DNA of 64,000 bases from Thermoplasmata archaeon (lineage in GTDB: Archaea; Thermoplasmatota; Thermoplasmata; Thermoplasmatales; Thermoplasmataceae). This document shows positions 1-64,000 of the stretch, piece after piece. Location: contig JAJZZX010000001.1 in assembly GCA_021797355.1 (NCBI GenBank), forward strand, positions 388,523 to 452,522. The letters are read 5' to 3'. The translations under genes were made by a program, and so were the position numbers. Every line of letters starts with the position of its first letter. Positions within the stretch are counted from its first letter, which is position 1. The notes below the pieces were generated by a model. That model saw only the letters and a list, made by a program, of their open reading frames with translations, had not been told where the DNA came from and made no database searches.

Positions 1-246
1 CCTCAGCACCTGCCCACCACGCTTGAGATCAATTTCCACCAGAGCGTTAACGATCTTCCTGATGGACATAACTCCGGGAGATTTTCTTCTTCCTGATTCA
101 TAATCGCTTATAACGGAGGGAGATATTTCCAGGTATTTTGCCAGATCTAGCTGAGAAACCTGAAATTCTTCCCGCCACTTGCGTATTGTTTCTCCTGGAT
201 TTTCAGCTATTGTTATTTCTCCTGCGATCTTTTCCTGTATGTCCAC
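1..246 (-). CDS. XRE-family HTH transcriptional regulator (COG1709-like), 3' end outside window
   Basis: Reading the minus strand from a GTG at 246 gives 82 codons with no stop before the window edge, so only the N-terminus is present. Residues about 18-75 form a lambda-repressor-type helix-turn-helix, with the readable stretches [16 protein letters not shown] and [17 protein letters not shown]. This pattern is typical of the archaeal COG1709 regulators (family knowledge). The start is supported by a TATA-like element at 265-276, about 24 bases upstream, which implies a leaderless transcript. The target genes cannot be told from the sequence. Confidence 0.8.
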
Positions 247-264
247 AACTGGAGAGAAATGTAA

Positions 265-276
265 CGTTTAAAAATA
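265..276 (-). promoter_or_regulatory. TATA box of the XRE regulator gene
   Basis: On the minus strand the sequence reads TATTTTTAAACG. Its centre lies about 24 bases before the GTG start at 246, the usual archaeal TATA-to-start distance for leaderless genes. A similar core, TTTTTAAATGTAAC, precedes the next minus-strand gene near 1323-1336. Confidence 0.5.
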
Positions 277-332
277 TGTCGAATGTCAATACGATTTCTG
301 ACGAACAAATATCTGGAATTAAGTTATGGCAG

Positions 333-1289
333 CTAAAAATTCGCTTCAGGGAACTGCTGTTCCTTGCTGATTTTTTCCGAATACGGAGATACTTCCTTAA
401 GGAAAATTCTCCAGCTTGGAAACTTGACGGTGGCCCTTGCAATTTTTCTTATATATTCACCAGTATATGCGTATGGAAGGATCATTGATATGGTGAACCG
501 AGAATTTTCCAAGCTCTGAAAACGCCTGAACGCCGGGATCATGACATTTCCATCCTTTGATGAGAGATAGCTCAGAAGCTCATTCTGTGTAGTAAGTTCA
601 AATATACTGTCTGCAACCCTGACGGCTCCCCCAATCTCTCTAGAATAAGGGGTGCAGTAAACAGCCCTTACTGAACCGTCGAATGTCCTGCACTTAATTT
701 CCCTTGCCCATTCGTGGCCAATCGGATTCCTGTCTGGCTCGAGTTCTTCTGGAGGTGGAACAGTTTCAATGGTGATCTCGAAAAGGTTTAGTTTCTGATC
801 GATCCACTCTAGCACTCTCTTCATCCTGTCATTTATTCCAAGCCTGTTGATAATCAACCCCTCCGGAGCATCCGACGTGAGCATTATATCTGAGAGCTGC
901 GGGAGATATTCATGTCTGAAGGCGAAGTGGAAGTAATGCCTGCCGTTCCACACATATGAGGCATAGTTTATTACGGATGGCACATCAATTATTTTGCCCA
1001 ATAGCGAATAGGGTTTGTATTTGCTACTTGAGGCATAAAGCGTAAAGATCCCGCTATGGCTGCGGGCTTCGTACCTGTTGAGGAAAATCTCCATATCTCT
1101 GTTTCCTTTGACAAGCGATTCACTAAAATAGTAAAGAACAGCCACTTTATCCTGCCCAGTTATTAGAATGGCCGGGATGAATAGATTATGATCCCTGCTG
1201 AAAACCTCAATTGGAAACCCTGAATTATCCTCAATTACGAGTTCCATGTCAAGGCAGTTCTCAGGATATTGATCTTTGGACAGTGACAT
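333..1289 (-). CDS. Protein of unknown function, paralogue of the gene at 21017-21910
   Basis: A 318-residue protein with no signal peptide or membrane segment and no domain I can name. It resembles the 297-residue protein at 21017-21910 in layout and in local patterns: a beta-rich middle (FHFAFRHEYLPQLSDIM against VEYRISNEGISFFTKIA, each followed by a hydrophobic strand) and a C-terminal stretch ending in a PYS or YTS motif. The sensor-like half of archaeal bacterio-opsin-activator regulators is one possibility, but no C-terminal helix-turn-helix is visible, so that is only a guess. The start is supported by GAGG about 11 bases upstream and an AT-rich TATA-like element near 1327-1337. Confidence 0.6.
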   Translation of the reverse strand: MSLSKDQYPENCLDMELVIEDNSGFPIEVFSRDHNLFIPAILITGQDKVAVLYYFSESLVKGNRDMEIFLNRYEARSHSGIFTLYASSSKYKPYSLLGKIIDVPSVINYASYVWNGRHYFHFAFRHEYLPQLSDIMLTSDAPEGLIINRLGINDRMKRVLEWIDQKLNLFEITIETVPPPEELEPDRNPIGHEWAREIKCRTFDGSVRAVYCTPYSREIGGAVRVADSIFELTTQNELLSYLSSKDGNVMIPAFRRFQSLENSRFTISMILPYAYTGEYIRKIARATVKFPSWRIFLKEVSPYSEKISKEQQFPEANF

Positions 1290-1695
1290 CAGTTATATCC
1301 TCTCAATGGAGGGGATTTTAGGTTACATTTAAAAACTTTCCATAGGTCGAAGGTATTTCGCCATTTTGTCCGTTTTTAATCTTTAGTTTAAATATTATCT
1401 GTTACATTTATTGATGAATTTACCCCCCATCTGATATTTGTTTCTGCTCCTCATTCAGTTTCTTTCCCAGAAGATAGGAATTTGCCATCCCAAGATATAG
1501 GTCATCCAATCAGTATAAATGGCAAGTGTAGCTTAAGTGAGAAGTTAAGCAATCCTATGTGGCGGCATGATGAAGAGAATTACCGTAAATTGAGTGCCGC
1601 AATCTATTGACCTTAAATGAAAAATGTCTTAAACCATTGCGAAACAATAATATGCATGCTACTTTATATCTTATTGATAGATAGTCGGTGAAAAT
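1290..1695. other. Intergenic region with promoters only
   Basis: No credible gene is seen in these 406 bases. The left end holds the TATA-like element of the minus-strand gene ending at 1289. The right end holds CTTTATAT (1662-1669) for the small membrane protein gene. The ten-base word GTTACATTTA occurs at 1322 and again at 1401. A short 5S-like word near 1540 is not backed by any rRNA fold. Confidence 0.5.
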
Positions 1696-1908
1696 ATGGT
1701 TAAAGATAGGGAACTCACTGTTGAGACAACTGCTGGTGTTGGTGTAGTGTATATGATATTGGCCATAGCGACTACGTATGCTGCACCTTATCCGGGAGCA
1801 TCCACATTGAGAATAGTTTTTGTAGTTGTAGGTGTGATATTTGCCGCAATTGCCATAGTGTCAGGCCTCGTCAGAGGGGGCAAAAAGAAGGCAGCCTCTG
1901 CGGCGTGA
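1696..1908 (+). CDS. Small two-helix membrane protein
   Basis: This 70-residue protein has a short charged N-terminus, two hydrophobic segments (about residues 12-30 and 38-60) joined by a short loop containing YPGAS, and a lysine-rich tail (RGGKKKAASAA). The positive tail suggests that both ends lie in the cytoplasm. A TATA-like CTTTATAT at 1662-1669 lies about 30 bases upstream of the ATG, which supports expression. I do not recognise a family. It stands alone between an unknown gene and the MarR/exporter operon. Confidence 0.6.
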   Translation: MVKDRELTVETTAGVGVVYMILAIATTYAAPYPGASTLRIVFVVVGVIFAAIAIVSGLVRGGKKKAASAA

Positions 1909-1989
1909 TTTTTTCCTTACCAACTTATAATTTCGGTCTTTTTGCAATAGAATGGCTACCAAGTCTTCCCAGGATGGCGCCTGATCGGA

Positions 1990-2469
1990 TCAATTGGACC
2001 TATCTATTGCACTCTCAATTTTCTTCAATATTGAAAAGAACTGCGCTTGTTCTTCAGGGGTGAGGTTCTTTAGAACAAGCTCAATCAGCTCAGAATATAC
2101 TTTCAATGCCTGAGAAAGTATTCTATTGCCCTCGGGAGTTATTGATACCTTGATAATCCTGCGATCCGTTAGGCTCCTTATCTTAACCGCGTATCCCTTT
2201 TTCTCCAGCTCATCTACAATACCCGTGATCCAGGGGCCAGTAACATCATTTTCAAGCGCAAGAGAATTCATTGTTGTATCCCCGTCTTTCGAAAGGGAAA
2301 AGAGAACCCTGAGTTCCATAGGCTTGATTCCTATCTTTTCAAGTTCTCTTTCAATGGTTTTCTTGCCTCCCCTGAATACCCTTGTGAAGATATGCCATAT
2401 CTCCATGGGATCCAGGGCATTTGGCCCCGAATGGTCGTCCTCTTCTGCTCTCTCCTTTCTTGTTTCCAT
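1990..2469 (-). CDS. MarR-family transcriptional regulator
   Basis: This 159-residue winged-helix protein has the MarR core: a recognition-helix region around residues 65-95 (SLALENDVTGPWITGIVDEL), then the wing with the conserved DRR of the family (SLTDRRIIKVSITPEG), then a C-terminal dimerisation helix. MarR proteins usually repress nearby drug-efflux genes and release DNA when they bind small aromatic ligands. This gene starts 4 bases after the stop of the upstream MFS exporter and is clearly the second gene of that operon, so local feedback control of the exporter is the natural inference. Confidence 0.85.
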   Translation of the reverse strand: METRKERAEEDDHSGPNALDPMEIWHIFTRVFRGGKKTIERELEKIGIKPMELRVLFSLSKDGDTTMNSLALENDVTGPWITGIVDELEKKGYAVKIRSLTDRRIIKVSITPEGNRILSQALKVYSELIELVLKNLTPEEQAQFFSILKKIESAIDRSN

Positions 2470-2473
2470 TACC

Positions 2474-4300
2474 TTATCTCAGTCCCCTGTCATCAGTCAT
2501 GACGTTTTGTGGAGATAAAATATTTTTTGCTGAATCATCAATGGGATGTACAGTGGATGATGCCTCTTCCCCAGACATCTTGGGATCAGGCCGTGAAACG
2601 GTGCTGGACAGGACGGCTGAACTGTCTGTTATTATTGGTTCTCCGTAAATGTATCTTTTTCCCCTTAGGGCTGAAAGAAGGGCTGCAAACCCGAATATCA
2701 GGGCACCAAGGTAGAATGACATTCTCAGGGAAGTCATGAAAGCACCAGCCAGTGCATGGGGAAACCATGTCTTTCCTTCTAGATATGTAATAACGCCGGG
2801 CGAAAGTATTGAGGAGGTGAAAGAAGTTGGAAATAGGCTTAATATGGTCTGAACAGGGTTATACCCTAGAAATGCTGAAAACAGTGCCGATGTAGGTGGT
2901 ATCTTGACGAAGAATGGAATAAGTTCAGGCGCTCCAGCCTGGCCCAATGCAACTGTAAATGCCCCAGGGAGCCTAGATGTTAGGGAAACCAGAACTATTG
3001 TGAAAAATATGCCCATGCTTGCAGTCTGTCCCGTGTTCTGAAGGGTAGCCCTCATTCCAGATGCAACCCCGCGAAGTTGTGGCGGCACAGAATTCATGAT
3101 GGCAGTTATATTAGGCGCTGCAAAGAGTCCCATTCCAGAACCCATCATGAATAGCATAGCACCGAACACGGGGTAAGAAAAATTATAATTCAAAGTGGAA
3201 AGTAGTATGAATGATACTGCAGCAATGACCATTCCGACTGTTGAAATGGTTCTCGCACCAGCACGATCTGAAATTGCTCCGCTGATTGGCCCCAGCACTA
3301 CAAATCCCGCCATCATTGGAATCATGTAAATTCCGGCCCAGAAGGGCACGCTTGTATAGGAATAGCCGTGTAGCGGCAGCCAGACACCCTGAAGAAGGAT
3401 TATTATCATGAACATCGCACCGCCCATGCCCATTGACTGAAGCATCCCAGCAATGCTCCCGGTTGAGAACGCCCTGTTTTTGAATAATGAAAGATTAAAC
3501 ATGGGCTGTTCTACGACCCTCTCTATTAACGCAAAGGCCACTACCATTACGAAACCAATCACTATGGATACTATAACCCATGGATTTGACCAGCCCATTG
3601 AAGAGGATCCGTATGGCATGAGCCCATAAGTGATACCAAGTAGTATAAGGGTCAGCCCACCAGCAAAGGTCACATTTCCTGCCAGGTCTATTTTCTGGTC
3701 TTTGTGCCTTATGGAGTGATCCCTAAGCTTCAGATAGGACCACACAGTACCCAGTATGCCCACTGGTACGCTCACAAGAAATACATACCTCCAGTTTATT
3801 GTTGCCAGCAACCCGCCAAGAATCAATCCAATGAGTGAACCAGCAAGGGCTGCAATCTGGTTAATTCCCATTGCCTTTCCCCGCTCTTCTGGACCAAAAC
3901 TGTCCGTGATTATGGCGGCAGAATTTGCGAACAGGAAAGAGCCACCGACAGCCTGGATCATCCTAAAAACTATGATCTCCTGGGCCCCCAGATCTCCTTT
4001 GCTTGGTGTCACAAACAACAATATTGAGCCAACCGTGAATATGAGGAATCCTAGGTTGAAGAGACGAACTCTACCGAAGATATCGGAGAGCCTTCCTACG
4101 GTTACCAGCATTACAGCCGTGACAATCATATACCCCATTAGTATCCAAAGGAGGTAGACGAAAGAGCTTGACTGGAATGGATTAATGTCTATTCCGCGGA
4201 AAATAGCTGGAAGTGATATCAGCATGATTGTGCTGTTTATTGATGCCATTAGGACACCTATTGTGGTGTTTGAGAGTGCAACCCATTTATACTGAACCAT
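2474..4300 (-). CDS. MFS drug exporter, DHA2 family (14 transmembrane helices)
   Basis: At 608 residues this protein has the length and hydrophobic pattern of the 14-helix DHA2/EmrB exporters. It shows the loop 2-3 signature [16 protein letters not shown] and the motif C region after helix 5 ([12 protein letters not shown]). It probably exports drugs or other small organic compounds with proton antiport, but the substrate cannot be told. The hydrophilic tail (about 60 residues, rich in Ser) is longer than usual. It heads an operon with the MarR gene 4 bases downstream. The divergent neighbour at 4392 shares a 91-base promoter region. Confidence 0.85.
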
Positions 4301-4391
4301 GTGATCTGCTGGACATTTGATTTAGCTATAAATATTTAATTAGTAATAAATAGGAAAATAAGTTTTAATATCAATCAGCAATGCTGCAGCA
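4301..4391. promoter_or_regulatory. Divergent promoter region of the exporter operon and the secreted-protein gene
   Basis: These 91 bases are very AT-rich. CTATAAATATTTAA at 4326-4339 fits a TATA box for the minus-strand exporter, about 25-35 bases from its ATG. GTTTTAATAT near 4362-4371 fits the plus-strand gene. An imperfect inverted repeat, TATTTA (4333-4338) and TAAATA (4347-4352), lies between them. It is a possible MarR site, though the base composition makes chance likely. Confidence 0.4.
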
Positions 4392-4940
4392 ATGTTATCC
4401 AGCAGGTCGGCCATAGTTATAGCTGTTGTAATGCTAGCCATCTTCAGTGGGGTTACCATTGAAACTATAGGTCACGGCTCATCCTCGCTATCAAGCAGTT
4501 CCCTTTCAGCTTCATCTGGCTCCGTAAGGATTTACTCTCCGCAGAATGGTTCCGCATTCCTGGTTAATTCATCAGCAGAAACCATTAACGTATCCCTAAG
4601 CATAATTAGCCAGGATTCTCCAGTATACATCTATGATATATCCCCGTCCAATCTTTCTGGGTTTGCCGGTGTAACATCACTCAGGGTTTATTCATTGCCA
4701 AATCTTACATATTTCAACAGGACCCTTTACCCTTACAATTATATGGAGCAGAATGTAACAACCGGGGCAAATAGCACAATAAGCCTAACATTATTCATCA
4801 ATTCAACCGATTTCAGTGATATGAATGTATCAATCCCCCAAGAAGGGAAATATTATCCTTATCTCGTTGAAATATTGGCGGAGACATCATCTGGAGCAGC
4901 AGGGATTGGTTTCACCATACTAAGGATCCCATCTACCTGA
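4392..4940 (+). CDS. Secreted or surface protein rich in N-glycosylation sequons
   Basis: The 182-residue product begins with a short N-terminal region and a hydrophobic segment (about residues 6-24) that reads as a Sec signal or anchor. A Ser-rich linker follows, then a beta-rich domain. I count ten N-x-S/T sequons in the mature part, which is unusually dense and suggests a glycosylated protein at the surface of a wall-less cell. No catalytic motif is seen. The protein at 20354-20944 has the same type of layout, although I cannot align the two with confidence. The ATG at 4392 lies about 25 bases after an AT-rich TATA-like element. Confidence 0.6.
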   Translation: MLSSRSAIVIAVVMLAIFSGVTIETIGHGSSSLSSSSLSASSGSVRIYSPQNGSAFLVNSSAETINVSLSIISQDSPVYIYDISPSNLSGFAGVTSLRVYSLPNLTYFNRTLYPYNYMEQNVTTGANSTISLTLFINSTDFSDMNVSIPQEGKYYPYLVEILAETSSGAAGIGFTILRIPST

Positions 4941-5205
4941 TAATACCATGAAGCAATCCATTCCAGCGCATGAAGAATCCTGTTTCTATGAGATTATAGA
5001 GCCTGACTGCTAAAGATCTGTTGTACCTGCCTAGAATGCGGCTCGACCCAACACCATAACTTCCTGCGCTTCCTTTTTCTGCTGACGGAACAGATATGGG
5101 TTCAATGCAAACCATTCACTTTGCTGTATTTCACAAGGCATGGGAATTATGCAAGTCACTCGATGATATCATAAAGGTTGAATACTAGTTCGGCTTTGAT
5201 AATTC

Positions 5206-6219
5206 ATGTCAATTTTCAGGGGAGTGGTTGGGAGAAGCCTGGTGCGTTCAATGAAAGGTCTCTCAGGATCGAAATTGCCTATGATTGCTGGGCATAAGCT
5301 CCTTTACACTTGCAACCTGAGATGTAAAATGTGTCCTTTCTGGAGAAGGCCGGATGAGGAACTCCTGTCCATTGAGGAAGAAGTGAAAATGATGAATGCT
5401 CTTGCAGGTGCAGGTGTGTCATTCATGGGTTTCGAGGGTGGCGAACCGCTTCTGAGGAAAGACATAGCTGAAATTTTAGAGGAATCAAGCAAAAGATTCC
5501 ACACCTCCATGGTTACAAACGGATGGCTTCTTGCTGGTAAGGTAAGGGAAATAGAAGACTACCTGAATTTTGCCTTTGTATCACTGGACGGAGTGGGCGA
5601 ACTTCATGACAGGCTCCGTGGGATTAGCGGATCATTTCAGAAGGCCATAGAAGGCATTCGATCAGCACGCGGAAGGATACCCATGGCAATCAGCTCAACC
5701 ATCACCAGGGAAAACATGCAGCAGGCCCCTGACTTGGTGAATTTGGCCTCAGATCTGGGAGTCAGCATAAATTTCCAGATAGCATATGATTATTCAACCG
5801 CAGATCCACTTTCCCCGGATCGGGCAAAGCTCAAAGAAACTATTGAATTCCTGAAATATCAGAAGCTGGCAGGCAGGCCAATTGTAAACTCAGTTGAGTA
5901 CTTCGATGCAATCCTTAACTCCTGGTACGGTGGCGAGGGCTGGCACTGCAAGCCATGGCTAACGATAAATATAGACCCGCTGGGCAGGATAGTTCAGCCA
6001 TGCTATATAATCAACGAATATAGCGGTAAATCAAAAGTATGGGAAATCGACATTAGGGAACTCTGGAATTCATATGACTGGGAAAGTTATGAAACTTGCA
6101 ACAAATGTGCCCTTTCCTGCTACCTGGAACCATCGCTATTCTCATGGCACAATCCGTCAATGGTGAGGGAGAGAATCCTGGACAACGTAGTATCATACAT
6201 AACCGGGCAGATTGGGTGA
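5206..6219 (+). CDS. Radical SAM protein with SPASM-like C-terminus
   Basis: Residues 36-43 carry the CxxxCxxC cluster motif (CNLRCKMC) that binds the SAM-cleaving 4Fe-4S cluster, followed by the GGEP motif near residue 85 that contacts the SAM amino group. The C-terminal third has further cysteines (HCKPWLTI, QPCYI, CNKCALSCY) laid out like the auxiliary-cluster region of SPASM or HpnH-like enzymes. At 337 residues the length fits this class. No peptide substrate gene or partner lies beside it, so the reaction is unknown. The upstream TATA element is weak. The gene is followed convergently by an HTH regulator at 6243-6614. Confidence 0.8.
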   Translation: MSIFRGVVGRSLVRSMKGLSGSKLPMIAGHKLLYTCNLRCKMCPFWRRPDEELLSIEEEVKMMNALAGAGVSFMGFEGGEPLLRKDIAEILEESSKRFHTSMVTNGWLLAGKVREIEDYLNFAFVSLDGVGELHDRLRGISGSFQKAIEGIRSARGRIPMAISSTITRENMQQAPDLVNLASDLGVSINFQIAYDYSTADPLSPDRAKLKETIEFLKYQKLAGRPIVNSVEYFDAILNSWYGGEGWHCKPWLTINIDPLGRIVQPCYIINEYSGKSKVWEIDIRELWNSYDWESYETCNKCALSCYLEPSLFSWHNPSMVRERILDNVVSYITGQIG

Positions 6220-6242
6220 TACTGCCTTGAATTCCATGCCTG

Positions 6243-6614
6243 TCATTCCAGAATCCCTGCTTGTTCCGATATGATTGCGGCATTCTCAACAATAATCTTT
6301 CCGCTGCTGGTAATCTCATAGGCAACCGCAGGGGGAGTTGAGGGTATAACTGTTCTCATCACAAGACCAAGGGAAGCTAGTGCACGGAGTGCTCTGGAAA
6401 GACTCTTCGTATCCCTTATTCCTAAGGATTTCCTGATCTCATTATACCTCATTGCCCTCCCAGGTGAAAGGCGGTTCATTATTTCCAAAGAGAGGGGCAT
6501 TGATAGGCATTTGAAAACTTTCCTCGCCATATCCGGGTTGCCAACTTTATCTTTCTGTATTAGGTCTAAAAGAGGCATATCTGTCACCTTAGGGCAAGGT
6601 TGATTCCTTCCCAT
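6243..6614 (-). CDS. Winged-helix transcriptional regulator, HxlR-like
   Basis: The 123-residue protein is mostly a winged helix: a helix with SLEIMNRLSPGRAMRYNEI, a recognition helix with DTKSLSRALRALASLGLV, and a wing ending in YEITSSGK. This matches the HxlR/ArsR-like one-domain regulators. The ATG at 6614 is only 25 bases from the ATG of the divergent HtrA-like gene, and a minus-strand TATA-like element (about 6636-6650) lies at the start of that gene. A later start at the Met at 6578 is possible. Control of the neighbouring protease gene is a reasonable inference. Confidence 0.7.
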   Translation of the reverse strand: MGRNQPCPKVTDMPLLDLIQKDKVGNPDMARKVFKCLSMPLSLEIMNRLSPGRAMRYNEIRKSLGIRDTKSLSRALRALASLGLVMRTVIPSTPPAVAYEITSSGKIIVENAAIISEQAGILE

Positions 6615-6639
6615 ATATTAAGACTGGGTGCATCTGTAT

Positions 6640-7578
6640 ATGATAAAAATGGCAGTAACGCTATTTAATGGAAGTATAGCTGAAACAGCCTCCACACTTA
6701 CGGGACAGACAGTGGCAGTTAAATCTTATTACGAGGATACGGAAACTGAAGGGTTTCCTGTACCTCGCATGGCTGCTGGCACTGGAATTATAATCAGCGG
6801 CAGCGGATATGTTGTCACCAATGCCCATGTTGTGGCTGGAAGCAGCCAGATTCGGATTACGACACCAGATAACAAAACGCACCTGGCAAGAGTGGTTGGT
6901 TACGACACTGCAACTGACTTGGCACTTATAAGGATTATGACAAAGGGTCTGAGCCTATCTGCCGTTGATTTTGGAGACTCGACTGCCATGCGGCCAGGAG
7001 ATCCTGTCATAGCAGTTGGCAACGCACTAGGCCTGCCCGGCGGCCCAACGGTTTCCCTGGGTGTAGTCAGTGCCGTACAGCGCCAGATTCCAATGTCTGA
7101 ATTCATCTTTGAGGGTCTAATACAGACAGACGCCGCAATAAATCCCGGAAACAGCGGAGGGCCCCTAGCTACTCTGGATGGTAAGGTGATAGGGATGAAC
7201 ACCGCAATGATACCAATGGCGCAGGGCATGGGATTTGCGATACCCTCAAACACAATCCGTGAGCTTGTTGCGAAGATAATGGAAGATGGCAAGATAATCA
7301 GGCCATGGATAGGCATAACTGGTTCTGACGCGCACATAGGCGTGGATCAAGGGGCAGTTCTTGTTGCATCAGTGGCATACGGGAGCCCGGCCCATCAAGC
7401 TGGCGTGAGGCGTGGAGATTTTATACTGAAGTTTAACGGAAAAGACACGCCTGACATGAGAACGCTCACTAGGCTCATTAATGATAATGGAATTGGTAAA
7501 GCAGCAGAGATGAACATAAGACGCGGTGAAAGAAAGGGCGTGCTACAGATAATACCAGGCGAAAGTCCAGGCCTTTAA
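6640..7578 (+). CDS. HtrA/DegP-like serine protease with one PDZ domain
   Basis: A trypsin-fold protease domain is followed by one PDZ domain (about residues 220-305). Counting from the ATG at 6640, the triad is intact: His63 in NAHVV, Asp93 in TDLAL and Ser172 in GNSGGP. HtrA proteins degrade or refold damaged proteins. No signal peptide or membrane anchor is visible, so it probably acts in the cytoplasm, unlike bacterial DegP. Possible starts are GTG 6628, ATG 6640 and ATG 6649. I prefer 6640 because a TATA-like ATATATTA lies at about 6612-6620. It diverges from the HxlR-like gene. Confidence 0.85.
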   Translation: MIKMAVTLFNGSIAETASTLTGQTVAVKSYYEDTETEGFPVPRMAAGTGIIISGSGYVVTNAHVVAGSSQIRITTPDNKTHLARVVGYDTATDLALIRIMTKGLSLSAVDFGDSTAMRPGDPVIAVGNALGLPGGPTVSLGVVSAVQRQIPMSEFIFEGLIQTDAAINPGNSGGPLATLDGKVIGMNTAMIPMAQGMGFAIPSNTIRELVAKIMEDGKIIRPWIGITGSDAHIGVDQGAVLVASVAYGSPAHQAGVRRGDFILKFNGKDTPDMRTLTRLINDNGIGKAAEMNIRRGERKGVLQIIPGESPGL

Positions 7579-7935
7579 CCGCATCTAAGTAGAGTGCCCT
7601 GAGTCTTGATCAACGGTATGAATGTGTTGGCACATCAACGCTCCATCAATGGATTTCCGGAGCAAATCCTTTGGATTATCCCTGAATAAAGGATGGCGAT
7701 TTCTTCAGGAAAATCCCCTGAAGGAGTTAACTTTCAGGGCGGCAGAGCCCTTGAGGCACGACAATTGACACCTGGAGAACTGTAAAGGGCGTAATGTGTG
7801 AAGGCGAAAGTGAACCAAAGGTGTGAACTGCGCAAGGTCCAGGCTTAGGGAGAATATAAGTTGATGCTTTGTCTAAGGCATTCCTGCAAGCAGGAATCTA
7901 TATGATGTTTTAATACTCTCTTCCGATAATCTAGT
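7579..7935. other. Intergenic region with a possible decayed element and the amidase promoter
   Basis: These 357 bases hold no intact gene. They contain the hairpin-rich, IS605-end-like stretch described separately (7700-7900). The TATA-like TGTTTTAATA at 7906-7915 lies about 25 bases before the GTG start of the amidase gene. Confidence 0.5.
7700..7900 (+). mobile_element. Possible relic of an IS200/IS605 (tnpB-type) right end or omega-RNA
   Basis: This stretch carries three hairpins: CTTCAGG with CCTGAAG (7703-7723), AGGGC with GCCCT (7736-7751) and ATTCCTGC with GCAGGAAT (7880-7897). It also has the phrases GAGAACTGTAAAG and GCAAGCAGGAATC, which in my experience resemble the 3' ends of archaeal IS1341-type elements, where the guide RNA of TnpB lies. 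No tnpB reading frame remains upstream. The call rests on pattern resemblance only. A stable non-coding RNA unrelated to transposition is the main alternative. Confidence 0.35.
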
Positions 7936-8877
7936 GTGAAGTTTCTGGACGGTTATCTGGCAGAAAATCAGCACAACACCTGGTCTTCACTTCGGAATCC
8001 GGTTATAACAGTCTCTCCTGAAGAATTGATAAGGGTAAGGATTCCGGATTCCTCCACACTGCAGATCACCAGGAGATCACATGCTGAAGACCTTGCACAT
8101 GTTGACCGTTCCAAACTTGACGCTGCTGTTGGTCCAATATTTGTTGAGGGCGCCAGCCCGGGAGACGTACTGGAGGTATCGATACACAGCATTGAGGCTG
8201 AGGCGTGGGGATGGACAACTGTATCTTCGGATTTTGGTCTGCTGAAAAACAGGTTCCGTGAAAGGCTGATCCTTTGGGATATTCGCAATGGCAGTGCCAC
8301 CACTACAGGGGATTTTTTGCATGGAATCAGCATTCCTGTGTCGCCATTCCTTGGCATTGTTGGTCTTGCTCCTGAAAGGGGTGAGTTTGGAATGATCCCT
8401 CCTCAGATATTCGGCGGCAACATGGACAACCGGCTGCTTGGGCCAGGGTCAAGGGTCTATCTTCCCGTTAAGGTCGAAGGAGGGCTGCTTTCACTTGCTG
8501 ATCCACATGCTGCCCAGGGAGATGGCGAAGTTTGCGGCACGGCAATTGAAACGCCTGCTGAGGCAGTCATAAGCATCAAAGTGATCAAGGGAACTGAAAT
8601 AGGTGGACCAAGAGCCTATTCCATTGACCGTGGTCTTGGAGAGGTGATTGTTACAATGGGGATTGACCATGATCTGCACATGGCCACCGTTACGGCAGTA
8701 GAATCCATGATGGCCGAACTGGCAGAATACGGATTCACTGATGAGGAGGGTTATGTCCTCTGCAGCATTGCGGGTAGCCTGAGAATAAGCGAGGTTGTCG
8801 ATGAGCCAAATTTTGTTGTGAGTATGCTTATACCAAAGGATCTTGCCAGACAGGGAAAATTCAGGATCAGGAAATAG
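7936..8877 (+). CDS. Acetamidase/formamidase family protein
   Basis: The 313-residue protein matches the FmdA/AmdA family in length and motifs: RRSHAEDLAHVD, VGPIFVEGASPGDVLEV, GIVGLAPERGEFGMIPP, GGNMDNRLLGPGSRVYLPV and DPHAAQGDGEVCGTAIE. These enzymes hydrolyse formamide or short amides to ammonia and the acid in the cytoplasm. The GTG start at 7936 is favoured by a TATA-like element at 7906-7915. The 3' end overlaps the convergent radical SAM gene by 11 bases. It has no transporter or regulator beside it, so the physiological amide is not known. Confidence 0.9.
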   Translation: MKFLDGYLAENQHNTWSSLRNPVITVSPEELIRVRIPDSSTLQITRRSHAEDLAHVDRSKLDAAVGPIFVEGASPGDVLEVSIHSIEAEAWGWTTVSSDFGLLKNRFRERLILWDIRNGSATTTGDFLHGISIPVSPFLGIVGLAPERGEFGMIPPQIFGGNMDNRLLGPGSRVYLPVKVEGGLLSLADPHAAQGDGEVCGTAIETPAEAVISIKVIKGTEIGGPRAYSIDRGLGEVIVTMGIDHDLHMATVTAVESMMAELAEYGFTDEEGYVLCSIAGSLRISEVVDEPNFVVSMLIPKDLARQGKFRIRK

Positions 8878-10447
8878 AAGCTCTCCCAATCCAGTAAATG
8901 GACCTAAAGAGTCCCAGGACGTTGTTCAGGTCTATATTGCTGAAATCTGAAGCCTTTTTACCCCCTGTTTCCTTTAGCTCTAAGAATACGTTTTCGATAT
9001 GGGAGAATATCTTATCAGTCATCAGGTTCACGATCATGCTGCCTGTACGGCTGGGCATTCTTCCTGTCAGGTCGGGCATCATTCTTCTGGTCATTTCTAG
9101 GTCGTACTTCCAGGAAACGTAAAGAAGGTCCCAGTACCCTTTCGGCAGCTTTTCCATTATGGGGAAGGGATTATTTCTTATGCGGGAAGTACCCATCGGT
9201 ATAACTGGGAGAGGGAATACCCAGGCCCGGAGTTTCTGGTCTATTATGTCCTGCACGAGTTCAATGGTTTGCATCAGGTCCTCTTCGGTCTCGTCCTGGT
9301 ATCCAACGGTCATTGTGTAGCATGGTGTGATGTGGGCATCATTCATTATGGGTGTTGATTCCAGTATCACATTCTTCCAGTCTGCCGGTTTCCAGGGGAA
9401 GGGCTTGCCCCTCATGTATTTCGCTATGATTCTTTCGCTCCCGCTCTCAAGGCCAACAACAGGAGCCTCAGCCCTGTACTTGTAATATTCAGCAACTTCC
9501 GAAAGTTCCATGACAGTTTTTGGACTGCTCAGCACTCCAGGAGAAGAGATGTGAGGAAAGTAAACCTGCTGGGCGCCAGCTTCCTTAACCCTGATGAAGA
9601 GATTGACAACAGCATCATGATTAGTCTCAAGCCTCCTTGATCCATAGAGAAGGATGTCATCGGTGAGCAGCTCCACACTGTTTATGCCTGCTGCCATGTT
9701 AAGGTGCACTTCCTTCATTATGTCTTCAATTGGGATTGACCTGAACGTTTCAGGAGTTATGGAGCAAAACTGGCATCCGCGTGGGCATCCCCTTGTTACC
9801 TGCACTTCGCCAAACCGGGCTGGTTTTATGATTGTCGGGATCTCGCTGGTCTTGGGCATTCTTCCTGTCATGTTTCTAGGCATGGTTTCCCCATTGAGGG
9901 CCTTCTTAACAAGATCAGGAAGATCAAGCTCCGCTTCCCCCGTGAATATTGTATCAACCCATGCAGGCCTTTCTAAGGTGAGCTGCCAAACGCCAGGGCC
10001 ACCAGCAAAAACACTGAATCCGAACTTTTTCTTCAGCCTTTCCAGCTTTGCGGCAAGCTCACTGAAGAAAGCCTCAGTCCAGCTGGGCCCGCCACCAAAA
10101 ATCATGGTAAGCTTGAATGACACTGGAGAAAGGCCGAGGGGGTCATGAACAGATATGCCAACAACCTTTGTTTCTTTGCCAATGGCTTTTTCAACCATAT
10201 CAGGGCTTACTACCGCTACATCGTCTATTCCCGAGGCTACAAGGCTTGCCTCAACTTTACGGAGTGCATATGGAGCAACCAGGGCTTCACCATTCCTGTC
10301 AGTTTGCTCCGGTGGTGTGAAGATGGCATTCATTAGCACCCTGGGAACCAGCCTGGCTGGCATGCAAGCAACGTAGCCAAGCGTAGAAACGCCAGAATAG
10401 CTTGTGAAGGAACCTCTGTCGGCGGTAAGGACAACCTTAGCGCACAT
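8867..10447 (-). CDS. B12-binding-domain radical SAM protein
   Basis: This 526-residue enzyme has an N-terminal region (about 50-195) with the fold pattern of a cobalamin-binding domain as found in class B radical SAM enzymes. A radical SAM barrel follows, with the cluster motif CPRGCQFC (Cys221, Cys225, Cys228). The C-terminal 150 residues are family-specific. Related archaeal proteins occur widely. The archaeal GDGT ring synthases (GrsA/GrsB) are also B12-type radical SAM proteins, and Thermoplasmatales make ringed tetraethers, but I cannot assign that role from sequence alone. An AT-rich TATA-like element sits upstream near 10476-10492. Confidence 0.8.
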   Translation of the reverse strand: MCAKVVLTADRGSFTSYSGVSTLGYVACMPARLVPRVLMNAIFTPPEQTDRNGEALVAPYALRKVEASLVASGIDDVAVVSPDMVEKAIGKETKVVGISVHDPLGLSPVSFKLTMIFGGGPSWTEAFFSELAAKLERLKKKFGFSVFAGGPGVWQLTLERPAWVDTIFTGEAELDLPDLVKKALNGETMPRNMTGRMPKTSEIPTIIKPARFGEVQVTRGCPRGCQFCSITPETFRSIPIEDIMKEVHLNMAAGINSVELLTDDILLYGSRRLETNHDAVVNLFIRVKEAGAQQVYFPHISSPGVLSSPKTVMELSEVAEYYKYRAEAPVVGLESGSERIIAKYMRGKPFPWKPADWKNVILESTPIMNDAHITPCYTMTVGYQDETEEDLMQTIELVQDIIDQKLRAWVFPLPVIPMGTSRIRNNPFPIMEKLPKGYWDLLYVSWKYDLEMTRRMMPDLTGRMPSRTGSMIVNLMTDKIFSHIENVFLELKETGGKKASDFSNIDLNNVLGLFRSIYWIGRASIS

Positions 10448-10747
10448 GGATAATGATCTATAACAGAAATTTAAGATTTACTAATATATATAAATAACAA
10501 TGAAAGTAATAAAGACGCTAAAATGTTTGTTCCCTGAAAGAATATTGCTGGTAAACTTAACAGGTCTGTTTAGCATGTTTCCATCAGCCGTAGACCGGAA
10601 CGGCATAGCACAGACATCTCTAGGAGGGCAATCTTAGGCAGCAATGTCAAAGCGCCATCGAAGGACAGTATGTTATGCCGCTTCTGATCCGGAATATGCA
10701 AGCTTCTGCAGCAGTGATGCATTGGCAGTTGAGGCGTAAAGGTTCAT
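10448..10747. other. Intergenic region without a recognised gene
   Basis: The left side carries the AT-rich promoter of the minus-strand radical SAM gene (ATATATATAAAT near 10480-10492). The remaining 240 bases show no convincing reading frame, tRNA or strong hairpin. No obvious TATA box precedes the plus-strand gene at 10748. Confidence 0.4.
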
Positions 10748-11794
10748 ATGGCTGCATTCACAGTGCAAAAATTTATGCCGAAATCTTACTGCTTCCCACT
10801 ATTGAGCCAATGCTGGTATTGTGGCAAGGAGATAGACGGTTACGTTTTCCACATCTCGGGAAATGAGTGTGACATAGGCTGTGCCAATCAGCAGATCAAG
10901 AGGTCCAGGGATATTCTTGGCGTGATTCTTGGGGACGTCGACTCATTTGTGGGCTACGGGCTTGGTTTCGACAAGCCAGAATTCTTCTGGTACATCTTCG
11001 TAGAATCACAGGAGGCACTTCCATCGCTCCGGGAAGAATTCAGTGCAGCTCAGCTGGGATTCAGCATATATCCGCTAATCACCGAAATACCAGTCCTCGG
11101 AGAACCGGAGATGATTCCAGCCATCCCTGAGAAATTCGTCCAGGGGGGGACCTCCATAGGCCACCTCAGGGCTGGAACAACGGGCACATTAGGAGGTATT
11201 ATGCGAATAGGGGAGAAGCGATATGCTCTGGCCACAGCGTCCATAATAGCTCCAGAAGGTTCCAGGATTGGTGATTCAGTTGTCCATCCGTCCATTCCAG
11301 ACTCTCCCAAGAGAGGCATAATCATGGGGAAACTTTCAGCCATCTCAAGAATGATTCCAAACACATCCAATGATATGGATGCAGCCCTGGTAGAAATTTT
11401 CGACGACATAAAAACGTCGCCATGGATCAAGAATCTTGGGCGGCCGGGCGACCTGAGCGAACCACACATCGGCATGACAGTCAGGAAATCGGGGCGAAGC
11501 ACTGGATTTACCGAAGGAAAAATATTGTGCACAGACGTAAAAATGAAAGTGGTGATACGCAACAAGCTCTATTTTCTTCAGGATCACTTTCTGGCCATAA
11601 GTGATATGGGAAGCTTTGCGGAAACAGGGGATGAAGGCTCCTTTATACTTGACAACAGAAATTCTGTGACTGGGCTCTTAGAAATGGTATTCCACGGTAT
11701 GGCGGTATGCTCAAGGGCAAGCCTTGTCTTTGAAAGGTTTGGGCTTGTTTCACCTTACTGCTTCGAATTTGACGAAGAGGAAGCTGATGATTAA
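10748..11794 (+). CDS. Trypsin-fold protein with degenerate catalytic triad and N-terminal zinc-knuckle-like motif
   Basis: The first 50 residues hold two cysteine pairs, Cys22/Cys25 (CWYC) and Cys41/Cys45, spaced like a small zinc knuckle. From about residue 130 the protein resembles a trypsin-fold protease: a strand GTLGGIM, the site that normally carries the catalytic His reads ATASI (residues 162-166), the Asp site is kept (MDAALVEI, Asp211), and the site that normally reads GDSGS reads GDEGS (294-298), replacing the nucleophile with Glu. It is therefore probably not a peptidase but a binding or scaffold protein. The acidic tail (FDEEEADD) is another feature. The next gene encodes an ArsA-type ATPase. 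Confidence 0.65.
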   Translation: MAAFTVQKFMPKSYCFPLLSQCWYCGKEIDGYVFHISGNECDIGCANQQIKRSRDILGVILGDVDSFVGYGLGFDKPEFFWYIFVESQEALPSLREEFSAAQLGFSIYPLITEIPVLGEPEMIPAIPEKFVQGGTSIGHLRAGTTGTLGGIMRIGEKRYALATASIIAPEGSRIGDSVVHPSIPDSPKRGIIMGKLSAISRMIPNTSNDMDAALVEIFDDIKTSPWIKNLGRPGDLSEPHIGMTVRKSGRSTGFTEGKILCTDVKMKVVIRNKLYFLQDHFLAISDMGSFAETGDEGSFILDNRNSVTGLLEMVFHGMAVCSRASLVFERFGLVSPYCFEFDEEEADD

Positions 11795-11867
11795 TTCTCA
11801 AAAGGCACCTTTCCAGAAAGGTGTCAAGGTTAAATCTGATCTTCGAATTACCTCTGGCTGAGTTGAT

Positions 11868-13061
11868 ATGGCTGAGAAGAAGTCCACGCCCATAGGGAAA
11901 GGAACCAGAATAATCCTCTTCACCGGAAAAGGCGGAGTTGGGAAGACGAGCGTGGCGGCTTCAACCGCACTGCTTCTGTCTAGAAAGGGTCTGAGGACAC
12001 TGATTATATCAACAGATCCGGCTCACAGCCTTTCTGATGCCTATGGAATTGAGATTGGTCCCTACGTGAAACAGATTTCAGACAACCTCTTTGCACAGGA
12101 GATAAGTGTCATTGAAGCCATAAATGAGCACTGGGAGAATCTGAAGGGTTACCTGACAGGCTTGTTCAGTTCCCAGGGGCTTGATCCTGTATCATCCGAG
12201 GAGATCGCTACACTTCCGGGTTTTGATGAGGCTTCAGAACTTCTTTATGTTGACGATTACTTCAAGGAAGGGAAATATGATGCAATTGTTATGGACAGTG
12301 CTCCCACTGGAGAATCGCTGAAGCTCCTCTCATTCCCTGAGGCAATGTCATGGTATATGGAAAAGCTTTTCCCAATAAGCAGGACCACGGCAAAGATAGT
12401 CCGTCCAATCATGAAGCCATTCTCAAGCATCCCGCTGCCTGATGATTCCATATTCAGGAGTATGGAAAACCTTTACCAGAGCCTCAAGGAAGTGAGGGGC
12501 ATACTTACCGATGAAAGGATCACATCCATAAGGCTTGTATGCACACCGGACAGGATGTCCATGAATGAAACAAGGAGAGCGTATACATATCTTCTTCTAT
12601 ATGGGTATCCCGTGGATGCGCTTGTTGTGAACAAGATATTCGCGGAGAACACAGGTGAATTCTTCCATGGCTGGAGGAAATCCCAGGAGGAAATTCTCAA
12701 GGAAATAAGTGATTCGTTCCAGGAGCTCAAGATATTCCGATTGAATCTTTCCCGTGAGGAGCCCACCGGCTTGGAAAGACTGGCTAGGATGGGAAAGGAC
12801 CTGTATGGTGCGGATGATCCTTACAGTGTCTATCAGCACAGTATCCCGGTGAGCTACGAAAAGAAGGGAGATAAGGTTGTCGCAAAGATAAGGTTGCCAT
12901 TTGCAAGCAAAGATAGGCTCAATCTCTATAACAAAGGAGGGGAGCTTGTTATCGAACTGGACAACTGGAGAAGGGTTTTTTATTTGCCACAGACACTAGC
13001 AGACAGGAAACCATCATCGGCAGAGTTTATTAATGGCTATCTGCATATTGAGCTGATCTGA
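11868..13061 (+). CDS. ArsA/Get3-family ATPase with C-terminal Hsp20-like domain
   Basis: The 397-residue protein has the deviant Walker A motif GKGGVGKT (residues 20-27), a switch I with STDPAHSLSDAYG, and the switch II region MDSAPTGESLKLL. This is the ArsA/Get3 P-loop class. Residues about 320-397 form a beta-rich extension like the ArsA_HSP20 domain found in archaeal and plant homologues. No arsenic genes lie nearby, so a role in handling membrane or client proteins, as for Get3, is more likely than arsenite export. I do not see the CxxC of eukaryotic Get3. The start is 73 bases after the previous gene. A 68-residue gene follows one base after the stop. Confidence 0.85.
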   Translation: MAEKKSTPIGKGTRIILFTGKGGVGKTSVAASTALLLSRKGLRTLIISTDPAHSLSDAYGIEIGPYVKQISDNLFAQEISVIEAINEHWENLKGYLTGLFSSQGLDPVSSEEIATLPGFDEASELLYVDDYFKEGKYDAIVMDSAPTGESLKLLSFPEAMSWYMEKLFPISRTTAKIVRPIMKPFSSIPLPDDSIFRSMENLYQSLKEVRGILTDERITSIRLVCTPDRMSMNETRRAYTYLLLYGYPVDALVVNKIFAENTGEFFHGWRKSQEEILKEISDSFQELKIFRLNLSREEPTGLERLARMGKDLYGADDPYSVYQHSIPVSYEKKGDKVVAKIRLPFASKDRLNLYNKGGELVIELDNWRRVFYLPQTLADRKPSSAEFINGYLHIELI

Positions 13062-13062
13062 A

Positions 13063-13269
13063 ATGCCGGATGAAAACAGGAATGAGGAAGGCAACGATTT
13101 TGTGGTGGAACTGAGAGTCAGGATTCCAAAAGGGTTACTTGATCTGGCTGAGAGAACCCTGAAAGATGCCCTAGCTATTGCTGGTGACGTTGCAAAGATA
13201 GGAAGGAATGTTGTCAGCAAGGGAGAGGGTTCCGATAAGCCAAAGCTCAAAAAGATGGACATTAAGTAG
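13063..13269 (+). CDS. Small protein coupled to the ArsA-type ATPase
   Basis: This 68-residue protein starts one base after the stop of the ArsA-type gene, so the two are almost certainly translated from one mRNA. The N-terminus is acidic. The middle carries a strand (VVELRVRIPKGL) and an amphipathic helix (LLDLAERTLKDALAIAGDVA), and the tail is lysine-rich. No known domain is evident. Tight coupling suggests that it works with the ATPase, perhaps as a partner or client adaptor, but this is inference. Confidence 0.6.
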   Translation: MPDENRNEEGNDFVVELRVRIPKGLLDLAERTLKDALAIAGDVAKIGRNVVSKGEGSDKPKLKKMDIK

Positions 13270-13309
13270 CATTTAGAAGCCGCTCTTTTAATCTGGCTTT
13301 CCAAATTCC

Positions 13310-14407
13310 CTATTCTGCTTCCATATTACCTGGTTTATTTTCCAGCTGCAGCTGCAAAAGAGCATCAGCAACTATTTCTGCACTTGTCCACACGTCTTCC
13401 AGCCTGACCTCCTCATTCACCGTATGGGACAGCTGTGGGTTGCCGGGGCCATATGTAATGCATGGAATTCTCCAGGAAGAACCAAGTATGTTCATGTCAC
13501 CACTCCCGCTCTTGAAAAGCAGGGAAGCATCCCTGCCAGTCGCTTTCGCTATAGATGACTTGAAAGCCCTGGCAAGGCTCGTCTTTGTTCCCGCCACGTA
13601 AGGGAATACATAGCTTCTGACCCTTGACACCGGTAGGACAGGCAGCCCCTCTGAGGAAACTTCCAGGACTCCTGAAAGCACATCTTCATGCCGCTTTGAT
13701 GGGGGATATCTTATGTCGATGGTGATCCTCGCATTGGAAGGCGTCATATTGTCAGCTTCACCGCCTGAAATTGATGTTATGGCGGCAGATACGCTGGAGA
13801 AATCTCTGTTGCTGCCGTACGATCTCCTAAGCGCATCCCATGAACGTATGGCAAGATCTATTGCATTTTCCCCCATCCATGGGGCACTGGCATGATACTG
13901 TTCAGTGCTGAATTCAAGATCAAGAAGTATTCTTCCCCTGTAGCCGACAGTTATTCCGGTAAGGCCTGACGGTTCTCCAAAGACAGCAAAATCTGATTTG
14001 GGCTGCGATGATGCAACCTCAATGATCCCCTTGCCCGGTCCCTCTTCCCCCACGGCGGCTATAACCCTTATTTTCCCCGCAAATCCCCTGTCAACGGCTA
14101 GCCTGGCTCCGAACATCAGAGACACAAGGGAGGCCTTCGCATCGGTGGCGCCTCTTCCTGATATTATGCCGTTCTCCTCCCTTATTGGTAGCCTTCCAGG
14201 AACCGTATCTATATGCCCGCAGAGCAGAACGTCTGGCTTTCCTCCCAGAAATGTGGCAATTCCATTGCCAGCAGTGTCAACGTAGAAATCGTTGGCACCA
14301 AGCTGAAGCATCTCAATTCCAAATTTTTCGACCGCTTCAGTTTCCTGCCCAGTTGGCGAATATATCTGAACAAGCTCCCTAAGTACCTGGTCGCTTGGGT
14401 GGCTCAC
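13310..14407 (-). CDS. lysK: LysW-lysine (or N-acetyl-lysine) deacetylase-type peptidase, M20 family
   Basis: The 365-residue M20 metallopeptidase carries the zinc-site motifs LLCGHIDTVPG, SGRGATDAKASL, GEEGPGKG (metal and catalytic Glu pair) and FGEPSG, plus a late HTVNEE motif. In the aminoadipate pathway LysK removes finished lysine from the LysW carrier as the last step. It is the final gene of the lysWYZJXK run and overlaps lysX by 4 bases (ATGA). In some archaea the same enzyme also releases ornithine. No separate arginine set is visible in this window. Confidence 0.9.
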   Translation of the reverse strand: MSHPSDQVLRELVQIYSPTGQETEAVEKFGIEMLQLGANDFYVDTAGNGIATFLGGKPDVLLCGHIDTVPGRLPIREENGIISGRGATDAKASLVSLMFGARLAVDRGFAGKIRVIAAVGEEGPGKGIIEVASSQPKSDFAVFGEPSGLTGITVGYRGRILLDLEFSTEQYHASAPWMGENAIDLAIRSWDALRRSYGSNRDFSSVSAAITSISGGEADNMTPSNARITIDIRYPPSKRHEDVLSGVLEVSSEGLPVLPVSRVRSYVFPYVAGTKTSLARAFKSSIAKATGRDASLLFKSGSGDMNILGSSWRIPCITYGPGNPQLSHTVNEEVRLEDVWTSAEIVADALLQLQLENKPGNMEAE

Positions 14408-15252
14408 CTTGCAACACCCTTCACATATTCAATGATTTCTCCAGGAACGTCAACTCCTGCAACCTTTACAGTGTTTTTGAACTCAGTTGTGCCATTCACC
14501 TCGTGCACCACATAGCCGGAATCGGTTTCCATTATGTCAATGCCAAATACGCCCCTTCCCACGCTTCTAGCCGCCCTGATGGATATGTCTTCAAGCTCAG
14601 GAGTTATCTCGCACTTCTCTGCTCTCCCTCCAATGGCTGTATTTGTTCTCCAGTCGCCCTCTGACTGGTATCTATAAATTCCTCCAATAACTCTGTCACC
14701 AACCACAAATGTACGGATATCCCGTGGCGGCCTTCTTACATACTCCTGCAGGTAAAAAATAGAATAGAGCGGATACATGTATTCCCTGTCCTCAAGTACT
14801 GCAGTTGCCGCTGATTTGTCATTGAGAAGCGCCACCATCCTTCCCCAGCTCCCAGTTACCGGCTTTATTACCGCACGGTTTCCAAACTTTCCGGAAAACT
14901 GTTTCATGGCAGCCTCATATCCCGTGGAAACGGAAGTCCTCGGAGTTGGCACACGGTTTTTCACAAGGGCAAGCGAGGTAAGCATCTTATTTCCCGCAGT
15001 GGTGGTAGAATTCAAATCATTGACTACAATCTGGCCCTTGTACTCCAGAAAGGCTGTGGAATGTAGCCCACGGTAATATGAGGTGCACCTCTGGATCGAA
15101 ACTCCTCCATAGGAATCACTCAGCTGGGAATCCAGGTCCATATCCATATCCTTCACATCTACCATGGAAACTTCTATTCCTCTGTCAGTGGCAGCCTTGA
15201 GCAGTGCTTTCTCCTCCCACCTCACCAGGTCGTGTATGATGGAAATTTTCAA
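14404..15252 (-). CDS. lysX: LysW-aminoadipate ligase, RimK-type ATP-grasp
   Basis: The 282-residue ATP-grasp protein has the family pattern: a substrate region with NDLNSTTTAGNKMLT, the ATP-binding lysine in VIKPVTGSWGR, the QEYVRRPPRDIR segment and the metal-binding end VHEVNGTTEFKN. LysX joins the amino group of 2-aminoadipate to the C-terminal Glu of LysW using ATP, which protects the amino group. It overlaps lysJ and lysK by 4 bases each. LysX and ArgX look alike, so dual use for glutamate (arginine route) cannot be excluded. Confidence 0.9.
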   Translation of the reverse strand: MKISIIHDLVRWEEKALLKAATDRGIEVSMVDVKDMDMDLDSQLSDSYGGVSIQRCTSYYRGLHSTAFLEYKGQIVVNDLNSTTTAGNKMLTSLALVKNRVPTPRTSVSTGYEAAMKQFSGKFGNRAVIKPVTGSWGRMVALLNDKSAATAVLEDREYMYPLYSIFYLQEYVRRPPRDIRTFVVGDRVIGGIYRYQSEGDWRTNTAIGGRAEKCEITPELEDISIRAARSVGRGVFGIDIMETDSGYVVHEVNGTTEFKNTVKVAGVDVPGEIIEYVKGVAR

Positions 15253-16454
15253 GAGCTTCCGCCTCCGTTAAGCTGCCTATCCATGACATTTTTCATTTCC
15301 TCTACTGCATAATCAATTTCGTCCCGGGAGAGAATGTATGGTGGAAGCATCCTTATCGTGTTTATTCCGGAATATAGCGTTATTATGCCTCGGTCAATGA
15401 GATTCATGAGCACGGGTAGAAACCTAATCCTAAGCTCCAGTGCAAGCATCATGCCAATTCCCCTTGGCTGGCTTACCAGGCGGTGTTTTCCAAGCTCTTC
15501 TTCCATCCTTTGCAGAAAGTACTTTCCATTATCTCTGGCCATCTCCACGTAGCCTCTCCTCAATCGCTCGACAACCGCAGAACCGGCAGCGCAGGCAAGC
15601 GGGTTGCCACCTGTGGTGGAACTTTGTTCCCCTATTTCCAGTGTTTCAGCAAAAGTCTTACCTGCCACAGTGAGCCCCATTGGAATGCCGCCGCCTATTC
15701 CCTTTCCAACGGTCATTATATCCGGCACTATGTTCCAATGCTGATGGGCCCACATTTTGCCTGTCCTGCCCAGCCCAGACTGAATCTCGTCAACAACGAG
15801 GGCAGTGCCACTTTCCTCGGTCAACTCCCTGACGGACTGAAGATATCCCTCCGGAGGGAGGTTAATCCCGCCTTCTCCCTGCACAGGCTCAAGAAAGACT
15901 GCTGCAACGTCACCTTTTTTCAGTGCTCCCCTTATGGCCTCGGTATCCCCGAATTTAACAAACTCAACATCCTTCATCAGCAACGGCTGGAACGATTTCC
16001 TGTACTTGCTCGAGTGTGTTATTGACAGGGCACCTGCGGTCTTTCCATGATACGCCCTCTCCATGCTTACTATCTTCTGCCTTCCGGTTGCTTTTATTGC
16101 CATCTTTATGGCTGCTTCAACAGCCTCAGTTCCACTATTGGAAAGGTAGATGCTTCTCATGGATGGCGGCGCAATTGTCATGAAGTCCTGGAGGAACCTT
16201 GATCTTGTCGGGCTGTAAACTGATGCATGTGTTATGTAGATTTCATCCAGCTGCTTTTTTATAGCAGAAATTACAAGGTCATCAGAGTGCCCCAGGATTG
16301 CAACTCCATAGCCGCTCATCAGGTCAAGATATTCCTTGCCCTCAGCATCCCATATCCTGGTCCCTTTTGCCTTTGCGGCGAGTACTGGTATCTTCTGGTA
16401 AGTCTTTGCAAGAAATCTATCCTCCACCTCCTGGTAATGCTGATTCCCCATCAT
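15249..16454 (-). CDS. lysJ: LysW-aminoadipate semialdehyde aminotransferase
   Basis: This class III PLP aminotransferase of 401 residues shows GSGTE-like motifs: NSGTEAVEAAIK, the segment RAYHGKTAGALSIT, the PLP-contacting DEIQSGLGRTGKMW and the Schiff-base lysine in TVGKGIGGGIPMG. It converts the LysW-bound semialdehyde to LysW-lysine with glutamate as amino donor. It sits between lysZ and lysX with 4-base overlaps on both sides, the mark of translational coupling. The acetylornithine aminotransferase (ArgD) family is the closest relative. The neighbours decide the call. Confidence 0.9.
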   Translation of the reverse strand: MMGNQHYQEVEDRFLAKTYQKIPVLAAKAKGTRIWDAEGKEYLDLMSGYGVAILGHSDDLVISAIKKQLDEIYITHASVYSPTRSRFLQDFMTIAPPSMRSIYLSNSGTEAVEAAIKMAIKATGRQKIVSMERAYHGKTAGALSITHSSKYRKSFQPLLMKDVEFVKFGDTEAIRGALKKGDVAAVFLEPVQGEGGINLPPEGYLQSVRELTEESGTALVVDEIQSGLGRTGKMWAHQHWNIVPDIMTVGKGIGGGIPMGLTVAGKTFAETLEIGEQSSTTGGNPLACAAGSAVVERLRRGYVEMARDNGKYFLQRMEEELGKHRLVSQPRGIGMMLALELRIRFLPVLMNLIDRGIITLYSGINTIRMLPPYILSRDEIDYAVEEMKNVMDRQLNGGGSS

Positions 16455-17254
16455 TTTGTTATCACCGTCCCAATGGAATTATCCACTGCTTCAGAAACAG
16501 GCCTCTCACTGTTTCCATTGCAGATCACTACCCTGCTGACACCTGAATCTATTGCCTCACCGGCAGCGAGAAGTTTCTTATCCATCCCGCTTCCAACTTT
16601 TTTCATTACATCCATAAGTTCATCTCTTTTGATCGTACGTACGGGTTTTCCATCCAGAATCACTGCATCCACATTTGTAAGCAGGACCAGAAGGCTTGAT
16701 CCCATTGATCCTGCTACAGCTGCAGCAGCTCTGTCCCCATCCACATTAAGGGCTTCCATCTGGCTGCTGACTGCTATGGGTGCAATTACCGGCACCAGCA
16801 CCTCCCCCAACAGAATTTTCAGGAATGATGAATTAACCCCAGTAATGCGTCCTGTGTACCCGCCGTCTATTAACATTGGCCTTCCATTTTCGCTTATAGT
16901 TCTCAGTCTAGCTTTCCGTTCTGCCTGAATTAAACCCGCATCTATCCCCGTGAGCCCAACTGCGTTAACGCCATACCTTCCAAGGGCGAGGACAATCTCT
17001 GTGTTGATCTTCCCTTTAATTGCCATAAGAAATGCAGACATAGTCGCCGCATCGGTATATCTGCTCCTTATGCCGTTTGGTGATGTGATAAATTTGGGTT
17101 CTATGCCAAGGGACGAAGTTAGCTCCGTTACTGCAGGCCCGCCACCATGAACCACAATGAGTCCAATCTCGGCCAGTGAAGCAATATCTGCTATCAGCCG
17201 ATCCGGGATACCATTGCTGGCTATGCTGCCGCCTACCTTTACCACTACAGTCAT
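16451..17254 (-). CDS. lysZ: LysW-aminoadipate kinase
   Basis: The 267-residue protein is an amino acid kinase of the ArgB type, with the N-terminal VVKVGGSIA, the glycine-rich VVHGGGPAV, and the nucleotide-binding half with NVDGDRAAAAVAGSM and LTNVDAVILDGKP. LysZ phosphorylates the delta-carboxyl of LysW-bound aminoadipate. It overlaps lysJ by 4 bases and starts 2 bases after the lysY stop. No feedback-inhibition extension is visible at the N-terminus. Confidence 0.92.
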   Translation of the reverse strand: MTVVVKVGGSIASNGIPDRLIADIASLAEIGLIVVHGGGPAVTELTSSLGIEPKFITSPNGIRSRYTDAATMSAFLMAIKGKINTEIVLALGRYGVNAVGLTGIDAGLIQAERKARLRTISENGRPMLIDGGYTGRITGVNSSFLKILLGEVLVPVIAPIAVSSQMEALNVDGDRAAAAVAGSMGSSLLVLLTNVDAVILDGKPVRTIKRDELMDVMKKVGSGMDKKLLAAGEAIDSGVSRVVICNGNSERPVSEAVDNSIGTVITK

Positions 17255-17256
17255 GT

Positions 17257-18309
17257 TCAGATCAGCCTCATAGGGGGAGCCAGCAAACCCTCAGTCTCCG
17301 GGAACCCGTTCATTAGATTCATGCACTGTACAGCATTTCCTGCTGCACCCTTGATGAGATTGTCAATGGCTCCGATGGCTACAACGCGATCCACATGACT
17401 GTCAAGAGCAAATCCAAGGTCTGCAAAATTTGATCCAACCACCACCTTGGGATCAGGATATCTGTAAAGTCCAGTTGGGTCCATCATGAATCTTATGAAT
17501 GGCTCGTTCCTGTACATGGAACGGTACGCTTTCCACACATCCGGTTCAGAGAGCTTATCGCGTGTCAGGACACTTGAAGTTGTGAGAATCCCCCTAACCA
17601 TGTTTACTGAGTGGGCAGACATTGTTGCAGTGACAGGTTTTCCAGAAACCGAGGAAAGCTCCTGCTCGATTTCCCCTATATGGCGGTGACCGGATGGGCT
17701 ATATATTCTTACTGAGTTGTAGCGTTCAGAGAAATGAGTTGCCTGGGAAGCCTTGTTTCCGGAGCCGGAGGACCCAATCTTAGCATCTATCACTACTGGA
17801 TCCTGTATAAAGCCAGACTTAGCAAGGGGGGCAAGGCTGTAGATGGACGAACTGGCAATGCATCCAGGGACCGATACAAGTCTTGCATTCTTGATCTGCT
17901 CCCTGTGAAGCTCAGGCAATCCGTAAACAAAATGGGCCAGAAGGTCTGGTGCAGGATGTTCCCAGCCGTACCAGACTGGATATTTGGAACTGTCCCTAAA
18001 TCTGAAATCTGCACTCATGTCTATAAGCTTTATACCAGTTTCAACAAGACCAGGCGTTATCCTGACAGACGATCCATGTGGAACAGCTAGGAAAAGCAGA
18101 TCAACCCTCGAAGCCACCTCGGAAGGAGTTTCCGCAGTGAACTTCAGGTTGGTGAAGCCTTTTAAATTAGGATGAACCTTGAAGACATAGTCTCCTGCAT
18201 TATGTTTCGAGGTTGCAGCAGATACCTCAACTTCTGGATGGGTTGACAAAAGCCTGAGCAATTCGCCTCCAGCGTATCCGGAGGCGCCAACTATCCCTAC
18301 CTTAATCAA
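17257..18309 (-). CDS. lysY: LysW-aminoadipyl phosphate reductase
   Basis: This 350-residue ArgC-type dehydrogenase has the Rossmann start VGIVGASGYAGGELLRLL and the active-site cysteine in VSVPGCIASSSI, plus the late segment GSNFADLGFALD. It reduces the LysW-bound acyl phosphate to the semialdehyde with NADPH. The gene follows lysW by 46 bases and precedes lysZ by 2. Length and motifs are normal for the family. Confidence 0.92.
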   Translation of the reverse strand: MIKVGIVGASGYAGGELLRLLSTHPEVEVSAATSKHNAGDYVFKVHPNLKGFTNLKFTAETPSEVASRVDLLFLAVPHGSSVRITPGLVETGIKLIDMSADFRFRDSSKYPVWYGWEHPAPDLLAHFVYGLPELHREQIKNARLVSVPGCIASSSIYSLAPLAKSGFIQDPVVIDAKIGSSGSGNKASQATHFSERYNSVRIYSPSGHRHIGEIEQELSSVSGKPVTATMSAHSVNMVRGILTTSSVLTRDKLSEPDVWKAYRSMYRNEPFIRFMMDPTGLYRYPDPKVVVGSNFADLGFALDSHVDRVVAIGAIDNLIKGAAGNAVQCMNLMNGFPETEGLLAPPMRLI

Positions 18310-18355
18310 TTAAATCCAAACCTTTATTGAAATGAGGTCGAAGGAAAAAACTGGA

Positions 18356-18529
18356 CTACTCTCCCCAATCCTCTTTGACTTCCTCAGCTGCCCTGAGTAC
18401 AGCGGTGCCGTTCTGTATCTCCGTAACTTCGTAATCAACGCCACAGTCGGGGCAGCTAACTATCTCGCCTCTAAGAACATCCTCTGGTACCTGAACCATC
18501 CCTCCGCACATGTTGCATTCGGTTTCCAT
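18356..18529 (-). CDS. lysW: LysW amino-group carrier protein
   Basis: Reading from the ATG at 18529 gives a 57-residue acidic protein with two CxxC pairs (Cys5/Cys8 and Cys26/Cys29) forming a zinc ribbon, and it ends in EDWGE. That C-terminal motif is diagnostic of LysW: its last Glu is joined to aminoadipate by LysX, and the carrier then presents the chain to LysZ, LysY, LysJ and LysK. It heads the lys operon. The gene is short enough to be missed by length-filtered gene finding. It diverges from the ACT-domain gene at 18629. Confidence 0.95.
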   Translation of the reverse strand: METECNMCGGMVQVPEDVLRGEIVSCPDCGVDYEVTEIQNGTAVLRAAEEVKEDWGE

Positions 18530-18597
18530 TTACATTCCCTGCCTTTTTGCAGCTCTTTTGTACTGTATCGGTCGAGCTCTGGAAAATATTAATACTT

Positions 18598-18617
18598 TAT
18601 GACCTATCCTGGTCATA
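18598..18617. promoter_or_regulatory. Palindromic operator between lysW and the ACT-domain gene
   Basis: TATGACC (18598-18604) and GGTCATA (18611-18617) form a perfect seven-base inverted repeat with a six-base spacer. It lies just after the TATA-like AAATATTAATA (about 18584-18594) of the plus-strand gene, over the expected transcription start, and the half-site ATGACC recurs at the start codon (18629). This position would block transcription of the ACT-domain gene when bound. The likely binder is that protein itself or an Lrp-type regulator. Confidence 0.6.
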
Positions 18618-18628
18618 GATAGACATAA

Positions 18629-19306
18629 ATGACCAAACTAGACCTAAGCATCAATGCAATTGTGAAAAATATGGTCACAAACGACATCTTCCTGGCCACC
18701 TCTCTAAACAGGGGCTATGTCAACTTAAGTGCAGTTGCCCGTGACCTGAAGCCAATTATAGAGGGCAGATTCGGCCAGATGGTTAACATCGATGCCATTG
18801 TGTCTGCCCTGAAAAGAAACAGGGATCTCTCAAGGAAATATGACGGTAAAGTACTTGATGCACTAGCCCAGACAAATATACACCTCCTGACTTCGGTAAC
18901 AAAATTTGTCCTTCCAGCAAACAGGAATGAAAAGATCTTTCGGGACATCTATGATTTAAAGCTACAGGGGGCCATTTACATATCTACTGGTATGGAATTT
19001 TCAACCGTAATAATTGAGGACAGGAACATAAACGCATTTGCGGAGATTGCAAGGAGGAGTTCAGTAGACAGGAAGTCAGGTCTTGCAGTAATAGTAGTAA
19101 AAAGTCCAGTATCAATGATAGAGACGCCCGGATACCTAATGGCACTGTATTCCAAGCTGGCATTTTCAGGAATCAATATCGAAGAAACAACCAACAGTTA
19201 TACTGATGCCATAATAGTTGTCAGGGAAAAGGACTCAAGCGAGGCTTTCATGGCCATACATGACCTAATTGAGTATGCAAGGGAAACAAGTGCAGATAAA
19301 AGGTAG
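18629..19306 (+). CDS. ACT-domain protein, candidate regulator of the lys operon
   Basis: The 225-residue protein has an N-terminal part (about 1-65) that could be a winged helix (NRGYVNLSAVARDL) and a C-terminal ACT-like domain (about 150-215) with the pattern PGYLMALYSKLAFSGINIEE. ACT domains bind amino acids, commonly lysine, in regulatory proteins. It is transcribed divergently from lysW across 99 bases and has a palindrome at its own start. The inference is a lysine-sensing repressor of itself and possibly of lysWYZJXK. Catalytic motifs of aspartate kinase are absent. Confidence 0.65.
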   Translation: MTKLDLSINAIVKNMVTNDIFLATSLNRGYVNLSAVARDLKPIIEGRFGQMVNIDAIVSALKRNRDLSRKYDGKVLDALAQTNIHLLTSVTKFVLPANRNEKIFRDIYDLKLQGAIYISTGMEFSTVIIEDRNINAFAEIARRSSVDRKSGLAVIVVKSPVSMIETPGYLMALYSKLAFSGINIEETTNSYTDAIIVVREKDSSEAFMAIHDLIEYARETSADKR

Positions 19307-19316
19307 ACTAACTGAT

Positions 19317-19895
19317 TTATTGTGAAGATTTCTTAAGAGAAATCTGATTCTTGGCTTCCTGGACGAGATTGTTCAGCAACTGCGAAATGAATTTAACCGC
19401 ATTTTCATCTGTCAGGTGCCCCGCAGCATCAAATTTTGTCTGAGCAAAGTTAAGGAAAACCTCAGGCTTGTTTATGATTCTGCAGTCCAGAAATGTGAAT
19501 ACCTGTCTTAAATGATACTGGGCACGGGAACCACCCAGCATCCCTATGGATGCGCTCATGATGGCGCCAGGCTTGCCAGGAAACGGATTATGCTCTGGAG
19601 GCCTTGAAGCATAATCTATGGCATTTTTGAGATATCCCGGTATGGAATAGTTGTATTCAGGTGTCACCACAAGAAAACCATCTGCCCTGCGAATACCATC
19701 CCTGAATTTCTGGACTGCCTCCGGCGGAGAGTATTCATCATCCTGGCTGAACAAAGGTATTCTGGATATATCGAGCAGTTCAAGTTCCGAGTTATCAGGC
19801 ATCAATCTGGAGCATTCCCTGAGGAGAAGTGAGCTATAAGAGCCTCTTCTTAGGCTGCCTCCAAATCCAGCAATGAGTATCCTTTCATTAGGCAT
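19317..19895 (-). CDS. NADPH-dependent FMN reductase family protein
   Basis: This 192-residue flavodoxin-like protein has the FMN phosphate loop GFGGSLRRGSYSSLLL near the N-terminus and the family motif TPEYNYSIPGYLKNAIDY. Members reduce FMN, azo compounds, quinones or chromate with NAD(P)H in the cytoplasm. The helical C-terminal tail is lysine-rich. It stands alone, convergent with the ACT-domain gene (10 bases apart), so its substrate cannot be inferred from context. Confidence 0.88.
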   Translation of the reverse strand: MPNERILIAGFGGSLRRGSYSSLLLRECSRLMPDNSELELLDISRIPLFSQDDEYSPPEAVQKFRDGIRRADGFLVVTPEYNYSIPGYLKNAIDYASRPPEHNPFPGKPGAIMSASIGMLGGSRAQYHLRQVFTFLDCRIINKPEVFLNFAQTKFDAAGHLTDENAVKFISQLLNNLVQEAKNQISLKKSSQ

Positions 19896-20353
19896 TTAAT
19901 CTTTGCTGCATTACGCACACTCTGATAAATTATTGCGGGCAACGAGTTTCAAGATTACATTTAACGAGAAATCAAAAGGAGATCGAGGCATATCCTTAAC
20001 TTGTTGCGTGCGCAGACGTAGAATCGTCAACTGAAATAGGTGGCATTATGAGATTTTATGCCTAAAATTCATCTCTGATCTTGAATACCAAGAAATAGAA
20101 CTGATTTTATATCTTGCCCTTACCGTGTGTTTGCTGGCTCTTTTCAGTTACATGGCTTTATGATGGATCGAGCACTTTCTTAGATACTGAGATATGGGCA
20201 GATATCCTTCACGAGGCATTTTATGGGGCATAGAAATTAGAAAAACCTCTTTTCTTAACAGAAGAAACCTTAATGGCTGAAGATTTAAATAATACTAAGG
20301 ATTTAATATAATGAAAAGCCATAAAAAACATCGGCAAAATAGGGCTGTGGGAA
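19896..20353. other. Intergenic region without a recognised gene
   Basis: I see no credible gene, tRNA or repeat in the first 380 bases. The right end carries two TATA-like elements, ATTTAAATA at 20282-20290 and ATTTAATAT at 20300-20308, that serve the secreted-protein gene. A 60-codon frame from 20311 does not look like protein and overlaps the signal peptide coding region. Confidence 0.4.
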
Positions 20354-20944
20354 ATGCTGAAGCTACAAAGAATCAGGTTAAAGAGGCTACTGTCCATAAT
20401 CATAGTAGTAGCACTGGTGGCAGGTGCCTTTTTTGCTGTGGCAAACCCATCGACAGGAAAGATATTTGCAGGGCAAATTTCTGTGGTGAATAACTGGAAC
20501 ACGTCTTTCCAGCAGGGGAACAGCACCATATACGAAGCGCATTTTAATATATCAATAGAATTCTCGCTTCCCTACAGGCTCGATCCAGCCAGGATTGAAT
20601 TTGTTATACAAGATCAAAATAAGAGCATAGAACTCTTCAAAGGAGTATCCTTAAATGATGTTTCCATGGTTTATTCGCCAAATTTTTGCCCTCACTGGCT
20701 TGCTACTGTTGGGCAAAATGTATCCACTGAATTCAATGGGAATATAACCGACCCAGCTGGTACTATTGTGGGCGGGTATCCAGTGGAGGGGCAGAATGGC
20801 TTCACTTGGAATAATGGTCCAGCTTCAGTCTTACCGGGAGCGGTATTTCACCTTGAGATTTTGTCTAATCGCACTTTCAACGCGCCTTATCTTCTTACAC
20901 TCATCTATGAGGGAGCTTATGGCGAGGCAGAGGTTAACTTATAA
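20354..20944 (+). CDS. Secreted or surface protein with several N-glycosylation sequons
   Basis: The 196-residue product starts with an arginine- and lysine-rich N-terminus, then a hydrophobic segment (about residues 11-30) ending in a small-residue region, as in Sec signals or anchors. The mature part is beta-rich and carries seven N-x-S/T sequons. A single cysteine is present. It has the same general design as the protein at 4392-4940 but no clear alignment. Function is unknown. The ATG at 20354 is the first in frame before the signal. Confidence 0.6.
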   Translation: MLKLQRIRLKRLLSIIIVVALVAGAFFAVANPSTGKIFAGQISVVNNWNTSFQQGNSTIYEAHFNISIEFSLPYRLDPARIEFVIQDQNKSIELFKGVSLNDVSMVYSPNFCPHWLATVGQNVSTEFNGNITDPAGTIVGGYPVEGQNGFTWNNGPASVLPGAVFHLEILSNRTFNAPYLLTLIYEGAYGEAEVNL

Positions 20945-21016
20945 AGGAACAAGTGTGGATTTGGAGCAGCTTTGCCCATCACTTCTGTGTGTATTTCATT
21001 TCAATAGCAGAGCATA

Positions 21017-21910
21017 TCAGACCCAACTCCATACATCTGAAGTGTATTTACGAACGGCAAGCAGCTTGAAGTTGCAGCTCTTGCAATGGGATGCAGCACT
21101 GTAGAGTATGGAAAGATGGTTTTCCACCATTGCCGAAGGAAGAAACGTGAAAGATCTGTACCTGCCTTTACTGGGCTTAGCGAGAATTGCTGCCTTTGGT
21201 ATTCTCTGTTCAACAGACAATTTATTAACTTCCCTTAGGAAGGGCGAATCAAAATATCTCACTTCCTTCTTATCACCGCAATATAATATTGCCTTGAATC
21301 CTTTATTATCCTCACCGTGAAAGTTGTACTCTATGAAGCAATTTTCTTCAACATTGAGGTCTCTGAGTATATCCACCTCATATCCTACTACTGTTAGGGG
21401 AATTCTTCCGTTAACCTCGTTTAGGGCATGAATTCCGCTTGCCCCTGGGCCAAGATCAACAATCCGGATGTGGTTCTGCATGCCAATGATTTCCCCCGCT
21501 ATTTTAGTAAAAAATGAAATGCCTTCATTCGAAATCCGGTATTCAACGTAGATCTTGTCTGACTTTACATATAGGCTACCCCTCACAGCTTCTCCTATGC
21601 TGTCGATCTTTTCCATGATCCGGGCAGCAGTGTCCATCTCCTCCGCCCTCATCCTGACTACATGGCAGTCGCCTGTCCTAATTGGCCTGTACTGGTATAA
21701 GAAATCCTGAAGTTTCTGTGCTGGGCTACCGCAAATAAAGAGATCAATAAAGTGTCCTTTTTCTGTCACCTGGAAGTCCAGGGGAACGGTATCCATTTCT
21801 CTCGACAGGACAGGCAACAATTTAATGGACTGTTCTATGGATATAACTAAACGGTATGATAGTCTTCCATCAACATCCTTGTACATCACTCCGGTATCTG
21901 TGCCCATCAT
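21017..21910 (-). CDS. Protein of unknown function, paralogue of the gene at 333-1289
   Basis: The 297-residue protein has no membrane segment and no domain I can name. It aligns loosely along its length with the protein at 333-1289: beta-rich N-terminal half, a middle motif (KIYVEYRISNEGISFFTKIA) and a C-terminal part (RYRSFTFLPS). A second in-frame ATG follows the first directly. A TATA-like TTTATAAATTATT lies about 35-45 bases upstream. Nothing downstream is co-oriented, so there is no operon clue. Confidence 0.6.
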   Translation of the reverse strand: MMGTDTGVMYKDVDGRLSYRLVISIEQSIKLLPVLSREMDTVPLDFQVTEKGHFIDLFICGSPAQKLQDFLYQYRPIRTGDCHVVRMRAEEMDTAARIMEKIDSIGEAVRGSLYVKSDKIYVEYRISNEGISFFTKIAGEIIGMQNHIRIVDLGPGASGIHALNEVNGRIPLTVVGYEVDILRDLNVEENCFIEYNFHGEDNKGFKAILYCGDKKEVRYFDSPFLREVNKLSVEQRIPKAAILAKPSKGRYRSFTFLPSAMVENHLSILYSAASHCKSCNFKLLAVRKYTSDVWSWV

Positions 21911-22396
21911 GTTGGTTTTCCTACAAGGTTCAAAGAAGTTCGCATTTATAAATTATTAAACCACTGTGCATGGGAAATTTCACTTTTTACAAACAGAATT
22001 GCATGATTTGAAAGGAATATTCCATTTTGCACATGTCGTGGTTACGACAGTGCAGAGAAACAGGGTTAAGATCTATTTCACAGCCATCTGTTACAATCTC
22101 ATGAGATAAATATATCATGACTGGATAGCGTAAGCCATCGACACTCAGGAAAATACGGTAAGAATGAGAATGAAATTGTCCCCATCAGACTGAATTTGAA
22201 GCTATTCTGCCTGAATTTCACAATCATTCCGTTGAATCATGAAAATTGGGTTGTTATAGGGAAACCTCCATTGTTTGGCACGCTTTAAATATCTAAAAAT
22301 AGGGTTTCTCGTATTTCATGAAGAGTCAGCAGATATCGAACATTATTAACAGAATGGGAATATTGGGATATTCTGTGAGGGTATATCCCATTAATT
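21911..22396. other. Intergenic region, partly decayed mobile DNA
   Basis: This stretch leads into the transposase fragment at 22397. TTTAAATATC near 22284-22293 looks like a TATA box with an ATG (22318) 25-30 bases later. The frame from that ATG runs 45 codons and is out of frame with the transposase fragment, which suggests a decayed start of the same gene. The rest shows nothing recognisable. Confidence 0.35.
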
Positions 22397-22576
22397 ATGG
22401 ATATCATAGACAATATTGTTTCCCCAGACCAAAGGAGAAGAAAGTTTTCAGATAGGCAGATCCTTATAATTCTTGTCCTGCTGCAGATATTCAATATCTC
22501 TTACAGATCCTTGAGGATATTCCTTAGGAACCATGGCATGTGCGGGATGACCTCCATGACAATCATAGGATATTAA
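22397..22576 (+). pseudogene. Transposase N-terminal fragment
   Basis: A 59-codon frame contains RRRKFSDRQILIILVLLQ followed by IFNISYRSLRIFLRNHG, a pattern typical of the N-terminal region of archaeal IS4/IS5-type transposases. It stops at 22576 with no catalytic DDE region, and the upstream frame (from 22318) is shifted. The fragment ends 35 bases before the tRNA-Glu gene, a common insertion neighbourhood. It is read as an insertion-sequence relic. Confidence 0.55.
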
Positions 22577-22611
22577 CCGCAGAAGCCATAGGACACTGTA
22601 TTTTAATTGAG

Positions 22612-22686
22612 TGCTCCGGTCGGGATTTGGACCCGAGTCGAGGGATTGAGAGTCCCTTATGCTTGGCCTGGCTACACCACCGGAGC
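22612..22686 (-). tRNA. tRNA-Glu (CTC anticodon)
   Basis: The minus strand folds into a full cloverleaf. The acceptor stem GCTCCGG pairs perfectly with CCGGAGC. The anticodon stem AGGGA/TCCCT encloses the loop CTCTCAA with anticodon CTC. The T arm is TCGGG/CCCGA. The discriminator is A. No intron is seen and the CCA end is not encoded. It reads GAG codons. Confidence 0.95.
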
Positions 22687-22700
22687 TTCAAGCTTAATCA

Positions 22701-23113
22701 TTAAGTGTCATTTATTTCTTTTCTTGCAACGTTTATCTGTATGAACAAAAAACAGATCTGGTGTAAAAGATTATTTGCCTCATTCAATATCCGGGTCCGG
22801 AAGATATCTGCCTCCCTGATTCTGTATTTTTTGAGTCCTAGCTCTTTATTTGGTGCATTTGGGGCAACAAAAGGTGGTTCTGTCATGGTTCCAGACATGA
22901 GGTCGAATTTTGCACTATGGCATGGGCATTTCACGGTCATGTCTGATACGCTATAAATCCCGAGAATGCATTTGGCGTGGGAGCATACCGCATACATGGC
23001 ATGGAAACCGTCACTCCCTTTGCCACAAAAATGACTTTGTCTCCCGCATTGATTGAAAAGTAGCTACCTGCATAGTTCAAAGTTTTGGTTGGTACAATCC
23101 TTTTCCAAGGCAT
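22701..23113 (-). pseudogene. Rieske [2Fe-2S] ferredoxin-like gene with a frameshift
   Basis: Reading from the ATG at 23113 gives a normal Rieske N-terminus up to FVAKG. The frame is then lost, but one frame over it continues with SDGFHAMYAVCSHAKC and on to VKCPCHSAKFDL, the two cluster-binding boxes (C-x-H and C-P-C-H). One base seems to be missing in the stretch at 23016-23020. The TATA-like CTTAAATAAA about 25 bases before 23113 supports that start. It may be a pseudogene, a sequencing error or a recoded gene. If whole, it would carry electrons in a dioxygenase or respiratory chain. Confidence 0.65.
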
Positions 23114-23195
23114 TGAAAAGCATCTGGATTTTATTTAAGAATTCTTCACCTCTTGGTTAGCAAACTGCGTGCAATAATACTTCAATTATAGCTGG

Positions 23196-23360
23196 TTAGA
23201 TTGGCCAGAAAACCTTGGCCAGCTCAACAATAACAGCCATAGCTATGCCTATATATATGATCAGCTTGGGGTCAAGAGCAGGACCTTTTATTTCCTCCTC
23301 GTCAAAGTATCGGATAAGTCCAGCACCAGACTGAAATCCTTCAGATCTCTTGTCTGCCAT
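23196..23360 (-). CDS. secG: Preprotein translocase subunit Sec61-beta (SecG homologue)
   Basis: The minus strand encodes a 54-residue protein from the ATG at 23360. A hydrophilic N-terminus with SGAGLIRYFDEEEIKGP is followed by one transmembrane helix (about 33-53) and a very short tail. This is the archaeal Sec61-beta pattern: the RYFDEE segment is cytoplasmic and the tail anchor sits beside the SecY channel. The protein helps protein export. The gene is short enough to be lost by length filters. It stands alone between the Rieske remnant and the mevalonate-3-kinase gene. Confidence 0.9.
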   Translation of the reverse strand: MADKRSEGFQSGAGLIRYFDEEEIKGPALDPKLIIYIGIAMAVIVELAKVFWPI

Positions 23361-23406
23361 TCAAATGAGTGATTGCTGAACGACTAAATATGTTTTGCTA
23401 TAGTAC

Positions 23407-24405
23407 TTAGCTTAGTTTTACGGAGATGGGACGTGAACTTCCCGCAACCCTGAGAAGGGAAATTCCATCATAAAGACCTTCTACTGACTGCATAATGTCA
23501 CTTAGGTCCCTTTTCCTAGCCACGATAAACACATTGCTTCCGCCGGTAACGATGTAAGATACCCACATTTGTTTCCGAAGGCCATCTATATAATCCATGA
23601 GCTTGCCCATTCTCGGCGTGATTACATGAACACCAACACTCTCGATTAGCCTATGATATTCTCTTGTGTCTTCGTGCGCCAAGTCAAATATACCCTCAAT
23701 ATCGGCATCCTCCGCTTTCTTCATCAATAGTGATGCCTTCCTTTGAGTGCTGTCAATCCTCTTCTTGTAATCGGGGCTCTTCACGACATTTTCATGTATC
23801 CTGTCAGAAGGGTTTCTTGCAACGTTAAACCTGCATCCGAGAATCCCATAATCGTTAAAGGCTGATTCGTCAAGAACTCGCTCAGTAGTGACCTCTCCAT
23901 CCCTGACCCAGGTTATGGAAAGTCCGCCATAGAAGCTCCTTCCTGCGCTTTCTGATATTGCCCTCAGGTCAGCCTCAAGCTCGAATTTTGGAACACCTCC
24001 TCCCGACAGGACTTCTATATCAGTACCTATGGCAGCGGCCCCAGCATCGGAGCTGCCGCTTAATATCCCGATATTTGATGACGTAAAGGAAAGAGAGTGA
24101 TTTTCTGGCTTTAGGCCGAGATTCTTAAAAATTACCTTGGAATATTTATCCAGCACATAGAACGGAGATCGGCTTGATTCAGAGTATTCAACATGCTCAC
24201 CATTAATGGATCCAGATGGTGTGCCAGTGCCTATGCACACTCTAGTTCTTGCCTCGACAACATCGTTCAGCCCGGTATATGCAATGCCTGCGGACGTGTG
24301 AAGCGGGTTTCTGTGTATCTTATCGCTAATTCCGCCGAGCAGAATTATCCCAATTGTAGGATAGGCTACAGCCTCTGCATAATATCCATCATCTGAGGTT
24401 GTCAA
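23407..24405 (-). CDS. Mevalonate-3-kinase (MVD-like GHMP family)
   Basis: The 332-residue protein belongs to the mevalonate diphosphate decarboxylase branch of the GHMP family: AYPTIGIILLGGI, HTSAGIAYTGL, the glycine/serine loop GILSGSSDAGAAAIG, SESAGRSFYGGL and YIVTGGSNVF. It matches, from memory, the Thermoplasma acidophilum enzyme Ta1305, which phosphorylates mevalonate at the 3-OH instead of decarboxylating the diphosphate. That reaction starts the modified mevalonate route of Thermoplasmatales, which feeds membrane lipids. The other enzymes of that route are not recognised here. The gene diverges from gcvPA. Confidence 0.85.
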   Translation of the reverse strand: MTTSDDGYYAEAVAYPTIGIILLGGISDKIHRNPLHTSAGIAYTGLNDVVEARTRVCIGTGTPSGSINGEHVEYSESSRSPFYVLDKYSKVIFKNLGLKPENHSLSFTSSNIGILSGSSDAGAAAIGTDIEVLSGGGVPKFELEADLRAISESAGRSFYGGLSITWVRDGEVTTERVLDESAFNDYGILGCRFNVARNPSDRIHENVVKSPDYKKRIDSTQRKASLLMKKAEDADIEGIFDLAHEDTREYHRLIESVGVHVITPRMGKLMDYIDGLRKQMWVSYIVTGGSNVFIVARKRDLSDIMQSVEGLYDGISLLRVAGSSRPISVKLS

Positions 24406-24489
24406 CAGGCTGTCATCAGGACCGGATTTATAATTCTATCATCAGATTGGAGTCAGATTAGCGAAAATAAATAGGAAAGGACACGATTA

Positions 24490-25839
24490 ATGCCCGATAC
24501 TATGCAGTCAAACCTGGAAAAGCAGGAAATTGCGAAGTTTTTGAATATTTCTGATGAAATGGCCCTTTTCTCTGATATCCCAGCACAATATAGAAAGAAG
24601 GAGATTAGGATTCAAGAAGGTGTCTCTGAATACGAAGTTTTAGAACAGGCAAGAAGGATAGCTTCTCTGAATTCTTCTGCAGGCATGGTTAATTTTCTAG
24701 GTAATGGGATATATAAGAGAATTGTGCCGGCTTCGGTGGATTCAATAATAGGCCGGAGTGAGTTTCTGACTGCTTATACTCCCTATCAAGCTGAGATGTC
24801 ACAGGGAGTCCTTCAGTCTCTATTCGAATACCAGACATTCATGTCTGAACTCACCGGAATGGATGCATCAAATTCCTCGATGTATGATGGCTTCACTACT
24901 CTTGGGGAGGCTGTAAGAATGGCCCACAGGATAAATGAAAGAAGAGATATCCTCATTCCAGAGAATATGTTTGATGACAAACTAAAGGTCATCAACAGTT
25001 ACCTGAGCGGGCTGAGTGTCAGGCTTCTTACCTATAGGGTAGATCAAGTGACCGGCTTCATTGACCTGAATGACATCCAGTCAAAGGTGTCAAAGGACAC
25101 CTCCGCCATTGTCGTTGAAATGCCAAATTCATATGGCATTATAGACGAGAACGTGCTCAAAGTTTCTCAAATCAAGGGTGATGCCCTGCTTATAGCATAC
25201 GTTGATCCAGTATCGCTTGGAATGTTATTGCCCCCTGGAGACTATGGTGCCGATATTGTGGCAGCAGAAGGCCAACAGCTTGGCATTCATATGAATTATG
25301 GTGGTCCTGGCCTTGGAATTTTGACATTCAGGAAGGATTACATAAGGAAATCTCCAGGCCGGATTATAGGTGAAACAGTCGACAATAAGGGCAAGAAGGC
25401 ATATGTTATGACGCTACAGACAAGGGAGCAGCATATCAGGAGGGAAAAGGCAACCAGCAACATATGCACAAATCAGGCCCTTATGGCAATTGCCTCTGCC
25501 GTTTATCTGGGTGTCGTTGGCCCAACCGGCCTGAAGAAGATAGCCCAGACTACATATGTGAATTCCAGGAAGCTAAAGAATAAGCTATCCTCACTGAAAG
25601 CTGCCGGAGTTCCACAGCTCACAGGCAAACCATTCTCAGATGTACTCATAAAGTTCAGGACCGATGTCTCACAGCTCCAGGAATTTCTGGCTGAAAAAGG
25701 AATTAACGGTGGAGTTCCGCTGCAAAAACTGGCAGCAGCTCCAATACTTATACGCAATTCAGCCTTCTTCACTGCAACGGAAACCACACAGGAGAATGAG
25801 ACTGACCAGCTTGTCAGTATTATGGAGGTGTTCAGATGA
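24490..25839 (+). CDS. gcvPA: Glycine dehydrogenase (decarboxylating), subunit 1
   Basis: The 449-residue protein is the N-terminal half of the split P-protein of the glycine cleavage system: FLGNGIYKRIVPASV, TPYQAEMSQGVLQSLFEYQT, and the late QTREQHIRREKATSNICT. The two halves together bind PLP and move the aminomethyl group of glycine to the H-protein lipoyl arm with loss of CO2. It overlaps gcvPB by 4 bases (ATGA). No gcvT or gcvH gene is nearby. Several TCATCAG words lie upstream but no riboswitch fold is evident. Confidence 0.93.
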   Translation: MPDTMQSNLEKQEIAKFLNISDEMALFSDIPAQYRKKEIRIQEGVSEYEVLEQARRIASLNSSAGMVNFLGNGIYKRIVPASVDSIIGRSEFLTAYTPYQAEMSQGVLQSLFEYQTFMSELTGMDASNSSMYDGFTTLGEAVRMAHRINERRDILIPENMFDDKLKVINSYLSGLSVRLLTYRVDQVTGFIDLNDIQSKVSKDTSAIVVEMPNSYGIIDENVLKVSQIKGDALLIAYVDPVSLGMLLPPGDYGADIVAAEGQQLGIHMNYGGPGLGILTFRKDYIRKSPGRIIGETVDNKGKKAYVMTLQTREQHIRREKATSNICTNQALMAIASAVYLGVVGPTGLKKIAQTTYVNSRKLKNKLSSLKAAGVPQLTGKPFSDVLIKFRTDVSQLQEFLAEKGINGGVPLQKLAAAPILIRNSAFFTATETTQENETDQLVSIMEVFR

Positions 25840-27278
25840 GCTATCACGAAGCCACATACGATGAACCATCAATTTTCACTTTCAGATCCGGCACCACGTA
25901 TAAGGTTCCAGGTTCTGTAACTGACAGCGATATTGACCTGCCTCAAGAGCTCATCAGGAAACATCTTGATCTCCCGGAAGTATCGGAATATGACGTCGTA
26001 AGGCATTACACAAGGCTGTCCCAGATGAATTACAGCGTTGATCTAGGGATATATCCGCTCGGTTCCTGCACAATGAAATTCAACCCAAAATATGCGGACA
26101 AAATTGCCGGGATGGAGCAGTTCTATGATGTGCATCCTCTTCAGCTTGCGTCAACAGTCCAGGGACAGCTCAGGATTATGTATGAGCTCCAGGAATTCCT
26201 GAAGGAGCTTTCCGACATGGACGCTGTGACTCTGCAGCCTCTGGCAGGGGCACAGGGAGAATACACAGGCATGCTCATAGTAAGGAAGTATTTCGAGGTG
26301 AAAGGTGAACTTAACAGCAGAACAGAGGTTATAGTGCCGGATTCAGCACATGGTACAAACCCAGCCTCTGCAGCAATGGCAGGCTTCAATGTTGTAGAAA
26401 TACCATCCGCGGAAGATGGCACCGTCGATCTTGAAGCCCTCAAGGCAGCCATTTCAGAACATACGGCAGCATTCATGATAACAAACCCCAACACCCTTGG
26501 GATTTTTGAGGACCACATAGGGGAGATTGCCAGGCTTGTCCACGAAGCCGGCGCACTGCTTTATTATGACGGCGCTAACTTCAACGGAATACTTGGGATC
26601 ACTTCTCCAGGCCTGATGGGCTTTGACATTGTCCACTTCAATCTTCATAAGACGTTTGCCACACCCCATGGCAGCGGTGGCCCAGGCGCAGGGCCCGTTG
26701 GCGTCAAGGCTAACCTGGCAGAGTTCCTTCCTGTTCCAATAATAGGCAAGGATGGGGACAAATATTTCCTTGATTATTCACCGAAACACACAGTAGGAAA
26801 GGTCTCGTCCTACATGGGTTCGTTCATGGTCCTTCTTCGGGCCTGGGCATACATTCGATTCCATGGTTCTGATGGCCTGCGCAGAAATACAATTAATGCT
26901 GTAATGAACACCAACTACCTTAAAAAGAAGCTCGAGAATAAGTTTAAGATACCTTACAAATCCCTGAAGAAGCACGAGCTGGTCCTTTCCACAGAAAATA
27001 CGGGCAAAAAAGCCCTTGACATTGCCAAGTACCTGATTGACAACGGCGTCCATGCACCTACCATATATTTTCCTCTTATTGTGCACGAGGCAATGATGAT
27101 TGAACCTACGGAGACCGTATCCAGGATGGATCTTGACAGGTTTGCGGAAATATTCCTTGAAAGTGCTGACGTACCGGAGGAGGAGCTTAAGAAACATCCT
27201 GTGAACCTGCCTATTGGAAGGCCAGACGATGTGAAGGCAGCTAGGGATCTTAAGGTAAGATGGTTTCCGGAAAAATAG
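25836..27278 (+). CDS. gcvPB: Glycine dehydrogenase (decarboxylating), subunit 2
   Basis: This 480-residue C-terminal half of the P-protein carries the PLP lysine in NLHKTFATPHGSGGPG (Lys272), with YPLGSCTMKFNPK near the start and DSAHGTNPASAAMAGF in the middle. It works only with the subunit encoded just upstream. The 4-base overlap keeps production of both subunits equal. Length and motifs are normal. Confidence 0.94.
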   Translation: MSYHEATYDEPSIFTFRSGTTYKVPGSVTDSDIDLPQELIRKHLDLPEVSEYDVVRHYTRLSQMNYSVDLGIYPLGSCTMKFNPKYADKIAGMEQFYDVHPLQLASTVQGQLRIMYELQEFLKELSDMDAVTLQPLAGAQGEYTGMLIVRKYFEVKGELNSRTEVIVPDSAHGTNPASAAMAGFNVVEIPSAEDGTVDLEALKAAISEHTAAFMITNPNTLGIFEDHIGEIARLVHEAGALLYYDGANFNGILGITSPGLMGFDIVHFNLHKTFATPHGSGGPGAGPVGVKANLAEFLPVPIIGKDGDKYFLDYSPKHTVGKVSSYMGSFMVLLRAWAYIRFHGSDGLRRNTINAVMNTNYLKKKLENKFKIPYKSLKKHELVLSTENTGKKALDIAKYLIDNGVHAPTIYFPLIVHEAMMIEPTETVSRMDLDRFAEIFLESADVPEEELKKHPVNLPIGRPDDVKAARDLKVRWFPEK

Positions 27279-27329
27279 TGATGGAACCCAATCTTTCCGG
27301 CGAGGGCTAGGGAATGAATATTACAATAC

Positions 27330-28145
27330 ATGTCTGAAGGAATCCGTATGCCTGTAGAGATTGAAGTGGTAAATGACCCGGATGAGATAAGGAACATTGT
27401 TCCAGTGGTCAGATCTGCTTGGGGAATGAACAACATAGAGCAGCTTGTCAAGGACATAGTTGCTGCCATGAGATTCCATGGAGGGCTCGTTCTACTGGCG
27501 AAGGAAGGCAAAGAGGTCATAGGGATGCATTTCAGTTTCCCGGGTCGCAGGAAGGGCCGAACATATCTGTATTCCCACATGACCGGAGTCATTAGCGGAA
27601 GGAAATACGGAGGCGTAGGGGAACAGCTAAAAACTAAGCAGAGGGAATGGGCTCTGGAGAACGGTTATGATCTAATTGCATGGACATATGATCCTCTGAT
27701 GAGCCTTAATGCCAATTTCAATATACATAAGCTGGGTTCGATTGCCAGATCGTATGAGGAAAACTTCTACGGGCAGATGGAGGATGCCCTCAACTTCGGA
27801 ATTCCAACCGATCGATTTGTCGCTGAGTGGTGGTTGTCGAAGGAAAGGGAGAAACCTCAGCCTCCCCTGAAACATTTAGATGCCACTGCATCCGGTCCAA
27901 TGCCTGATCTGGATGCGCTTCCCCAAGTAATCTCGGTTGCGATCCCGGAGGACTATGTAGCCATAAAAAAATCTGACCATGACAGGGCACTTGCCATAAG
28001 GCTCAGATCTAGGCTAATATTCAAGGAGCTTTTTAGCAGGAGATATTTTGTAGTCGATTACGACAGGCAGTCCACATCTTACATATTCAGCAGGAGCTCA
28101 GGTCTGCATCAGAAATATGGAAAGAATATATTCTCCGACACATGA
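27330..28145 (+). CDS. GNAT-superfamily protein (COG3375-like)
   Basis: The 271-residue protein has a GNAT-like core in its first 150 residues: GGLVLLAKEGKEVIGMHFSFPG, then YLYSHMTGV and KYGGVGEQLKTKQREWALENGYDLIAWTYDPL, which is typical of archaeal COG3375 proteins (an uncharacterised family). The C-terminal 100 residues are family-specific and may bind a partner. The substrate is unknown. It starts 51 bases after gcvPB and may be cotranscribed with it. The convergent RPA operon ends 7 bases after its stop. Confidence 0.75.
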   Translation: MSEGIRMPVEIEVVNDPDEIRNIVPVVRSAWGMNNIEQLVKDIVAAMRFHGGLVLLAKEGKEVIGMHFSFPGRRKGRTYLYSHMTGVISGRKYGGVGEQLKTKQREWALENGYDLIAWTYDPLMSLNANFNIHKLGSIARSYEENFYGQMEDALNFGIPTDRFVAEWWLSKEREKPQPPLKHLDATASGPMPDLDALPQVISVAIPEDYVAIKKSDHDRALAIRLRSRLIFKELFSRRYFVVDYDRQSTSYIFSRSSGLHQKYGKNIFSDT

Positions 28146-28152
28146 ATGCCGT

Positions 28153-28971
28153 TCATATTACCTTGTAACGTTTCAGGGAAACCTCAAAAATCTCTCCCTG
28201 TGAACCCAGTGTGTTGAGTAGAACATCTAGTTCATTCTGGGATATGGATGCATTCTGGGCAGCTGTAAGGAGGTCTTCGTATCTGCACCCTCTCCCGTCA
28301 GTGTCGTTTGATTTTATGTAGTTCAGTACGAATTCCTTAGCCGATTCCTGGCTCTCCTTCTCTGCCGGCTGCATCTGGGCAAGGATTGCAGCTTCGAAAT
28401 CCTGCAGATCATAGTCCGGGTAGGATTTAAGCGATCTGAAAGCATCCTCCGCTTCAGACGCAGTGTAACCACTTGAAATAAGGGTATCAGGTGTTGCATC
28501 CTGCCGCGCTGCGGCTGCCTTTATTGCGTAGATCTTTCTCCTGGCCAGGTGCTGTGTTCTTGCTCTCCAGTATTCCATTTCTGTCCGGTCTATCCTTGAG
28601 GCAATTTCTGGGTTTACAGTGAAGTATATCTTGTCATCATTCTTGTAAGTGCTGACCCTTCCCATTACCATTACCTGCTCGTTTATTTCAAGCGAATCCA
28701 TCATTTCCTTTGCCCGTATGCCGAAATCGTTGTTGAATGCTGACAGGTAAAAATTCCCGGTTCCATCGCTCACTGTAACCTTGGTCATATTCTCTTCGCT
28801 GTTTTTCTGTGTAACAACGCCGCAGAAGAGGACTCTTCTTACCCTTGTGCCAAGAGGTGTTATGACATACGGCTTTGCCCTATCTTCCTCAGGGCGCTCC
28901 TCAAGGATCCTGGAATCCCTCAGTTCTCTTCCGAAGATCCAGTTAGTGAATTCTCTCTTTCTTACCATCAC
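28153..28971 (-). CDS. RPA-associated OB-fold protein
   Basis: The 272-residue protein has an OB-fold in its first half (RVRRVLFCGVVTQKNSEEN, TKVTVSDGTGNFYLSAFN, EQVMVMGRVSTYK) and a helical, winged-helix-like C-terminus ending in GEIFEVSLKRYKVI. This layout matches the archaeal RPA-associated protein family (COG3390) that is encoded beside RPA and probably binds it at single-stranded DNA. It overlaps the RPA gene by 4 bases and is the last gene of a three-gene operon. Confidence 0.85.
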   Translation of the reverse strand: MMVRKREFTNWIFGRELRDSRILEERPEEDRAKPYVITPLGTRVRRVLFCGVVTQKNSEENMTKVTVSDGTGNFYLSAFNNDFGIRAKEMMDSLEINEQVMVMGRVSTYKNDDKIYFTVNPEIASRIDRTEMEYWRARTQHLARRKIYAIKAAAARQDATPDTLISSGYTASEAEDAFRSLKSYPDYDLQDFEAAILAQMQPAEKESQESAKEFVLNYIKSNDTDGRGCRYEDLLTAAQNASISQNELDVLLNTLGSQGEIFEVSLKRYKVI

Positions 28972-30068
28972 TGAAAATCAGCCTCCATATGTGTCATTAA
29001 CTTCTTAACAAATTCTTCATCCACATGTGAAAAGGAGCTTAATCTCAGGCTAAGCCCCGCCTGGTTTCTGGAAACATCGCCGTTGGCTACGATGGCCTTG
29101 CCAAGTATCTTCTCCTGAAGGCCAGAGAAAACTGATCTCCTTGTGATGGCTTTGTTGGCCGGGGTGAACTGTTCATCAGTGAAGCCAAGTTCCTTCAGGA
29201 AGACGTTTTTTCCCCCTGTACACTGTATATTTCCGGTCCCGTCGTCAATGTTGAAGTATGCAAATATGTCGTAGCTTATTGGTGCTTCAGGGTGATCTGG
29301 GCAGTGAATATCGTCAAGCCTCTGGTTGCAGGCAGAGCACCTGATAACAAGGCCACTCTTCTCACCCATGCTGACAACAAATCCGCTCACTGTGATGCCA
29401 CCGATTGGGGAGGAAATTTCCCTGATGTCGTATACTCTCTCCCCAACCTTGAAACTGGGCTTGATCTCAGCAACAGAAGTTCTGCTCCCTATGGTTATAC
29501 GAAACCTTCCATTGTACTCAGACACCTTGGCCCCTTCAATCCGGACAAATCCATCCTCCTTCAGGGGGCGATCAAAAGAGGATACCCTAATTCTGCCCGT
29601 ATCGTCATCCAGATCAGCATAATACATCTGCGTCTTCTTTCCGTCTCTTTCAAGTTCTTTCTGCTTCACATTGGATATCCTGCCTTCCAGGGTAACATAG
29701 GGCTGTGTCATGGAAATATCCTTGATCTTTATTTGTGAATAGGATCTTTTGACCTGCACTGTCTCCCCAGGCCTCATTATTACTTCCGAATTTGAATCAA
29801 CATAAAGCCTGTTTACACCTTTATATTCCTTTACCGATGCGCGCTTTATTTCGATGGTGTCACCAGAACGAACAGTTGACGGGAACATCCACGCTGTGAA
29901 GGATATGGTTCCAGTTTCGTCACCCAGAATTCCATAGTAGTAAACGGATTCGCCGCGGTCATTTTTCAACTCCTTCTTCTGCAGAGAAACCACGCTTCCC
30001 ACTATGTCCACATTCTGCATGCCGGCATGCAGGTCGGAAATTTTTACCCTCTGAACTGTTTCACTCAT
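28968..30068 (-). CDS. rpa: Replication protein A, single-stranded DNA-binding subunit
   Basis: The 366-residue protein has successive OB-folds (about 5-95, 110-200 and 205-310) with repeated patterns such as GDETGTISFTAWMFP and DDDTGRIRVSSFDRP. A zinc-finger-like set is present (Cys244, Cys247, Cys256, His259). It is an archaeal RPA of the COG1599 type, which coats single-stranded DNA in replication and repair. It is overlapped by 4 bases at both ends by its operon neighbours. Confidence 0.92.
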   Translation of the reverse strand: MSETVQRVKISDLHAGMQNVDIVGSVVSLQKKELKNDRGESVYYYGILGDETGTISFTAWMFPSTVRSGDTIEIKRASVKEYKGVNRLYVDSNSEVIMRPGETVQVKRSYSQIKIKDISMTQPYVTLEGRISNVKQKELERDGKKTQMYYADLDDDTGRIRVSSFDRPLKEDGFVRIEGAKVSEYNGRFRITIGSRTSVAEIKPSFKVGERVYDIREISSPIGGITVSGFVVSMGEKSGLVIRCSACNQRLDDIHCPDHPEAPISYDIFAYFNIDDGTGNIQCTGGKNVFLKELGFTDEQFTPANKAITRRSVFSGLQEKILGKAIVANGDVSRNQAGLSLRLSSFSHVDEEFVKKLMTHMEADFQ

Positions 30069-30679
30069 GCGTACAATCCACTCTCAGAATGGTCTCCAGG
30101 TTTTCCTATGAGCCTGTTCAGCAGAAGTTCAGCATCTTCCTTTGTTAGGCCAACCCTAGATACCAGGTAGTTCTTGATGTCATCCCTGCTCTTTCCCTGA
30201 TTGATCATTTCCTGCACCATAAGCGCCATTCGCTGTGCAACCTGGGCCTGGAATTCCTCTTCAAGCTTTAGTGCCCTTACCATGAGGTATATGGAAGACA
30301 AGAGGGTATTGAGCCCCTCATTCAGTTCTACCTTTGTCAGACCCTCGAGTTCCAGATCCACCCTGGAAACTACCTCCTCGTTCATGCCGTCCAGCATGAA
30401 TTTCACCAGATCGATCTGCCTGTTGAGAAGCAACAGTGTCCTATATATTGCGAGTCTTGGCTGATTTTCCAGTACGGCGGTTTCAATGCCAGTCCTGAAG
30501 AATATCCTTACGATCTTTTCATCGAAAGCAAGAAAGAGTGAAAAAGGGAGTTTATCACTCTCCAGCATCAAAAAATGGTCCAGGTCCCTTACTTTCCAGG
30601 GCATATCAACGAGGTTTCCAGACGTTTCGTCTCCACCGGCCAGCCACTGAATTACCTGGCCCTTATCAACAGAAGTCAT
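30065..30679 (-). CDS. First gene of the RPA operon, unknown function
   Basis: The 204-residue protein starts the RPA operon and overlaps the RPA gene by 4 bases. Its first 140 residues alternate strands and helices (FSLFLAFDEKIVRIFFRTGIE, NQPRLAIYRTLLLLNRQI) like a YbjN or secretion-chaperone fold. The end is helical, with a segment near residue 170 that looks like a small three-helix domain. I do not recognise a named family. The tight operon suggests that it binds or regulates RPA. A TATA-like ATATTACTT lies near 30703-30711. Confidence 0.65.
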   Translation of the reverse strand: MTSVDKGQVIQWLAGGDETSGNLVDMPWKVRDLDHFLMLESDKLPFSLFLAFDEKIVRIFFRTGIETAVLENQPRLAIYRTLLLLNRQIDLVKFMLDGMNEEVVSRVDLELEGLTKVELNEGLNTLLSSIYLMVRALKLEEEFQAQVAQRMALMVQEMINQGKSRDDIKNYLVSRVGLTKEDAELLLNRLIGKPGDHSESGLYA

Positions 30680-30790
30680 GCCCCAATCATGGTGGCACCT
30701 CTTATATTACTTTTTACGTGACACACATCGTGATAATATACCAACAAAGTCACTCCATCATTAATATCCTGGCGTCAGATACCCTCATAA

Positions 30791-31954
30791 ATGTCGACCA
30801 GGGACAACAGGACGGCGATTTACGCTATAATGGCAGCTCGCCTCTTTTATTCCCTTAATTGGTATAACATTTCTCCAGCCCTCTTTCCAATAGGGAGGGC
30901 ATTCAACATAAGCATAGCAGAAACCTCCCTTACCCTCACTTCATTTCTCATAGGCGCTGGCATTTTCCAGATACCTGCGGGGATAGTGGCATCAAGAATA
31001 GGTTCCAGAAAAACAGCCATGATCGGCCTCTATCTTATGTCAGGGGCTGCCCTGGGATCTTCCATGTCTCCAGATTTCGCAATTCTGATTGGAATGCGCT
31101 TCATTGTCGGTGTAGGTGCAGCCCTATTCTTCAGCACTGCCATCAGTATCCTGAACGATCTCGCTCCAGATAGAATCACATCAGTTATTGGATACTACAA
31201 TGCTTCTTTCAACGTAGGGGCTGGAATGGGTATTATTGCGATGACTCCCGTTGTTTCCGTCCTTGGCTGGCGATATGACTTCCTGATTTCAGGGATGCTG
31301 CTTCTTGTCTCCACGATTGTTATGACAGCAATTGTCAGGGGAGACATGACTTTCCCTGAATTCGATTTTCATGGCCTTTTAAATAGGATACTCAACAGGC
31401 AGATATGGATCATAGGCATAGGGCTTGTCGGTCTCTGGGCATTGAATTACACTCTCCCAGAATTCTTTAAGCCATATGCAACCTCCGTTGGAGTAAATTC
31501 ATTTGTGGCTGGCGTAATGGGTGGGATTGTCCCAATTGCGGGAGTTTTTGGTGGAATATTTGCGGGGGTCTTCAGGAGATACAATCCCATAAAGCTGTCT
31601 GCCGCAATGGTTGTTGCCGTAGGTTTAGAGGTTGCAGCAATATCTGAGATTCCTGCAGTAGGGCTTTGGGGCGTTGCCATAACCGTAGGTGTTGTTGCAA
31701 CTATTGTAATATCGCTGGAATACGCATCAGTTGCAGCCATGGAAAAATCAAGCAGATATATGGCTCTAAACATCGGCCTCATAAATTCAATTCAGATTGG
31801 CATAGGTTCGATAATTCCATATGTCTTCGGAGACGTGATCGGCCTATCAGGCGGGGCATTCTCATATGCTTGGATATTCCTTGGGGTCTTCTCAATATCT
31901 ACTCTGGTTTTCCTCATTAAGCTGGGGAGTTCAGGGCATCTCTCCCTGTCTTGA
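30791..31954 (+). CDS. MFS transporter (12 transmembrane helices)
   Basis: The 387-residue protein has about 12 hydrophobic segments and the loop 2-3 motif GIVASRIGSRKTAMIG of major facilitator transporters. It is shorter than the exporter at 2474 and lacks its tail. The CynX/NarK-like branch is possible but the substrate is unknown. The ATG at 30791 begins 111 bases after the divergent RPA operon. No regulator is attached. Confidence 0.8.
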   Translation: MSTRDNRTAIYAIMAARLFYSLNWYNISPALFPIGRAFNISIAETSLTLTSFLIGAGIFQIPAGIVASRIGSRKTAMIGLYLMSGAALGSSMSPDFAILIGMRFIVGVGAALFFSTAISILNDLAPDRITSVIGYYNASFNVGAGMGIIAMTPVVSVLGWRYDFLISGMLLLVSTIVMTAIVRGDMTFPEFDFHGLLNRILNRQIWIIGIGLVGLWALNYTLPEFFKPYATSVGVNSFVAGVMGGIVPIAGVFGGIFAGVFRRYNPIKLSAAMVVAVGLEVAAISEIPAVGLWGVAITVGVVATIVISLEYASVAAMEKSSRYMALNIGLINSIQIGIGSIIPYVFGDVIGLSGGAFSYAWIFLGVFSISTLVFLIKLGSSGHLSLS

Positions 31955-32670
31955 AGCCCTGCTGTAGCAAGCCAGGCCAGAGCTCATTAGATATTTCTGG
32001 TGGAGAATTTTCTCATCGAGGGTTGGCAGGTGTGGAATTGTGCTCGCTTTGTCCCAATGGGTCTTTGGTGTTTACAATGCTGAACTTTATGTTTGGTAGG
32101 AGAACGCTCTGCGATGGCAAGAACGCCCCACATCAATATTGGCCTGCAGCGCAGCATATTGCATTGGAAAATCACGTAATATTTTTACCTTAAGAAATCG
32201 GGCAGTGCTGTTGCAGTATGACATCAATCAGAATCCATGCATGCCGCTGCTGTAATGTTATATAAATTACCTCTGTAGCCAAATATAGAGGGTTCTGAAA
32301 GTTTCCTAGAATCACCAGGAATGATGAATTTATCAATGTATCATGACTGGTTAAGCCTCTAAATGTTTCTACAAAGAATCTGCAGAACAGAATACTCCCA
32401 TTCTGCCATTTCACTGGCTTGCTACATTATTTCCAACCATTATCGCTACACTTTTAACTGCCTGTGTCAGTGACATGTATGGGAGAAATTGGAAATGACA
32501 TAATGTGCCATTCTTCATCGCTGAAGAAGGGAATAAATGGTTATTACAGCCGAATGATCAGGATGACCAATACGGGTATTCCGATATATTGGGGTCTCTC
32601 CGGCAAATGATGAAATAATTATTGTAATTTGTGTTGAAATAGTTAATCTAATACATTGTGATACAGAATT
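31955..32670. other. Long intergenic region, probably decayed DNA
   Basis: These 716 bases have no convincing intact gene on either strand. Frames of 60-80 codons exist but show no domain or promoter. A short frame near 32479-32604 resembles a transposase interior (annotated separately). AATCTAATACA (about 32643-32653) fits the TATA element of the NifX-like gene. The region looks like the scar of an old insertion. Confidence 0.4.
32479..32604 (+). pseudogene. Possible transposase interior fragment
   Basis: A 40-codon frame reads SSSLKKGINGYYSRMIRM then TNTGIPIYWGLSGK before two stops. The GIPIYW stretch resembles the strand after the second catalytic region of IS4-type transposases. No flanking catalytic residues or inverted repeats can be seen, so the call is tentative. 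Confidence 0.3.
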
Positions 32671-33039
32671 ATGAGGATTGCAGTGGTGGAAACCGATAAT
32701 CAGGTAGAGGGTCCAGGCGAAGGCAAGACTGTGGTTCTAGTGGAAACGGCTCCCTCTCCGCATGTAATTGAGGAATACGAAAATCCTGCCCTTAAGGCTA
32801 CCAGCACTAGAGGCATATGGATGATAAAATCTGCAATAGACAGGGGTGCAGAAGCCATAATAGTTGCAGAGGCTGGAGCTCCCGCTTTTAATTTCATTCG
32901 TGGAAAGGCCACATTGTATATGGGACGGGAAATGAGCGTGACTGACGCAATTAATGCGTTCACCGAGGGGAAACTTCCGAGGCTTGATTCGCCTTCACAC
33001 GAACACATGCAGCATCATGGGGTCTCCAGAACAAGGTAA
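32671..33039 (+). CDS. NifX/NifB-like (dinitrogenase iron-molybdenum cofactor fold) protein
   Basis: The 122-residue protein has the RNase-H-like fold pattern of this family: MRIAVVETDNQVEGPGEGKTVVLVE, then SAIDRGAEAIIVAEAGAPAFNFI and the final helix with VTDAINAFTEGKLPRL. Small archaeal members bind metal clusters or act as cluster chaperones, and no nitrogenase is implied. The His-rich tail (HEHMQHHG) may bind metal. It is a single gene with its own TATA element about 25 bases upstream. Confidence 0.75.
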   Translation: MRIAVVETDNQVEGPGEGKTVVLVETAPSPHVIEEYENPALKATSTRGIWMIKSAIDRGAEAIIVAEAGAPAFNFIRGKATLYMGREMSVTDAINAFTEGKLPRLDSPSHEHMQHHGVSRTR

Positions 33040-33111
33040 ACTCTGAAACTGGCATTCACTTTTATTCACGACGGCTTTTTTTTGCTCTTTCGAAAATGAA
33101 AGCCTTATAAT

Positions 33112-33339
33112 GTGTGTTTTCCATTAAACAGCTTACAGGGGTGTTTTAGGCCGAAAGAATCAACAATAATTAAGATATGCCCAAAATGTGGCTCCATACA
33201 TGTTAACTGGATTGCCGGTGGCGTGGCAGGTGCGGTATACAGGTGTGACGATTGCCAATATGTAGGGGCCTTCATTTTAGAGGTCAGGGCAGACCAGCTT
33301 GAAAAATTTCAGAGAGAAATGAAAGCAAACGACCTTTGA
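33112..33339 (+). CDS. Small zinc-ribbon protein
   Basis: The C-terminal 50 residues carry two CxxC pairs (CPKCGS and CDDC) and the pattern INWIAG...YRCDDCQYVG found in small archaeal zinc ribbons that are thought to bind nucleic acid or protein. The start is doubtful: the only ATG in frame (33112) overlaps the TATA-like TTATAATG, so translation may begin downstream at a non-standard codon near 33166-33171. Nothing nearby tells its role. Confidence 0.6.
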   Translation: MCFPLNSLQGCFRPKESTIIKICPKCGSIHVNWIAGGVAGAVYRCDDCQYVGAFILEVRADQLEKFQREMKANDL

Positions 33340-33499
33340 GGCTACCTGACAATTCAATGGGCGGCCTTACAGCAGTCTTCCCCATTGACTTAAGTTTCTC
33401 ATCTTTCTCTGAAATCTCTGGAAATTTTGCGTCTGCAGTCATTCTCAATGGCAAAATATACCTGAGTGCATCACTCTTTGTCCTAAGAAGACAAGACAT
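33284..33499 (-). CDS. Doubtful small minus-strand gene
   Basis: A 71-codon frame begins at the ATG at 33499 with a TATA-like CCTATAAGT (about 33518-33526) at the right distance for a leaderless gene. The sequence is hydrophilic (FPEISEKDEKLKSMGK) and matches no family I know. It overlaps the zinc-ribbon gene by 56 bases at its 3' end. It may be chance. The rest of the space up to the tRNA-Thr gene shows nothing else. Confidence 0.25.
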   Translation of the reverse strand: MSCLLRTKSDALRYILPLRMTADAKFPEISEKDEKLKSMGKTAVRPPIELSGSLKGRLLSFLSEIFQAGLP

Positions 33500-33688
33500 G
33501 AGTATTCGATTGACGAACTTATAGGTCTCTTCAACAATTATGATCTGAATTGTAACCTTTGCCTTTCCAATTACTTATTTGTAATGCTGTTTATTGAGTA
33601 TTTCTGTTTCTGGTAATTCACTGCTGGCGAACTGAAACTCTGGTAAACAAAACAAGATCAAGCATTCTGTGAAGAAAGCCAGGAAAAG

Positions 33689-33761
33689 AGCCGCTGGAGG
33701 GATTTGAACCCCCGACCTGCTGATTACGAATCAGCTGCTCTACCTGCTGAGCTACAGTGGC
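33689..33761 (-). tRNA. tRNA-Thr (CGT anticodon)
   Basis: The minus strand folds into a cloverleaf with anticodon stem GCTGA/TCAGC and loop TTCGTAA, anticodon CGT. The T arm is GGGGG/CCCTC. The discriminator is U, as in archaeal tRNA-Thr. The acceptor stem GCCACTG/CAGCGGC has one mismatch, A4 opposite C69. No intron and no encoded CCA. Confidence 0.9.
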
Positions 33762-33804
33762 ATCAACATATCTGAGAAATCCGCAATGATTGAAGACACT
33801 ATGG

Positions 33805-34371
33805 TTACTGCTTTTTCTCAGGCTCAGGGATGTTGTTTCCATTAAAATTCATTTCCCTGCTCTTCTGATGAAACTCGAAGGTCCTCTTCTGGATAGCTAT
33901 CTGGAATGCCTCGCCAAGTATGAGCCCAGACAGGAATGAAAGAATGATGCTCAGGAAGAATCCTGCAGTCAAATCATAGTAGATAAGAAGATATATCCTT
34001 GTGACAAAAGCAGTTGTCCAAGCCAATCCAATTACAGGAGACCTTCTGTAATGGAGCTTCTCCTTCTTTTCAAAAAATTTTACCTGATTTTTGAAGACCG
34101 ATGAAAGCCCAAGCCCCACCGCGAATGCTATTGAGCAGGCGAGCAAGTCCAATGTGGAAAGGCCTATATAAGTGGCGCCAGTAAATGCGAGATACATTAG
34201 GGGTGATAGCACAAGTGATCTCGCAGAATACTTTCCACCCAGTACTATTCTAAGGATCCTTCTTCCAACGAATATGGCTACAAACCCTGAAAAAAATATA
34301 TCCTTATAACGAAAAAGTATGGAATATGCAAGACTTTCAATACTGTCTGCAGTGGAGCCAACGTTGAACAT
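33805..34371 (-). CDS. Four- or five-helix membrane protein of unknown function
   Basis: The 188-residue protein has four or five hydrophobic segments between about residues 20 and 165 and a charged tail (EPEKKQ). The segment FVGRRILRIVLGGKYSARSL followed by LVLSPLMYLAFTGATYIGL recalls the DUF1453/CcdC-like membrane proteins, but I am not sure of membership. It lies 62 bases downstream of the DUF1015 gene and may be the last gene of the TrmB-nfo-DUF1015 operon. Confidence 0.6.
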   Translation of the reverse strand: MFNVGSTADSIESLAYSILFRYKDIFFSGFVAIFVGRRILRIVLGGKYSARSLVLSPLMYLAFTGATYIGLSTLDLLACSIAFAVGLGLSSVFKNQVKFFEKKEKLHYRRSPVIGLAWTTAFVTRIYLLIYYDLTAGFFLSIILSFLSGLILGEAFQIAIQKRTFEFHQKSREMNFNGNNIPEPEKKQ

Positions 34372-34433
34372 TTGGATTGCTTACCGAATGATCATCATAG
34401 CTTCCGTATAAAAATATTCCCTTGGTAGCACGA

Positions 34434-35615
34434 TTACTGTTCGGGTTGGGAGCAGTACAAAGTCACGCCTGAAGGGACTTTTGGATAGAAATATGTGGAT
34501 TTCTGGGGGAGAGTCCTCCCATCTTCTATCATGGAGATAAACACGGATTTATCCCACTCCGGCAGGAGGAATGCCATCGATGCTTTGTTGCCATCAACAT
34601 CATCCACTGCTAGGGGCCGGCTATGGGTATATTTTACCTTTGTTGACAGATCGTTCTGTGTTAATCCGATAATCTGCTTGAAGATCAGCAGGCTCACTAG
34701 TGTTGGGTCCCCATCGTAATGGTATTTGCTGGCGCAGCCTATGGCATCAAAGGCAGAAGGCTTTGGCTTAAGGGAGAAATATCGGCCGTCATATACCGTG
34801 ATGGTCTTCTGCCTCTGATCCCCAGACATTTGTTCTATTTCAAAGAACTTCCCAAGTTCATCGTTAATGGTGTCAAACGCATAACCGGCAGCAAGTACTC
34901 GGTGAATGCCTCCTATAAAGAGAGAGTCATTCTGCAGTGAAGTCACGTATGAGAGGGTGAATCCCCAGAAGGAGCCCTTTCCAGAAGAGTACAAGTTTCT
35001 TGTGGCCTGAAGCCTGTGGTGCCCGTCTGCCACTATGCCCTTCTCCTTTGATATGGCAGCCTTGATGTTATCTATTACCCTGGTATCAGTAATAAAGTAA
35101 ACTGTATTAATGACACCGTCCTGCTCCGTGAATTTCCTTTCAGGCGTCATCTGACGGATTGCTGTCTTCAGGATTCTTTCAAAATTCGTACCATTTACAG
35201 CTATGAATATGGGTTCAAGCTGGCAGTTTGTCGCGTCCAACAGCTCCTGCCTTTCGCTGACTGCCCATGGAAATGTCTCTTCGTGAGGCAGTATGTCATT
35301 TCTATCGGACGATGTCTCTACTGGAGCAATTATGCCAATTCTTGTGCTGTATCTGCCATGTAATGGCACATCTTGCTGGAGGAGTATTATGCATTCATCA
35401 CGATACACATCTAGAATTCCTTCCTGAATCCATTTCCTCAAGATTTTAGCTGAGGCAAGCACATCACCATGCCTTGGAATTGTTATGTGGGTAATGTTGC
35501 TGGGTTGTGATTTGAGCCGTATCTCGTACTCAGGTGATATAATGTCAACAGGCGGGGATGTGACATTAGCGAGATCACCTTTGAATACAATGGGCCGGAA
35601 TGCCTTGATCCTCAA
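34434..35615 (-). CDS. DUF1015 family protein
   Basis: The 393-residue protein matches the DUF1015 family (COG4198): an early RPIVFKGDLANVTSPPVDIISP region, the HEETFPWAVSERQELLDATNCQLEPIF-type segment and the central motif GIVADGHHRLQATRNL. The HH-R motif looks catalytic but no reaction has been shown that I know of. It overlaps nfo by 4 bases in an operon headed by the TrmB regulator, which hints at a role tied to DNA repair or a shared stress response. Confidence 0.85.
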   Translation of the reverse strand: MRIKAFRPIVFKGDLANVTSPPVDIISPEYEIRLKSQPSNITHITIPRHGDVLASAKILRKWIQEGILDVYRDECIILLQQDVPLHGRYSTRIGIIAPVETSSDRNDILPHEETFPWAVSERQELLDATNCQLEPIFIAVNGTNFERILKTAIRQMTPERKFTEQDGVINTVYFITDTRVIDNIKAAISKEKGIVADGHHRLQATRNLYSSGKGSFWGFTLSYVTSLQNDSLFIGGIHRVLAAGYAFDTINDELGKFFEIEQMSGDQRQKTITVYDGRYFSLKPKPSAFDAIGCASKYHYDGDPTLVSLLIFKQIIGLTQNDLSTKVKYTHSRPLAVDDVDGNKASMAFLLPEWDKSVFISMIEDGRTLPQKSTYFYPKVPSGVTLYCSQPEQ

Positions 35616-36472
35616 TGTCCATTGCCGCCTATGGAATTTATAGCATCAATGTCTTGCTGATAACCCTCTTCACCCAACGGGGTCTCAAGAATCATGGGCA
35701 CTTCACGGAGCCGCCGGTCCATTACAATATTTCTTATTCCGGAAATTCCTATGGTACCAAGTCCTATCTGCTCATGCCGGTCCAAATGGCTCCCACGTCC
35801 CTTCTTGGAATCGTTCAGGTGAATGCCCTTCAGCCTTTCCAGTCCAATCAGTGAGGCGAACTCGTCTATTGTCTCTGCATACCCCTCCGGTGATACTATG
35901 TCATAGCCAGCTGCCCAGGTATGGCATGTATCAAGACATATCCCGATTCTGTCTTTAATCTGTATATCATCTATGATGGAAGCCAGCTGATGGAAATCGT
36001 CCCCAACGGTGTTTCCCTGGCCAGCTGCATTTTCAAGGAGAATGGTGCAGTGCTGGTTGTCTCTCATGACAGTATTTAGATTTTCAGCAATATTGCGTAA
36101 TGCATTTTCCTTTGTGGTTCCAGATGCGGAACCGGGATGGAATGTCAGGAAATCTAACCCAAGAATATCTGCTCTTTCAATTTCAAGGGAAAATGCATCA
36201 AGAACCTTTTTCCGCAAATCAAGATCAGGTGTGCCCATGTTCAGAAGGTACGAAGCGTGGACCATAGTTCCAGAGAATCCGAAATATTCGACCGCTTTCC
36301 TGAATTTTTTAACATCTTCTGCATCCAGTGGCTTAGCTTTCCATTGCATTTGATTCTTGGAAAATATCTGGAATGTCTTAAATGCAAATTTTGAAGCCCT
36401 TTCAGTGGCCATGTATATGCCGCCAGATGTTGAAACATGCCCTCCAATCTTTATTTCATCTGTGATTTTCAT
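35612..36472 (-). CDS. nfo: Endonuclease IV (AP endonuclease family 2)
   Basis: The 286-residue TIM-barrel enzyme has the zinc ligands and motifs of endonuclease IV: IGGHVSTSGG, LTFHPGSASG, ILLENAAGQGNTVG, ICLDTCHTWAAGYD, GIHLNDSKKGRGSHLDRHEQIG and ILETPLGEEGY. It cuts DNA at abasic sites in base-excision repair. I place the start at the ATG at 36472. An upstream TTG (36487) overlaps the trmB stop but adds five residues not seen in the family. It overlaps the DUF1015 gene by 4 bases. Confidence 0.93.
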   Translation of the reverse strand: MKITDEIKIGGHVSTSGGIYMATERASKFAFKTFQIFSKNQMQWKAKPLDAEDVKKFRKAVEYFGFSGTMVHASYLLNMGTPDLDLRKKVLDAFSLEIERADILGLDFLTFHPGSASGTTKENALRNIAENLNTVMRDNQHCTILLENAAGQGNTVGDDFHQLASIIDDIQIKDRIGICLDTCHTWAAGYDIVSPEGYAETIDEFASLIGLERLKGIHLNDSKKGRGSHLDRHEQIGLGTIGISGIRNIVMDRRLREVPMILETPLGEEGYQQDIDAINSIGGNGH

Positions 36473-36483
36473 GCCTAACACAA

Positions 36484-37197
36484 TCAAGGCTGCTTCTCGC
36501 TCTCGATCATCATGTTTATGAACTGGTAAACGTGAAGGGCAAGCGCAGGATTATCAGTGTAGCCACACGCGTCAAGCTCCGGCCCTGCCAGCATGGCCCT
36601 TACCTGGTCACTGGCAACATCTGTGGCAATGAGTCCCTCTTTTCTGTAGACTATTGTATTAGGAGGAATCCTCTTATTGGGGGGAGTTACAAAAATAACC
36701 TTTACCCCTCGCTTTATGGCATTGTCCAGATGCTTCTTAAGCTCAGTCCTTATCTCACGGACCTTTGGAGTGCATATAAGAAGTTCACGCTCTGTAAGAT
36801 TTATCATCTCGGCAAGCTTGCTCATCACCCTCTGGGTCCCATATATGGTGTAAACAAGCTGAGGTTCTCCCTTTGACGGAACCATGTCCTGAATCTCCTT
36901 GAGTTTCCTGAAGAGATTGTCAAACTTTTCCTGGAATTCCGATCTGATCTTGCTCATGTCCTCAGGCTTGAACATCCTGGGCCTCCCCTCGGTCTCTTTT
37001 GCGAACCCCTTCTGGACAAGGGATTCCATGACCTTATAGGCAGACGTTCTCGGTATTTTTGCTGTGTCGGCAACAGTGTCTGCATTTGCCACTCCATGAT
37101 ACACCAAGGCTGCAAAACCCTGTGCTTCATAGGATGACAGCCCCAATAGCTTAAGCATGTCTGCTATTTTGCTGAGTTGCTCAGCATTAGCTTCCAT
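36484..37197 (-). CDS. TrmB-family transcriptional regulator
   Basis: The 237-residue protein has the TrmB winged helix (about 15-85: LGLSSYEAQGFAALVYHG, then ADTAKIPRTSAYKVMESLVQ), a coiled linker (FQEKFDNLFRKLKEI) and a C-terminal PLD-like effector domain with LICTPKVREIRTELKKHL. TrmB proteins often respond to sugars but many have other ligands. It is the first gene of an operon with nfo and the DUF1015 protein. Confidence 0.85.
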   Translation of the reverse strand: MEANAEQLSKIADMLKLLGLSSYEAQGFAALVYHGVANADTVADTAKIPRTSAYKVMESLVQKGFAKETEGRPRMFKPEDMSKIRSEFQEKFDNLFRKLKEIQDMVPSKGEPQLVYTIYGTQRVMSKLAEMINLTERELLICTPKVREIRTELKKHLDNAIKRGVKVIFVTPPNKRIPPNTIVYRKEGLIATDVASDQVRAMLAGPELDACGYTDNPALALHVYQFINMMIESEKQP

Positions 37198-37393
37198 AGC
37201 TAATAATGTGTTATTTGTTTATATCACTTTCTGATATGTCTCTCACCAGTGAATCAATATTGTGCACCCTCTATGAAAATAGGTTCAGATTTACAAATCG
37301 TTTACGAATGTCATGGTACAAACTATATGGTGTAAAGAATCAGGTCATTCAGCCATTGGCAAACATTAAGAACATTTCTGCGCTGAATCCCAT

Positions 37394-37783
37394 GTGATAG
37401 AAGAAGTCTCACAAATACTGAAGATGGATAATTACCTCTCCAACATGAACATACAAGTGATCAAAGCAGAGAATGGACATGTTGAATTTTCGGTGCCCAT
37501 AACCGACAACATGCTCAGGATAGGGGCAATAGTAAATGGCGGGGCCACAATGACTCTAATGGATGCAGCCGGAGGCATGGCAGTTTATACACTGGGGCAT
37601 GGATCAAACCAGGTCACTGTGAATCTGAATACCAACTTTTTGCGAAAAATTGACAAGGGTCCGCTTAAGGTGAGGGGGACGGTCGTAAAGAAGGGGAAGC
37701 GAATAGTGTTTGCCAGGATGGAAATAATAGATTCCAGCGGAGAATTGTGTGCCGATGCCTCAGGGTCCTGGTACATATACTGA
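37394..37783 (+). CDS. Hotdog-fold thioesterase, PaaI family
   Basis: The 129-residue protein has the PaaI pattern: MLRIGAIVNGGATMTLMDAAGGMAVYTLG with the helix that places the active-site Asp, and the strands QVTVNLNTNFLRKI and GKRIVFARMEIIDSSGE. These enzymes cleave acyl-CoA thioesters. It begins with GTG at 37394 and ends 9 bases before coaBC, so these two may be cotranscribed. That would link it to CoA metabolism. Confidence 0.8.
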   Translation: MIEEVSQILKMDNYLSNMNIQVIKAENGHVEFSVPITDNMLRIGAIVNGGATMTLMDAAGGMAVYTLGHGSNQVTVNLNTNFLRKIDKGPLKVRGTVVKKGKRIVFARMEIIDSSGELCADASGSWYIY

Positions 37784-37792
37784 GGGATAGAA

Positions 37793-38998
37793 TTGGAAGC
37801 TGATGAAAACAGGTACGAAGGGATGCTGTCCGGAAAGACTGTAGTTGTGGCAGTCACTGCAAGCATATCACTTTACAGGATACCTGACCTTGTTAGGGAA
37901 CTGAGAAGGGAAGGCGCAAGAGTTATTGTCGGGATGTCGCAAGAGGCTTCCAGGCTCATCAGCCCGACAATTTTCAACTGGGCTTCAGAAAATCCAGTTG
38001 TCACCGAGATCTCTGGAAACATAGAGCACATATCCCTATTCATAGGGCACGCAAGGGACACATCGCTCCTTATATGCCCAGCCTCATACAACTCTATAGG
38101 CAAGGTTTCAAATGGGATATCGGACGACATACCGTCACTATTCTTCTCATTTGCAATGGGGAACGGGAACCCAATTGACATCTGCCCGGCCATGCATGAG
38201 GGCATGATGATAAATCCCATAAACCAGGAGAACCTGGAAAAACTGAAGGGGTTAGGCGTTGGAATAATCCCTCCAAGAATGCTTGAGCAGAAGGCAAAGA
38301 TATCTGAAAACGATCTGGCGGTCGATTATGTATGCAGATCCCTCGGGGGCAGGCCTCTGCGCGGGAAACGAATTCTAATAATAGGAGGGAGAGGGGAGGA
38401 GAAAATCGATCCGGTAAGGTCAATTTCAAATTCAGGATCTGGGCTAACATTCTCATGGTTTGGCATAAATGCATTCAGACTTGGGGCGGATCGTATTGTT
38501 ATGATAGGAAACACGGACTTTAGGATACCAGACTACGCGGACTACAGGAAGTGCATAAAGATTGAGGATTTTGAGGCTGAAGTATCAAAGGTCCTATCCA
38601 AGGAAAAGTTCGATATGGTGATAAACTGTGCATCGCTTCCAGATTTCAAGGTTTCTAACCGCTCTGATACCAAGTTGCCTGGAAGCAGAAGAATTCTTCT
38701 GGAACTTGAACCGCGTCATAAGCTTTTAGAAACTGTTAGAAGGCACCACAGCGGAACTCTGATCGCATTCAAGCTTGACCATGAGATGGGGGCAGATGAA
38801 ATAAGAAAAAAACTTGAGGCCAGCAGCCCTGACGCAATTGTCTACAATGTCATAGACGGGGTTTCCAGCCCATTCGGCGAAGTGAGGAACCATTACAGGA
38901 TCATAACGCCCAGAGAAACCATTGATTTGGGCAGTTTGCCTAAACCACAGATGACTTTGAAGGTGCTTTTGTCGTTTGCCAGCGGGGGTAAGGAATAA
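37793..38998 (+). CDS. coaBC: Bifunctional phosphopantothenoylcysteine decarboxylase / phosphopantothenate-cysteine ligase
   Basis: The first half (about 10-185) is the flavoprotein decarboxylase CoaC (VVAVTASISLYRIPDLVREL, LLICPASYNSIGK, DICPAMHEGMMINP). The second half is the ligase CoaB. They make 4'-phosphopantetheine from 4'-phosphopantothenate and Cys on the path to CoA. The CoaB signature is degenerate: the usual GGTxEPIDPVR region reads GGRGEEKIDPVR, followed by ISNSGSG. The start is uncertain: TTG 37793 or ATG 37823. The nitrilase gene starts one base after the stop. Confidence 0.85.
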   Translation: MEADENRYEGMLSGKTVVVAVTASISLYRIPDLVRELRREGARVIVGMSQEASRLISPTIFNWASENPVVTEISGNIEHISLFIGHARDTSLLICPASYNSIGKVSNGISDDIPSLFFSFAMGNGNPIDICPAMHEGMMINPINQENLEKLKGLGVGIIPPRMLEQKAKISENDLAVDYVCRSLGGRPLRGKRILIIGGRGEEKIDPVRSISNSGSGLTFSWFGINAFRLGADRIVMIGNTDFRIPDYADYRKCIKIEDFEAEVSKVLSKEKFDMVINCASLPDFKVSNRSDTKLPGSRRILLELEPRHKLLETVRRHHSGTLIAFKLDHEMGADEIRKKLEASSPDAIVYNVIDGVSSPFGEVRNHYRIITPRETIDLGSLPKPQMTLKVLLSFASGGKE

Positions 38999-38999
38999 A

Positions 39000-39758
39000 T
39001 TGAGAGTAACTGCAGTCCAGATGAAGCGAGTCAGTATTAGCGAATCCATTCAGAAAGCTAAGTATGCGCTTCATCAACTGGAAAACGAGGAGCCGGACTT
39101 AGTTGTACTCCCAGAGAAGTGGGTGACTGAAAAAATAACAGAAAGTGATCCCGCGTTTCTCAGCCTTATGGAGTTATTTCAGAACTTTTCAGAGGAGCAC
39201 AACTGTTCTATTATACCTGGCAGCTTCAGTCTTGTCCGCAGTGATGGCACATTCAACAGTGCCCCAATGATCAGCAGTGGCAGATTGTTGGGCTTTCAGG
39301 ACAAAATTTCCCTGTACAGGGCAGAAAAGGTGACCTACAACCAAGGTGATAGCATAAAGGTATTCAAAACAGGTAACGCTTCCATCTCCATTGCAGTATG
39401 TTATGATCTGGATTTTCCATACTTCACCAAGATAGCTGTAAAAAGGGGTGCTAGGATTTTGGCAAACCCCTCCCTAATCAATGAAAAATTTCATGAAATG
39501 TGGTGGATTTACGCGCGCGGGAGATCGCTGGAAAACAGGATTCCAATAATTTCCGTAAACTCCCTTTCAGCACCGTTCAATGGAAACTCCATAATAACTG
39601 GCCTGAAAGCCACTGATGATGGGGTGTTGCTTCAGGACCATTTTTGCGGAAAAGAGCCGCTGGCCACAATTGATCTGGACCTGACTGATATAGAAGATGC
39701 CATGGACAAGAGGATAAATGAGGACCCTGGAAGCTATTCACTGGAGTGGGAGGCTTGA
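39000..39758 (+). CDS. Carbon-nitrogen hydrolase (nitrilase superfamily)
   Basis: The protein of about 252 residues has the Glu-Lys-Cys triad of nitrilases: Glu39 in VVLPEKW, Lys110 in YRAEKVTY and Cys134 in IAVCYDLDFPYF. These enzymes hydrolyse amides such as omega-amidated acids. I choose the TTG at 39000, one base after the coaBC stop, as the start, because the strand RVTAVQMKR directly follows. An upstream TTG (38976) inside coaBC would add eight residues. The linkage with coaBC suggests cotranscription, not necessarily shared function. Confidence 0.85.
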   Translation: MRVTAVQMKRVSISESIQKAKYALHQLENEEPDLVVLPEKWVTEKITESDPAFLSLMELFQNFSEEHNCSIIPGSFSLVRSDGTFNSAPMISSGRLLGFQDKISLYRAEKVTYNQGDSIKVFKTGNASISIAVCYDLDFPYFTKIAVKRGARILANPSLINEKFHEMWWIYARGRSLENRIPIISVNSLSAPFNGNSIITGLKATDDGVLLQDHFCGKEPLATIDLDLTDIEDAMDKRINEDPGSYSLEWEA

Positions 39759-39775
39759 ACCCAGCCTCTCTTCTT

Positions 39776-40486
39776 TCAGGCAGGCAGAAGGAAATCAGTC
39801 AGTATTCCGGCAACCAATCCGGGATGAGTGACATGGGGGGTGTGACCGGCCCCATCTATTAGCCTAAGAGAAGACCCCGGAATATTTTCATGAAGGATTT
39901 TTGCATATCTGCTGTCTATTATCCTGTCTTCCTTGCCCCATACTATCAGAGTATTCCATCGTATGTTACGTAGCATTTCAACGGTCAGCTTTTCCCTTCC
40001 AGAGGCATTATGCTTCACTATTCCCTCTATGGTGGTCCGGTTGTTGGAGGGATTCATGGCCATCACTCTGTCCACAAACCTGGCTGCCGCTTCACTGGGA
40101 CCTTCCCCAACTGTGGTGTTAATTCCGGCAGAATCTTCCAGCACAAGCCTTCCTGCCTGGCCTGATCGGAGTGCATATGCAAGCGAGACCCACCCGCCAT
40201 AGGAATTGCCAACTAGGACTGGCTCCCTTATTCCGCAGGCAGAAATGAATTCCTGAATCATCATTACCTGCATGGAAACAGAGAAATCATATCCGTCGAT
40301 TCTAGTCCGCCCGTGTCCGGCCAGATCGGGCATAAATAATCCCAGCTCCTCTGGAAGGTGCTGTGAAAGCTTGATCCAGTTATTTCCTGAACCTCCCAAC
40401 CCATGAAGGAAAACCACTTGAATATTGCCCGGGCGGCTGAGATACGAAACAGTGCCGTTTGACACGCTGACGGTCTTGCGTTCCAT
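39776..40486 (-). CDS. Alpha/beta hydrolase
   Basis: The 236-residue protein (from the ATG at 40486) has the triad of alpha/beta hydrolases: Ser95 in VGNSYGGW, Asp187 in WGKEDRII and His215 in GAGHTPH, and the oxyanion strand VVFLHGLGGSGNNW. It may be an esterase or a peptidase-like lipase. The longer reading frame starts at 40558, but a TATA-like GATTTTTATTG at about 40507-40517 favours 40486. It is convergent with the nitrilase gene and divergent from ubiD. Confidence 0.85.
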   Translation of the reverse strand: MERKTVSVSNGTVSYLSRPGNIQVVFLHGLGGSGNNWIKLSQHLPEELGLFMPDLAGHGRTRIDGYDFSVSMQVMMIQEFISACGIREPVLVGNSYGGWVSLAYALRSGQAGRLVLEDSAGINTTVGEGPSEAAARFVDRVMAMNPSNNRTTIEGIVKHNASGREKLTVEMLRNIRWNTLIVWGKEDRIIDSRYAKILHENIPGSSLRLIDGAGHTPHVTHPGLVAGILTDFLLPA

Positions 40487-40599
40487 GGGGGACCATCGGT
40501 CTGGGCAATAAAAATCTACAGAATATCGTAAAGCAAGATCAGCAATAATGTAATACAATTTTGTACAAAACGTGATATTCCTGCCATGAATATGGGGAT

Positions 40600-42039
40600 A
40601 TGCCCTTTCAGGATCTCAGGGACTACTTGGACAAGCTCAGATCATTGGGAATGCTGGCAGAAGTAAAGGCTCAGGTAAGTCCTGACCTTGAACTTACACA
40701 CATACTGAGCGAGGAGCTAAGGGTAGGAAACAAGCGGACGCTTCTCTTTCAGAACGTGCTTGGTTCCAAGGTTCAAGCTGTAGGCAATCTTTTCTCAGAC
40801 TGGACAAGAATGACAATGATACTCGGCGATGAGCCAGAAAACATAGGTAAGAGACTGCTTGAGCTAGTAGAGGTTCCAAGCGACACTGATTCAATGGTCG
40901 CCAGGGGGCTTAAGATGATGAGAGAACTTGGCGGAGTAAAGCCAAAAATCAGAAACGGCCTAGGTTCTGATCACCATGAAGTTGAGAAACCCGATCTGGG
41001 AAAATATCCAATCTGCAAAACATGGCCAGAGGATGGTGGCCCGTACATTACTTTGCCCCTGGTTATAACCAAGGACCCAGTTACAGATGGGAGGAACGTA
41101 GGAATGTACCGCATGCAGGTTTACGATTCCGAAACTCTAGGAATGCACTGGCAGATACACAAGGGGGGAGCCGAAAACTATGACAAGCAGAAGAGAACGG
41201 GCAAGCCCCTGGACGTGGCTGTTGTCCTGGGTACTGATCCACTAAATATATTTTCGGCAGTCGCGCCTCTGCCAAACGGGATAGACGAATTCTCATTTGC
41301 TGGACTCATCTCAAAGGAAAGGGTAGAGCTGGTAAAGGGGGCCACTGTTGACCTGGAATATCCAAGCAATTCGGAAATTGTCCTAGAGGGTTATGTTGAC
41401 CCACAGGAGACAAGAATCGAAGGTCCTTTCGGCGACCACACCGGCTATTACTCCCTGGAGGAGGAATTTCCTGTATTTCACGTTAGGAAGATCATTGAGA
41501 GGAAGAATCCAATCTATCCAACCACAATAGTTGGAAAGCTCTGGCATGAGGACGTGATCATGGGTAAGGCCGTGGAAAGGATGTTCCTGCCTATCATACG
41601 ATTCCAGATACCTGAAATAGTGGATCTCAATACCATGGAAGAGGCAGTATTCCACAACATGGTGATTGTTTCCATAAAGAAGCGCTATCCAGGACAGGCT
41701 AAAAAGGTAATGTTTGCCCTCTGGGGTCTTGGGCAACTTATGTTTAGTAAGATAATTGTTGTTGTTGACGATGATATAAACGTTCATGACAGAAAACAGG
41801 TGATATGGGCAATGACTACGCGGATAGATCCTGACAGAGACGTGTTCACCGTGCCAGGGACAGTAACCGACAGCCTGGATCATGCATCCCCGATTTTTAA
41901 TTATGGGTCAAAAATGGGCATAGATGCGACCAGAAAAGGCCCTTCAGAGGGATATACTCGAAAGTGGCCGGAGGTAATGGATGTTCCTCAGGAGCTAAAG
42001 GATTCTGTAAAGAGAAGGTGGAAGGAACTGGGCTTATGA
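40600..42039 (+). CDS. ubiD: UbiD-family decarboxylase
   Basis: The 479-residue protein shows the UbiD family pattern: RDYLDKLRSLGMLAEVKAQV near the start, YRMQVYDSETLGMHWQIHKG, the PQETRIEGPFGDHTGYYS segment that sits at the prenyl-FMN site, and the late KVMFALWGLGQLMFSKIIVVVD. These enzymes decarboxylate aromatic or unsaturated acids with prenylated FMN. It overlaps the UbiA gene by 4 bases (ATGA), which supports a joint role in quinone synthesis. The flavin prenyltransferase UbiX is not in the window. Confidence 0.88.
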   Translation: MPFQDLRDYLDKLRSLGMLAEVKAQVSPDLELTHILSEELRVGNKRTLLFQNVLGSKVQAVGNLFSDWTRMTMILGDEPENIGKRLLELVEVPSDTDSMVARGLKMMRELGGVKPKIRNGLGSDHHEVEKPDLGKYPICKTWPEDGGPYITLPLVITKDPVTDGRNVGMYRMQVYDSETLGMHWQIHKGGAENYDKQKRTGKPLDVAVVLGTDPLNIFSAVAPLPNGIDEFSFAGLISKERVELVKGATVDLEYPSNSEIVLEGYVDPQETRIEGPFGDHTGYYSLEEEFPVFHVRKIIERKNPIYPTTIVGKLWHEDVIMGKAVERMFLPIIRFQIPEIVDLNTMEEAVFHNMVIVSIKKRYPGQAKKVMFALWGLGQLMFSKIIVVVDDDINVHDRKQVIWAMTTRIDPDRDVFTVPGTVTDSLDHASPIFNYGSKMGIDATRKGPSEGYTRKWPEVMDVPQELKDSVKRRWKELGL

Positions 42040-42893
42040 AGATCAGGGAAATCGTCGATTATATAAAACTCGAGCATACTGTATTCGATCTTCCATTCGT
42101 CTTTAGCGGAGCTGTCCTGGCTTCTCAGGGCCATTACAATTACGTTAAGCTCCTCCTAATACTGCTGGCGACAACCAGTGCACGGGCAACAGCAATGTCT
42201 GTCAACAGGATTGCTGGCCTCAAGTACGACAGGTACAACCCAAGGAAAAAGGAATGGATTCTGGTTTCGGGCAGGCTTTCAGTGAGGAAAGCAATCCTCT
42301 TTACCGTTATTTTCGGGTCCATTTTCGAGCTTTCCACACTGTTCCTTAACAGATTTGTGCTTCTGCTTTCGCCGATCGTTCTCATAATGTTTGTGACTGA
42401 TCCGTTGCTGAAGCGCATAACACCATGGAGGCACCTGTATATGGGACTGACAATTGGTGTTGGCGTTTTGGCGGGATACCTTGCCATAGATCCGGCCTTT
42501 CCCTCAACGCTGCCGCTTTATCTCATATTTCTTGCCTCGTCCCTATGGATAGCTGGATTTGACATGATATATACAATTCCAGACGTGGACACGGACAAAG
42601 CCTTCGGCCTGAGGACCGTTATGACGGATTATGGAATAAGAAGAGGGCTTATACTATCGGACGCAATACATGCAATTACATTTGTGTTCTTCCTATCACT
42701 TGCCCTCTATCTTAGATCCATATTTTATGATCTGGCGCTTATTCCCATCTTGGCGCTCATAGTGTACCAGCATTACATCGTGAAACCGGACGATCCAAAG
42801 AGCATCAGGGTATCTTTCCAAAACTCAAACACGTTCATTGGGATAATATTCCTTGCCGCGCTGATACTCTCAGTATCCTTTGGGTCATTTTAA
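42036..42893 (+). CDS. ubiA: UbiA-family prenyltransferase
   Basis: This 285-residue membrane protein has about eight helices and two Asp-rich motifs. The second is complete (DMIYTIPDVDTD). The first reads NRIAGLKYDRYNPRK, so the Asp usually found after NRI-x is a Gly. Such enzymes attach a polyprenyl chain to an aromatic ring, here probably for menaquinone or a related quinone. The start at 42036 (ATGA overlap with ubiD) is supported because the residues upstream are hydrophilic and not membrane-like. Its 3' end overlaps the convergent MFS gene by 4 bases. Confidence 0.85.
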   Translation: MKIREIVDYIKLEHTVFDLPFVFSGAVLASQGHYNYVKLLLILLATTSARATAMSVNRIAGLKYDRYNPRKKEWILVSGRLSVRKAILFTVIFGSIFELSTLFLNRFVLLLSPIVLIMFVTDPLLKRITPWRHLYMGLTIGVGVLAGYLAIDPAFPSTLPLYLIFLASSLWIAGFDMIYTIPDVDTDKAFGLRTVMTDYGIRRGLILSDAIHAITFVFFLSLALYLRSIFYDLALIPILALIVYQHYIVKPDDPKSIRVSFQNSNTFIGIIFLAALILSVSFGSF

Positions 42894-44014
42894 TGTCCGC
42901 TGACAGGTTCCGATTTTGCTGACTTTTCTGTTCTCATCATGGTTGAGAATGCAAGGAAGGCTCCTATGGATGCAGCGCCAAATAGGCCTATGGCAGACCA
43001 CACTCTTAGTCCATTATATGAGTAGAATGCCAGGAAGAATGCCCCCACACTGGGTCCAAGCGCCCTCCCGGTTGAGTTGACCATGCCAAGGAATCCCATA
43101 TATCTGGCAGTTTTTCCAGGCGGGGCAATTCTCGATACCACGGAATTCATCACGGGTGAGGTAAGATTTTCCCCAAGGGTAATGACGACCATGTCACCCA
43201 TAAACTGCAGTAAGGTTGTTGAAAGTCCGACGAGCAAATATCCTGCTGTATAGGCAATTGCACCTGCAATCATGGAGATTATTTCCGGGTACCTCTTCAT
43301 AAAGTTGGAAATAGGGTATTGTCCTATGACAACAACGGTTCCGTTGACGGCGTATATGTACCCAATCATGTTGCTGGGAATGGCAGCTTTTATGCCTGCA
43401 TATAAGGGCAGGGTCACAGAAAACTGTGAGGAGACCAGCGTAACTAGAAATGTGCCGGCTGAAAATACCAGAAGGAATCTGTCGAAGGAGATCATCTGTA
43501 TTTTTCCGCTCTGTTTCCCGTCACGGAAATTCCCTCTATCTTTAACAAAGAACAGGACCACGATGCCCTGCAGCATGCTTGAAACTGCTACAAGAAGGAA
43601 GATCCACAAAATTCCGAAATTGAATATTAGGGATCCAGTTAGAGGCCCAATGGCCCAGCCCAGGTTAGACAATATCCTGTAAATGACATAGCCATTCATT
43701 CTGTCTCCTGTAGAGGTGACATCCGCTATAAGAGCATTTGCTGAGGGGAAAACCAGAGCACCCCCAAATGATGTCAGTACGAAGAGAACCATTATCATCA
43801 ATACGGGAAAGCGAAAAAATATGCCAGCGGCAATGATTAGATAAAGTGAAAAACTGGCGGTGCTGCCAATCAGCAGGGTACTCTTCCGTCCGAGTGTGTC
43901 CGCGAGAAAACCCCCAACTACGCTGAAAATTATTGAGCCCACGGACAGAAATGTGAAAACTATCCCCACAAGAAAAATGGATACATGAAGATCCTCTTCA
44001 AAGAAAAGGGCCAT
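42890..44014 (-). CDS. MFS transporter; N-terminus probably longer than this frame
   Basis: The frame gives 374 residues and about 11 helices with the loop 2-3 motif GGFLADTLGRKSTLLIG. The sequence before the ATG at 44014 continues in frame as a good first helix (ELWAVSLASGIRSIGFGATW), so the true start lies near 44113. Yet no ATG, GTG or TTG is present there, so either a rare start codon (ATT at 44113) or a sequence error is needed. A TATA-like TTTAATATATTT at about 44143-44154 fits that upstream start. Substrate unknown. Confidence 0.8.
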   Translation of the reverse strand: MALFFEEDLHVSIFLVGIVFTFLSVGSIIFSVVGGFLADTLGRKSTLLIGSTASFSLYLIIAAGIFFRFPVLMIMVLFVLTSFGGALVFPSANALIADVTSTGDRMNGYVIYRILSNLGWAIGPLTGSLIFNFGILWIFLLVAVSSMLQGIVVLFFVKDRGNFRDGKQSGKIQMISFDRFLLVFSAGTFLVTLVSSQFSVTLPLYAGIKAAIPSNMIGYIYAVNGTVVVIGQYPISNFMKRYPEIISMIAGAIAYTAGYLLVGLSTTLLQFMGDMVVITLGENLTSPVMNSVVSRIAPPGKTARYMGFLGMVNSTGRALGPSVGAFFLAFYSYNGLRVWSAIGLFGAASIGAFLAFSTMMRTEKSAKSEPVSGH

Positions 44015-44184
44015 GAAGGGCCAAGTGGCTCCAAAGCCTATTGAACGTATTCCGGAAGCCAGGCTTACGGCCCAGAGTTCCCTGTTCCCAGTAAGGAATC
44101 TGCTAGAAAGAATGCTGTTTTGCGTACAGGTGAAGACCAGAGAAATATATTAAATGTGGCTGTATGGCTATTCCGGCAGAATCT

Positions 44185-44511
44185 TCATAAGGTCAGTCCA
44201 TGAATTGAAATCTTTCCCTTAAGGTTCTTCCTTATGGTCACCTCATCTCTGTTCCTGTCGATTGCATTGTAAACTGCTTGATCTATGGCTATCATGTACC
44301 CCTCTCCAAGAAATATTCTGTGCGAATCGTCAGGAACCTGTCCTATCCTTGCCTCAGATCGGTAGATTGGCTGGCAGTCAGCATCATTGCATGGCCCCTT
44401 TTCTGTCTTAGCCTCAATGATTATGTAATTTCCCGATGCAGCAACATCTCGCAAGGAAGGATGTATGATAATCCTCCCTTTTCCAACTGGAACTACCACT
44501 TCCTGTGCCAT
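44185..44511 (-). CDS. Small protein coupled to the pyrophosphatase gene
   Basis: This 108-residue protein starts with an ATG that shares one base with the stop of ppa (TAATG), so translation is coupled. It is beta-rich, with two cysteines five apart (PCNDADC) and an FLGEGYMIAIDQAVYNAIDRN stretch. I recognise no family and no catalytic motif. The coupling hints at a partner or regulator of the pyrophosphatase, which is an inference. Confidence 0.6.
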   Translation of the reverse strand: MAQEVVVPVGKGRIIIHPSLRDVAASGNYIIIEAKTEKGPCNDADCQPIYRSEARIGQVPDDSHRIFLGEGYMIAIDQAVYNAIDRNRDEVTIRKNLKGKISIHGLTL

Positions 44512-45050
44512 TACTTATACTTGCTACTGTACATCTCCATCGCTCTGGAGATTTCCTCTAGTGCAAATTTCTTATCTTCCCAGCCTGTCACCTCAGTCTT
44601 CTTGTTTTCAAGGATTTTGTAGGTTTGGAAGAAATTGGCTATTTCCTTCAAGAGGTGCTCTGGTAAATCTTTCAGGGTCTTGACATTTCTGTACATCGGG
44701 TCCCCTTCTGCCACCATGAGAAGCTTATTATCTCTCTCGCCCTGGTCGATCATCTTCATTACCCCAATGGGCCTTGCAGTAAGAACAATACCCGGATAGG
44801 TCGGATCAGTGATAAGCACCATTGCATCAAGCGGGTCTCCATCATCGTATAACGTTTGGGGAATTGCCCCATATTCCACAGGATACATCACGGAAGAGTG
44901 CAGCACCCTGTCAAGAGTAACACCTGAAAATTCTTTGGACATCTCATACTTGTTTTTGCTTCCTTTGGGGGTCTCTACTATCACATATAGGCGTTCCGGT
45001 GGTTCTGGCCCAACCGGCACCTGGTGCCAGTAACTCATGTTTTTTTCCAT
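44511..45050 (-). CDS. ppa: Inorganic pyrophosphatase
   Basis: The 179-residue soluble class A pyrophosphatase has its metal-binding motifs: [14 protein letters not shown], the [24 protein letters not shown] stretch with the DxDPxD-type cluster, and the [13 protein letters not shown] region. It hydrolyses PPi to drive biosynthesis in the cytoplasm. It heads a two-gene unit with the small gene at 44185-44511. Divergent from the GHMP kinase gene at 45145. Confidence 0.94.
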
Positions 45051-45144
45051 TGCGGTTCAAATGGATTATTGATATAAAAAAACTCTCTCAATTTATTTTT
45101 GTGCTCCTGGCAGGCTTACCTAATTAAATAGAGTTGCATTTCTC

Positions 45145-46173
45145 ATGACGTTGGCAATAATGGAGAGGATTGTGGCATACAGCCCATTCAGGGTCAGCTT
45201 TGCCGGCGGAGGGACAGACATAGAGCCATTCTGCAGCACTATGGGCGGGGCTGTCATAAACACTGCAATAGACAGGGGAGTAACGATCATATATACGCCG
45301 GATAATTACGACTTGGAGATTTCATCCAGGGATTTCCTTAAGAGTGTTCTGGTGCTCTCAGAGAAAGACAGTGCCGATGTGCTGCACAAGATGATCGGTC
45401 TTCTCAGGCAATTTGGCATCGATCGCGGAAGGCTCAGCATTAGCAGCGGGGTGCCACCAGGCTCAGGCCTTGGCTCGTCAAGCGCTCTTACGACTGCGCT
45501 TCTTTCAATGATATACAATCATCTGGGTATCGCAAAGCCCCCATCTGAAGTGGCATCTGATGCCTTCAGGATCGAAAGGGAATATTTCGGCATAACACTG
45601 GGAAAACAGGACCCATTTGCAATTGCAATGGGTGGGTTCAAATTCATGCAATTTTCCAGCCAAGGGGCACAAACCCTCCCCCTGGAGGCAGGCAGCGATT
45701 TCTGGAACGAGATAGAAAAGCGCACTGTCCTAATATACACAGGAAAAACAAGAGAAAGTTCGGACTACCTTCGTGAACAGGTCAAGAGGTCCAGCATGGG
45801 TGACAGTGAAATCAACGCAAATCTCATCGAAATGAAAAGGATCACAGAGGAGATGTACAGGGCGGCATTGGGCAATGACATAGTGACTTTTGCCCATGGA
45901 ATCACTAGGGGATGGGAAATAAAGAAAAAGCTGGGGAAAAAGGTAAGCAACAGTAAAATTGATACAATAATAACCGAGGCGCTATCAAGCGGGGCAATGG
46001 CTGCTAAACTCATGGGTGGAGGTGGAGAAGGCTTCGTGCTGGCACTCTGTGAAAAGGATTCGGTTGAGAAGGTCCAGAAGTCAATGATGGATTATTCTGA
46101 CTTTGTAATACGAGTCTCATTTGATCCAAGCGGAACAAGGTCACGGAAGTACTCCGGAATTTTCCCTCAGTGA
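45145..46173 (+). CDS. GHMP-family kinase (HddA-like sugar kinase)
   Basis: The 342-residue kinase starts with FRVSFAGGGTDIEPF and has the ATP loop GVPPGSGLGSSSALTTALL and the late GGGGEGFVLAL motif. This is the branch that contains D-glycero-D-manno-heptose 7-phosphate kinase, and a nucleotide-sugar role is likely. The ATP loop motifs are intact. Another start, ATG 45160, fits the TATA-like TAATTAAATA (45121-45130) better. Its 3' end overlaps the convergent Nudix gene by 33 bases. I cannot exclude that it serves the modified mevalonate pathway. Confidence 0.8.
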   Translation: MTLAIMERIVAYSPFRVSFAGGGTDIEPFCSTMGGAVINTAIDRGVTIIYTPDNYDLEISSRDFLKSVLVLSEKDSADVLHKMIGLLRQFGIDRGRLSISSGVPPGSGLGSSSALTTALLSMIYNHLGIAKPPSEVASDAFRIEREYFGITLGKQDPFAIAMGGFKFMQFSSQGAQTLPLEAGSDFWNEIEKRTVLIYTGKTRESSDYLREQVKRSSMGDSEINANLIEMKRITEEMYRAALGNDIVTFAHGITRGWEIKKKLGKKVSNSKIDTIITEALSSGAMAAKLMGGGGEGFVLALCEKDSVEKVQKSMMDYSDFVIRVSFDPSGTRSRKYSGIFPQ

Positions 46174-46605
46174 TATGTAGTCCTTGAGAATCCTGTACGT
46201 CAGGCCCCAGACAATCCAACCCTGAAAATCGTATGCAGGCATTCCGTTGATAGGGTTCCGGGAATCCTTACGATCAGATAGGCTAACAACCTTTACCTGG
46301 CTTATCTCCGGGCCAGGGGCGATGTCGTTGAAACTATCTACCTTTAGTATGAAGGGATATACCGGCATATCTGGCATCTTCATTGAAAAGGTTGGCTCCA
46401 TGGCAAAAATAATGCTTTCAGGTGACAGATTCAGATTTACTTCCTCAGCGATTTCCCTTAGAACGCCTTCCTGTGGCGTTTCTCCATCCTTAACGTGCCC
46501 ACCAGGGAATGCAATGTCACCTGACCACGGATCGCCGGTTCTTTGGTTTCTCTTGACAAGGACTATGAGATCATTCCTTGTTATCAAGCCAACGGCTGAC
46601 CGCAT
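46141..46605 (-). CDS. Nudix hydrolase
   Basis: The 154-residue protein carries a full Nudix box, starting GGHVKDGETPQEG and ending REIAEEV, with metal-binding glutamates. The C-terminal half suggests the CoA-pyrophosphatase-like branch. It hydrolyses a nucleoside diphosphate linked to another moiety. I choose the ATG at 46605. A TTG at 46611 overlapping the DUF1805 stop is possible. It overlaps the convergent GHMP kinase gene by 33 bases. Confidence 0.85.
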   Translation of the reverse strand: MRSAVGLITRNDLIVLVKRNQRTGDPWSGDIAFPGGHVKDGETPQEGVLREIAEEVNLNLSPESIIFAMEPTFSMKMPDMPVYPFILKVDSFNDIAPGPEISQVKVVSLSDRKDSRNPINGMPAYDFQGWIVWGLTYRILKDYISLRENSGVLP

Positions 46606-46607
46606 CT

Positions 46608-46898
46608 TCAAGCCAGCAGAGATATTATGTCAGAAATCTTCTGGCCTTCACTTATTCCAAGTTCAGAAGCTCTCTTGGTAACACCCGCTGCCTTGCTGTT
46701 CAGCATGGTCTCGAGGTCAGATACGCCAGTTACCCTGACCGCTGCATCACCGAGCTTCTGTGCAGCTTCAAGGTTAAGGTATCCGCACATGACAAATCCC
46801 TTCTTCCCCTTGAGAACCAGCAACGGTGCATTTCCCATCGGCATTCTCATGAATTCAAAGGTTTTTCCGGCTATCTCAACTGTATCGATCTCAATCAT
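46608..46898 (-). CDS. DUF1805 family protein
   Basis: The 96-residue protein matches DUF1805 (YunC-like): FEFMRMPMGNAPLLVLKGKKGFVMCGYLNLEAAQKLGDAAVRVTGV, here split into its strand, glycine turn and CGYLN motif. The function is not known. It is the first gene of a two-gene unit with the Nudix hydrolase (stop and start overlap). The C-terminal 35 residues are helical and probably extra. Confidence 0.75.
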   Translation of the reverse strand: MIEIDTVEIAGKTFEFMRMPMGNAPLLVLKGKKGFVMCGYLNLEAAQKLGDAAVRVTGVSDLETMLNSKAAGVTKRASELGISEGQKISDIISLLA

Positions 46899-47255
46899 GA
46901 GTGGTGAATAGCCTGGCTCCTTAATATTTATCCCCCTGAATCCAACATTCTTTTATGGCTAGTCATGTCACTCCATTTTCAGCAATTATACGACGCATAA
47001 TCAAATTAAGCCGAATAACGTCCGTGGAATTTGCTGCATCACACCATACGTGGAGAAATATGCAAATATTTTCCCCCCGTCAGTTAGGTTCGCCGGACTC
47101 ACGCAAATACACCTCACATTCTAAATTCCGGATTACATACGCATGTACCATTTGGGCGTTATAATGCCAGGACATGCGCAATTCATTCCTTACCATCATA
47201 TGTGTCGATTAGAAATAGTTATATAGAAGTTTATTTTTACTTGTCTGAGGTCGTT
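46899..47255. other. Intergenic region with the thermosome promoter
   Basis: These 357 bases have no convincing gene; a 69-codon frame at 46955 shows no domain. The right end has a TATA box, GTTATATAG (47218-47226), about 33 bases before the thermosome ATG, and a GAGG (47248-47251) just upstream that may bind the ribosome. Heat control is likely for this gene but no heat-shock operator is clear. Confidence 0.45.
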
Positions 47256-48887
47256 ATGATAGGCGGACAACCAATATTCATATTAAAGGAAGGTACAAAG
47301 AGAGAAACTGGCAAGGATGCCATGAAAAACAACATTGAGGCAGCAAAGAGCATTGCCAACGCAGTCAGGTCAAGCCTTGGACCGCGTGGCATGGACAAAA
47401 TGCTGGTTGATTCCCTTGGGGACATTGTAATCACCAACGACGGTGTAACCATTCTCAAGGAAATGGATGTTGAGCATCCTGCTGCCAAGATGATGGTTGA
47501 AGTGTCAAAGACCCAGGATTCATTCGTGGGCGACGGAACAACCACAGCGGTTATTGTTGCAGGCGCACTGCTGCAGGAAGCAGAGAGCCTCATCAACCAG
47601 AACGTTCACCCAACCGTCATATCCTCGGGATACAGGATGGCAGCGGACCAGGCAAAGAAGATTCTTGACGAGATATCTAAGCCGGTCAAGTTCAGTGACC
47701 GGGAACTGCTCAAGAAGATGGCTGGCACCTCACTTAGCAGCAAGAGTGCGTCCTCCAGCAAGGAAAAGCTCTCAGACATATCCGTTGATGCAATAAAGGC
47801 GGTTGCTGAAAAGAGAGATACCGGATACACCGTTGATTTCGACAACATACAGATTGTAAAGAAACAGGGCGGTGAAATTGAGGACACCCAGCTTATCTAC
47901 GGAATCATAGTGGACAAAGAGAAGGTCCACCCTGGCATGCCAGATTTCGTAAAGAATGCTAAGATCGCACTTCTTGATGCTGCGCTTGAGATCAAGAAGC
48001 CCGAATTTGACACAAACATAAGGATAGATGACCCATCAATGATCCAGAAATTCCTTTCCCAGGAAGAAAACCTGCTCAGGGAAATGGTGCAGAAAGTGAA
48101 AAAGTCAGGAGCCAATGTGCTGATAACACAGAAAGGGATAGATGACCTTGCACAGCACTACCTGGCAAAAGAAGGCATATACGCTGTTAGAAGAGTCAAG
48201 AAAAGCGATGTGGAGAAACTTTCCAAAGCAACGGGCGCAGCAATAGTTTCTTCAATAGAGGAACTTTCCGCACAGGATCTGGGAAGCGCTGAGATGGTTG
48301 AGCAGGTCAAGATCGGCGATGATTACCTGACCTTTGTGACAGGATGCAAGAATCCCAAGGCAGTTAGTGTGCTTGTAAGAGGTGGAACGGAACACGTTGT
48401 TGACGAGATAGAAAGATCAATAACAGATTCCATCCACGTGGTCGCAGCGGCCGTTGAAGACGGTGCTTACGTGACAGGCGGTGGATCATCAGCTGCAGAG
48501 ATTGCGCTCAGACTGAGAGAATATGCATCGAAGGTAGGGGGAAGACAGCAACTGGCAATAGAGAAATTCGCCAATGCAATGGAAGAGATTCCCAGAGCAC
48601 TATCAGAGAATGCTGGGCTGGATGCAATAGACATACTTATAAAAATCAGGAATGACCATGCTAAGGGAAACAAGACCTACGGGATTAACGTCTTCTCCGG
48701 AAACGTAGAGGACATGGAGAAAGCGGGAGTCATAGAGCCTGTAAGGGTCGGGAAACAGGCTATAGAAGCTGCCACCGATGCCGCTGTTATGATATTGAGA
48801 ATAGACGATGTGATTGCCACAAAGGGCTCCAAGGGCGGTTCGCCTCCTAGCGGCGGAGCTGGGGCAGGCGGAGATTCAGAAGATTAA
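47256..48887 (+). CDS. thsA: Thermosome (group II chaperonin) subunit
   Basis: The 543-residue chaperonin has the ATP-site motifs [17 protein letters not shown] and [14 protein letters not shown], the late [17 protein letters not shown] and a Gly/Ser-rich flexible tail. Two eight- or nine-membered rings of such subunits fold proteins at high temperature in the cytoplasm. I start at the ATG at 47256. The longer frame from 47202 adds a non-homologous leader. Thermoplasmatales usually have alpha and beta subunits, and only one is present here, so alpha is a guess. Confidence 0.94.
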
Positions 48888-48987
48888 TACCAGCTGAGAG
48901 AATTTTTAAACAATAAATAACAATTTTTTCCAATCCCTAGCATATGAAGTTAAAAAAACGTTATATAATGAATAAATCTGTTGTTGT

Positions 48988-49926
48988 GTGGAAAACGCCT
49001 ATTCACAGATCTACAGGAAACAGCACTACGGCTTAGTTGGAAAACACTCTGCTGTTAAGGTCTGCCACTGGACAAAGAGCGAAATCACCGGCGGTCCCGG
49101 CTGTTACAAAGGTGATTTTTACGGAATCAAATCCCACCAGTGCGTACAGATGACACCAGCCCTGAACTCATGCACCGAAAATTGCTCATTCTGCTGGAGA
49201 TTCCAGGGTTTTGATGGTATGCACATATCAGATGAGGATGACCCGGAATTCATTCTTGAGGAATCCATCAAGGCACACAAGAAGCTCATTTCAGGCTTCA
49301 AGGGAAATCCCAAGGTGTCTCCGGAGAAGTGGGAGGAAGCTGACAATCCTAAGCACATTGCTATCTCACTGACGGGTGAGCCGACGCTGTACTCGCGTCT
49401 TGGAGAATTCATTGCACTTGCAAGAAAAAGAGGAATATCGACTTTTCTCGTCACAAACGGAACACTTCCAATGGTCCTTGAAAAACTTGATCCGCTTCCA
49501 ACACAGCTTTACGTGACGACGGCCGGCCCGACAAAGCAGATATTCAACGAGGTTCTGAATCCAGCAATAGGCAACGCCTGGGAGAATTTTAACAGGACAC
49601 TGGAGATTCTTCCATCTCTTGACACAAGAAAAGTCATCCGACACACACTGGTTAAGGATGTGAATATGCCTTTCGTTAATGAATATGCGAAGCTGGATGC
49701 CATTGCCGATCCAGACTTTATCGAATCTAAGGGATATGTCCATGTTGGGCAGTCGATTACCAGGCTCGGGATCGAGAACATGCCTTCCCATGATTATGTG
49801 GTGGAGTTCAGTAGGCAGCTGGGTGGTATCCTGGGCTACCACTTCTCTGGAGAGAGAAGGGATAGCAGAGTAACACTTCTTGCGAAGGACCCATCGAAGG
49901 CGAAGATAGATTTTTCCTCCATATGA
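48988..49926 (+). CDS. taw1: tRNA 4-demethylwyosine synthase (Taw1)
   Basis: The 312-residue radical SAM enzyme has the SAM cluster motif CTENCSFC (Cys62, Cys66, Cys69) and a second trio, Cys26, Cys39 and Cys52, for an extra 4Fe-4S cluster. This spacing is diagnostic for Taw1/TYW1. It condenses pyruvate-derived carbon with N1-methylguanosine-37 of tRNA-Phe to make the wyosine tricycle. The GTG at 48988 lies 20-27 bases after the TATA-like TTATATAA (48961-48968). Confidence 0.95.
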   Translation: MENAYSQIYRKQHYGLVGKHSAVKVCHWTKSEITGGPGCYKGDFYGIKSHQCVQMTPALNSCTENCSFCWRFQGFDGMHISDEDDPEFILEESIKAHKKLISGFKGNPKVSPEKWEEADNPKHIAISLTGEPTLYSRLGEFIALARKRGISTFLVTNGTLPMVLEKLDPLPTQLYVTTAGPTKQIFNEVLNPAIGNAWENFNRTLEILPSLDTRKVIRHTLVKDVNMPFVNEYAKLDAIADPDFIESKGYVHVGQSITRLGIENMPSHDYVVEFSRQLGGILGYHFSGERRDSRVTLLAKDPSKAKIDFSSI

Positions 49927-50068
49927 TCATGCCTGCTGCCGGCCTTAAAGTGCAGCCTAAATTACTTTTGCTAGCCAACCATGCTTGACCATACAGTATT
50001 TTCACTTCAAGTGGTACGCCAACTGAAAATTAAATTATACAGGTTTGAGATGAACAGTTCGATCTCGC

Positions 50069-51262
50069 ATGGATTTTAATTTTTCAGAGGAACAGGAAAT
50101 ACTCAGGGCCACTGTTAGGGAATTTGCTCAGCGTGAAATTGCACCCAGAATTCCTGAGATGATACAGAAGAGAAGAATCCCACATGAAATAATCGCCGGC
50201 ATGAAGAGGCTAAACTTATTGGGGATGACTGTACCAGAAATATACGGCGGCATGGGAGCTGATGCCGTTACAACAGCTATTGTTGCAGAGGAGATTGCAG
50301 CAGCAGACCCTACGGTTTCAATTCCAGTTATGTTCCTGGTTCACAATGCATGGTCATATCTTCTTGCCAAGTATGCTAACAGGGAACTTGCAGCTGAAAT
50401 TCTGCCCTCCGTAGCCCGTGGCGACAAACTCACGGGAATTGCCTCAACTGAGCCGAATTTCGGATCAGACCTCGGCTCCATGACAACAGTCGCAGTTAAG
50501 TCAGGTTCTGGCTACACCATAAACGGTGAGAAATCATTCATAAGCCTAGTCCGTGACATAAGGGAACTGGGAGGGGGATATGTTACCGTGGCAAAAACAG
50601 ATCCCGGGAAGGGGACAGCAGGCATAACCTTATTTTATCTTCCAGACAATGAGAAAAGCATTGAGATAACAAGTCTGGAGGAAATGGGAAGGGAGGGATC
50701 AACATGGGGGGCGTTGCGTTTCAAGAATTATGTAACTGAATCCAGGAACGTACTTGGAAAAGTCAATGAGGGCTTTAAAATAGTGCATGAGGGTTTTGAA
50801 TTTGCCAGGGCCCTTATTTCCGTAATTTCTGTCTCTACAGCAATGACCTGCCTGAACAACGGCATAGAGTACATGAAGAGCAGGAAGGCTTTTGGCCAGC
50901 CAATTGGCAAATTCCAGGGTCTGCAGTTCCAGCTTGCGGATCACATGGCAAGGATGGAAGCAGCAAGGACGGTGGGTTATAAAGCGTTATGGATGTACGA
51001 TCAGGAGCAGAAGCATGGCAGCTTCAGCAGGTTCCAGATCAGCAAGCAGGTAGCAACAGCCAAGCTTCTCTCTACTGTGTGGGCTTTCGATGCAATCAAT
51101 GATGCTCTCCAGTGGCACGGTGCATATGGATACACCAGGTATAACCCCCAGGAATTGGCTCTAAGGGGAATAAGGTCATTTCAGCTGGCAGAGGGATCAA
51201 GGGAAATAATGAAAATGATAATTGCCAGGGAAAGCCTTGGACGGGATTTTTTCAAACAGTGA
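50069..51262 (+). CDS. Acyl-CoA dehydrogenase
   Basis: The 397-residue flavoprotein has the family pattern: LLGMTVPEIYGGMGAD, GIASTEPNFGSDLGSM, the FAD-contacting NGEKSFIS and the late QWHGAYGYTRYNP, followed by a helix around residue 370 (EGSREIMKMIIARESLG). It oxidises an acyl-CoA to the enoyl-CoA and passes electrons to an electron-transfer flavoprotein, not seen here. It precedes the tRNA-binding protein gene by 9 bases, so the two may be cotranscribed. The substrate chain length is unknown. Confidence 0.9.
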   Translation: MDFNFSEEQEILRATVREFAQREIAPRIPEMIQKRRIPHEIIAGMKRLNLLGMTVPEIYGGMGADAVTTAIVAEEIAAADPTVSIPVMFLVHNAWSYLLAKYANRELAAEILPSVARGDKLTGIASTEPNFGSDLGSMTTVAVKSGSGYTINGEKSFISLVRDIRELGGGYVTVAKTDPGKGTAGITLFYLPDNEKSIEITSLEEMGREGSTWGALRFKNYVTESRNVLGKVNEGFKIVHEGFEFARALISVISVSTAMTCLNNGIEYMKSRKAFGQPIGKFQGLQFQLADHMARMEAARTVGYKALWMYDQEQKHGSFSRFQISKQVATAKLLSTVWAFDAINDALQWHGAYGYTRYNPQELALRGIRSFQLAEGSREIMKMIIARESLGRDFFKQ

Positions 51263-51271
51263 GGAAGTGAA

Positions 51272-51601
51272 ATGTCGGAGGAAATATCAATAGATGAGTT
51301 TAGGAAAATAGACATCCGAACCGCCAAGGTTGTGGAATGTGAGAAGGTTGAAAAGTCAAGAAGCCTGCTGAGAATCGTTGTTGATATGGGAAATGAAAAG
51401 CGGCAGATAATTTCCAGCATTTCTGAATACTATGAGCCAGCTGAGCTTCTGGGCAAAACCATAATTGTAGTTGCAAACCTCAAGAAAGCTAAGTTCATGG
51501 GCCTGGAAAGCCAAGGAATGCTGCTAGCTGTCGAGAAGGGCAATTTCCTGTCTCTTCTTACTACTGATCGGCAATCTGATCCCGGCCTCAGGGTATCGTA
51601 A
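51272..51601 (+). CDS. tRNA-binding domain protein (MetRS C-terminal-like / CsaA-like)
   Basis: The 109-residue protein is an EMAP-II-like OB-fold: SIDEFRKIDIRTAKVVECE, LLRIVVDMGNEKRQIISSI and the conserved late segment VVANLKKAKFMGLESQGMLLA. Such proteins bind tRNA as the beta part of methionyl-tRNA synthetase or as a CsaA-type chaperone. It starts 9 bases after the acyl-CoA dehydrogenase and precedes rfcL by one base, which points to translational coupling. Confidence 0.85.
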   Translation: MSEEISIDEFRKIDIRTAKVVECEKVEKSRSLLRIVVDMGNEKRQIISSISEYYEPAELLGKTIIVVANLKKAKFMGLESQGMLLAVEKGNFLSLLTTDRQSDPGLRVS

Positions 51602-51602
51602 A

Positions 51603-52883
51603 ATGACCATAGTGGAAAAGTACCGTGCTGAAAGTATCCAGGATTTGATCATCAGCAAGAAAATTCTCGAGGAGATAAATTCGTGGCTGAACCTCTGGAG
51701 AGAAGGAACCCCCACGAAAAAGGCACTGATTCTTTACGGCCCCCCGGGGACCGGAAAGACTACCACGGCATTAGTGCTTGCTAAGGAAGCAGGAGTTCCG
51801 ATCATCGAGATGAACGCATCGGACACCAGAAATTCAGACTGGATGAAGAGAATAGCCCTTATGGCCTCTCTCTATGGAGATATAACTTATTCAGACGCCG
51901 GTGAGACGAAATTTAACAAGATCATTCTTGTTGACGAAGCAGACAACATCTTCGAGGGCAAGAGCAAGGATAAAGGGGGAGATAGCGGCGGTCTCACCGA
52001 ACTTTCAAGAATAGTGTCAAGAACAAACAACCCGATAATTCTGACAATGAACGATTTCTATGAATTTCGCAGAAAACCTGCAGCGAGGGAAATCATCAAC
52101 AACAGCTTGGTTGTGGAATTCAGGCAGTTCAAACGCAAGAATGACCTGGATTACAGGAACTTCAGGAACAGGCTTCAGGAGAGGCTTTCTTTCATTGCAA
52201 AGAATGAGGGGCTCGTCTTCAGGCCGGAAATAACAGACAGGCTCCTGGAGAGGAACAGGGATGACATACGTGCTATTCTGAATGATGCAATAAGCATGAT
52301 GTCATACAGGGACGATGCAAACAGCTCGGCAGAAGCCGGCATACGAGATGCGGTCTCAGGAATATATGACGTCATCCATTCAACCTTCAAGGGTCGGAAT
52401 TACGAGATGATACTTTCAGAGCTTATGGAAAAAGATTTTACCACAGAAGACTACCTCATGTGGCTCGACAGCAACCTGCCCAGCGAGACCAAGGACCCAT
52501 CAGACATGGTTTCAGCTTACGAGATACTTGCGCTTGCAGATATATTCGTAGGAAGAGTCATAAAAAAGCAGCATTATGCTTTCAAGGGATATGCCGAGGA
52601 AATAGCTGCAGGTGTTTTCACTGCCATAAAAAATGTCAATGATAAATATGTCAAATATGAGTTCCCATCGTACATTATGAAGATGTCAAGGATGCGGGAT
52701 GGCAGGGAAGGCAGAAGATATCTCGTAAGCAAGCTCGCCAGACTGACGCATAGCGGCAGTTCGAGGGTCTCATCAAATCTATGGTTTTTCCAGCATCTGT
52801 CAAAGAACAGGATAAATCTGCAGGAAATGCAGGAACGCCTCAATCTATCCGAAAAGGAGCTATCGATCCTTCGGAAAAGCTAG
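51603..52883 (+). CDS. rfcL: Replication factor C large subunit
   Basis: The 426-residue AAA+ ATPase has Walker A GPPGTGKTT, Walker B ILVDEADNIF and the segment QFKRKNDLDYRNFRNRLQ in the lid, and a helical C-terminus for assembly with small subunits. RfcL opens and loads the PCNA clamp at primer ends. The C-terminal PIP-box region typical of some homologues is not evident. It is coupled to the upstream tRNA-binding protein gene by a one-base gap. Its 3' end overlaps the Pop5 gene by 4 bases. Confidence 0.94.
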   Translation: MTIVEKYRAESIQDLIISKKILEEINSWLNLWREGTPTKKALILYGPPGTGKTTTALVLAKEAGVPIIEMNASDTRNSDWMKRIALMASLYGDITYSDAGETKFNKIILVDEADNIFEGKSKDKGGDSGGLTELSRIVSRTNNPIILTMNDFYEFRRKPAAREIINNSLVVEFRQFKRKNDLDYRNFRNRLQERLSFIAKNEGLVFRPEITDRLLERNRDDIRAILNDAISMMSYRDDANSSAEAGIRDAVSGIYDVIHSTFKGRNYEMILSELMEKDFTTEDYLMWLDSNLPSETKDPSDMVSAYEILALADIFVGRVIKKQHYAFKGYAEEIAAGVFTAIKNVNDKYVKYEFPSYIMKMSRMRDGREGRRYLVSKLARLTHSGSSRVSSNLWFFQHLSKNRINLQEMQERLNLSEKELSILRKS

Positions 52884-53161
52884 GCGTTATCTTCCGCTAA
52901 TTTTTTTATGGCTGCCTTGCATTTCTTTATGGTTCCACTGGTAATGACCGTCTTAATTCCCGGGAAGCTCTTTTTCAAGTGTTCTATCAACATCTCCTTC
53001 ATGAACTGATCCGTGAGATATATGGCATAGGCACCATCATAGAATTTTCTTTTTGCCCTGAAGATCTTGAGGAGTTCGCGATCTATTGAAGGGAGGATTT
53101 CGTCAAGCCTATTTCCAGTGACTAGAACATATCTTTTGCGAATGGCAGAGCCTTTCAACAC
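52880..53161 (-). CDS. rnp2: RNase P protein component 2 (Pop5-like)
   Basis: The 93-residue protein is basic and its C-terminal half matches archaeal Pop5: FRAKRKFYDGAYAIYLTDQF followed by TVITSGTIKKCKAAIKKL, where SGTIKK is typical of the family. With RNase P RNA it trims the 5' leader of pre-tRNA. The L15e gene lies nearby on the other strand, and in many archaea these two are neighbours. The N-terminal region is shorter than usual. Confidence 0.65.
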   Translation of the reverse strand: MLKGSAIRKRYVLVTGNRLDEILPSIDRELLKIFRAKRKFYDGAYAIYLTDQFMKEMLIEHLKKSFPGIKTVITSGTIKKCKAAIKKLAEDNA

Positions 53162-53293
53162 ACCTTAATGTTGGTTCGATTAATCTAGCTATCGAATTGA
53201 GTTGCCTTAACTAGGTTGCTTGCACTAGCAGATAACATATTTATAGCCTTAAACCCTACAGCATCATTCAACTCAATTAGGGGAAAGATTTAG

Positions 53294-53890
53294 ATGCCAG
53301 AAATTCAGAGTACTTACAGTGTTGTCAGGAATGCATGGAAAAATCTCAAGAAATCCGAGATCTACAACCTTCACAAGGACCGTATGATCTCCTGGAGAAA
53401 CGGTTCTTCCGTGGAAAGAGTGGATCACCCAACAAGAGTGGACAGGGCAAGGGCCCTGGGCTATCGCGCCAAGGAAGGATTTGTTGTTGTGAGGGCAAGG
53501 GTTAGAAGAGGCGGACGAAACAAGCCTAAAATAATGGGTGGCCGAAGACCGAGGAGAATGGGATATAACAAGTTAACTCCTAAGAAGAGCATCCAGTGGA
53601 TTGCAGAAGAGAGGGTAGCAGACAAGTATCCAAATATGGAGGTTCTGAATTCCTATTATGTTGGCGAAGACGGTCTTTACAAGTATTATGAAGTAATACT
53701 TGCTGACAGATCCCATCCTGAAATCATTGCTGATCCAAAGATATCCTGGATTGCTGAGCCTCAGAATAGGGGCAGGGTTTACAGGGGGCTTACCTCTGCT
53801 GGCTACAAAGGACGGGGTTTAAGGACTGGCAGAACTGGTAGCGCAAAGAGCAGGCCGTCAATACGTTCAAACGGTAGAATTAGAAGATAA
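53294..53890 (+). CDS. rpl15e: Ribosomal protein L15e
   Basis: The 198-residue basic protein has the L15e pattern: [46 protein letters not shown] and the late [18 protein letters not shown]. It is a large-subunit protein of the archaeal ribosome. A TATA-like element lies at about 53238-53247 and an AGGGGA ribosome-binding site at about 53279-53284, both supporting the ATG at 53294. Confidence 0.95.
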
Positions 53891-53919
53891 TTAATCCTAA
53901 TTATTTGACATTGAATTTT

Positions 53920-54000
53920 GCCGCGGTGGCCCAGTGGTACGGCGCCAGACTTGAGATCTGGTTCCCTTGTGGATCGGGAGTTCGAATCTCTCCCGCGGCG
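53920..54000 (+). tRNA. tRNA-Ser (TGA anticodon)
   Basis: A class II tRNA: acceptor GCCGCGG pairs fully with CCGCGGC, anticodon stem CCAGA/TCTGG with loop CTTGAGA and anticodon TGA, an extended variable arm (TTCCCTTGTGGATC) and T arm GGGAG/CTCTC. The discriminator is G, as usual for archaeal serine tRNA. It reads UCA codons. The CCA end is not encoded. Confidence 0.93.
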
Positions 54001-54178
54001 CCTATTAATATTTTTCTGGTTGGAGGAAAAGTCTGACCTGATTTATGCGTTTATTGTTTTGCCATTGGCATTTTGGTGAGCTCTGCTGATCCTATGCAAT
54101 CAAGAAAACTTTTTAAGATGAATGTAGAAACTTGCGGGTATTTAAAGATGGGCCAGTGAGTTGTCTCCATCATGGCGG

Positions 54179-54499
54179 CTAGAGAAAATGGTGCTTTTTC
54201 TCCCCAGAGGCTATTTCCTGAGTAAGATCCCCATCGGACCTAGGTTCATAAAATTCCACCTTTCCGCACTGGTTACATTTGTACAATGTAAAGGTTTGAG
54301 TAGATTCAGCGAGCTGATTCCAGCCTCCTAGAAACATCCCGCCAATGCCGGAATAACCGCCGACCCTGAATTTCATATCGCCAACCCTTTCCAGCGGTGT
54401 GTTACAGTTAGAGCAATTTCTTGTTACCTTAATGGAACTTAACATCTCGTCACATATAAAGCAATCAATCCATTCCAGACCGATGTGGCCTAGCAACAT
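54179..54499 (-). CDS. Zinc-finger protein of unknown function
   Basis: The frame encodes 106 residues with two CxxC pairs, CSNC and CNQC, separated by a glycine-rich beta stretch (MKFRVGGYSGIGGMFLGGW). This layout resembles small archaeal and bacterial zinc-ribbon proteins that may bind nucleic acid. The start may be at the internal Met at 54445, which removes a stretch with two extra Cys (CFICD). It ends just before the tRNA-Leu gene on the same strand. Confidence 0.55.
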   Translation of the reverse strand: MLLGHIGLEWIDCFICDEMLSSIKVTRNCSNCNTPLERVGDMKFRVGGYSGIGGMFLGGWNQLAESTQTFTLYKCNQCGKVEFYEPRSDGDLTQEIASGEKKHHFL

Positions 54500-54558
54500 A
54501 TCCTCGATGCGAACTCAAAGATGACTCCGGCATTACAGGATAGCTTTTCAGAAATTGA

Positions 54559-54646
54559 TGGTGCGAGGGATGGGATTCGAACCCATGAACCCCTACGGGA
54601 CAGAATCTTAAGTCCTGCACAGTTGGCCAGGCTTTGTTACCCTCGC
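54559..54646 (-). tRNA. tRNA-Leu (TAA anticodon), CCA encoded
   Basis: The minus strand forms a class II tRNA: acceptor GCGAGGG with CCCTCGC, anticodon stem CAGGA/TTCTG with loop CTTAAGA and anticodon TAA, a long variable arm and T arm ATGGG/CCCAT. The discriminator is A. The 3' CCA is encoded at 54559-54561, which is unique among the tRNAs in this window. Confidence 0.95.
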
Positions 54647-54759
54647 AGATAGCCGGAATATCATCTGGCAATATATTAAATTGCCAAGGCCAAAAGAGAC
54701 CCATCACAATGATTCTGCATTTATGCGCAGGTTTAAAAGTGTTCGGGAATTACACGCTC

Positions 54760-55035
54760 ATGATGCCGGGAAACTTACCTCCAGGTGGAGACCTCGTTGA
54801 ATTTGAGATAGATGAAGAGCCCAAATGGATAACAGTCAAGCTGAAAGATGGATCAGTGATACAGATAAAGATGGAGATAGTGGCAATAATGAGAAACGGA
54901 AATGACCAGAATACCGGCCTGCCACTATACATGGTACAGGCAACAAACATAATCAGAATGATGAAAGTACCCAGGGAATTGATAAAAAAAGGGGAAAAGA
55001 ATGACGACAACAGAGGGCAGACAATGTATCGCTAA
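54760..55035 (+). CDS. Small conserved-looking protein of unknown function
   Basis: The 91-residue protein begins MMPGNLPPGGDLVEFEID and continues with strands WITVKLKDGSVIQIKMEIVAIM and YMVQATNIIRMMKV, like a small beta-barrel. No family is recognised. A TATA-like GTTTAAAA (54731-54738) about 25 bases upstream supports the ATG at 54760 as a leaderless start. The longer frame from 54634 runs through the tRNA-Leu promoter and is unlikely. Confidence 0.6.
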   Translation: MMPGNLPPGGDLVEFEIDEEPKWITVKLKDGSVIQIKMEIVAIMRNGNDQNTGLPLYMVQATNIIRMMKVPRELIKKGEKNDDNRGQTMYR

Positions 55036-55130
55036 ATCTGAATTAAGCTGTTGTATTTTTTAATAATATATATCTAATTTGAACATTTTCCGAGTAGAAA
55101 GGCATATAATTCCGGAAGTCATCCAATCAT

Positions 55131-55523
55131 GTGGATGAAAAAGACTGGGCCATAATCGAAATCCTGAAATCGGATTCGAGAATTTCAAATTCCGAGATAG
55201 CCAGAAGAATCAATGTCTCGGAAGGCACAGTTAGGAAACGTATCGAGAAACTTCGAGAAGAGGGGATTATTAAGAAATTCACTGTGGTTCTGAGGAGCGA
55301 GGGCATTGAGGGGATGATACTTATCAGAACCGAACCAAAAAGATCGAGGGAAATTTATGAGATACTTTCCAAAAAATTTGACGAGATCTTTGAATTTTCA
55401 GGACGCTTTGACTTGGTAATCAGAGTGAACTGCAAATCGCTTGAAGAGCTCAACGTTCTCGTGGATGAAATAAGGAATATAAACGGGGTAAAGAGCACAG
55501 ATACCCTGGTTAGGCTCCACTGA
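55131..55523 (+). CDS. Lrp/AsnC-family transcriptional regulator
   Basis: The 130-residue protein has the Lrp helix-turn-helix (about 4-52: DWAIIEILKSDSRISNSEIA, then INVSEGTVRKRIEKLREEGI) and the RAM ligand-binding domain (about 60-130). Such regulators respond to amino acids. The C-terminal strand pattern resembles LysM-type regulators of lysine genes, so a link with the lys operon is possible but unproven. It starts with GTG at 55131 and is followed by albA. Confidence 0.85.
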   Translation: MDEKDWAIIEILKSDSRISNSEIARRINVSEGTVRKRIEKLREEGIIKKFTVVLRSEGIEGMILIRTEPKRSREIYEILSKKFDEIFEFSGRFDLVIRVNCKSLEELNVLVDEIRNINGVKSTDTLVRLH

Positions 55524-55590
55524 CAATATCATTGTGATGTTTTCGATACGATTATATACGAACGTCATATCTGAACGAGGAGGCAACATC

Positions 55591-55860
55591 ATGGCAGAAG
55601 AAAACGTCATCTTTGTCGGTAAAAAACCAACCATGAACTACGTTCTTGCCGTTGTTACACAGTTTAACAACAATGTGGACAGAATAGTCATAAAGGCGAG
55701 AGGCAAGGCCATAAGCAAGGCAGTTGATATAGCAGAAATAACAAGGCACAAATTCATACAGGACGCCAAGTACGAAGACATAAGGGTCGAGACCGAGGTC
55801 CTCCATGGTGAAAGGGGAGAATCCAACGTTTCTTCAATTGAGATTACGCTAACCAGATAA
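55591..55860 (+). CDS. albA: DNA/RNA-binding protein Alba
   Basis: The 89-residue protein has the Alba pattern: IFVGKKPTMNYVLAVVTQF, the RIVIKARGKAISKAVDIAE segment with the DNA-contact lysines and the late VSSIEITLTR. It is the main archaeal chromatin protein. I use the ATG at 55591 because a clear GAGGAGGC ribosome-binding site (55577-55584) precedes it and the TATA-like element GATTATATACG lies farther upstream (about 55550-55560). Confidence 0.95.
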   Translation: MAEENVIFVGKKPTMNYVLAVVTQFNNNVDRIVIKARGKAISKAVDIAEITRHKFIQDAKYEDIRVETEVLHGERGESNVSSIEITLTR

Positions 55861-55968
55861 AGCCCTGAGTTTACCTTTCAAACTTCATGGCTTTTCTGTT
55901 AAAATTACAAGAACATTCTTAAAAATCATTAAATTTTGAGTTGAGATACGGGAACGTTCAGTGTATTT

Positions 55969-56952
55969 ATGAGAAATATCGTTGACTGGGAACTCGGTCT
56001 TCACGGCAAGGTGGATGAGGTTAACCGGCGCCTTATAGAAATTATTCACACGGATCAGGCAGATCTGTATGAAATGTCCAGATATACTGTGGATGCCGGC
56101 GGAAAGAGGTTCAGGCCACTTTTAACTATCCTTGCCTATGAGGTAAGCTGCGATTTGCCCTACACTAACATTCTTGATCTTGCGGCAGGCTATGAGCTTA
56201 TACATACTGCAAGCCTCATTCATGATGACATTATAGACAACTCGTCCACACGAAGGGGAAAACCGACTCTTAATAACATATACGGGCTAAACCACGCAAT
56301 AGTGGTGGGAGATTATCTATTTGCAAAGGCATATGAGATGGGTTCCAGGTACGGCCCAGTTGTATCAAAGATCATGGCAGATGCATCAAGCAGGCTGGCA
56401 GAGGGGCAGACACTTGAAGCAGTCAACCTTGGCAATATGCACCTAACAGAGGAAACTTACCTGGAAATTATAAGCAACAAGACCGCTCACTTTTTCGAAG
56501 CCTGTGCAATGGGCGCAACCACTGCAGCAGGAGCAGGTGAAACAATATCATCCAGCCTCCGGGACTTTGCATTCAATCTTGGTATGGCGTTTCAGGTCAC
56601 AGATGATATACTTGATATTGTAGGAGATTCATCAAAGCTTGGAAAACCGGTGTTTGTAGACATAAAGCACAATGCAATAACGCTCCCCATAATTCACACC
56701 CTGAGGAAGGCAGATCCAGCCGTTACGAAGGAGATACTTGATGCCCTTAAGAGGGGAGATGACAGTAGCATAGACAGCCGATTCAAGGAGCTTATGGTAA
56801 CAACAGGCGCAATAGATTACTCTTTCCAGGTTGCCAAATCCTATTCGCAGAAAGCCCTGAAGGCTCTGAGGCTTGCCCAGAGGTCCCCCGATCTGGACCT
56901 GCTCATGGAGCTGGCCATGATAGTGGTTGAAAGGATAGAAGAACTGAGCTGA
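55969..56952 (+). CDS. Geranylgeranyl diphosphate synthase-like polyprenyl synthase
   Basis: The 327-residue enzyme carries the two Asp-rich motifs of trans-prenyl synthases, DDIIDNSSTRRG and DDILDIVGD, and GGKRFRPLLTILAYE. It condenses isoprenoid diphosphates. In archaea the usual product is C20 geranylgeranyl diphosphate for ether lipids, and with the neighbouring mevalonate-route gene this is the likely role. Longer chains for quinones are possible. The start at 55969 follows a TATA-like TTAAATTTTG. Confidence 0.92.
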   Translation: MRNIVDWELGLHGKVDEVNRRLIEIIHTDQADLYEMSRYTVDAGGKRFRPLLTILAYEVSCDLPYTNILDLAAGYELIHTASLIHDDIIDNSSTRRGKPTLNNIYGLNHAIVVGDYLFAKAYEMGSRYGPVVSKIMADASSRLAEGQTLEAVNLGNMHLTEETYLEIISNKTAHFFEACAMGATTAAGAGETISSSLRDFAFNLGMAFQVTDDILDIVGDSSKLGKPVFVDIKHNAITLPIIHTLRKADPAVTKEILDALKRGDDSSIDSRFKELMVTTGAIDYSFQVAKSYSQKALKALRLAQRSPDLDLLMELAMIVVERIEELS

Positions 56953-57098
56953 AGCATGTTAACCGATGCTGTAAAAGGCCTTTCATAGGTTCAACGGCTC
57001 CTTGCTTGCTTGTTTTGATGGGGAAGGTGATGTTCCCTTAATACGGGGTCTGTTTTGCAATAGGATAAGAGATATTCATAACTTCTCAATATACTACC

Positions 57099-58652
57099 AT
57101 GCAAACAAATGATTTCGATGAATTCAGGGAAAGAACCCTGAAGAAACTTGGCATAGAGGAGACAAATTCAGGCATATTTGCTGGAAAGTGGCTCCCCAGA
57201 TCAGGAAAGAATATATACACATCCATAAGCCCAGTTGATGGCAAGGTCAATGCATCAGTGTGGCTCGCCGACAGGGGACAGTATGAGGAGGCTGTAAACC
57301 AGTCCATCAAGGCTTTTGAAGAATGGCGCTCAATCCCCGCGCCAAGGCGCGGCGAGATAATAAAGGCACTTGGCGATGTTTTGGCAAAGAACAAAAAGGA
57401 CTTGGGAGCACTTGTCACTCTGGAGGCCGGAAAGACAACGTCAGAAGGTGAAGGGGAAATTCAGGAAATGATAGATGTGGCATACTTTGCTTCAGGCCTC
57501 TCCAGGCAACTCTACGGTTTCACCATGGCGAGCGAGAGGCCAGACCACAGACTGTACGAGCAGTGGTTGCCGCTAGGTCCCATAGCAGTAATAAGCGCTT
57601 TCAATTTTCCCTCTTCAGTTTGGTCATGGAATGCTATGGTTGCGGCAGTCTGCGGTGATACAGTCGTATGGAAACCATCAACCAAAGCATCACTGGCAGC
57701 AGTGGGTGTAATGAAGATAATGACTGAAGAGCTGGAGAGACTTGGCGCACCTCAGATATTTTCCCTTGTTGCAAGCCGTGGATCCGAGGGGGGCGAGTGG
57801 ATTTCAAACGACAGAAGGATCCCGCTTGTATCATTTACCGGGTCAACGGCAACAGGTCAAAAAATATATGAAAACGTCGCCAGGCGGATCGGCAGGCCAA
57901 TACTTGAACTCGGGGGAAACAACTGTTCCATTGTTTCCAGCAGGGCAGACATGAATCTTGCTCTCAAGGGTGTTGCATTTGGGGCCCTTGCAACAGCTGG
58001 GCAAAGATGCACCAGCACAAGAAGAGTGGTAGTGCAGGATGACATATACGATGAGTTCGTGTCTAGGCTGAAAGATATCTATTCCAAAGTCAAGATTGGA
58101 AATCCAAGGCAGGAAGGCGTACTCGTCGGGCCACTAATAGACAGGGAAGCTGTCAGAACGTTCACGGACGCCGTAAGGGAAGCGGTAAGCCAGGGTGGCA
58201 AACTGATTTTTGGAGGCGAGGAAATAAAAGTGCCAGGTCTGGAAGGTGGCAATTACGTAAGACCTGCCCTCATTGAGGCTAAGCCCGATATGGAAATAAC
58301 GAAGAGAGAGACTTTCGGCCCTCTTCTTTACTTGTTTAGATACAGAACGATTGAAGAAGCGGTGAAGATACATAATTCTGTTCCGCAGGGGCTTTCATCA
58401 GCAATATTTACGACGGACCTCAGGGAAGAGGAATACTTCCTCTCATACAGGGGTTCAGACTGCGGCCTAGCCAATGTTAATACAAGTACTGCAGGCGCTG
58501 AGATAGGTGGGGCGTTTGGTGGGGAGAAGGAAACAGGGTACGGCAGGGAGAGCGGTTCGGATTCCTGGAAGGCATACATGAGGAGGCAGACAGTTACAAT
58601 AAACCATGGAAGAGACCTCCCGCTCTCACAGGGCGTCAGGTTTGATGTATGA
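57099..58652 (+). CDS. Aldehyde dehydrogenase (ALDH7-like)
   Basis: The 517-residue enzyme has the catalytic Glu in LELGGNNCSIV and the catalytic Cys in TAGQRCTSTRR, with the NAD-binding motif VSFTGSTATGQ and FNFPSSVWSWNAMVAAVCGD. This is the ALDH7 or antiquitin-like branch that oxidises aminoadipic or related semialdehydes. It could act in lysine breakdown, but many ALDHs are broad. No partner gene is adjacent. Confidence 0.88.
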   Translation: MQTNDFDEFRERTLKKLGIEETNSGIFAGKWLPRSGKNIYTSISPVDGKVNASVWLADRGQYEEAVNQSIKAFEEWRSIPAPRRGEIIKALGDVLAKNKKDLGALVTLEAGKTTSEGEGEIQEMIDVAYFASGLSRQLYGFTMASERPDHRLYEQWLPLGPIAVISAFNFPSSVWSWNAMVAAVCGDTVVWKPSTKASLAAVGVMKIMTEELERLGAPQIFSLVASRGSEGGEWISNDRRIPLVSFTGSTATGQKIYENVARRIGRPILELGGNNCSIVSSRADMNLALKGVAFGALATAGQRCTSTRRVVVQDDIYDEFVSRLKDIYSKVKIGNPRQEGVLVGPLIDREAVRTFTDAVREAVSQGGKLIFGGEEIKVPGLEGGNYVRPALIEAKPDMEITKRETFGPLLYLFRYRTIEEAVKIHNSVPQGLSSAIFTTDLREEEYFLSYRGSDCGLANVNTSTAGAEIGGAFGGEKETGYGRESGSDSWKAYMRRQTVTINHGRDLPLSQGVRFDV

Positions 58653-58902
58653 AAACAAATCACCTGCACATTACCAATGGTAATTTTTTAACAATTAATT
58701 ATTATCAATATTTCCGGAATGCTGCTTGCCCAGAAGCACGCCGCATGCCCAAGGCGATCCTGCCCATATGTCAGCCCTTAGGTGCAGTGTTTCCCTGCGT
58801 CAGAAGATCAGTGGCGAAATACTGTGTGAACAGAATCTATACAAGGGTCGCTCCATGGCGGAATCAATGGGCTGCTAAGGGAAAAATGAGGAGAGTATTT
58901 GC

Positions 58903-59811
58903 ATGGTAAAAATAGAGGGTCTTATACATGGGATATACCCAAAAAGTGAAAAACTACGAATAAGAATAGGGAGATGGGAAAGGGGACTGATTAGGCCTGA
59001 GGAACTTGACGCTATTATAAAGGAAGAAACTGAGGATTTCGAGAAGTTAGCCGGAAACAATCTGCTGCATACAGATCCGCTCTTCAACTGGTACGATATC
59101 TTCAGGCCAATAACGTTGATTTCTGAAGGGATGACTCTGGGTCCGCTCACAAGATTTGAGGAAACAAACACATTTTACCGTATACCACTCATCCATTCAC
59201 TGCCCAGGTTGAATGTGCATCCAGAAAAATTCCTTGAACTAGATGAGAACCCTCCACTCCCACTATATCATGTGTCAGGCCGCTGGATCGCATTTCTTCC
59301 GGGGCTCCAGACTTTTTATGCGTATTCAAGAAACATTGGTTCTTTGCCAAGGGAAACGTTCTTCCAAGAGATGGGAAAAATATATTCTGAAATACTAAGC
59401 AAATTCAGTGCCTCCTCAGTGTTTTTCATGGAGCGTGTGCCAGTGGATCGGTCTGTGGTCAAGGCATATTCTGAAATCAGTGATCCAGAGAAAACAATTA
59501 TATTCACCACTGGCAAGTTATCTGAAAGTGCATTCACTGGTTCAAAAAGTAAATTCCAGAGCATAATTGTGGATCCGGAAAGGGATAATCTCAAGCTTGC
59601 TGCAGCTCATTCACTTGTGCCCGGCCTGAAACTCATAGACGGAAGGAATACCAAGATGGAAACAGGGAGCAGCGTTAAGGAAAAAGTCTCAGAACTTTCC
59701 TCCGGGATATCGGCAGAAAGGGTCATCGTCACAAACTCAGATTATCTAGATTTTCTGCCAAGGTCAGTTGCAGACAAGAAAGTTGCCCTTCTTTCAGGAG
59801 GTCTTGATTAA
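58903..59811 (+). CDS. MetE N-terminal-like protein
   Basis: The 302-residue protein resembles the N-terminal domain of cobalamin-independent methionine synthase: RIRIGRWERGLIRPEEL, LLHTDPLFNWYDIFRPI and LPRETFFQEMGKIYSEI. It lacks the zinc ligands of the catalytic domain. The gene ends one base before the catalytic MetE gene, so the two products almost certainly work together. Its role could be to place the methyl donor, which is inference. Confidence 0.8.
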   Translation: MVKIEGLIHGIYPKSEKLRIRIGRWERGLIRPEELDAIIKEETEDFEKLAGNNLLHTDPLFNWYDIFRPITLISEGMTLGPLTRFEETNTFYRIPLIHSLPRLNVHPEKFLELDENPPLPLYHVSGRWIAFLPGLQTFYAYSRNIGSLPRETFFQEMGKIYSEILSKFSASSVFFMERVPVDRSVVKAYSEISDPEKTIIFTTGKLSESAFTGSKSKFQSIIVDPERDNLKLAAAHSLVPGLKLIDGRNTKMETGSSVKEKVSELSSGISAERVIVTNSDYLDFLPRSVADKKVALLSGGLD

Positions 59812-59812
59812 G

Positions 59813-60853
59813 ATGACAGCAAGAGATTTAATTTTGCAGGAAATTGGAAGTTTCAGGAAACCGGAATATCTCAGCAAGAATTTTCACCAGATAGAGGGAA
59901 GCCGTGAATTCATGGAGCTGGCTGAGAGGGCAACAACAGAAACTCTTGAAGTGTTCAGAAAGGCCGGCCTTGAAAATCTCGGGGTCGGTGGAGAGATGTT
60001 CAGGTGGGAAATGTATGAGGCCCTGGCTGAAAATATTGAAAATCTTGAGTTTTATGGCATGGTGAGATCATTTGACAACAGGTATTACAGGAAAGGCAGC
60101 GTCACAGGTCCAGTTGTGAGAAAGAGGCCATTCCACAAACACGAGCTCCAATATCTCCTCGACACGACACACGACACACTTAAGCTGCCAATTACCGGCC
60201 CATACACAATGATGGACTGGTCATTCAATGAGTATTACAAGGATCGCATGGAACTTGCAAACGCATATGCGGACGCCATAAATACTGAGATCAGGGAGCT
60301 TAAAAGCCTGTGGGACAAATACAGGCCAGGCGAAAAATTTGAAGTGCAGATTGACGAGCCTGCTGCCACAACGCATCCTGCTGAGATGGACATAGTGGTG
60401 GAATCAGTAAACAGGGCAATAAGTGGTATATCAGGAATCGAACCTAGCATACACGTGTGTTATAGCATCGACTACGCGTACCTTTACAGCACCATGCCAG
60501 AGCTGAAGGTTGAAGGGTTGAACCTCGAATTTTCAAACCGTGACGTGCTGACTCTTGGAAGGGGTTCCGAGAAGAGACCAGGTTTCGCTGATCTCAGGAA
60601 ATTCAGGGAGATCAACGACACCCTGTCAAAGAAAAAGTTCATCGGTGTTGGAGTAACTGATGTGCACATAGATACGATCGAATCACCGGAACTAATCAGG
60701 GATAGGATACTTACAGCAATGGACCTTGTGGGCGATCCATCCTTAATGAGGATAAACCCAGATTGCGGGCTCAGGACAAGATCACGGGAGGTAGGGTATC
60801 AGAAATTACGGAACATGTCTGATGCTGTTCATGAAATAAGGAAGGAACTTTAA
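59813..60853 (+). CDS. metE: Short methionine synthase, MetE C-terminal type
   Basis: The 346-residue protein is the catalytic barrel of MetE. Its zinc ligands are the His and Cys in SIHVCYSID, the Glu in LNLEFSNRD and the Cys in INPDCGLRTRS. It transfers a methyl group to homocysteine without cobalamin. A GGAGG at 59797-59801 sets the ATG at 59813, two bases after the upstream stop, giving a better start than the longer frame (59768). Archaeal short enzymes probably use a methyl donor other than methyltetrahydrofolate. Confidence 0.9.
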   Translation: MTARDLILQEIGSFRKPEYLSKNFHQIEGSREFMELAERATTETLEVFRKAGLENLGVGGEMFRWEMYEALAENIENLEFYGMVRSFDNRYYRKGSVTGPVVRKRPFHKHELQYLLDTTHDTLKLPITGPYTMMDWSFNEYYKDRMELANAYADAINTEIRELKSLWDKYRPGEKFEVQIDEPAATTHPAEMDIVVESVNRAISGISGIEPSIHVCYSIDYAYLYSTMPELKVEGLNLEFSNRDVLTLGRGSEKRPGFADLRKFREINDTLSKKKFIGVGVTDVHIDTIESPELIRDRILTAMDLVGDPSLMRINPDCGLRTRSREVGYQKLRNMSDAVHEIRKEL

Positions 60854-60952
60854 ATTATGCAGATATTTTTTTCACTATAATTTCCATAAAAAAGGCACCG
60901 TACAGGGTCTGCCAAAATACAAAAAGTTTCTTCTGTAATCTTTTCAGATATA

Positions 60953-60983
60953 TTAGGGTAGCCCATTAATATGTTAGGATAGC
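60953..60983 (+). promoter_or_regulatory. Direct repeats upstream of the por operon
   Basis: TTAGGGTAGC (60953-60962) and TTAGGATAGC (60974-60983) are nearly identical and start 21 bases apart, two turns of the helix, so a dimer could bind both on one face. They lie just before the TATA-like TTATTATATTG (about 60986-60996) that serves the por gene cluster starting at 61022. This placement fits an activator or modulator site. Confidence 0.5.
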
Positions 60984-61021
60984 AGTTATTATATTGATTT
61001 GTAAAGTGCTATGAGATCATT

Positions 61022-61573
61022 ATGCTGGAAGTCAGGTTTCATGGCCGCGGAGGTCAGGGTGCAGTTACTGCATCAAAAATTCTCGCCCATGCGGCATTTC
61101 TCGAAGGAAAGGAGGTAATCTCGTTTCCCTTCTTCGGAACCGAAAGGAGGGGAGCGCCTGTCACAGCATTCACCAGGATTGATGATGATCCAATATTGCT
61201 AAAAACCCAGGTGTATGAACCCGATGTTGTAGTGGTTCTTGATCAGTACGTGATGAAAACAGTTGATGTCACTTCAGGAATGAAGCCTGAATCAACTATC
61301 ATAATTAATTCACGACAGAACCCAGCAGACCTTGACGTCCCGTATAAAACTGCAACAGTTGATGCGACATCCATAGCAATGGAACTTGGCCTGGGAAACC
61401 GGGCAAACCCAATTATAAATACTGCAATAATGGGCGCCCTGGTCAAGGCGACTAGGGTAGTTGATCTGGAGAGCATGAAGGAAGCAGTTTATGAGATTTC
61501 TCCGGCGAAGAAGGATATCAATGTAAGGGCCGTGATGGCAGCTTACGGCAGCACAGTCTCGGGGGGATTTTAG
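61022..61573 (+). CDS. porC: 2-oxoacid:ferredoxin oxidoreductase, gamma subunit
   Basis: The 183-residue subunit matches the gamma family: MLEVRFHGRGGQGAVTASKIL, the segment SFPFFGTERRGAPVTAF and TAIMGALVKATRVVDL. With the delta, alpha and beta subunits it makes a complex that oxidises pyruvate or a branched-chain 2-oxoacid to the acyl-CoA and reduces ferredoxin. It is the first gene of porCDAB, with the delta gene 2 bases after its stop. Confidence 0.93.
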   Translation: MLEVRFHGRGGQGAVTASKILAHAAFLEGKEVISFPFFGTERRGAPVTAFTRIDDDPILLKTQVYEPDVVVVLDQYVMKTVDVTSGMKPESTIIINSRQNPADLDVPYKTATVDATSIAMELGLGNRANPIINTAIMGALVKATRVVDLESMKEAVYEISPAKKDINVRAVMAAYGSTVSGGF

Positions 61574-61575
61574 GC

Positions 61576-61869
61576 ATGGTTCTAATACCCTTAGCCGACA
61601 AGAGCTCCAGGATGAACCTCACCGGTACCTGGAGAACGCAGAGGCCTATCATAGAGTATGAGAAGTGCATCAGATGCAGCATTTGCTGGAAATTCTGTCC
61701 AGATAACGCAATAGTTCTTGAGAGTGGGCAATCAGTGGCTGCGCCGAACTCGAGGCTGTTGCCGCTTGACATCCCAAGGATTGATTATGACTACTGCAAG
61801 GGTTGCGGTATATGCGCATACGAATGCCCTGAAAAATGCATCGAAATGGAACTCGAGGAAAAGGACTGA
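61576..61869 (+). CDS. porD: 2-oxoacid:ferredoxin oxidoreductase, delta (ferredoxin-like) subunit
   Basis: The 97-residue subunit has two 4Fe-4S motifs: CIRCSICWKFCP and CKGCGICAYECP. It passes electrons from the catalytic subunits to ferredoxin. The N-terminal 30 residues form the usual extension that wraps on the alpha subunit. It lies between porC and porA with gaps of 2 and 5 bases. Confidence 0.94.
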   Translation: MVLIPLADKSSRMNLTGTWRTQRPIIEYEKCIRCSICWKFCPDNAIVLESGQSVAAPNSRLLPLDIPRIDYDYCKGCGICAYECPEKCIEMELEEKD

Positions 61870-61874
61870 TAATA

Positions 61875-63053
61875 ATGATGAAAGTAAACTACACCGCAGC
61901 GATGATGACCGGCAACGAGGCCGTGGCCCAGGGGGTAAAGCTTGCCAGGGTCAAGTTCATCTCGGCATACCCGATAACTCCACAGACAACAATTGTGGAA
62001 AAGCTTGCTGATATGGTATCGAATTCTGAGATCGATGCCAGGTACATAGAGGTTGAGAGCGAGCACAGCGCAATGGCTGCTGTATTTGCAAGTGAACTGG
62101 CCGGCATCCGGTCATATACTGCTACGAGTTCCCATGGCCTCCTCTACATGCATGAGATGCTACACTGGGTTTCAGGCATGAGGCTGCCGCTTGTTATGAG
62201 TGTGGTGAACCGTGCAATAGGGCCGCCATGGAACATATGGTCAGATCAGTCTGACAGTATGAGCCAGAGGGACACAGGATGGCTCCAGGTATACTGTGAA
62301 TCCAACCAGGAAGCACTTGATACAATACTGATGGGATATAGGATTGCTGAGGATGAAAAGGTAATGCTTCCGTTAATGAGCATGGAAGATGCATTCATTC
62401 TGTCACACACATCAGAGAAAGTTGAATTACCGGGACAGGATGATGTTGATTCATTCCTTCCAGAACTGAAACTGGGCTTCAAGGTAGATGCTAGCAATCC
62501 GCTGGGATATGGATCGTACTCGACGCCCGATGGCCCATTCATGGAACTGAAGCGTGACATGATGGAAAGCATGTGGAATTCCAAGCCCATCATAAGGAAG
62601 GTAACTTCCGAGTTTGCCGAAACGTTTGGCCGTGACTATGGCGGTCTTACGGAGGACTTTATGACTGAGGATGCTGATTATATAATAGTGGCTTCCGGCA
62701 CAGTAGCTTCCACTACCAGGTACGTTGCTTCCAAACTGAGAAAGGAGGGAAAGAAGGTCGGCGTCGTGCGAGTAAGATACTTCCGCCCCTTTCCAGAAGA
62801 GGAGATAAGGAAAGCGGTCTCAGGCGCATCAAAGATAGGCATAATCGACAGATCAGTATCATTTGGCGGGGCGGGTGCACTTAGCCTGGAAATAAGGTCT
62901 GCACTGTTCAGGGCTAATGGTCCTGATGCAGTATCATTCATAGCAGGAATTGGGGGTAGGGACGTTAGGGAAATTGACATTAAAAATATGTTCAGAATGT
63001 TAGAGGAAGGAAATTCCGGCAATATCTTTATAAATTCAGGAGGGGTTAGTTGA
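61875..63053 (+). CDS. porA: 2-oxoacid:ferredoxin oxidoreductase, alpha subunit
   Basis: The 392-residue protein holds the pyrimidine-binding part of the TPP site: GNEAVAQGVKLARVKFISAYPITPQTTIVEKL is the usual N-terminus, in shortened form here, and EVESEHSAMAAVFASELAG holds the activating Glu. The longer frame from 61836 overlaps porD and is not homologous. The start is the ATG at 61875 or its neighbour at 61878. It overlaps porB by one base (TGATG). Confidence 0.93.
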   Translation: MMKVNYTAAMMTGNEAVAQGVKLARVKFISAYPITPQTTIVEKLADMVSNSEIDARYIEVESEHSAMAAVFASELAGIRSYTATSSHGLLYMHEMLHWVSGMRLPLVMSVVNRAIGPPWNIWSDQSDSMSQRDTGWLQVYCESNQEALDTILMGYRIAEDEKVMLPLMSMEDAFILSHTSEKVELPGQDDVDSFLPELKLGFKVDASNPLGYGSYSTPDGPFMELKRDMMESMWNSKPIIRKVTSEFAETFGRDYGGLTEDFMTEDADYIIVASGTVASTTRYVASKLRKEGKKVGVVRVRYFRPFPEEEIRKAVSGASKIGIIDRSVSFGGAGALSLEIRSALFRANGPDAVSFIAGIGGRDVREIDIKNMFRMLEEGNSGNIFINSGGVS

Positions 63054-63940
63054 TGGCACTTTCAATACCTGCAGAGGAATACATGGATCCAGGGCATACC
63101 GCCTGCCATGGCTGCGGCGCTACGCTTGCAATGCGGTATGTTCTCAAGGCACTGGGACCAAAGACGGTCCTATCGGTCCCGGCATCCTGCTGGGCTGTCA
63201 TTCCCGGAGCCATGCCAAGCAGGACTGTAAGGGTAACAATGGTCTATACGCCATTTGCAGCCACAGGCGCATCCATTAGTGGGCTAAGGGAAGCGCTTGA
63301 CATAAGGGGAGATACAGACTACAATGTGGTTGGATTTGCTGGGGACGGCGGGACTGCTGACATAGGCTTCCAGTCGCTTTCAGGTGCCATGGAGAGGGGA
63401 CACAATGTTTTTTACATAATGTATGACAATGAGGGCTACATGAACACAGGAGTGCAGAGGTCAGGCAGCACCCCATTCGGTGCGGAAACCACCACGACCC
63501 CCATAGGGTCCCGCAGAACATTCAAGAGGGAACCCAAGAAAGTGGTGGCAGATATGATGGTAGCTCAGGGAGTGCCCTATGTTGCAACGGCAACAATCGC
63601 ATATCCAGAGGATCTAGTGAGGAAGGTGAAAGCCGCACAGAAAATTGATGGGCCTAAGTTTTTCCAGATTCTTAGCCCATGCCCTACTGGCTGGTACTAT
63701 CCTCCGGAAAAAACAGTGGAGGTGTCTCGCCTTGCGGTCCAGTCTAGAATGTTTCCCCTCTATGAGTACAACATGAAGCACTTCAGGCTTAGCAGGCCAA
63801 ACAAACCCATAACGGTGAGGGAATATATCGCGGGTCAGGACAGATTCTCTCATCTTACAGAGCAGGAAATTGCATCCCTTCAGGACCTTGTGGATGAAAG
63901 GTGGAACAGGCTTCTTCAACTGGAGAAGGATTTTCCCTAA
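63053..63940 (+). CDS. porB: 2-oxoacid:ferredoxin oxidoreductase, beta subunit
   Basis: The 295-residue subunit binds the diphosphate of TPP through a GDGGTADIGFQSLSGAMERG loop and YDNEGYMNTG, and carries the CHGCGATLAMR cysteines of a 4Fe-4S site. An AGGAGGGG ribosome-binding site at 63038-63045 supports the ATG at 63053. The substrate, pyruvate or a branched 2-oxoacid, cannot be settled from motifs. Confidence 0.93.
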   Translation: MALSIPAEEYMDPGHTACHGCGATLAMRYVLKALGPKTVLSVPASCWAVIPGAMPSRTVRVTMVYTPFAATGASISGLREALDIRGDTDYNVVGFAGDGGTADIGFQSLSGAMERGHNVFYIMYDNEGYMNTGVQRSGSTPFGAETTTTPIGSRRTFKREPKKVVADMMVAQGVPYVATATIAYPEDLVRKVKAAQKIDGPKFFQILSPCPTGWYYPPEKTVEVSRLAVQSRMFPLYEYNMKHFRLSRPNKPITVREYIAGQDRFSHLTEQEIASLQDLVDERWNRLLQLEKDFP

Positions 63941-63943
63941 ATA

Positions 63944-64000
63944 TCACTGGAGGTCTTCCTCCGCCTTCCCGTCAGATAGGAAACTGTCATGAAAATATAT
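63944..64000 (-). CDS. 3' end of a minus-strand gene (partial)
   Basis: Reading the minus strand, the last codons before the stop at 63944-63946 encode DSFLSDGKAEEDLQ, an acidic tail typical of a protein end. The frame is open to the window edge. It is convergent with porB. The gene cannot be named from 18 residues. Confidence 0.35.
   Translation of the reverse strand: MYFHDSFLSDGKAEEDLQ

Follow-up and report, generated by a model that had tools for sequence, protein, structure and literature searches.

The window, a 64,000-nucleotide stretch of a Thermoplasmata archaeon genome, was found to carry a gene for a protease-like protein whose predicted fold is closest to that of the plant protease NAL1 and whose catalytic His and Ser are gone. 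In this and all other full-length orthologues, an invariant Glu occupies the position of the nucleophile. Because close relatives conserve this pseudoprotease, the sequence comparisons suggest that it very likely works by binding and not by cutting.

Active site and fold

The longest ORF of the pseudoprotease gene lies at 10748–11794 on the plus strand (ATG at 10748, 348 amino acids). In the orthologue alignment, the N-termini of the relatives start a few residues upstream of the CWYC motif, and the orthologue of genome G003 has an in-frame stop 10 codons upstream. Thus, the true start is probably the TTG at 10802, residue 19 of the listed ORF, which would give a gene at 10802–11794 and a protein of about 330 residues, the first 18 residues not being translated. 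The opposite strand offers no better reading, the overlapping ORFs being stop-broken or unremarkable. No signal peptide is apparent by eye, and the protein is probably cytosolic.

An alignment with 21 intact homologues placed S165 (11240–11242, plus strand) at the position of the catalytic His. The window protein reads ALATASIIAP where intact homologues have ILSNNHVLAN, and TGDEGS where they have GGDSGS, so that E296 (11633–11635, plus strand) takes the place of the catalytic Ser. The catalytic Asp is retained as D211 (11378–11380, plus strand) within NDMDAA. The His-Asp-Ser triad is intact in all of the 21 class-level homologues (SNNHV, SNNHI or SNSHI; GDSG) and in two phylum-level homologues. 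Among the 13 full-length orthologues, by contrast, the His is replaced by Ser, Gln or Arg, while the Asp and the Glu never vary; D211 and G294-D295-E296-G297 are invariant in 12 of the 12 aligned orthologues. The first-pass annotation had taken ATASI and GDEGS for the His and Ser sites of a trypsin-like protein that had lost both residues and kept the Asp. That assignment stands, and it extends to every orthologue.

Could the protein still be a hydrolase that uses another residue, such as E296 or a Ser or Thr elsewhere? The old active site does hold two invariant acids, D295 and E296, but no consistent base is found at the His position, and comparison of the orthologues with the intact homologues revealed no Ser, Thr or Cys of the protease domain that is both invariant and lineage-specific. 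S136 and T147 are common to the intact relatives too, and several orthologues have Ala in place of S298. Glu nucleophiles are not known in the chymotrypsin fold. A remaining hydrolytic activity is thus very unlikely, no alternative invariant nucleophile being apparent in the orthologue alignment.

The putative chymotrypsin-fold (double beta-barrel) domain lies at 11135–11743 on the plus strand. AlphaFold2 models were obtained for the window protein (pLDDT 61, pTM 0.63, moderate confidence) and for a 39%-identical orthologue (pLDDT 67.6, pTM 0.69). For both models the top Foldseek match was NAL1 (E 1.6e-9 and 1.7e-12, respectively), followed by Streptomyces griseus protease B and alpha-lytic-type proteases; the orthologue model superposes on protease B with a TM-score of 0.79, normalised to protease B. 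When a profile of 12 orthologues was compared with the PDB, rice NAL1 chains were the sole significant matches (E about 2e-5), the GDSGS of NAL1 being aligned with the GDEGS of the pseudoprotease. This profile was needed to find NAL1, since a single-sequence search of the PDB gave no significant match.

The Pfam matches of the window protein as a single sequence stay below the cut-off (Nal1_C, 22.7 vs 26.1 bits; Peptidase_S64, 19.0 vs 23.6 bits), with no match to NAL1_N, and NCBIfam has no family for it. The Nal1_C and Peptidase_S64 models are both matched by 12 of the 12 orthologues, and Trypsin by three. Of five intact class relatives, one exceeds the Pfam cut-off for Nal1_C and two for NAL1_N (PF25608). 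In hhalign, residues 48–332 are aligned with the intact homologues at a probability of 99.9%. A small alpha/beta domain (residues 50–112; 10895–11083, plus strand) lies at the NAL1_N position in the profile-profile alignment, where the column-by-column similarity to the intact homologues is weak. As the two models with their Foldseek matches and the profile matches agree, a chymotrypsin double beta-barrel closest to NAL1 is well supported, on models of moderate confidence, and the trypsin fold proposed at first pass is upheld.

NAL1 (NARROW LEAF 1) is a plant trypsin-like serine protease (PDB 7y77, 8hau, 8pmg and others; Pfam NAL1_N PF25608 and Nal1_C PF25819) that keeps GDSGS and is reported active. 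A maize NAL1 homologue degrades REL2 (PMC12915138). In the literature searched, no paper was found on NAL1 structure or on the HtrA proteases of Thermoplasmatales. The pseudoprotease and NAL1 have in common a GR-T/S-T/S-G-x-T-x-G region, the GD-x-GS motif, and an N-terminal domain at the equivalent position. However, their identity is about 15–17%, and the pseudoprotease lacks the His and the Ser and has an extra Cys cluster. Other families of this archaeal class have intact NAL1-like peptidases, which are homologous to the pseudoprotease over residues 48–332; they keep an SNNHV-type His and GDSG and, unlike the pseudoprotease, have no N-terminal CxxC cluster.

Distribution, descent and selection

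Is the inactive form common? Among 77 genomes of one Thermoplasmata family, the pseudoprotease is carried by 14, as 13 full-length genes and one partial gene in five genera. The profile scored 17 of the 77 genomes, including three spurious matches and one contig-edge fragment; the matches in genus g12 (L070–L072) were weak and lay inside thiolase-like genes, and they were rejected as spurious. A pattern scan of 84,980 genomes, which was seeded on two conserved peptides and could miss strongly diverged members, detected 11 relatives, all of them in Thermoplasmata records. No GDEG-type member was found outside this archaeal lineage, either in the scan or among the class- and phylum-level homologues examined, and no relative was found in viral contigs.

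The phylogenetic tree was built without the two trait columns. In this tree, whose root was not independently placed, a branch with a support of 100/99 sets all the inactive proteins apart. Apparently, the triad was lost once, in the ancestor of an acidophilic Thermoplasmata lineage.

For close pairs of orthologues dN/dS is 0.007–0.05, several pairs being near-saturated synonymously so that the ratios are approximate. Both GAA and GAG codons are used across the genomes for the invariant Glu, which has been kept in the GDEG motif through synonymous saturation in five genera. It is scarcely credible that the gene is a decaying protease gene without remaining function. Its presence is patchy (14 of the 77 family genomes), but the ORFs are full-length, the purifying selection is strong, with dN/dS far below 1, and GDEG is invariant in all five genera. 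Since the Glu has persisted despite saturated synonymous sites and dN/dS is low, the sequences indicate that it is a maintained pseudoprotease and not a decaying gene. The transition makes a clean case: it maps to one branch, the same class supplies intact relatives to compare it with, and the nucleophile has given way to an invariant Glu.

The N-terminal Cys cluster

A Cys cluster, C22-x2-C25 followed by C41-x3-C45 (10811–10882, plus strand), precedes the protease-like part. C22, C25 and C45 are invariant in 12 of the 12 aligned orthologues. The fourth ligand position is C41 in genera g1 (the genus of the window) and g16, while a nearby His probably serves in g3, g7 and g5. Both AlphaFold2 models have a hairpin over the cluster and then a helix, which starts at residue 43 in the numbering of the window protein. 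No Pfam zinc finger matches the cluster above the cut-off; a weak likeness to FCS, FLZ and TRASH fingers lies far below it. The orthologue conservation and the predicted secondary structure point to a probable treble-clef zinc finger, which would bind zinc. The two N-terminal Cys pairs noted at first pass are indeed present, and the absence of the cluster from intact class-level homologues supports a lineage-specific addition.

The cluster raises the question of whether the protein is a nucleic-acid-binding or transcriptional regulator that would act via the zinc finger, the protease fold then serving for dimerisation or to bind a ligand. The finger-like motif with its sub-threshold resemblances and the HxlR regulator among the conserved neighbours fit such a role. 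However, all the finger matches fall far short of the cut-off, inspection by eye shows no marked basicity in the finger region, and the HxlR neighbour already provides a regulator. This role is judged quite unlikely.

It is also unlikely, if a little less so, that metal handling or sensing is the main function, with metal bound by the Cys cluster and perhaps by an acidic D211/E296 pocket. Several relatives apparently come from acidic mine waters, which are rich in metals. The invariant CxxC plus C45 would suit metal binding, and the nearby ArsA gene would fit metalloid handling. A precedent is MamO, a metal-binding, trypsin-like pseudoprotease of magnetotactic bacteria, which activates the protease MamE (PMC4794232). 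On the other hand, treble clefs with four ligands usually have a structural role, and the ArsA link is not conserved.

Neighbouring genes and a possible role

The ArsA/Get3-type ATPase gene (11868–13061, plus strand; TIGR00345) lies 73 bp downstream of the pseudoprotease gene in the window. This adjacency was found only in g1. No matching ArsA occurs in the pseudoprotease carriers of g16 and g3, and in g5 and g7 ArsA is on other contigs than the pseudoprotease. Thus, an ArsA/Get3 partnership as a conserved link was rejected. The first-pass annotation, sound as to the fold, the triad loss, the Asp and the Cys cluster, had given this neighbour a weight that it does not bear, and had seen neither the likeness to NAL1 nor the HtrA neighbour. 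Its proposal that the protein may be a binding protein is a reasonable one.

An HtrA-type serine protease gene (6628–7578, plus strand), with Trypsin_2 and PDZ matches, encodes a triad that is intact by sequence (TNAHV, DLALI, GNSGGP) and a PDZ domain. This HtrA has no obvious signal peptide by eye and may be cytosolic, which would be unusual for an HtrA. A gene for an HxlR-type winged-helix regulator (6243–6614, minus strand; PF01638, 38.8 bits) is divergent from it, 13 bp apart. In all eight g1 and g16 genomes that have both genes on one contig, HtrA lies 0.4–3.2 kb from the pseudoprotease, and HxlR, HtrA and the pseudoprotease persist together in both genera while other flanking genes change. 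The two genes are not linked in g3, g7 and g5, and HtrA is not detectable in some carriers (G024 and G010). Over the 77 family genomes, HtrA is present in 10 of the 14 carriers vs 28 of the 63 non-carriers (Fisher p = 0.08, not significant). Since the arrangement in g1 and g16 may have been inherited once and the co-occurrence reaches only this p value, the HtrA link is a lead and not proof. On its location and the MamO-MamE precedent, HtrA is the best candidate partner.

The explanation that I favour, at roughly an even chance, is that the NAL1-type pseudoprotease is a non-catalytic binding subunit or a regulatory or adaptor subunit, possibly tuning HtrA. In an ancestral NAL1-type protein, both the general base (His) and the nucleophile (Ser) would have disappeared, with Glu becoming fixed at the Ser position. 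The old substrate cleft, flanked by D211 and E296, may hold a peptide or a partner protein uncleaved, with the treble-clef-like zinc finger perhaps adding a second docking surface. The protein may serve protein quality control as a regulatory subunit or an adaptor, and it may act on the HtrA encoded beside it.

MamO likewise has a trypsin fold with a degenerate triad and acts non-catalytically with an intact HtrA-type protease (PMC4794232); an equivalent action of the pseudoprotease is a proposal. MamO belongs to the HtrA/Deg branch, carries a TauE domain and has its metal site in a di-His pair on the surface. In contrast, the pseudoprotease is NAL1-like and not HtrA-derived, and its proposed metal site is the added N-terminal Cys cluster. 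A bolder version, in which the proteins form an undescribed archaeal family of NAL1-type pseudoproteases that controls the neighbouring HtrA allosterically, with the zinc finger as a docking tip, as an independent, non-HtrA-derived counterpart of MamO-MamE, is doubtful, though it deserves mention. Enzyme folds turned into binding proteins are well documented in animals and magnetotactic bacteria; for archaea, a small literature search turned up hardly any. The pseudoprotease offers a good opportunity to learn how an inactive protease functions, and whether an active one is under its control.

Other genes of the neighbourhood were also compared. An acetamidase/formamidase-family gene (PF03069; 7936–8877 in the window) lies between HtrA and the pseudoprotease in four of the seven loci examined, and a histidine-phosphatase-like gene replaces it in two g16 genomes. 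Ta1207-family genes (PF19020, function not known) occur in 4–14 copies per genome, two of them in the window (about 432–1244 and 21095–21853). They are directly downstream of the pseudoprotease in g3 and g7, and in g16 they adjoin the HtrA block (coordinates elsewhere: L052 9666–10556; G024:C84:2054; G028:C27:1282; G019:C43:167931–170777). A radical SAM protein encoded at 8867–10447 matches B12-binding radical SAM families only below the cut-off and is about 80% identical across g1. A PTO1314-family radical SAM protein (5206–6219; TIGR03961, 564 bits) is encoded beside the HxlR-HtrA pair in G003.
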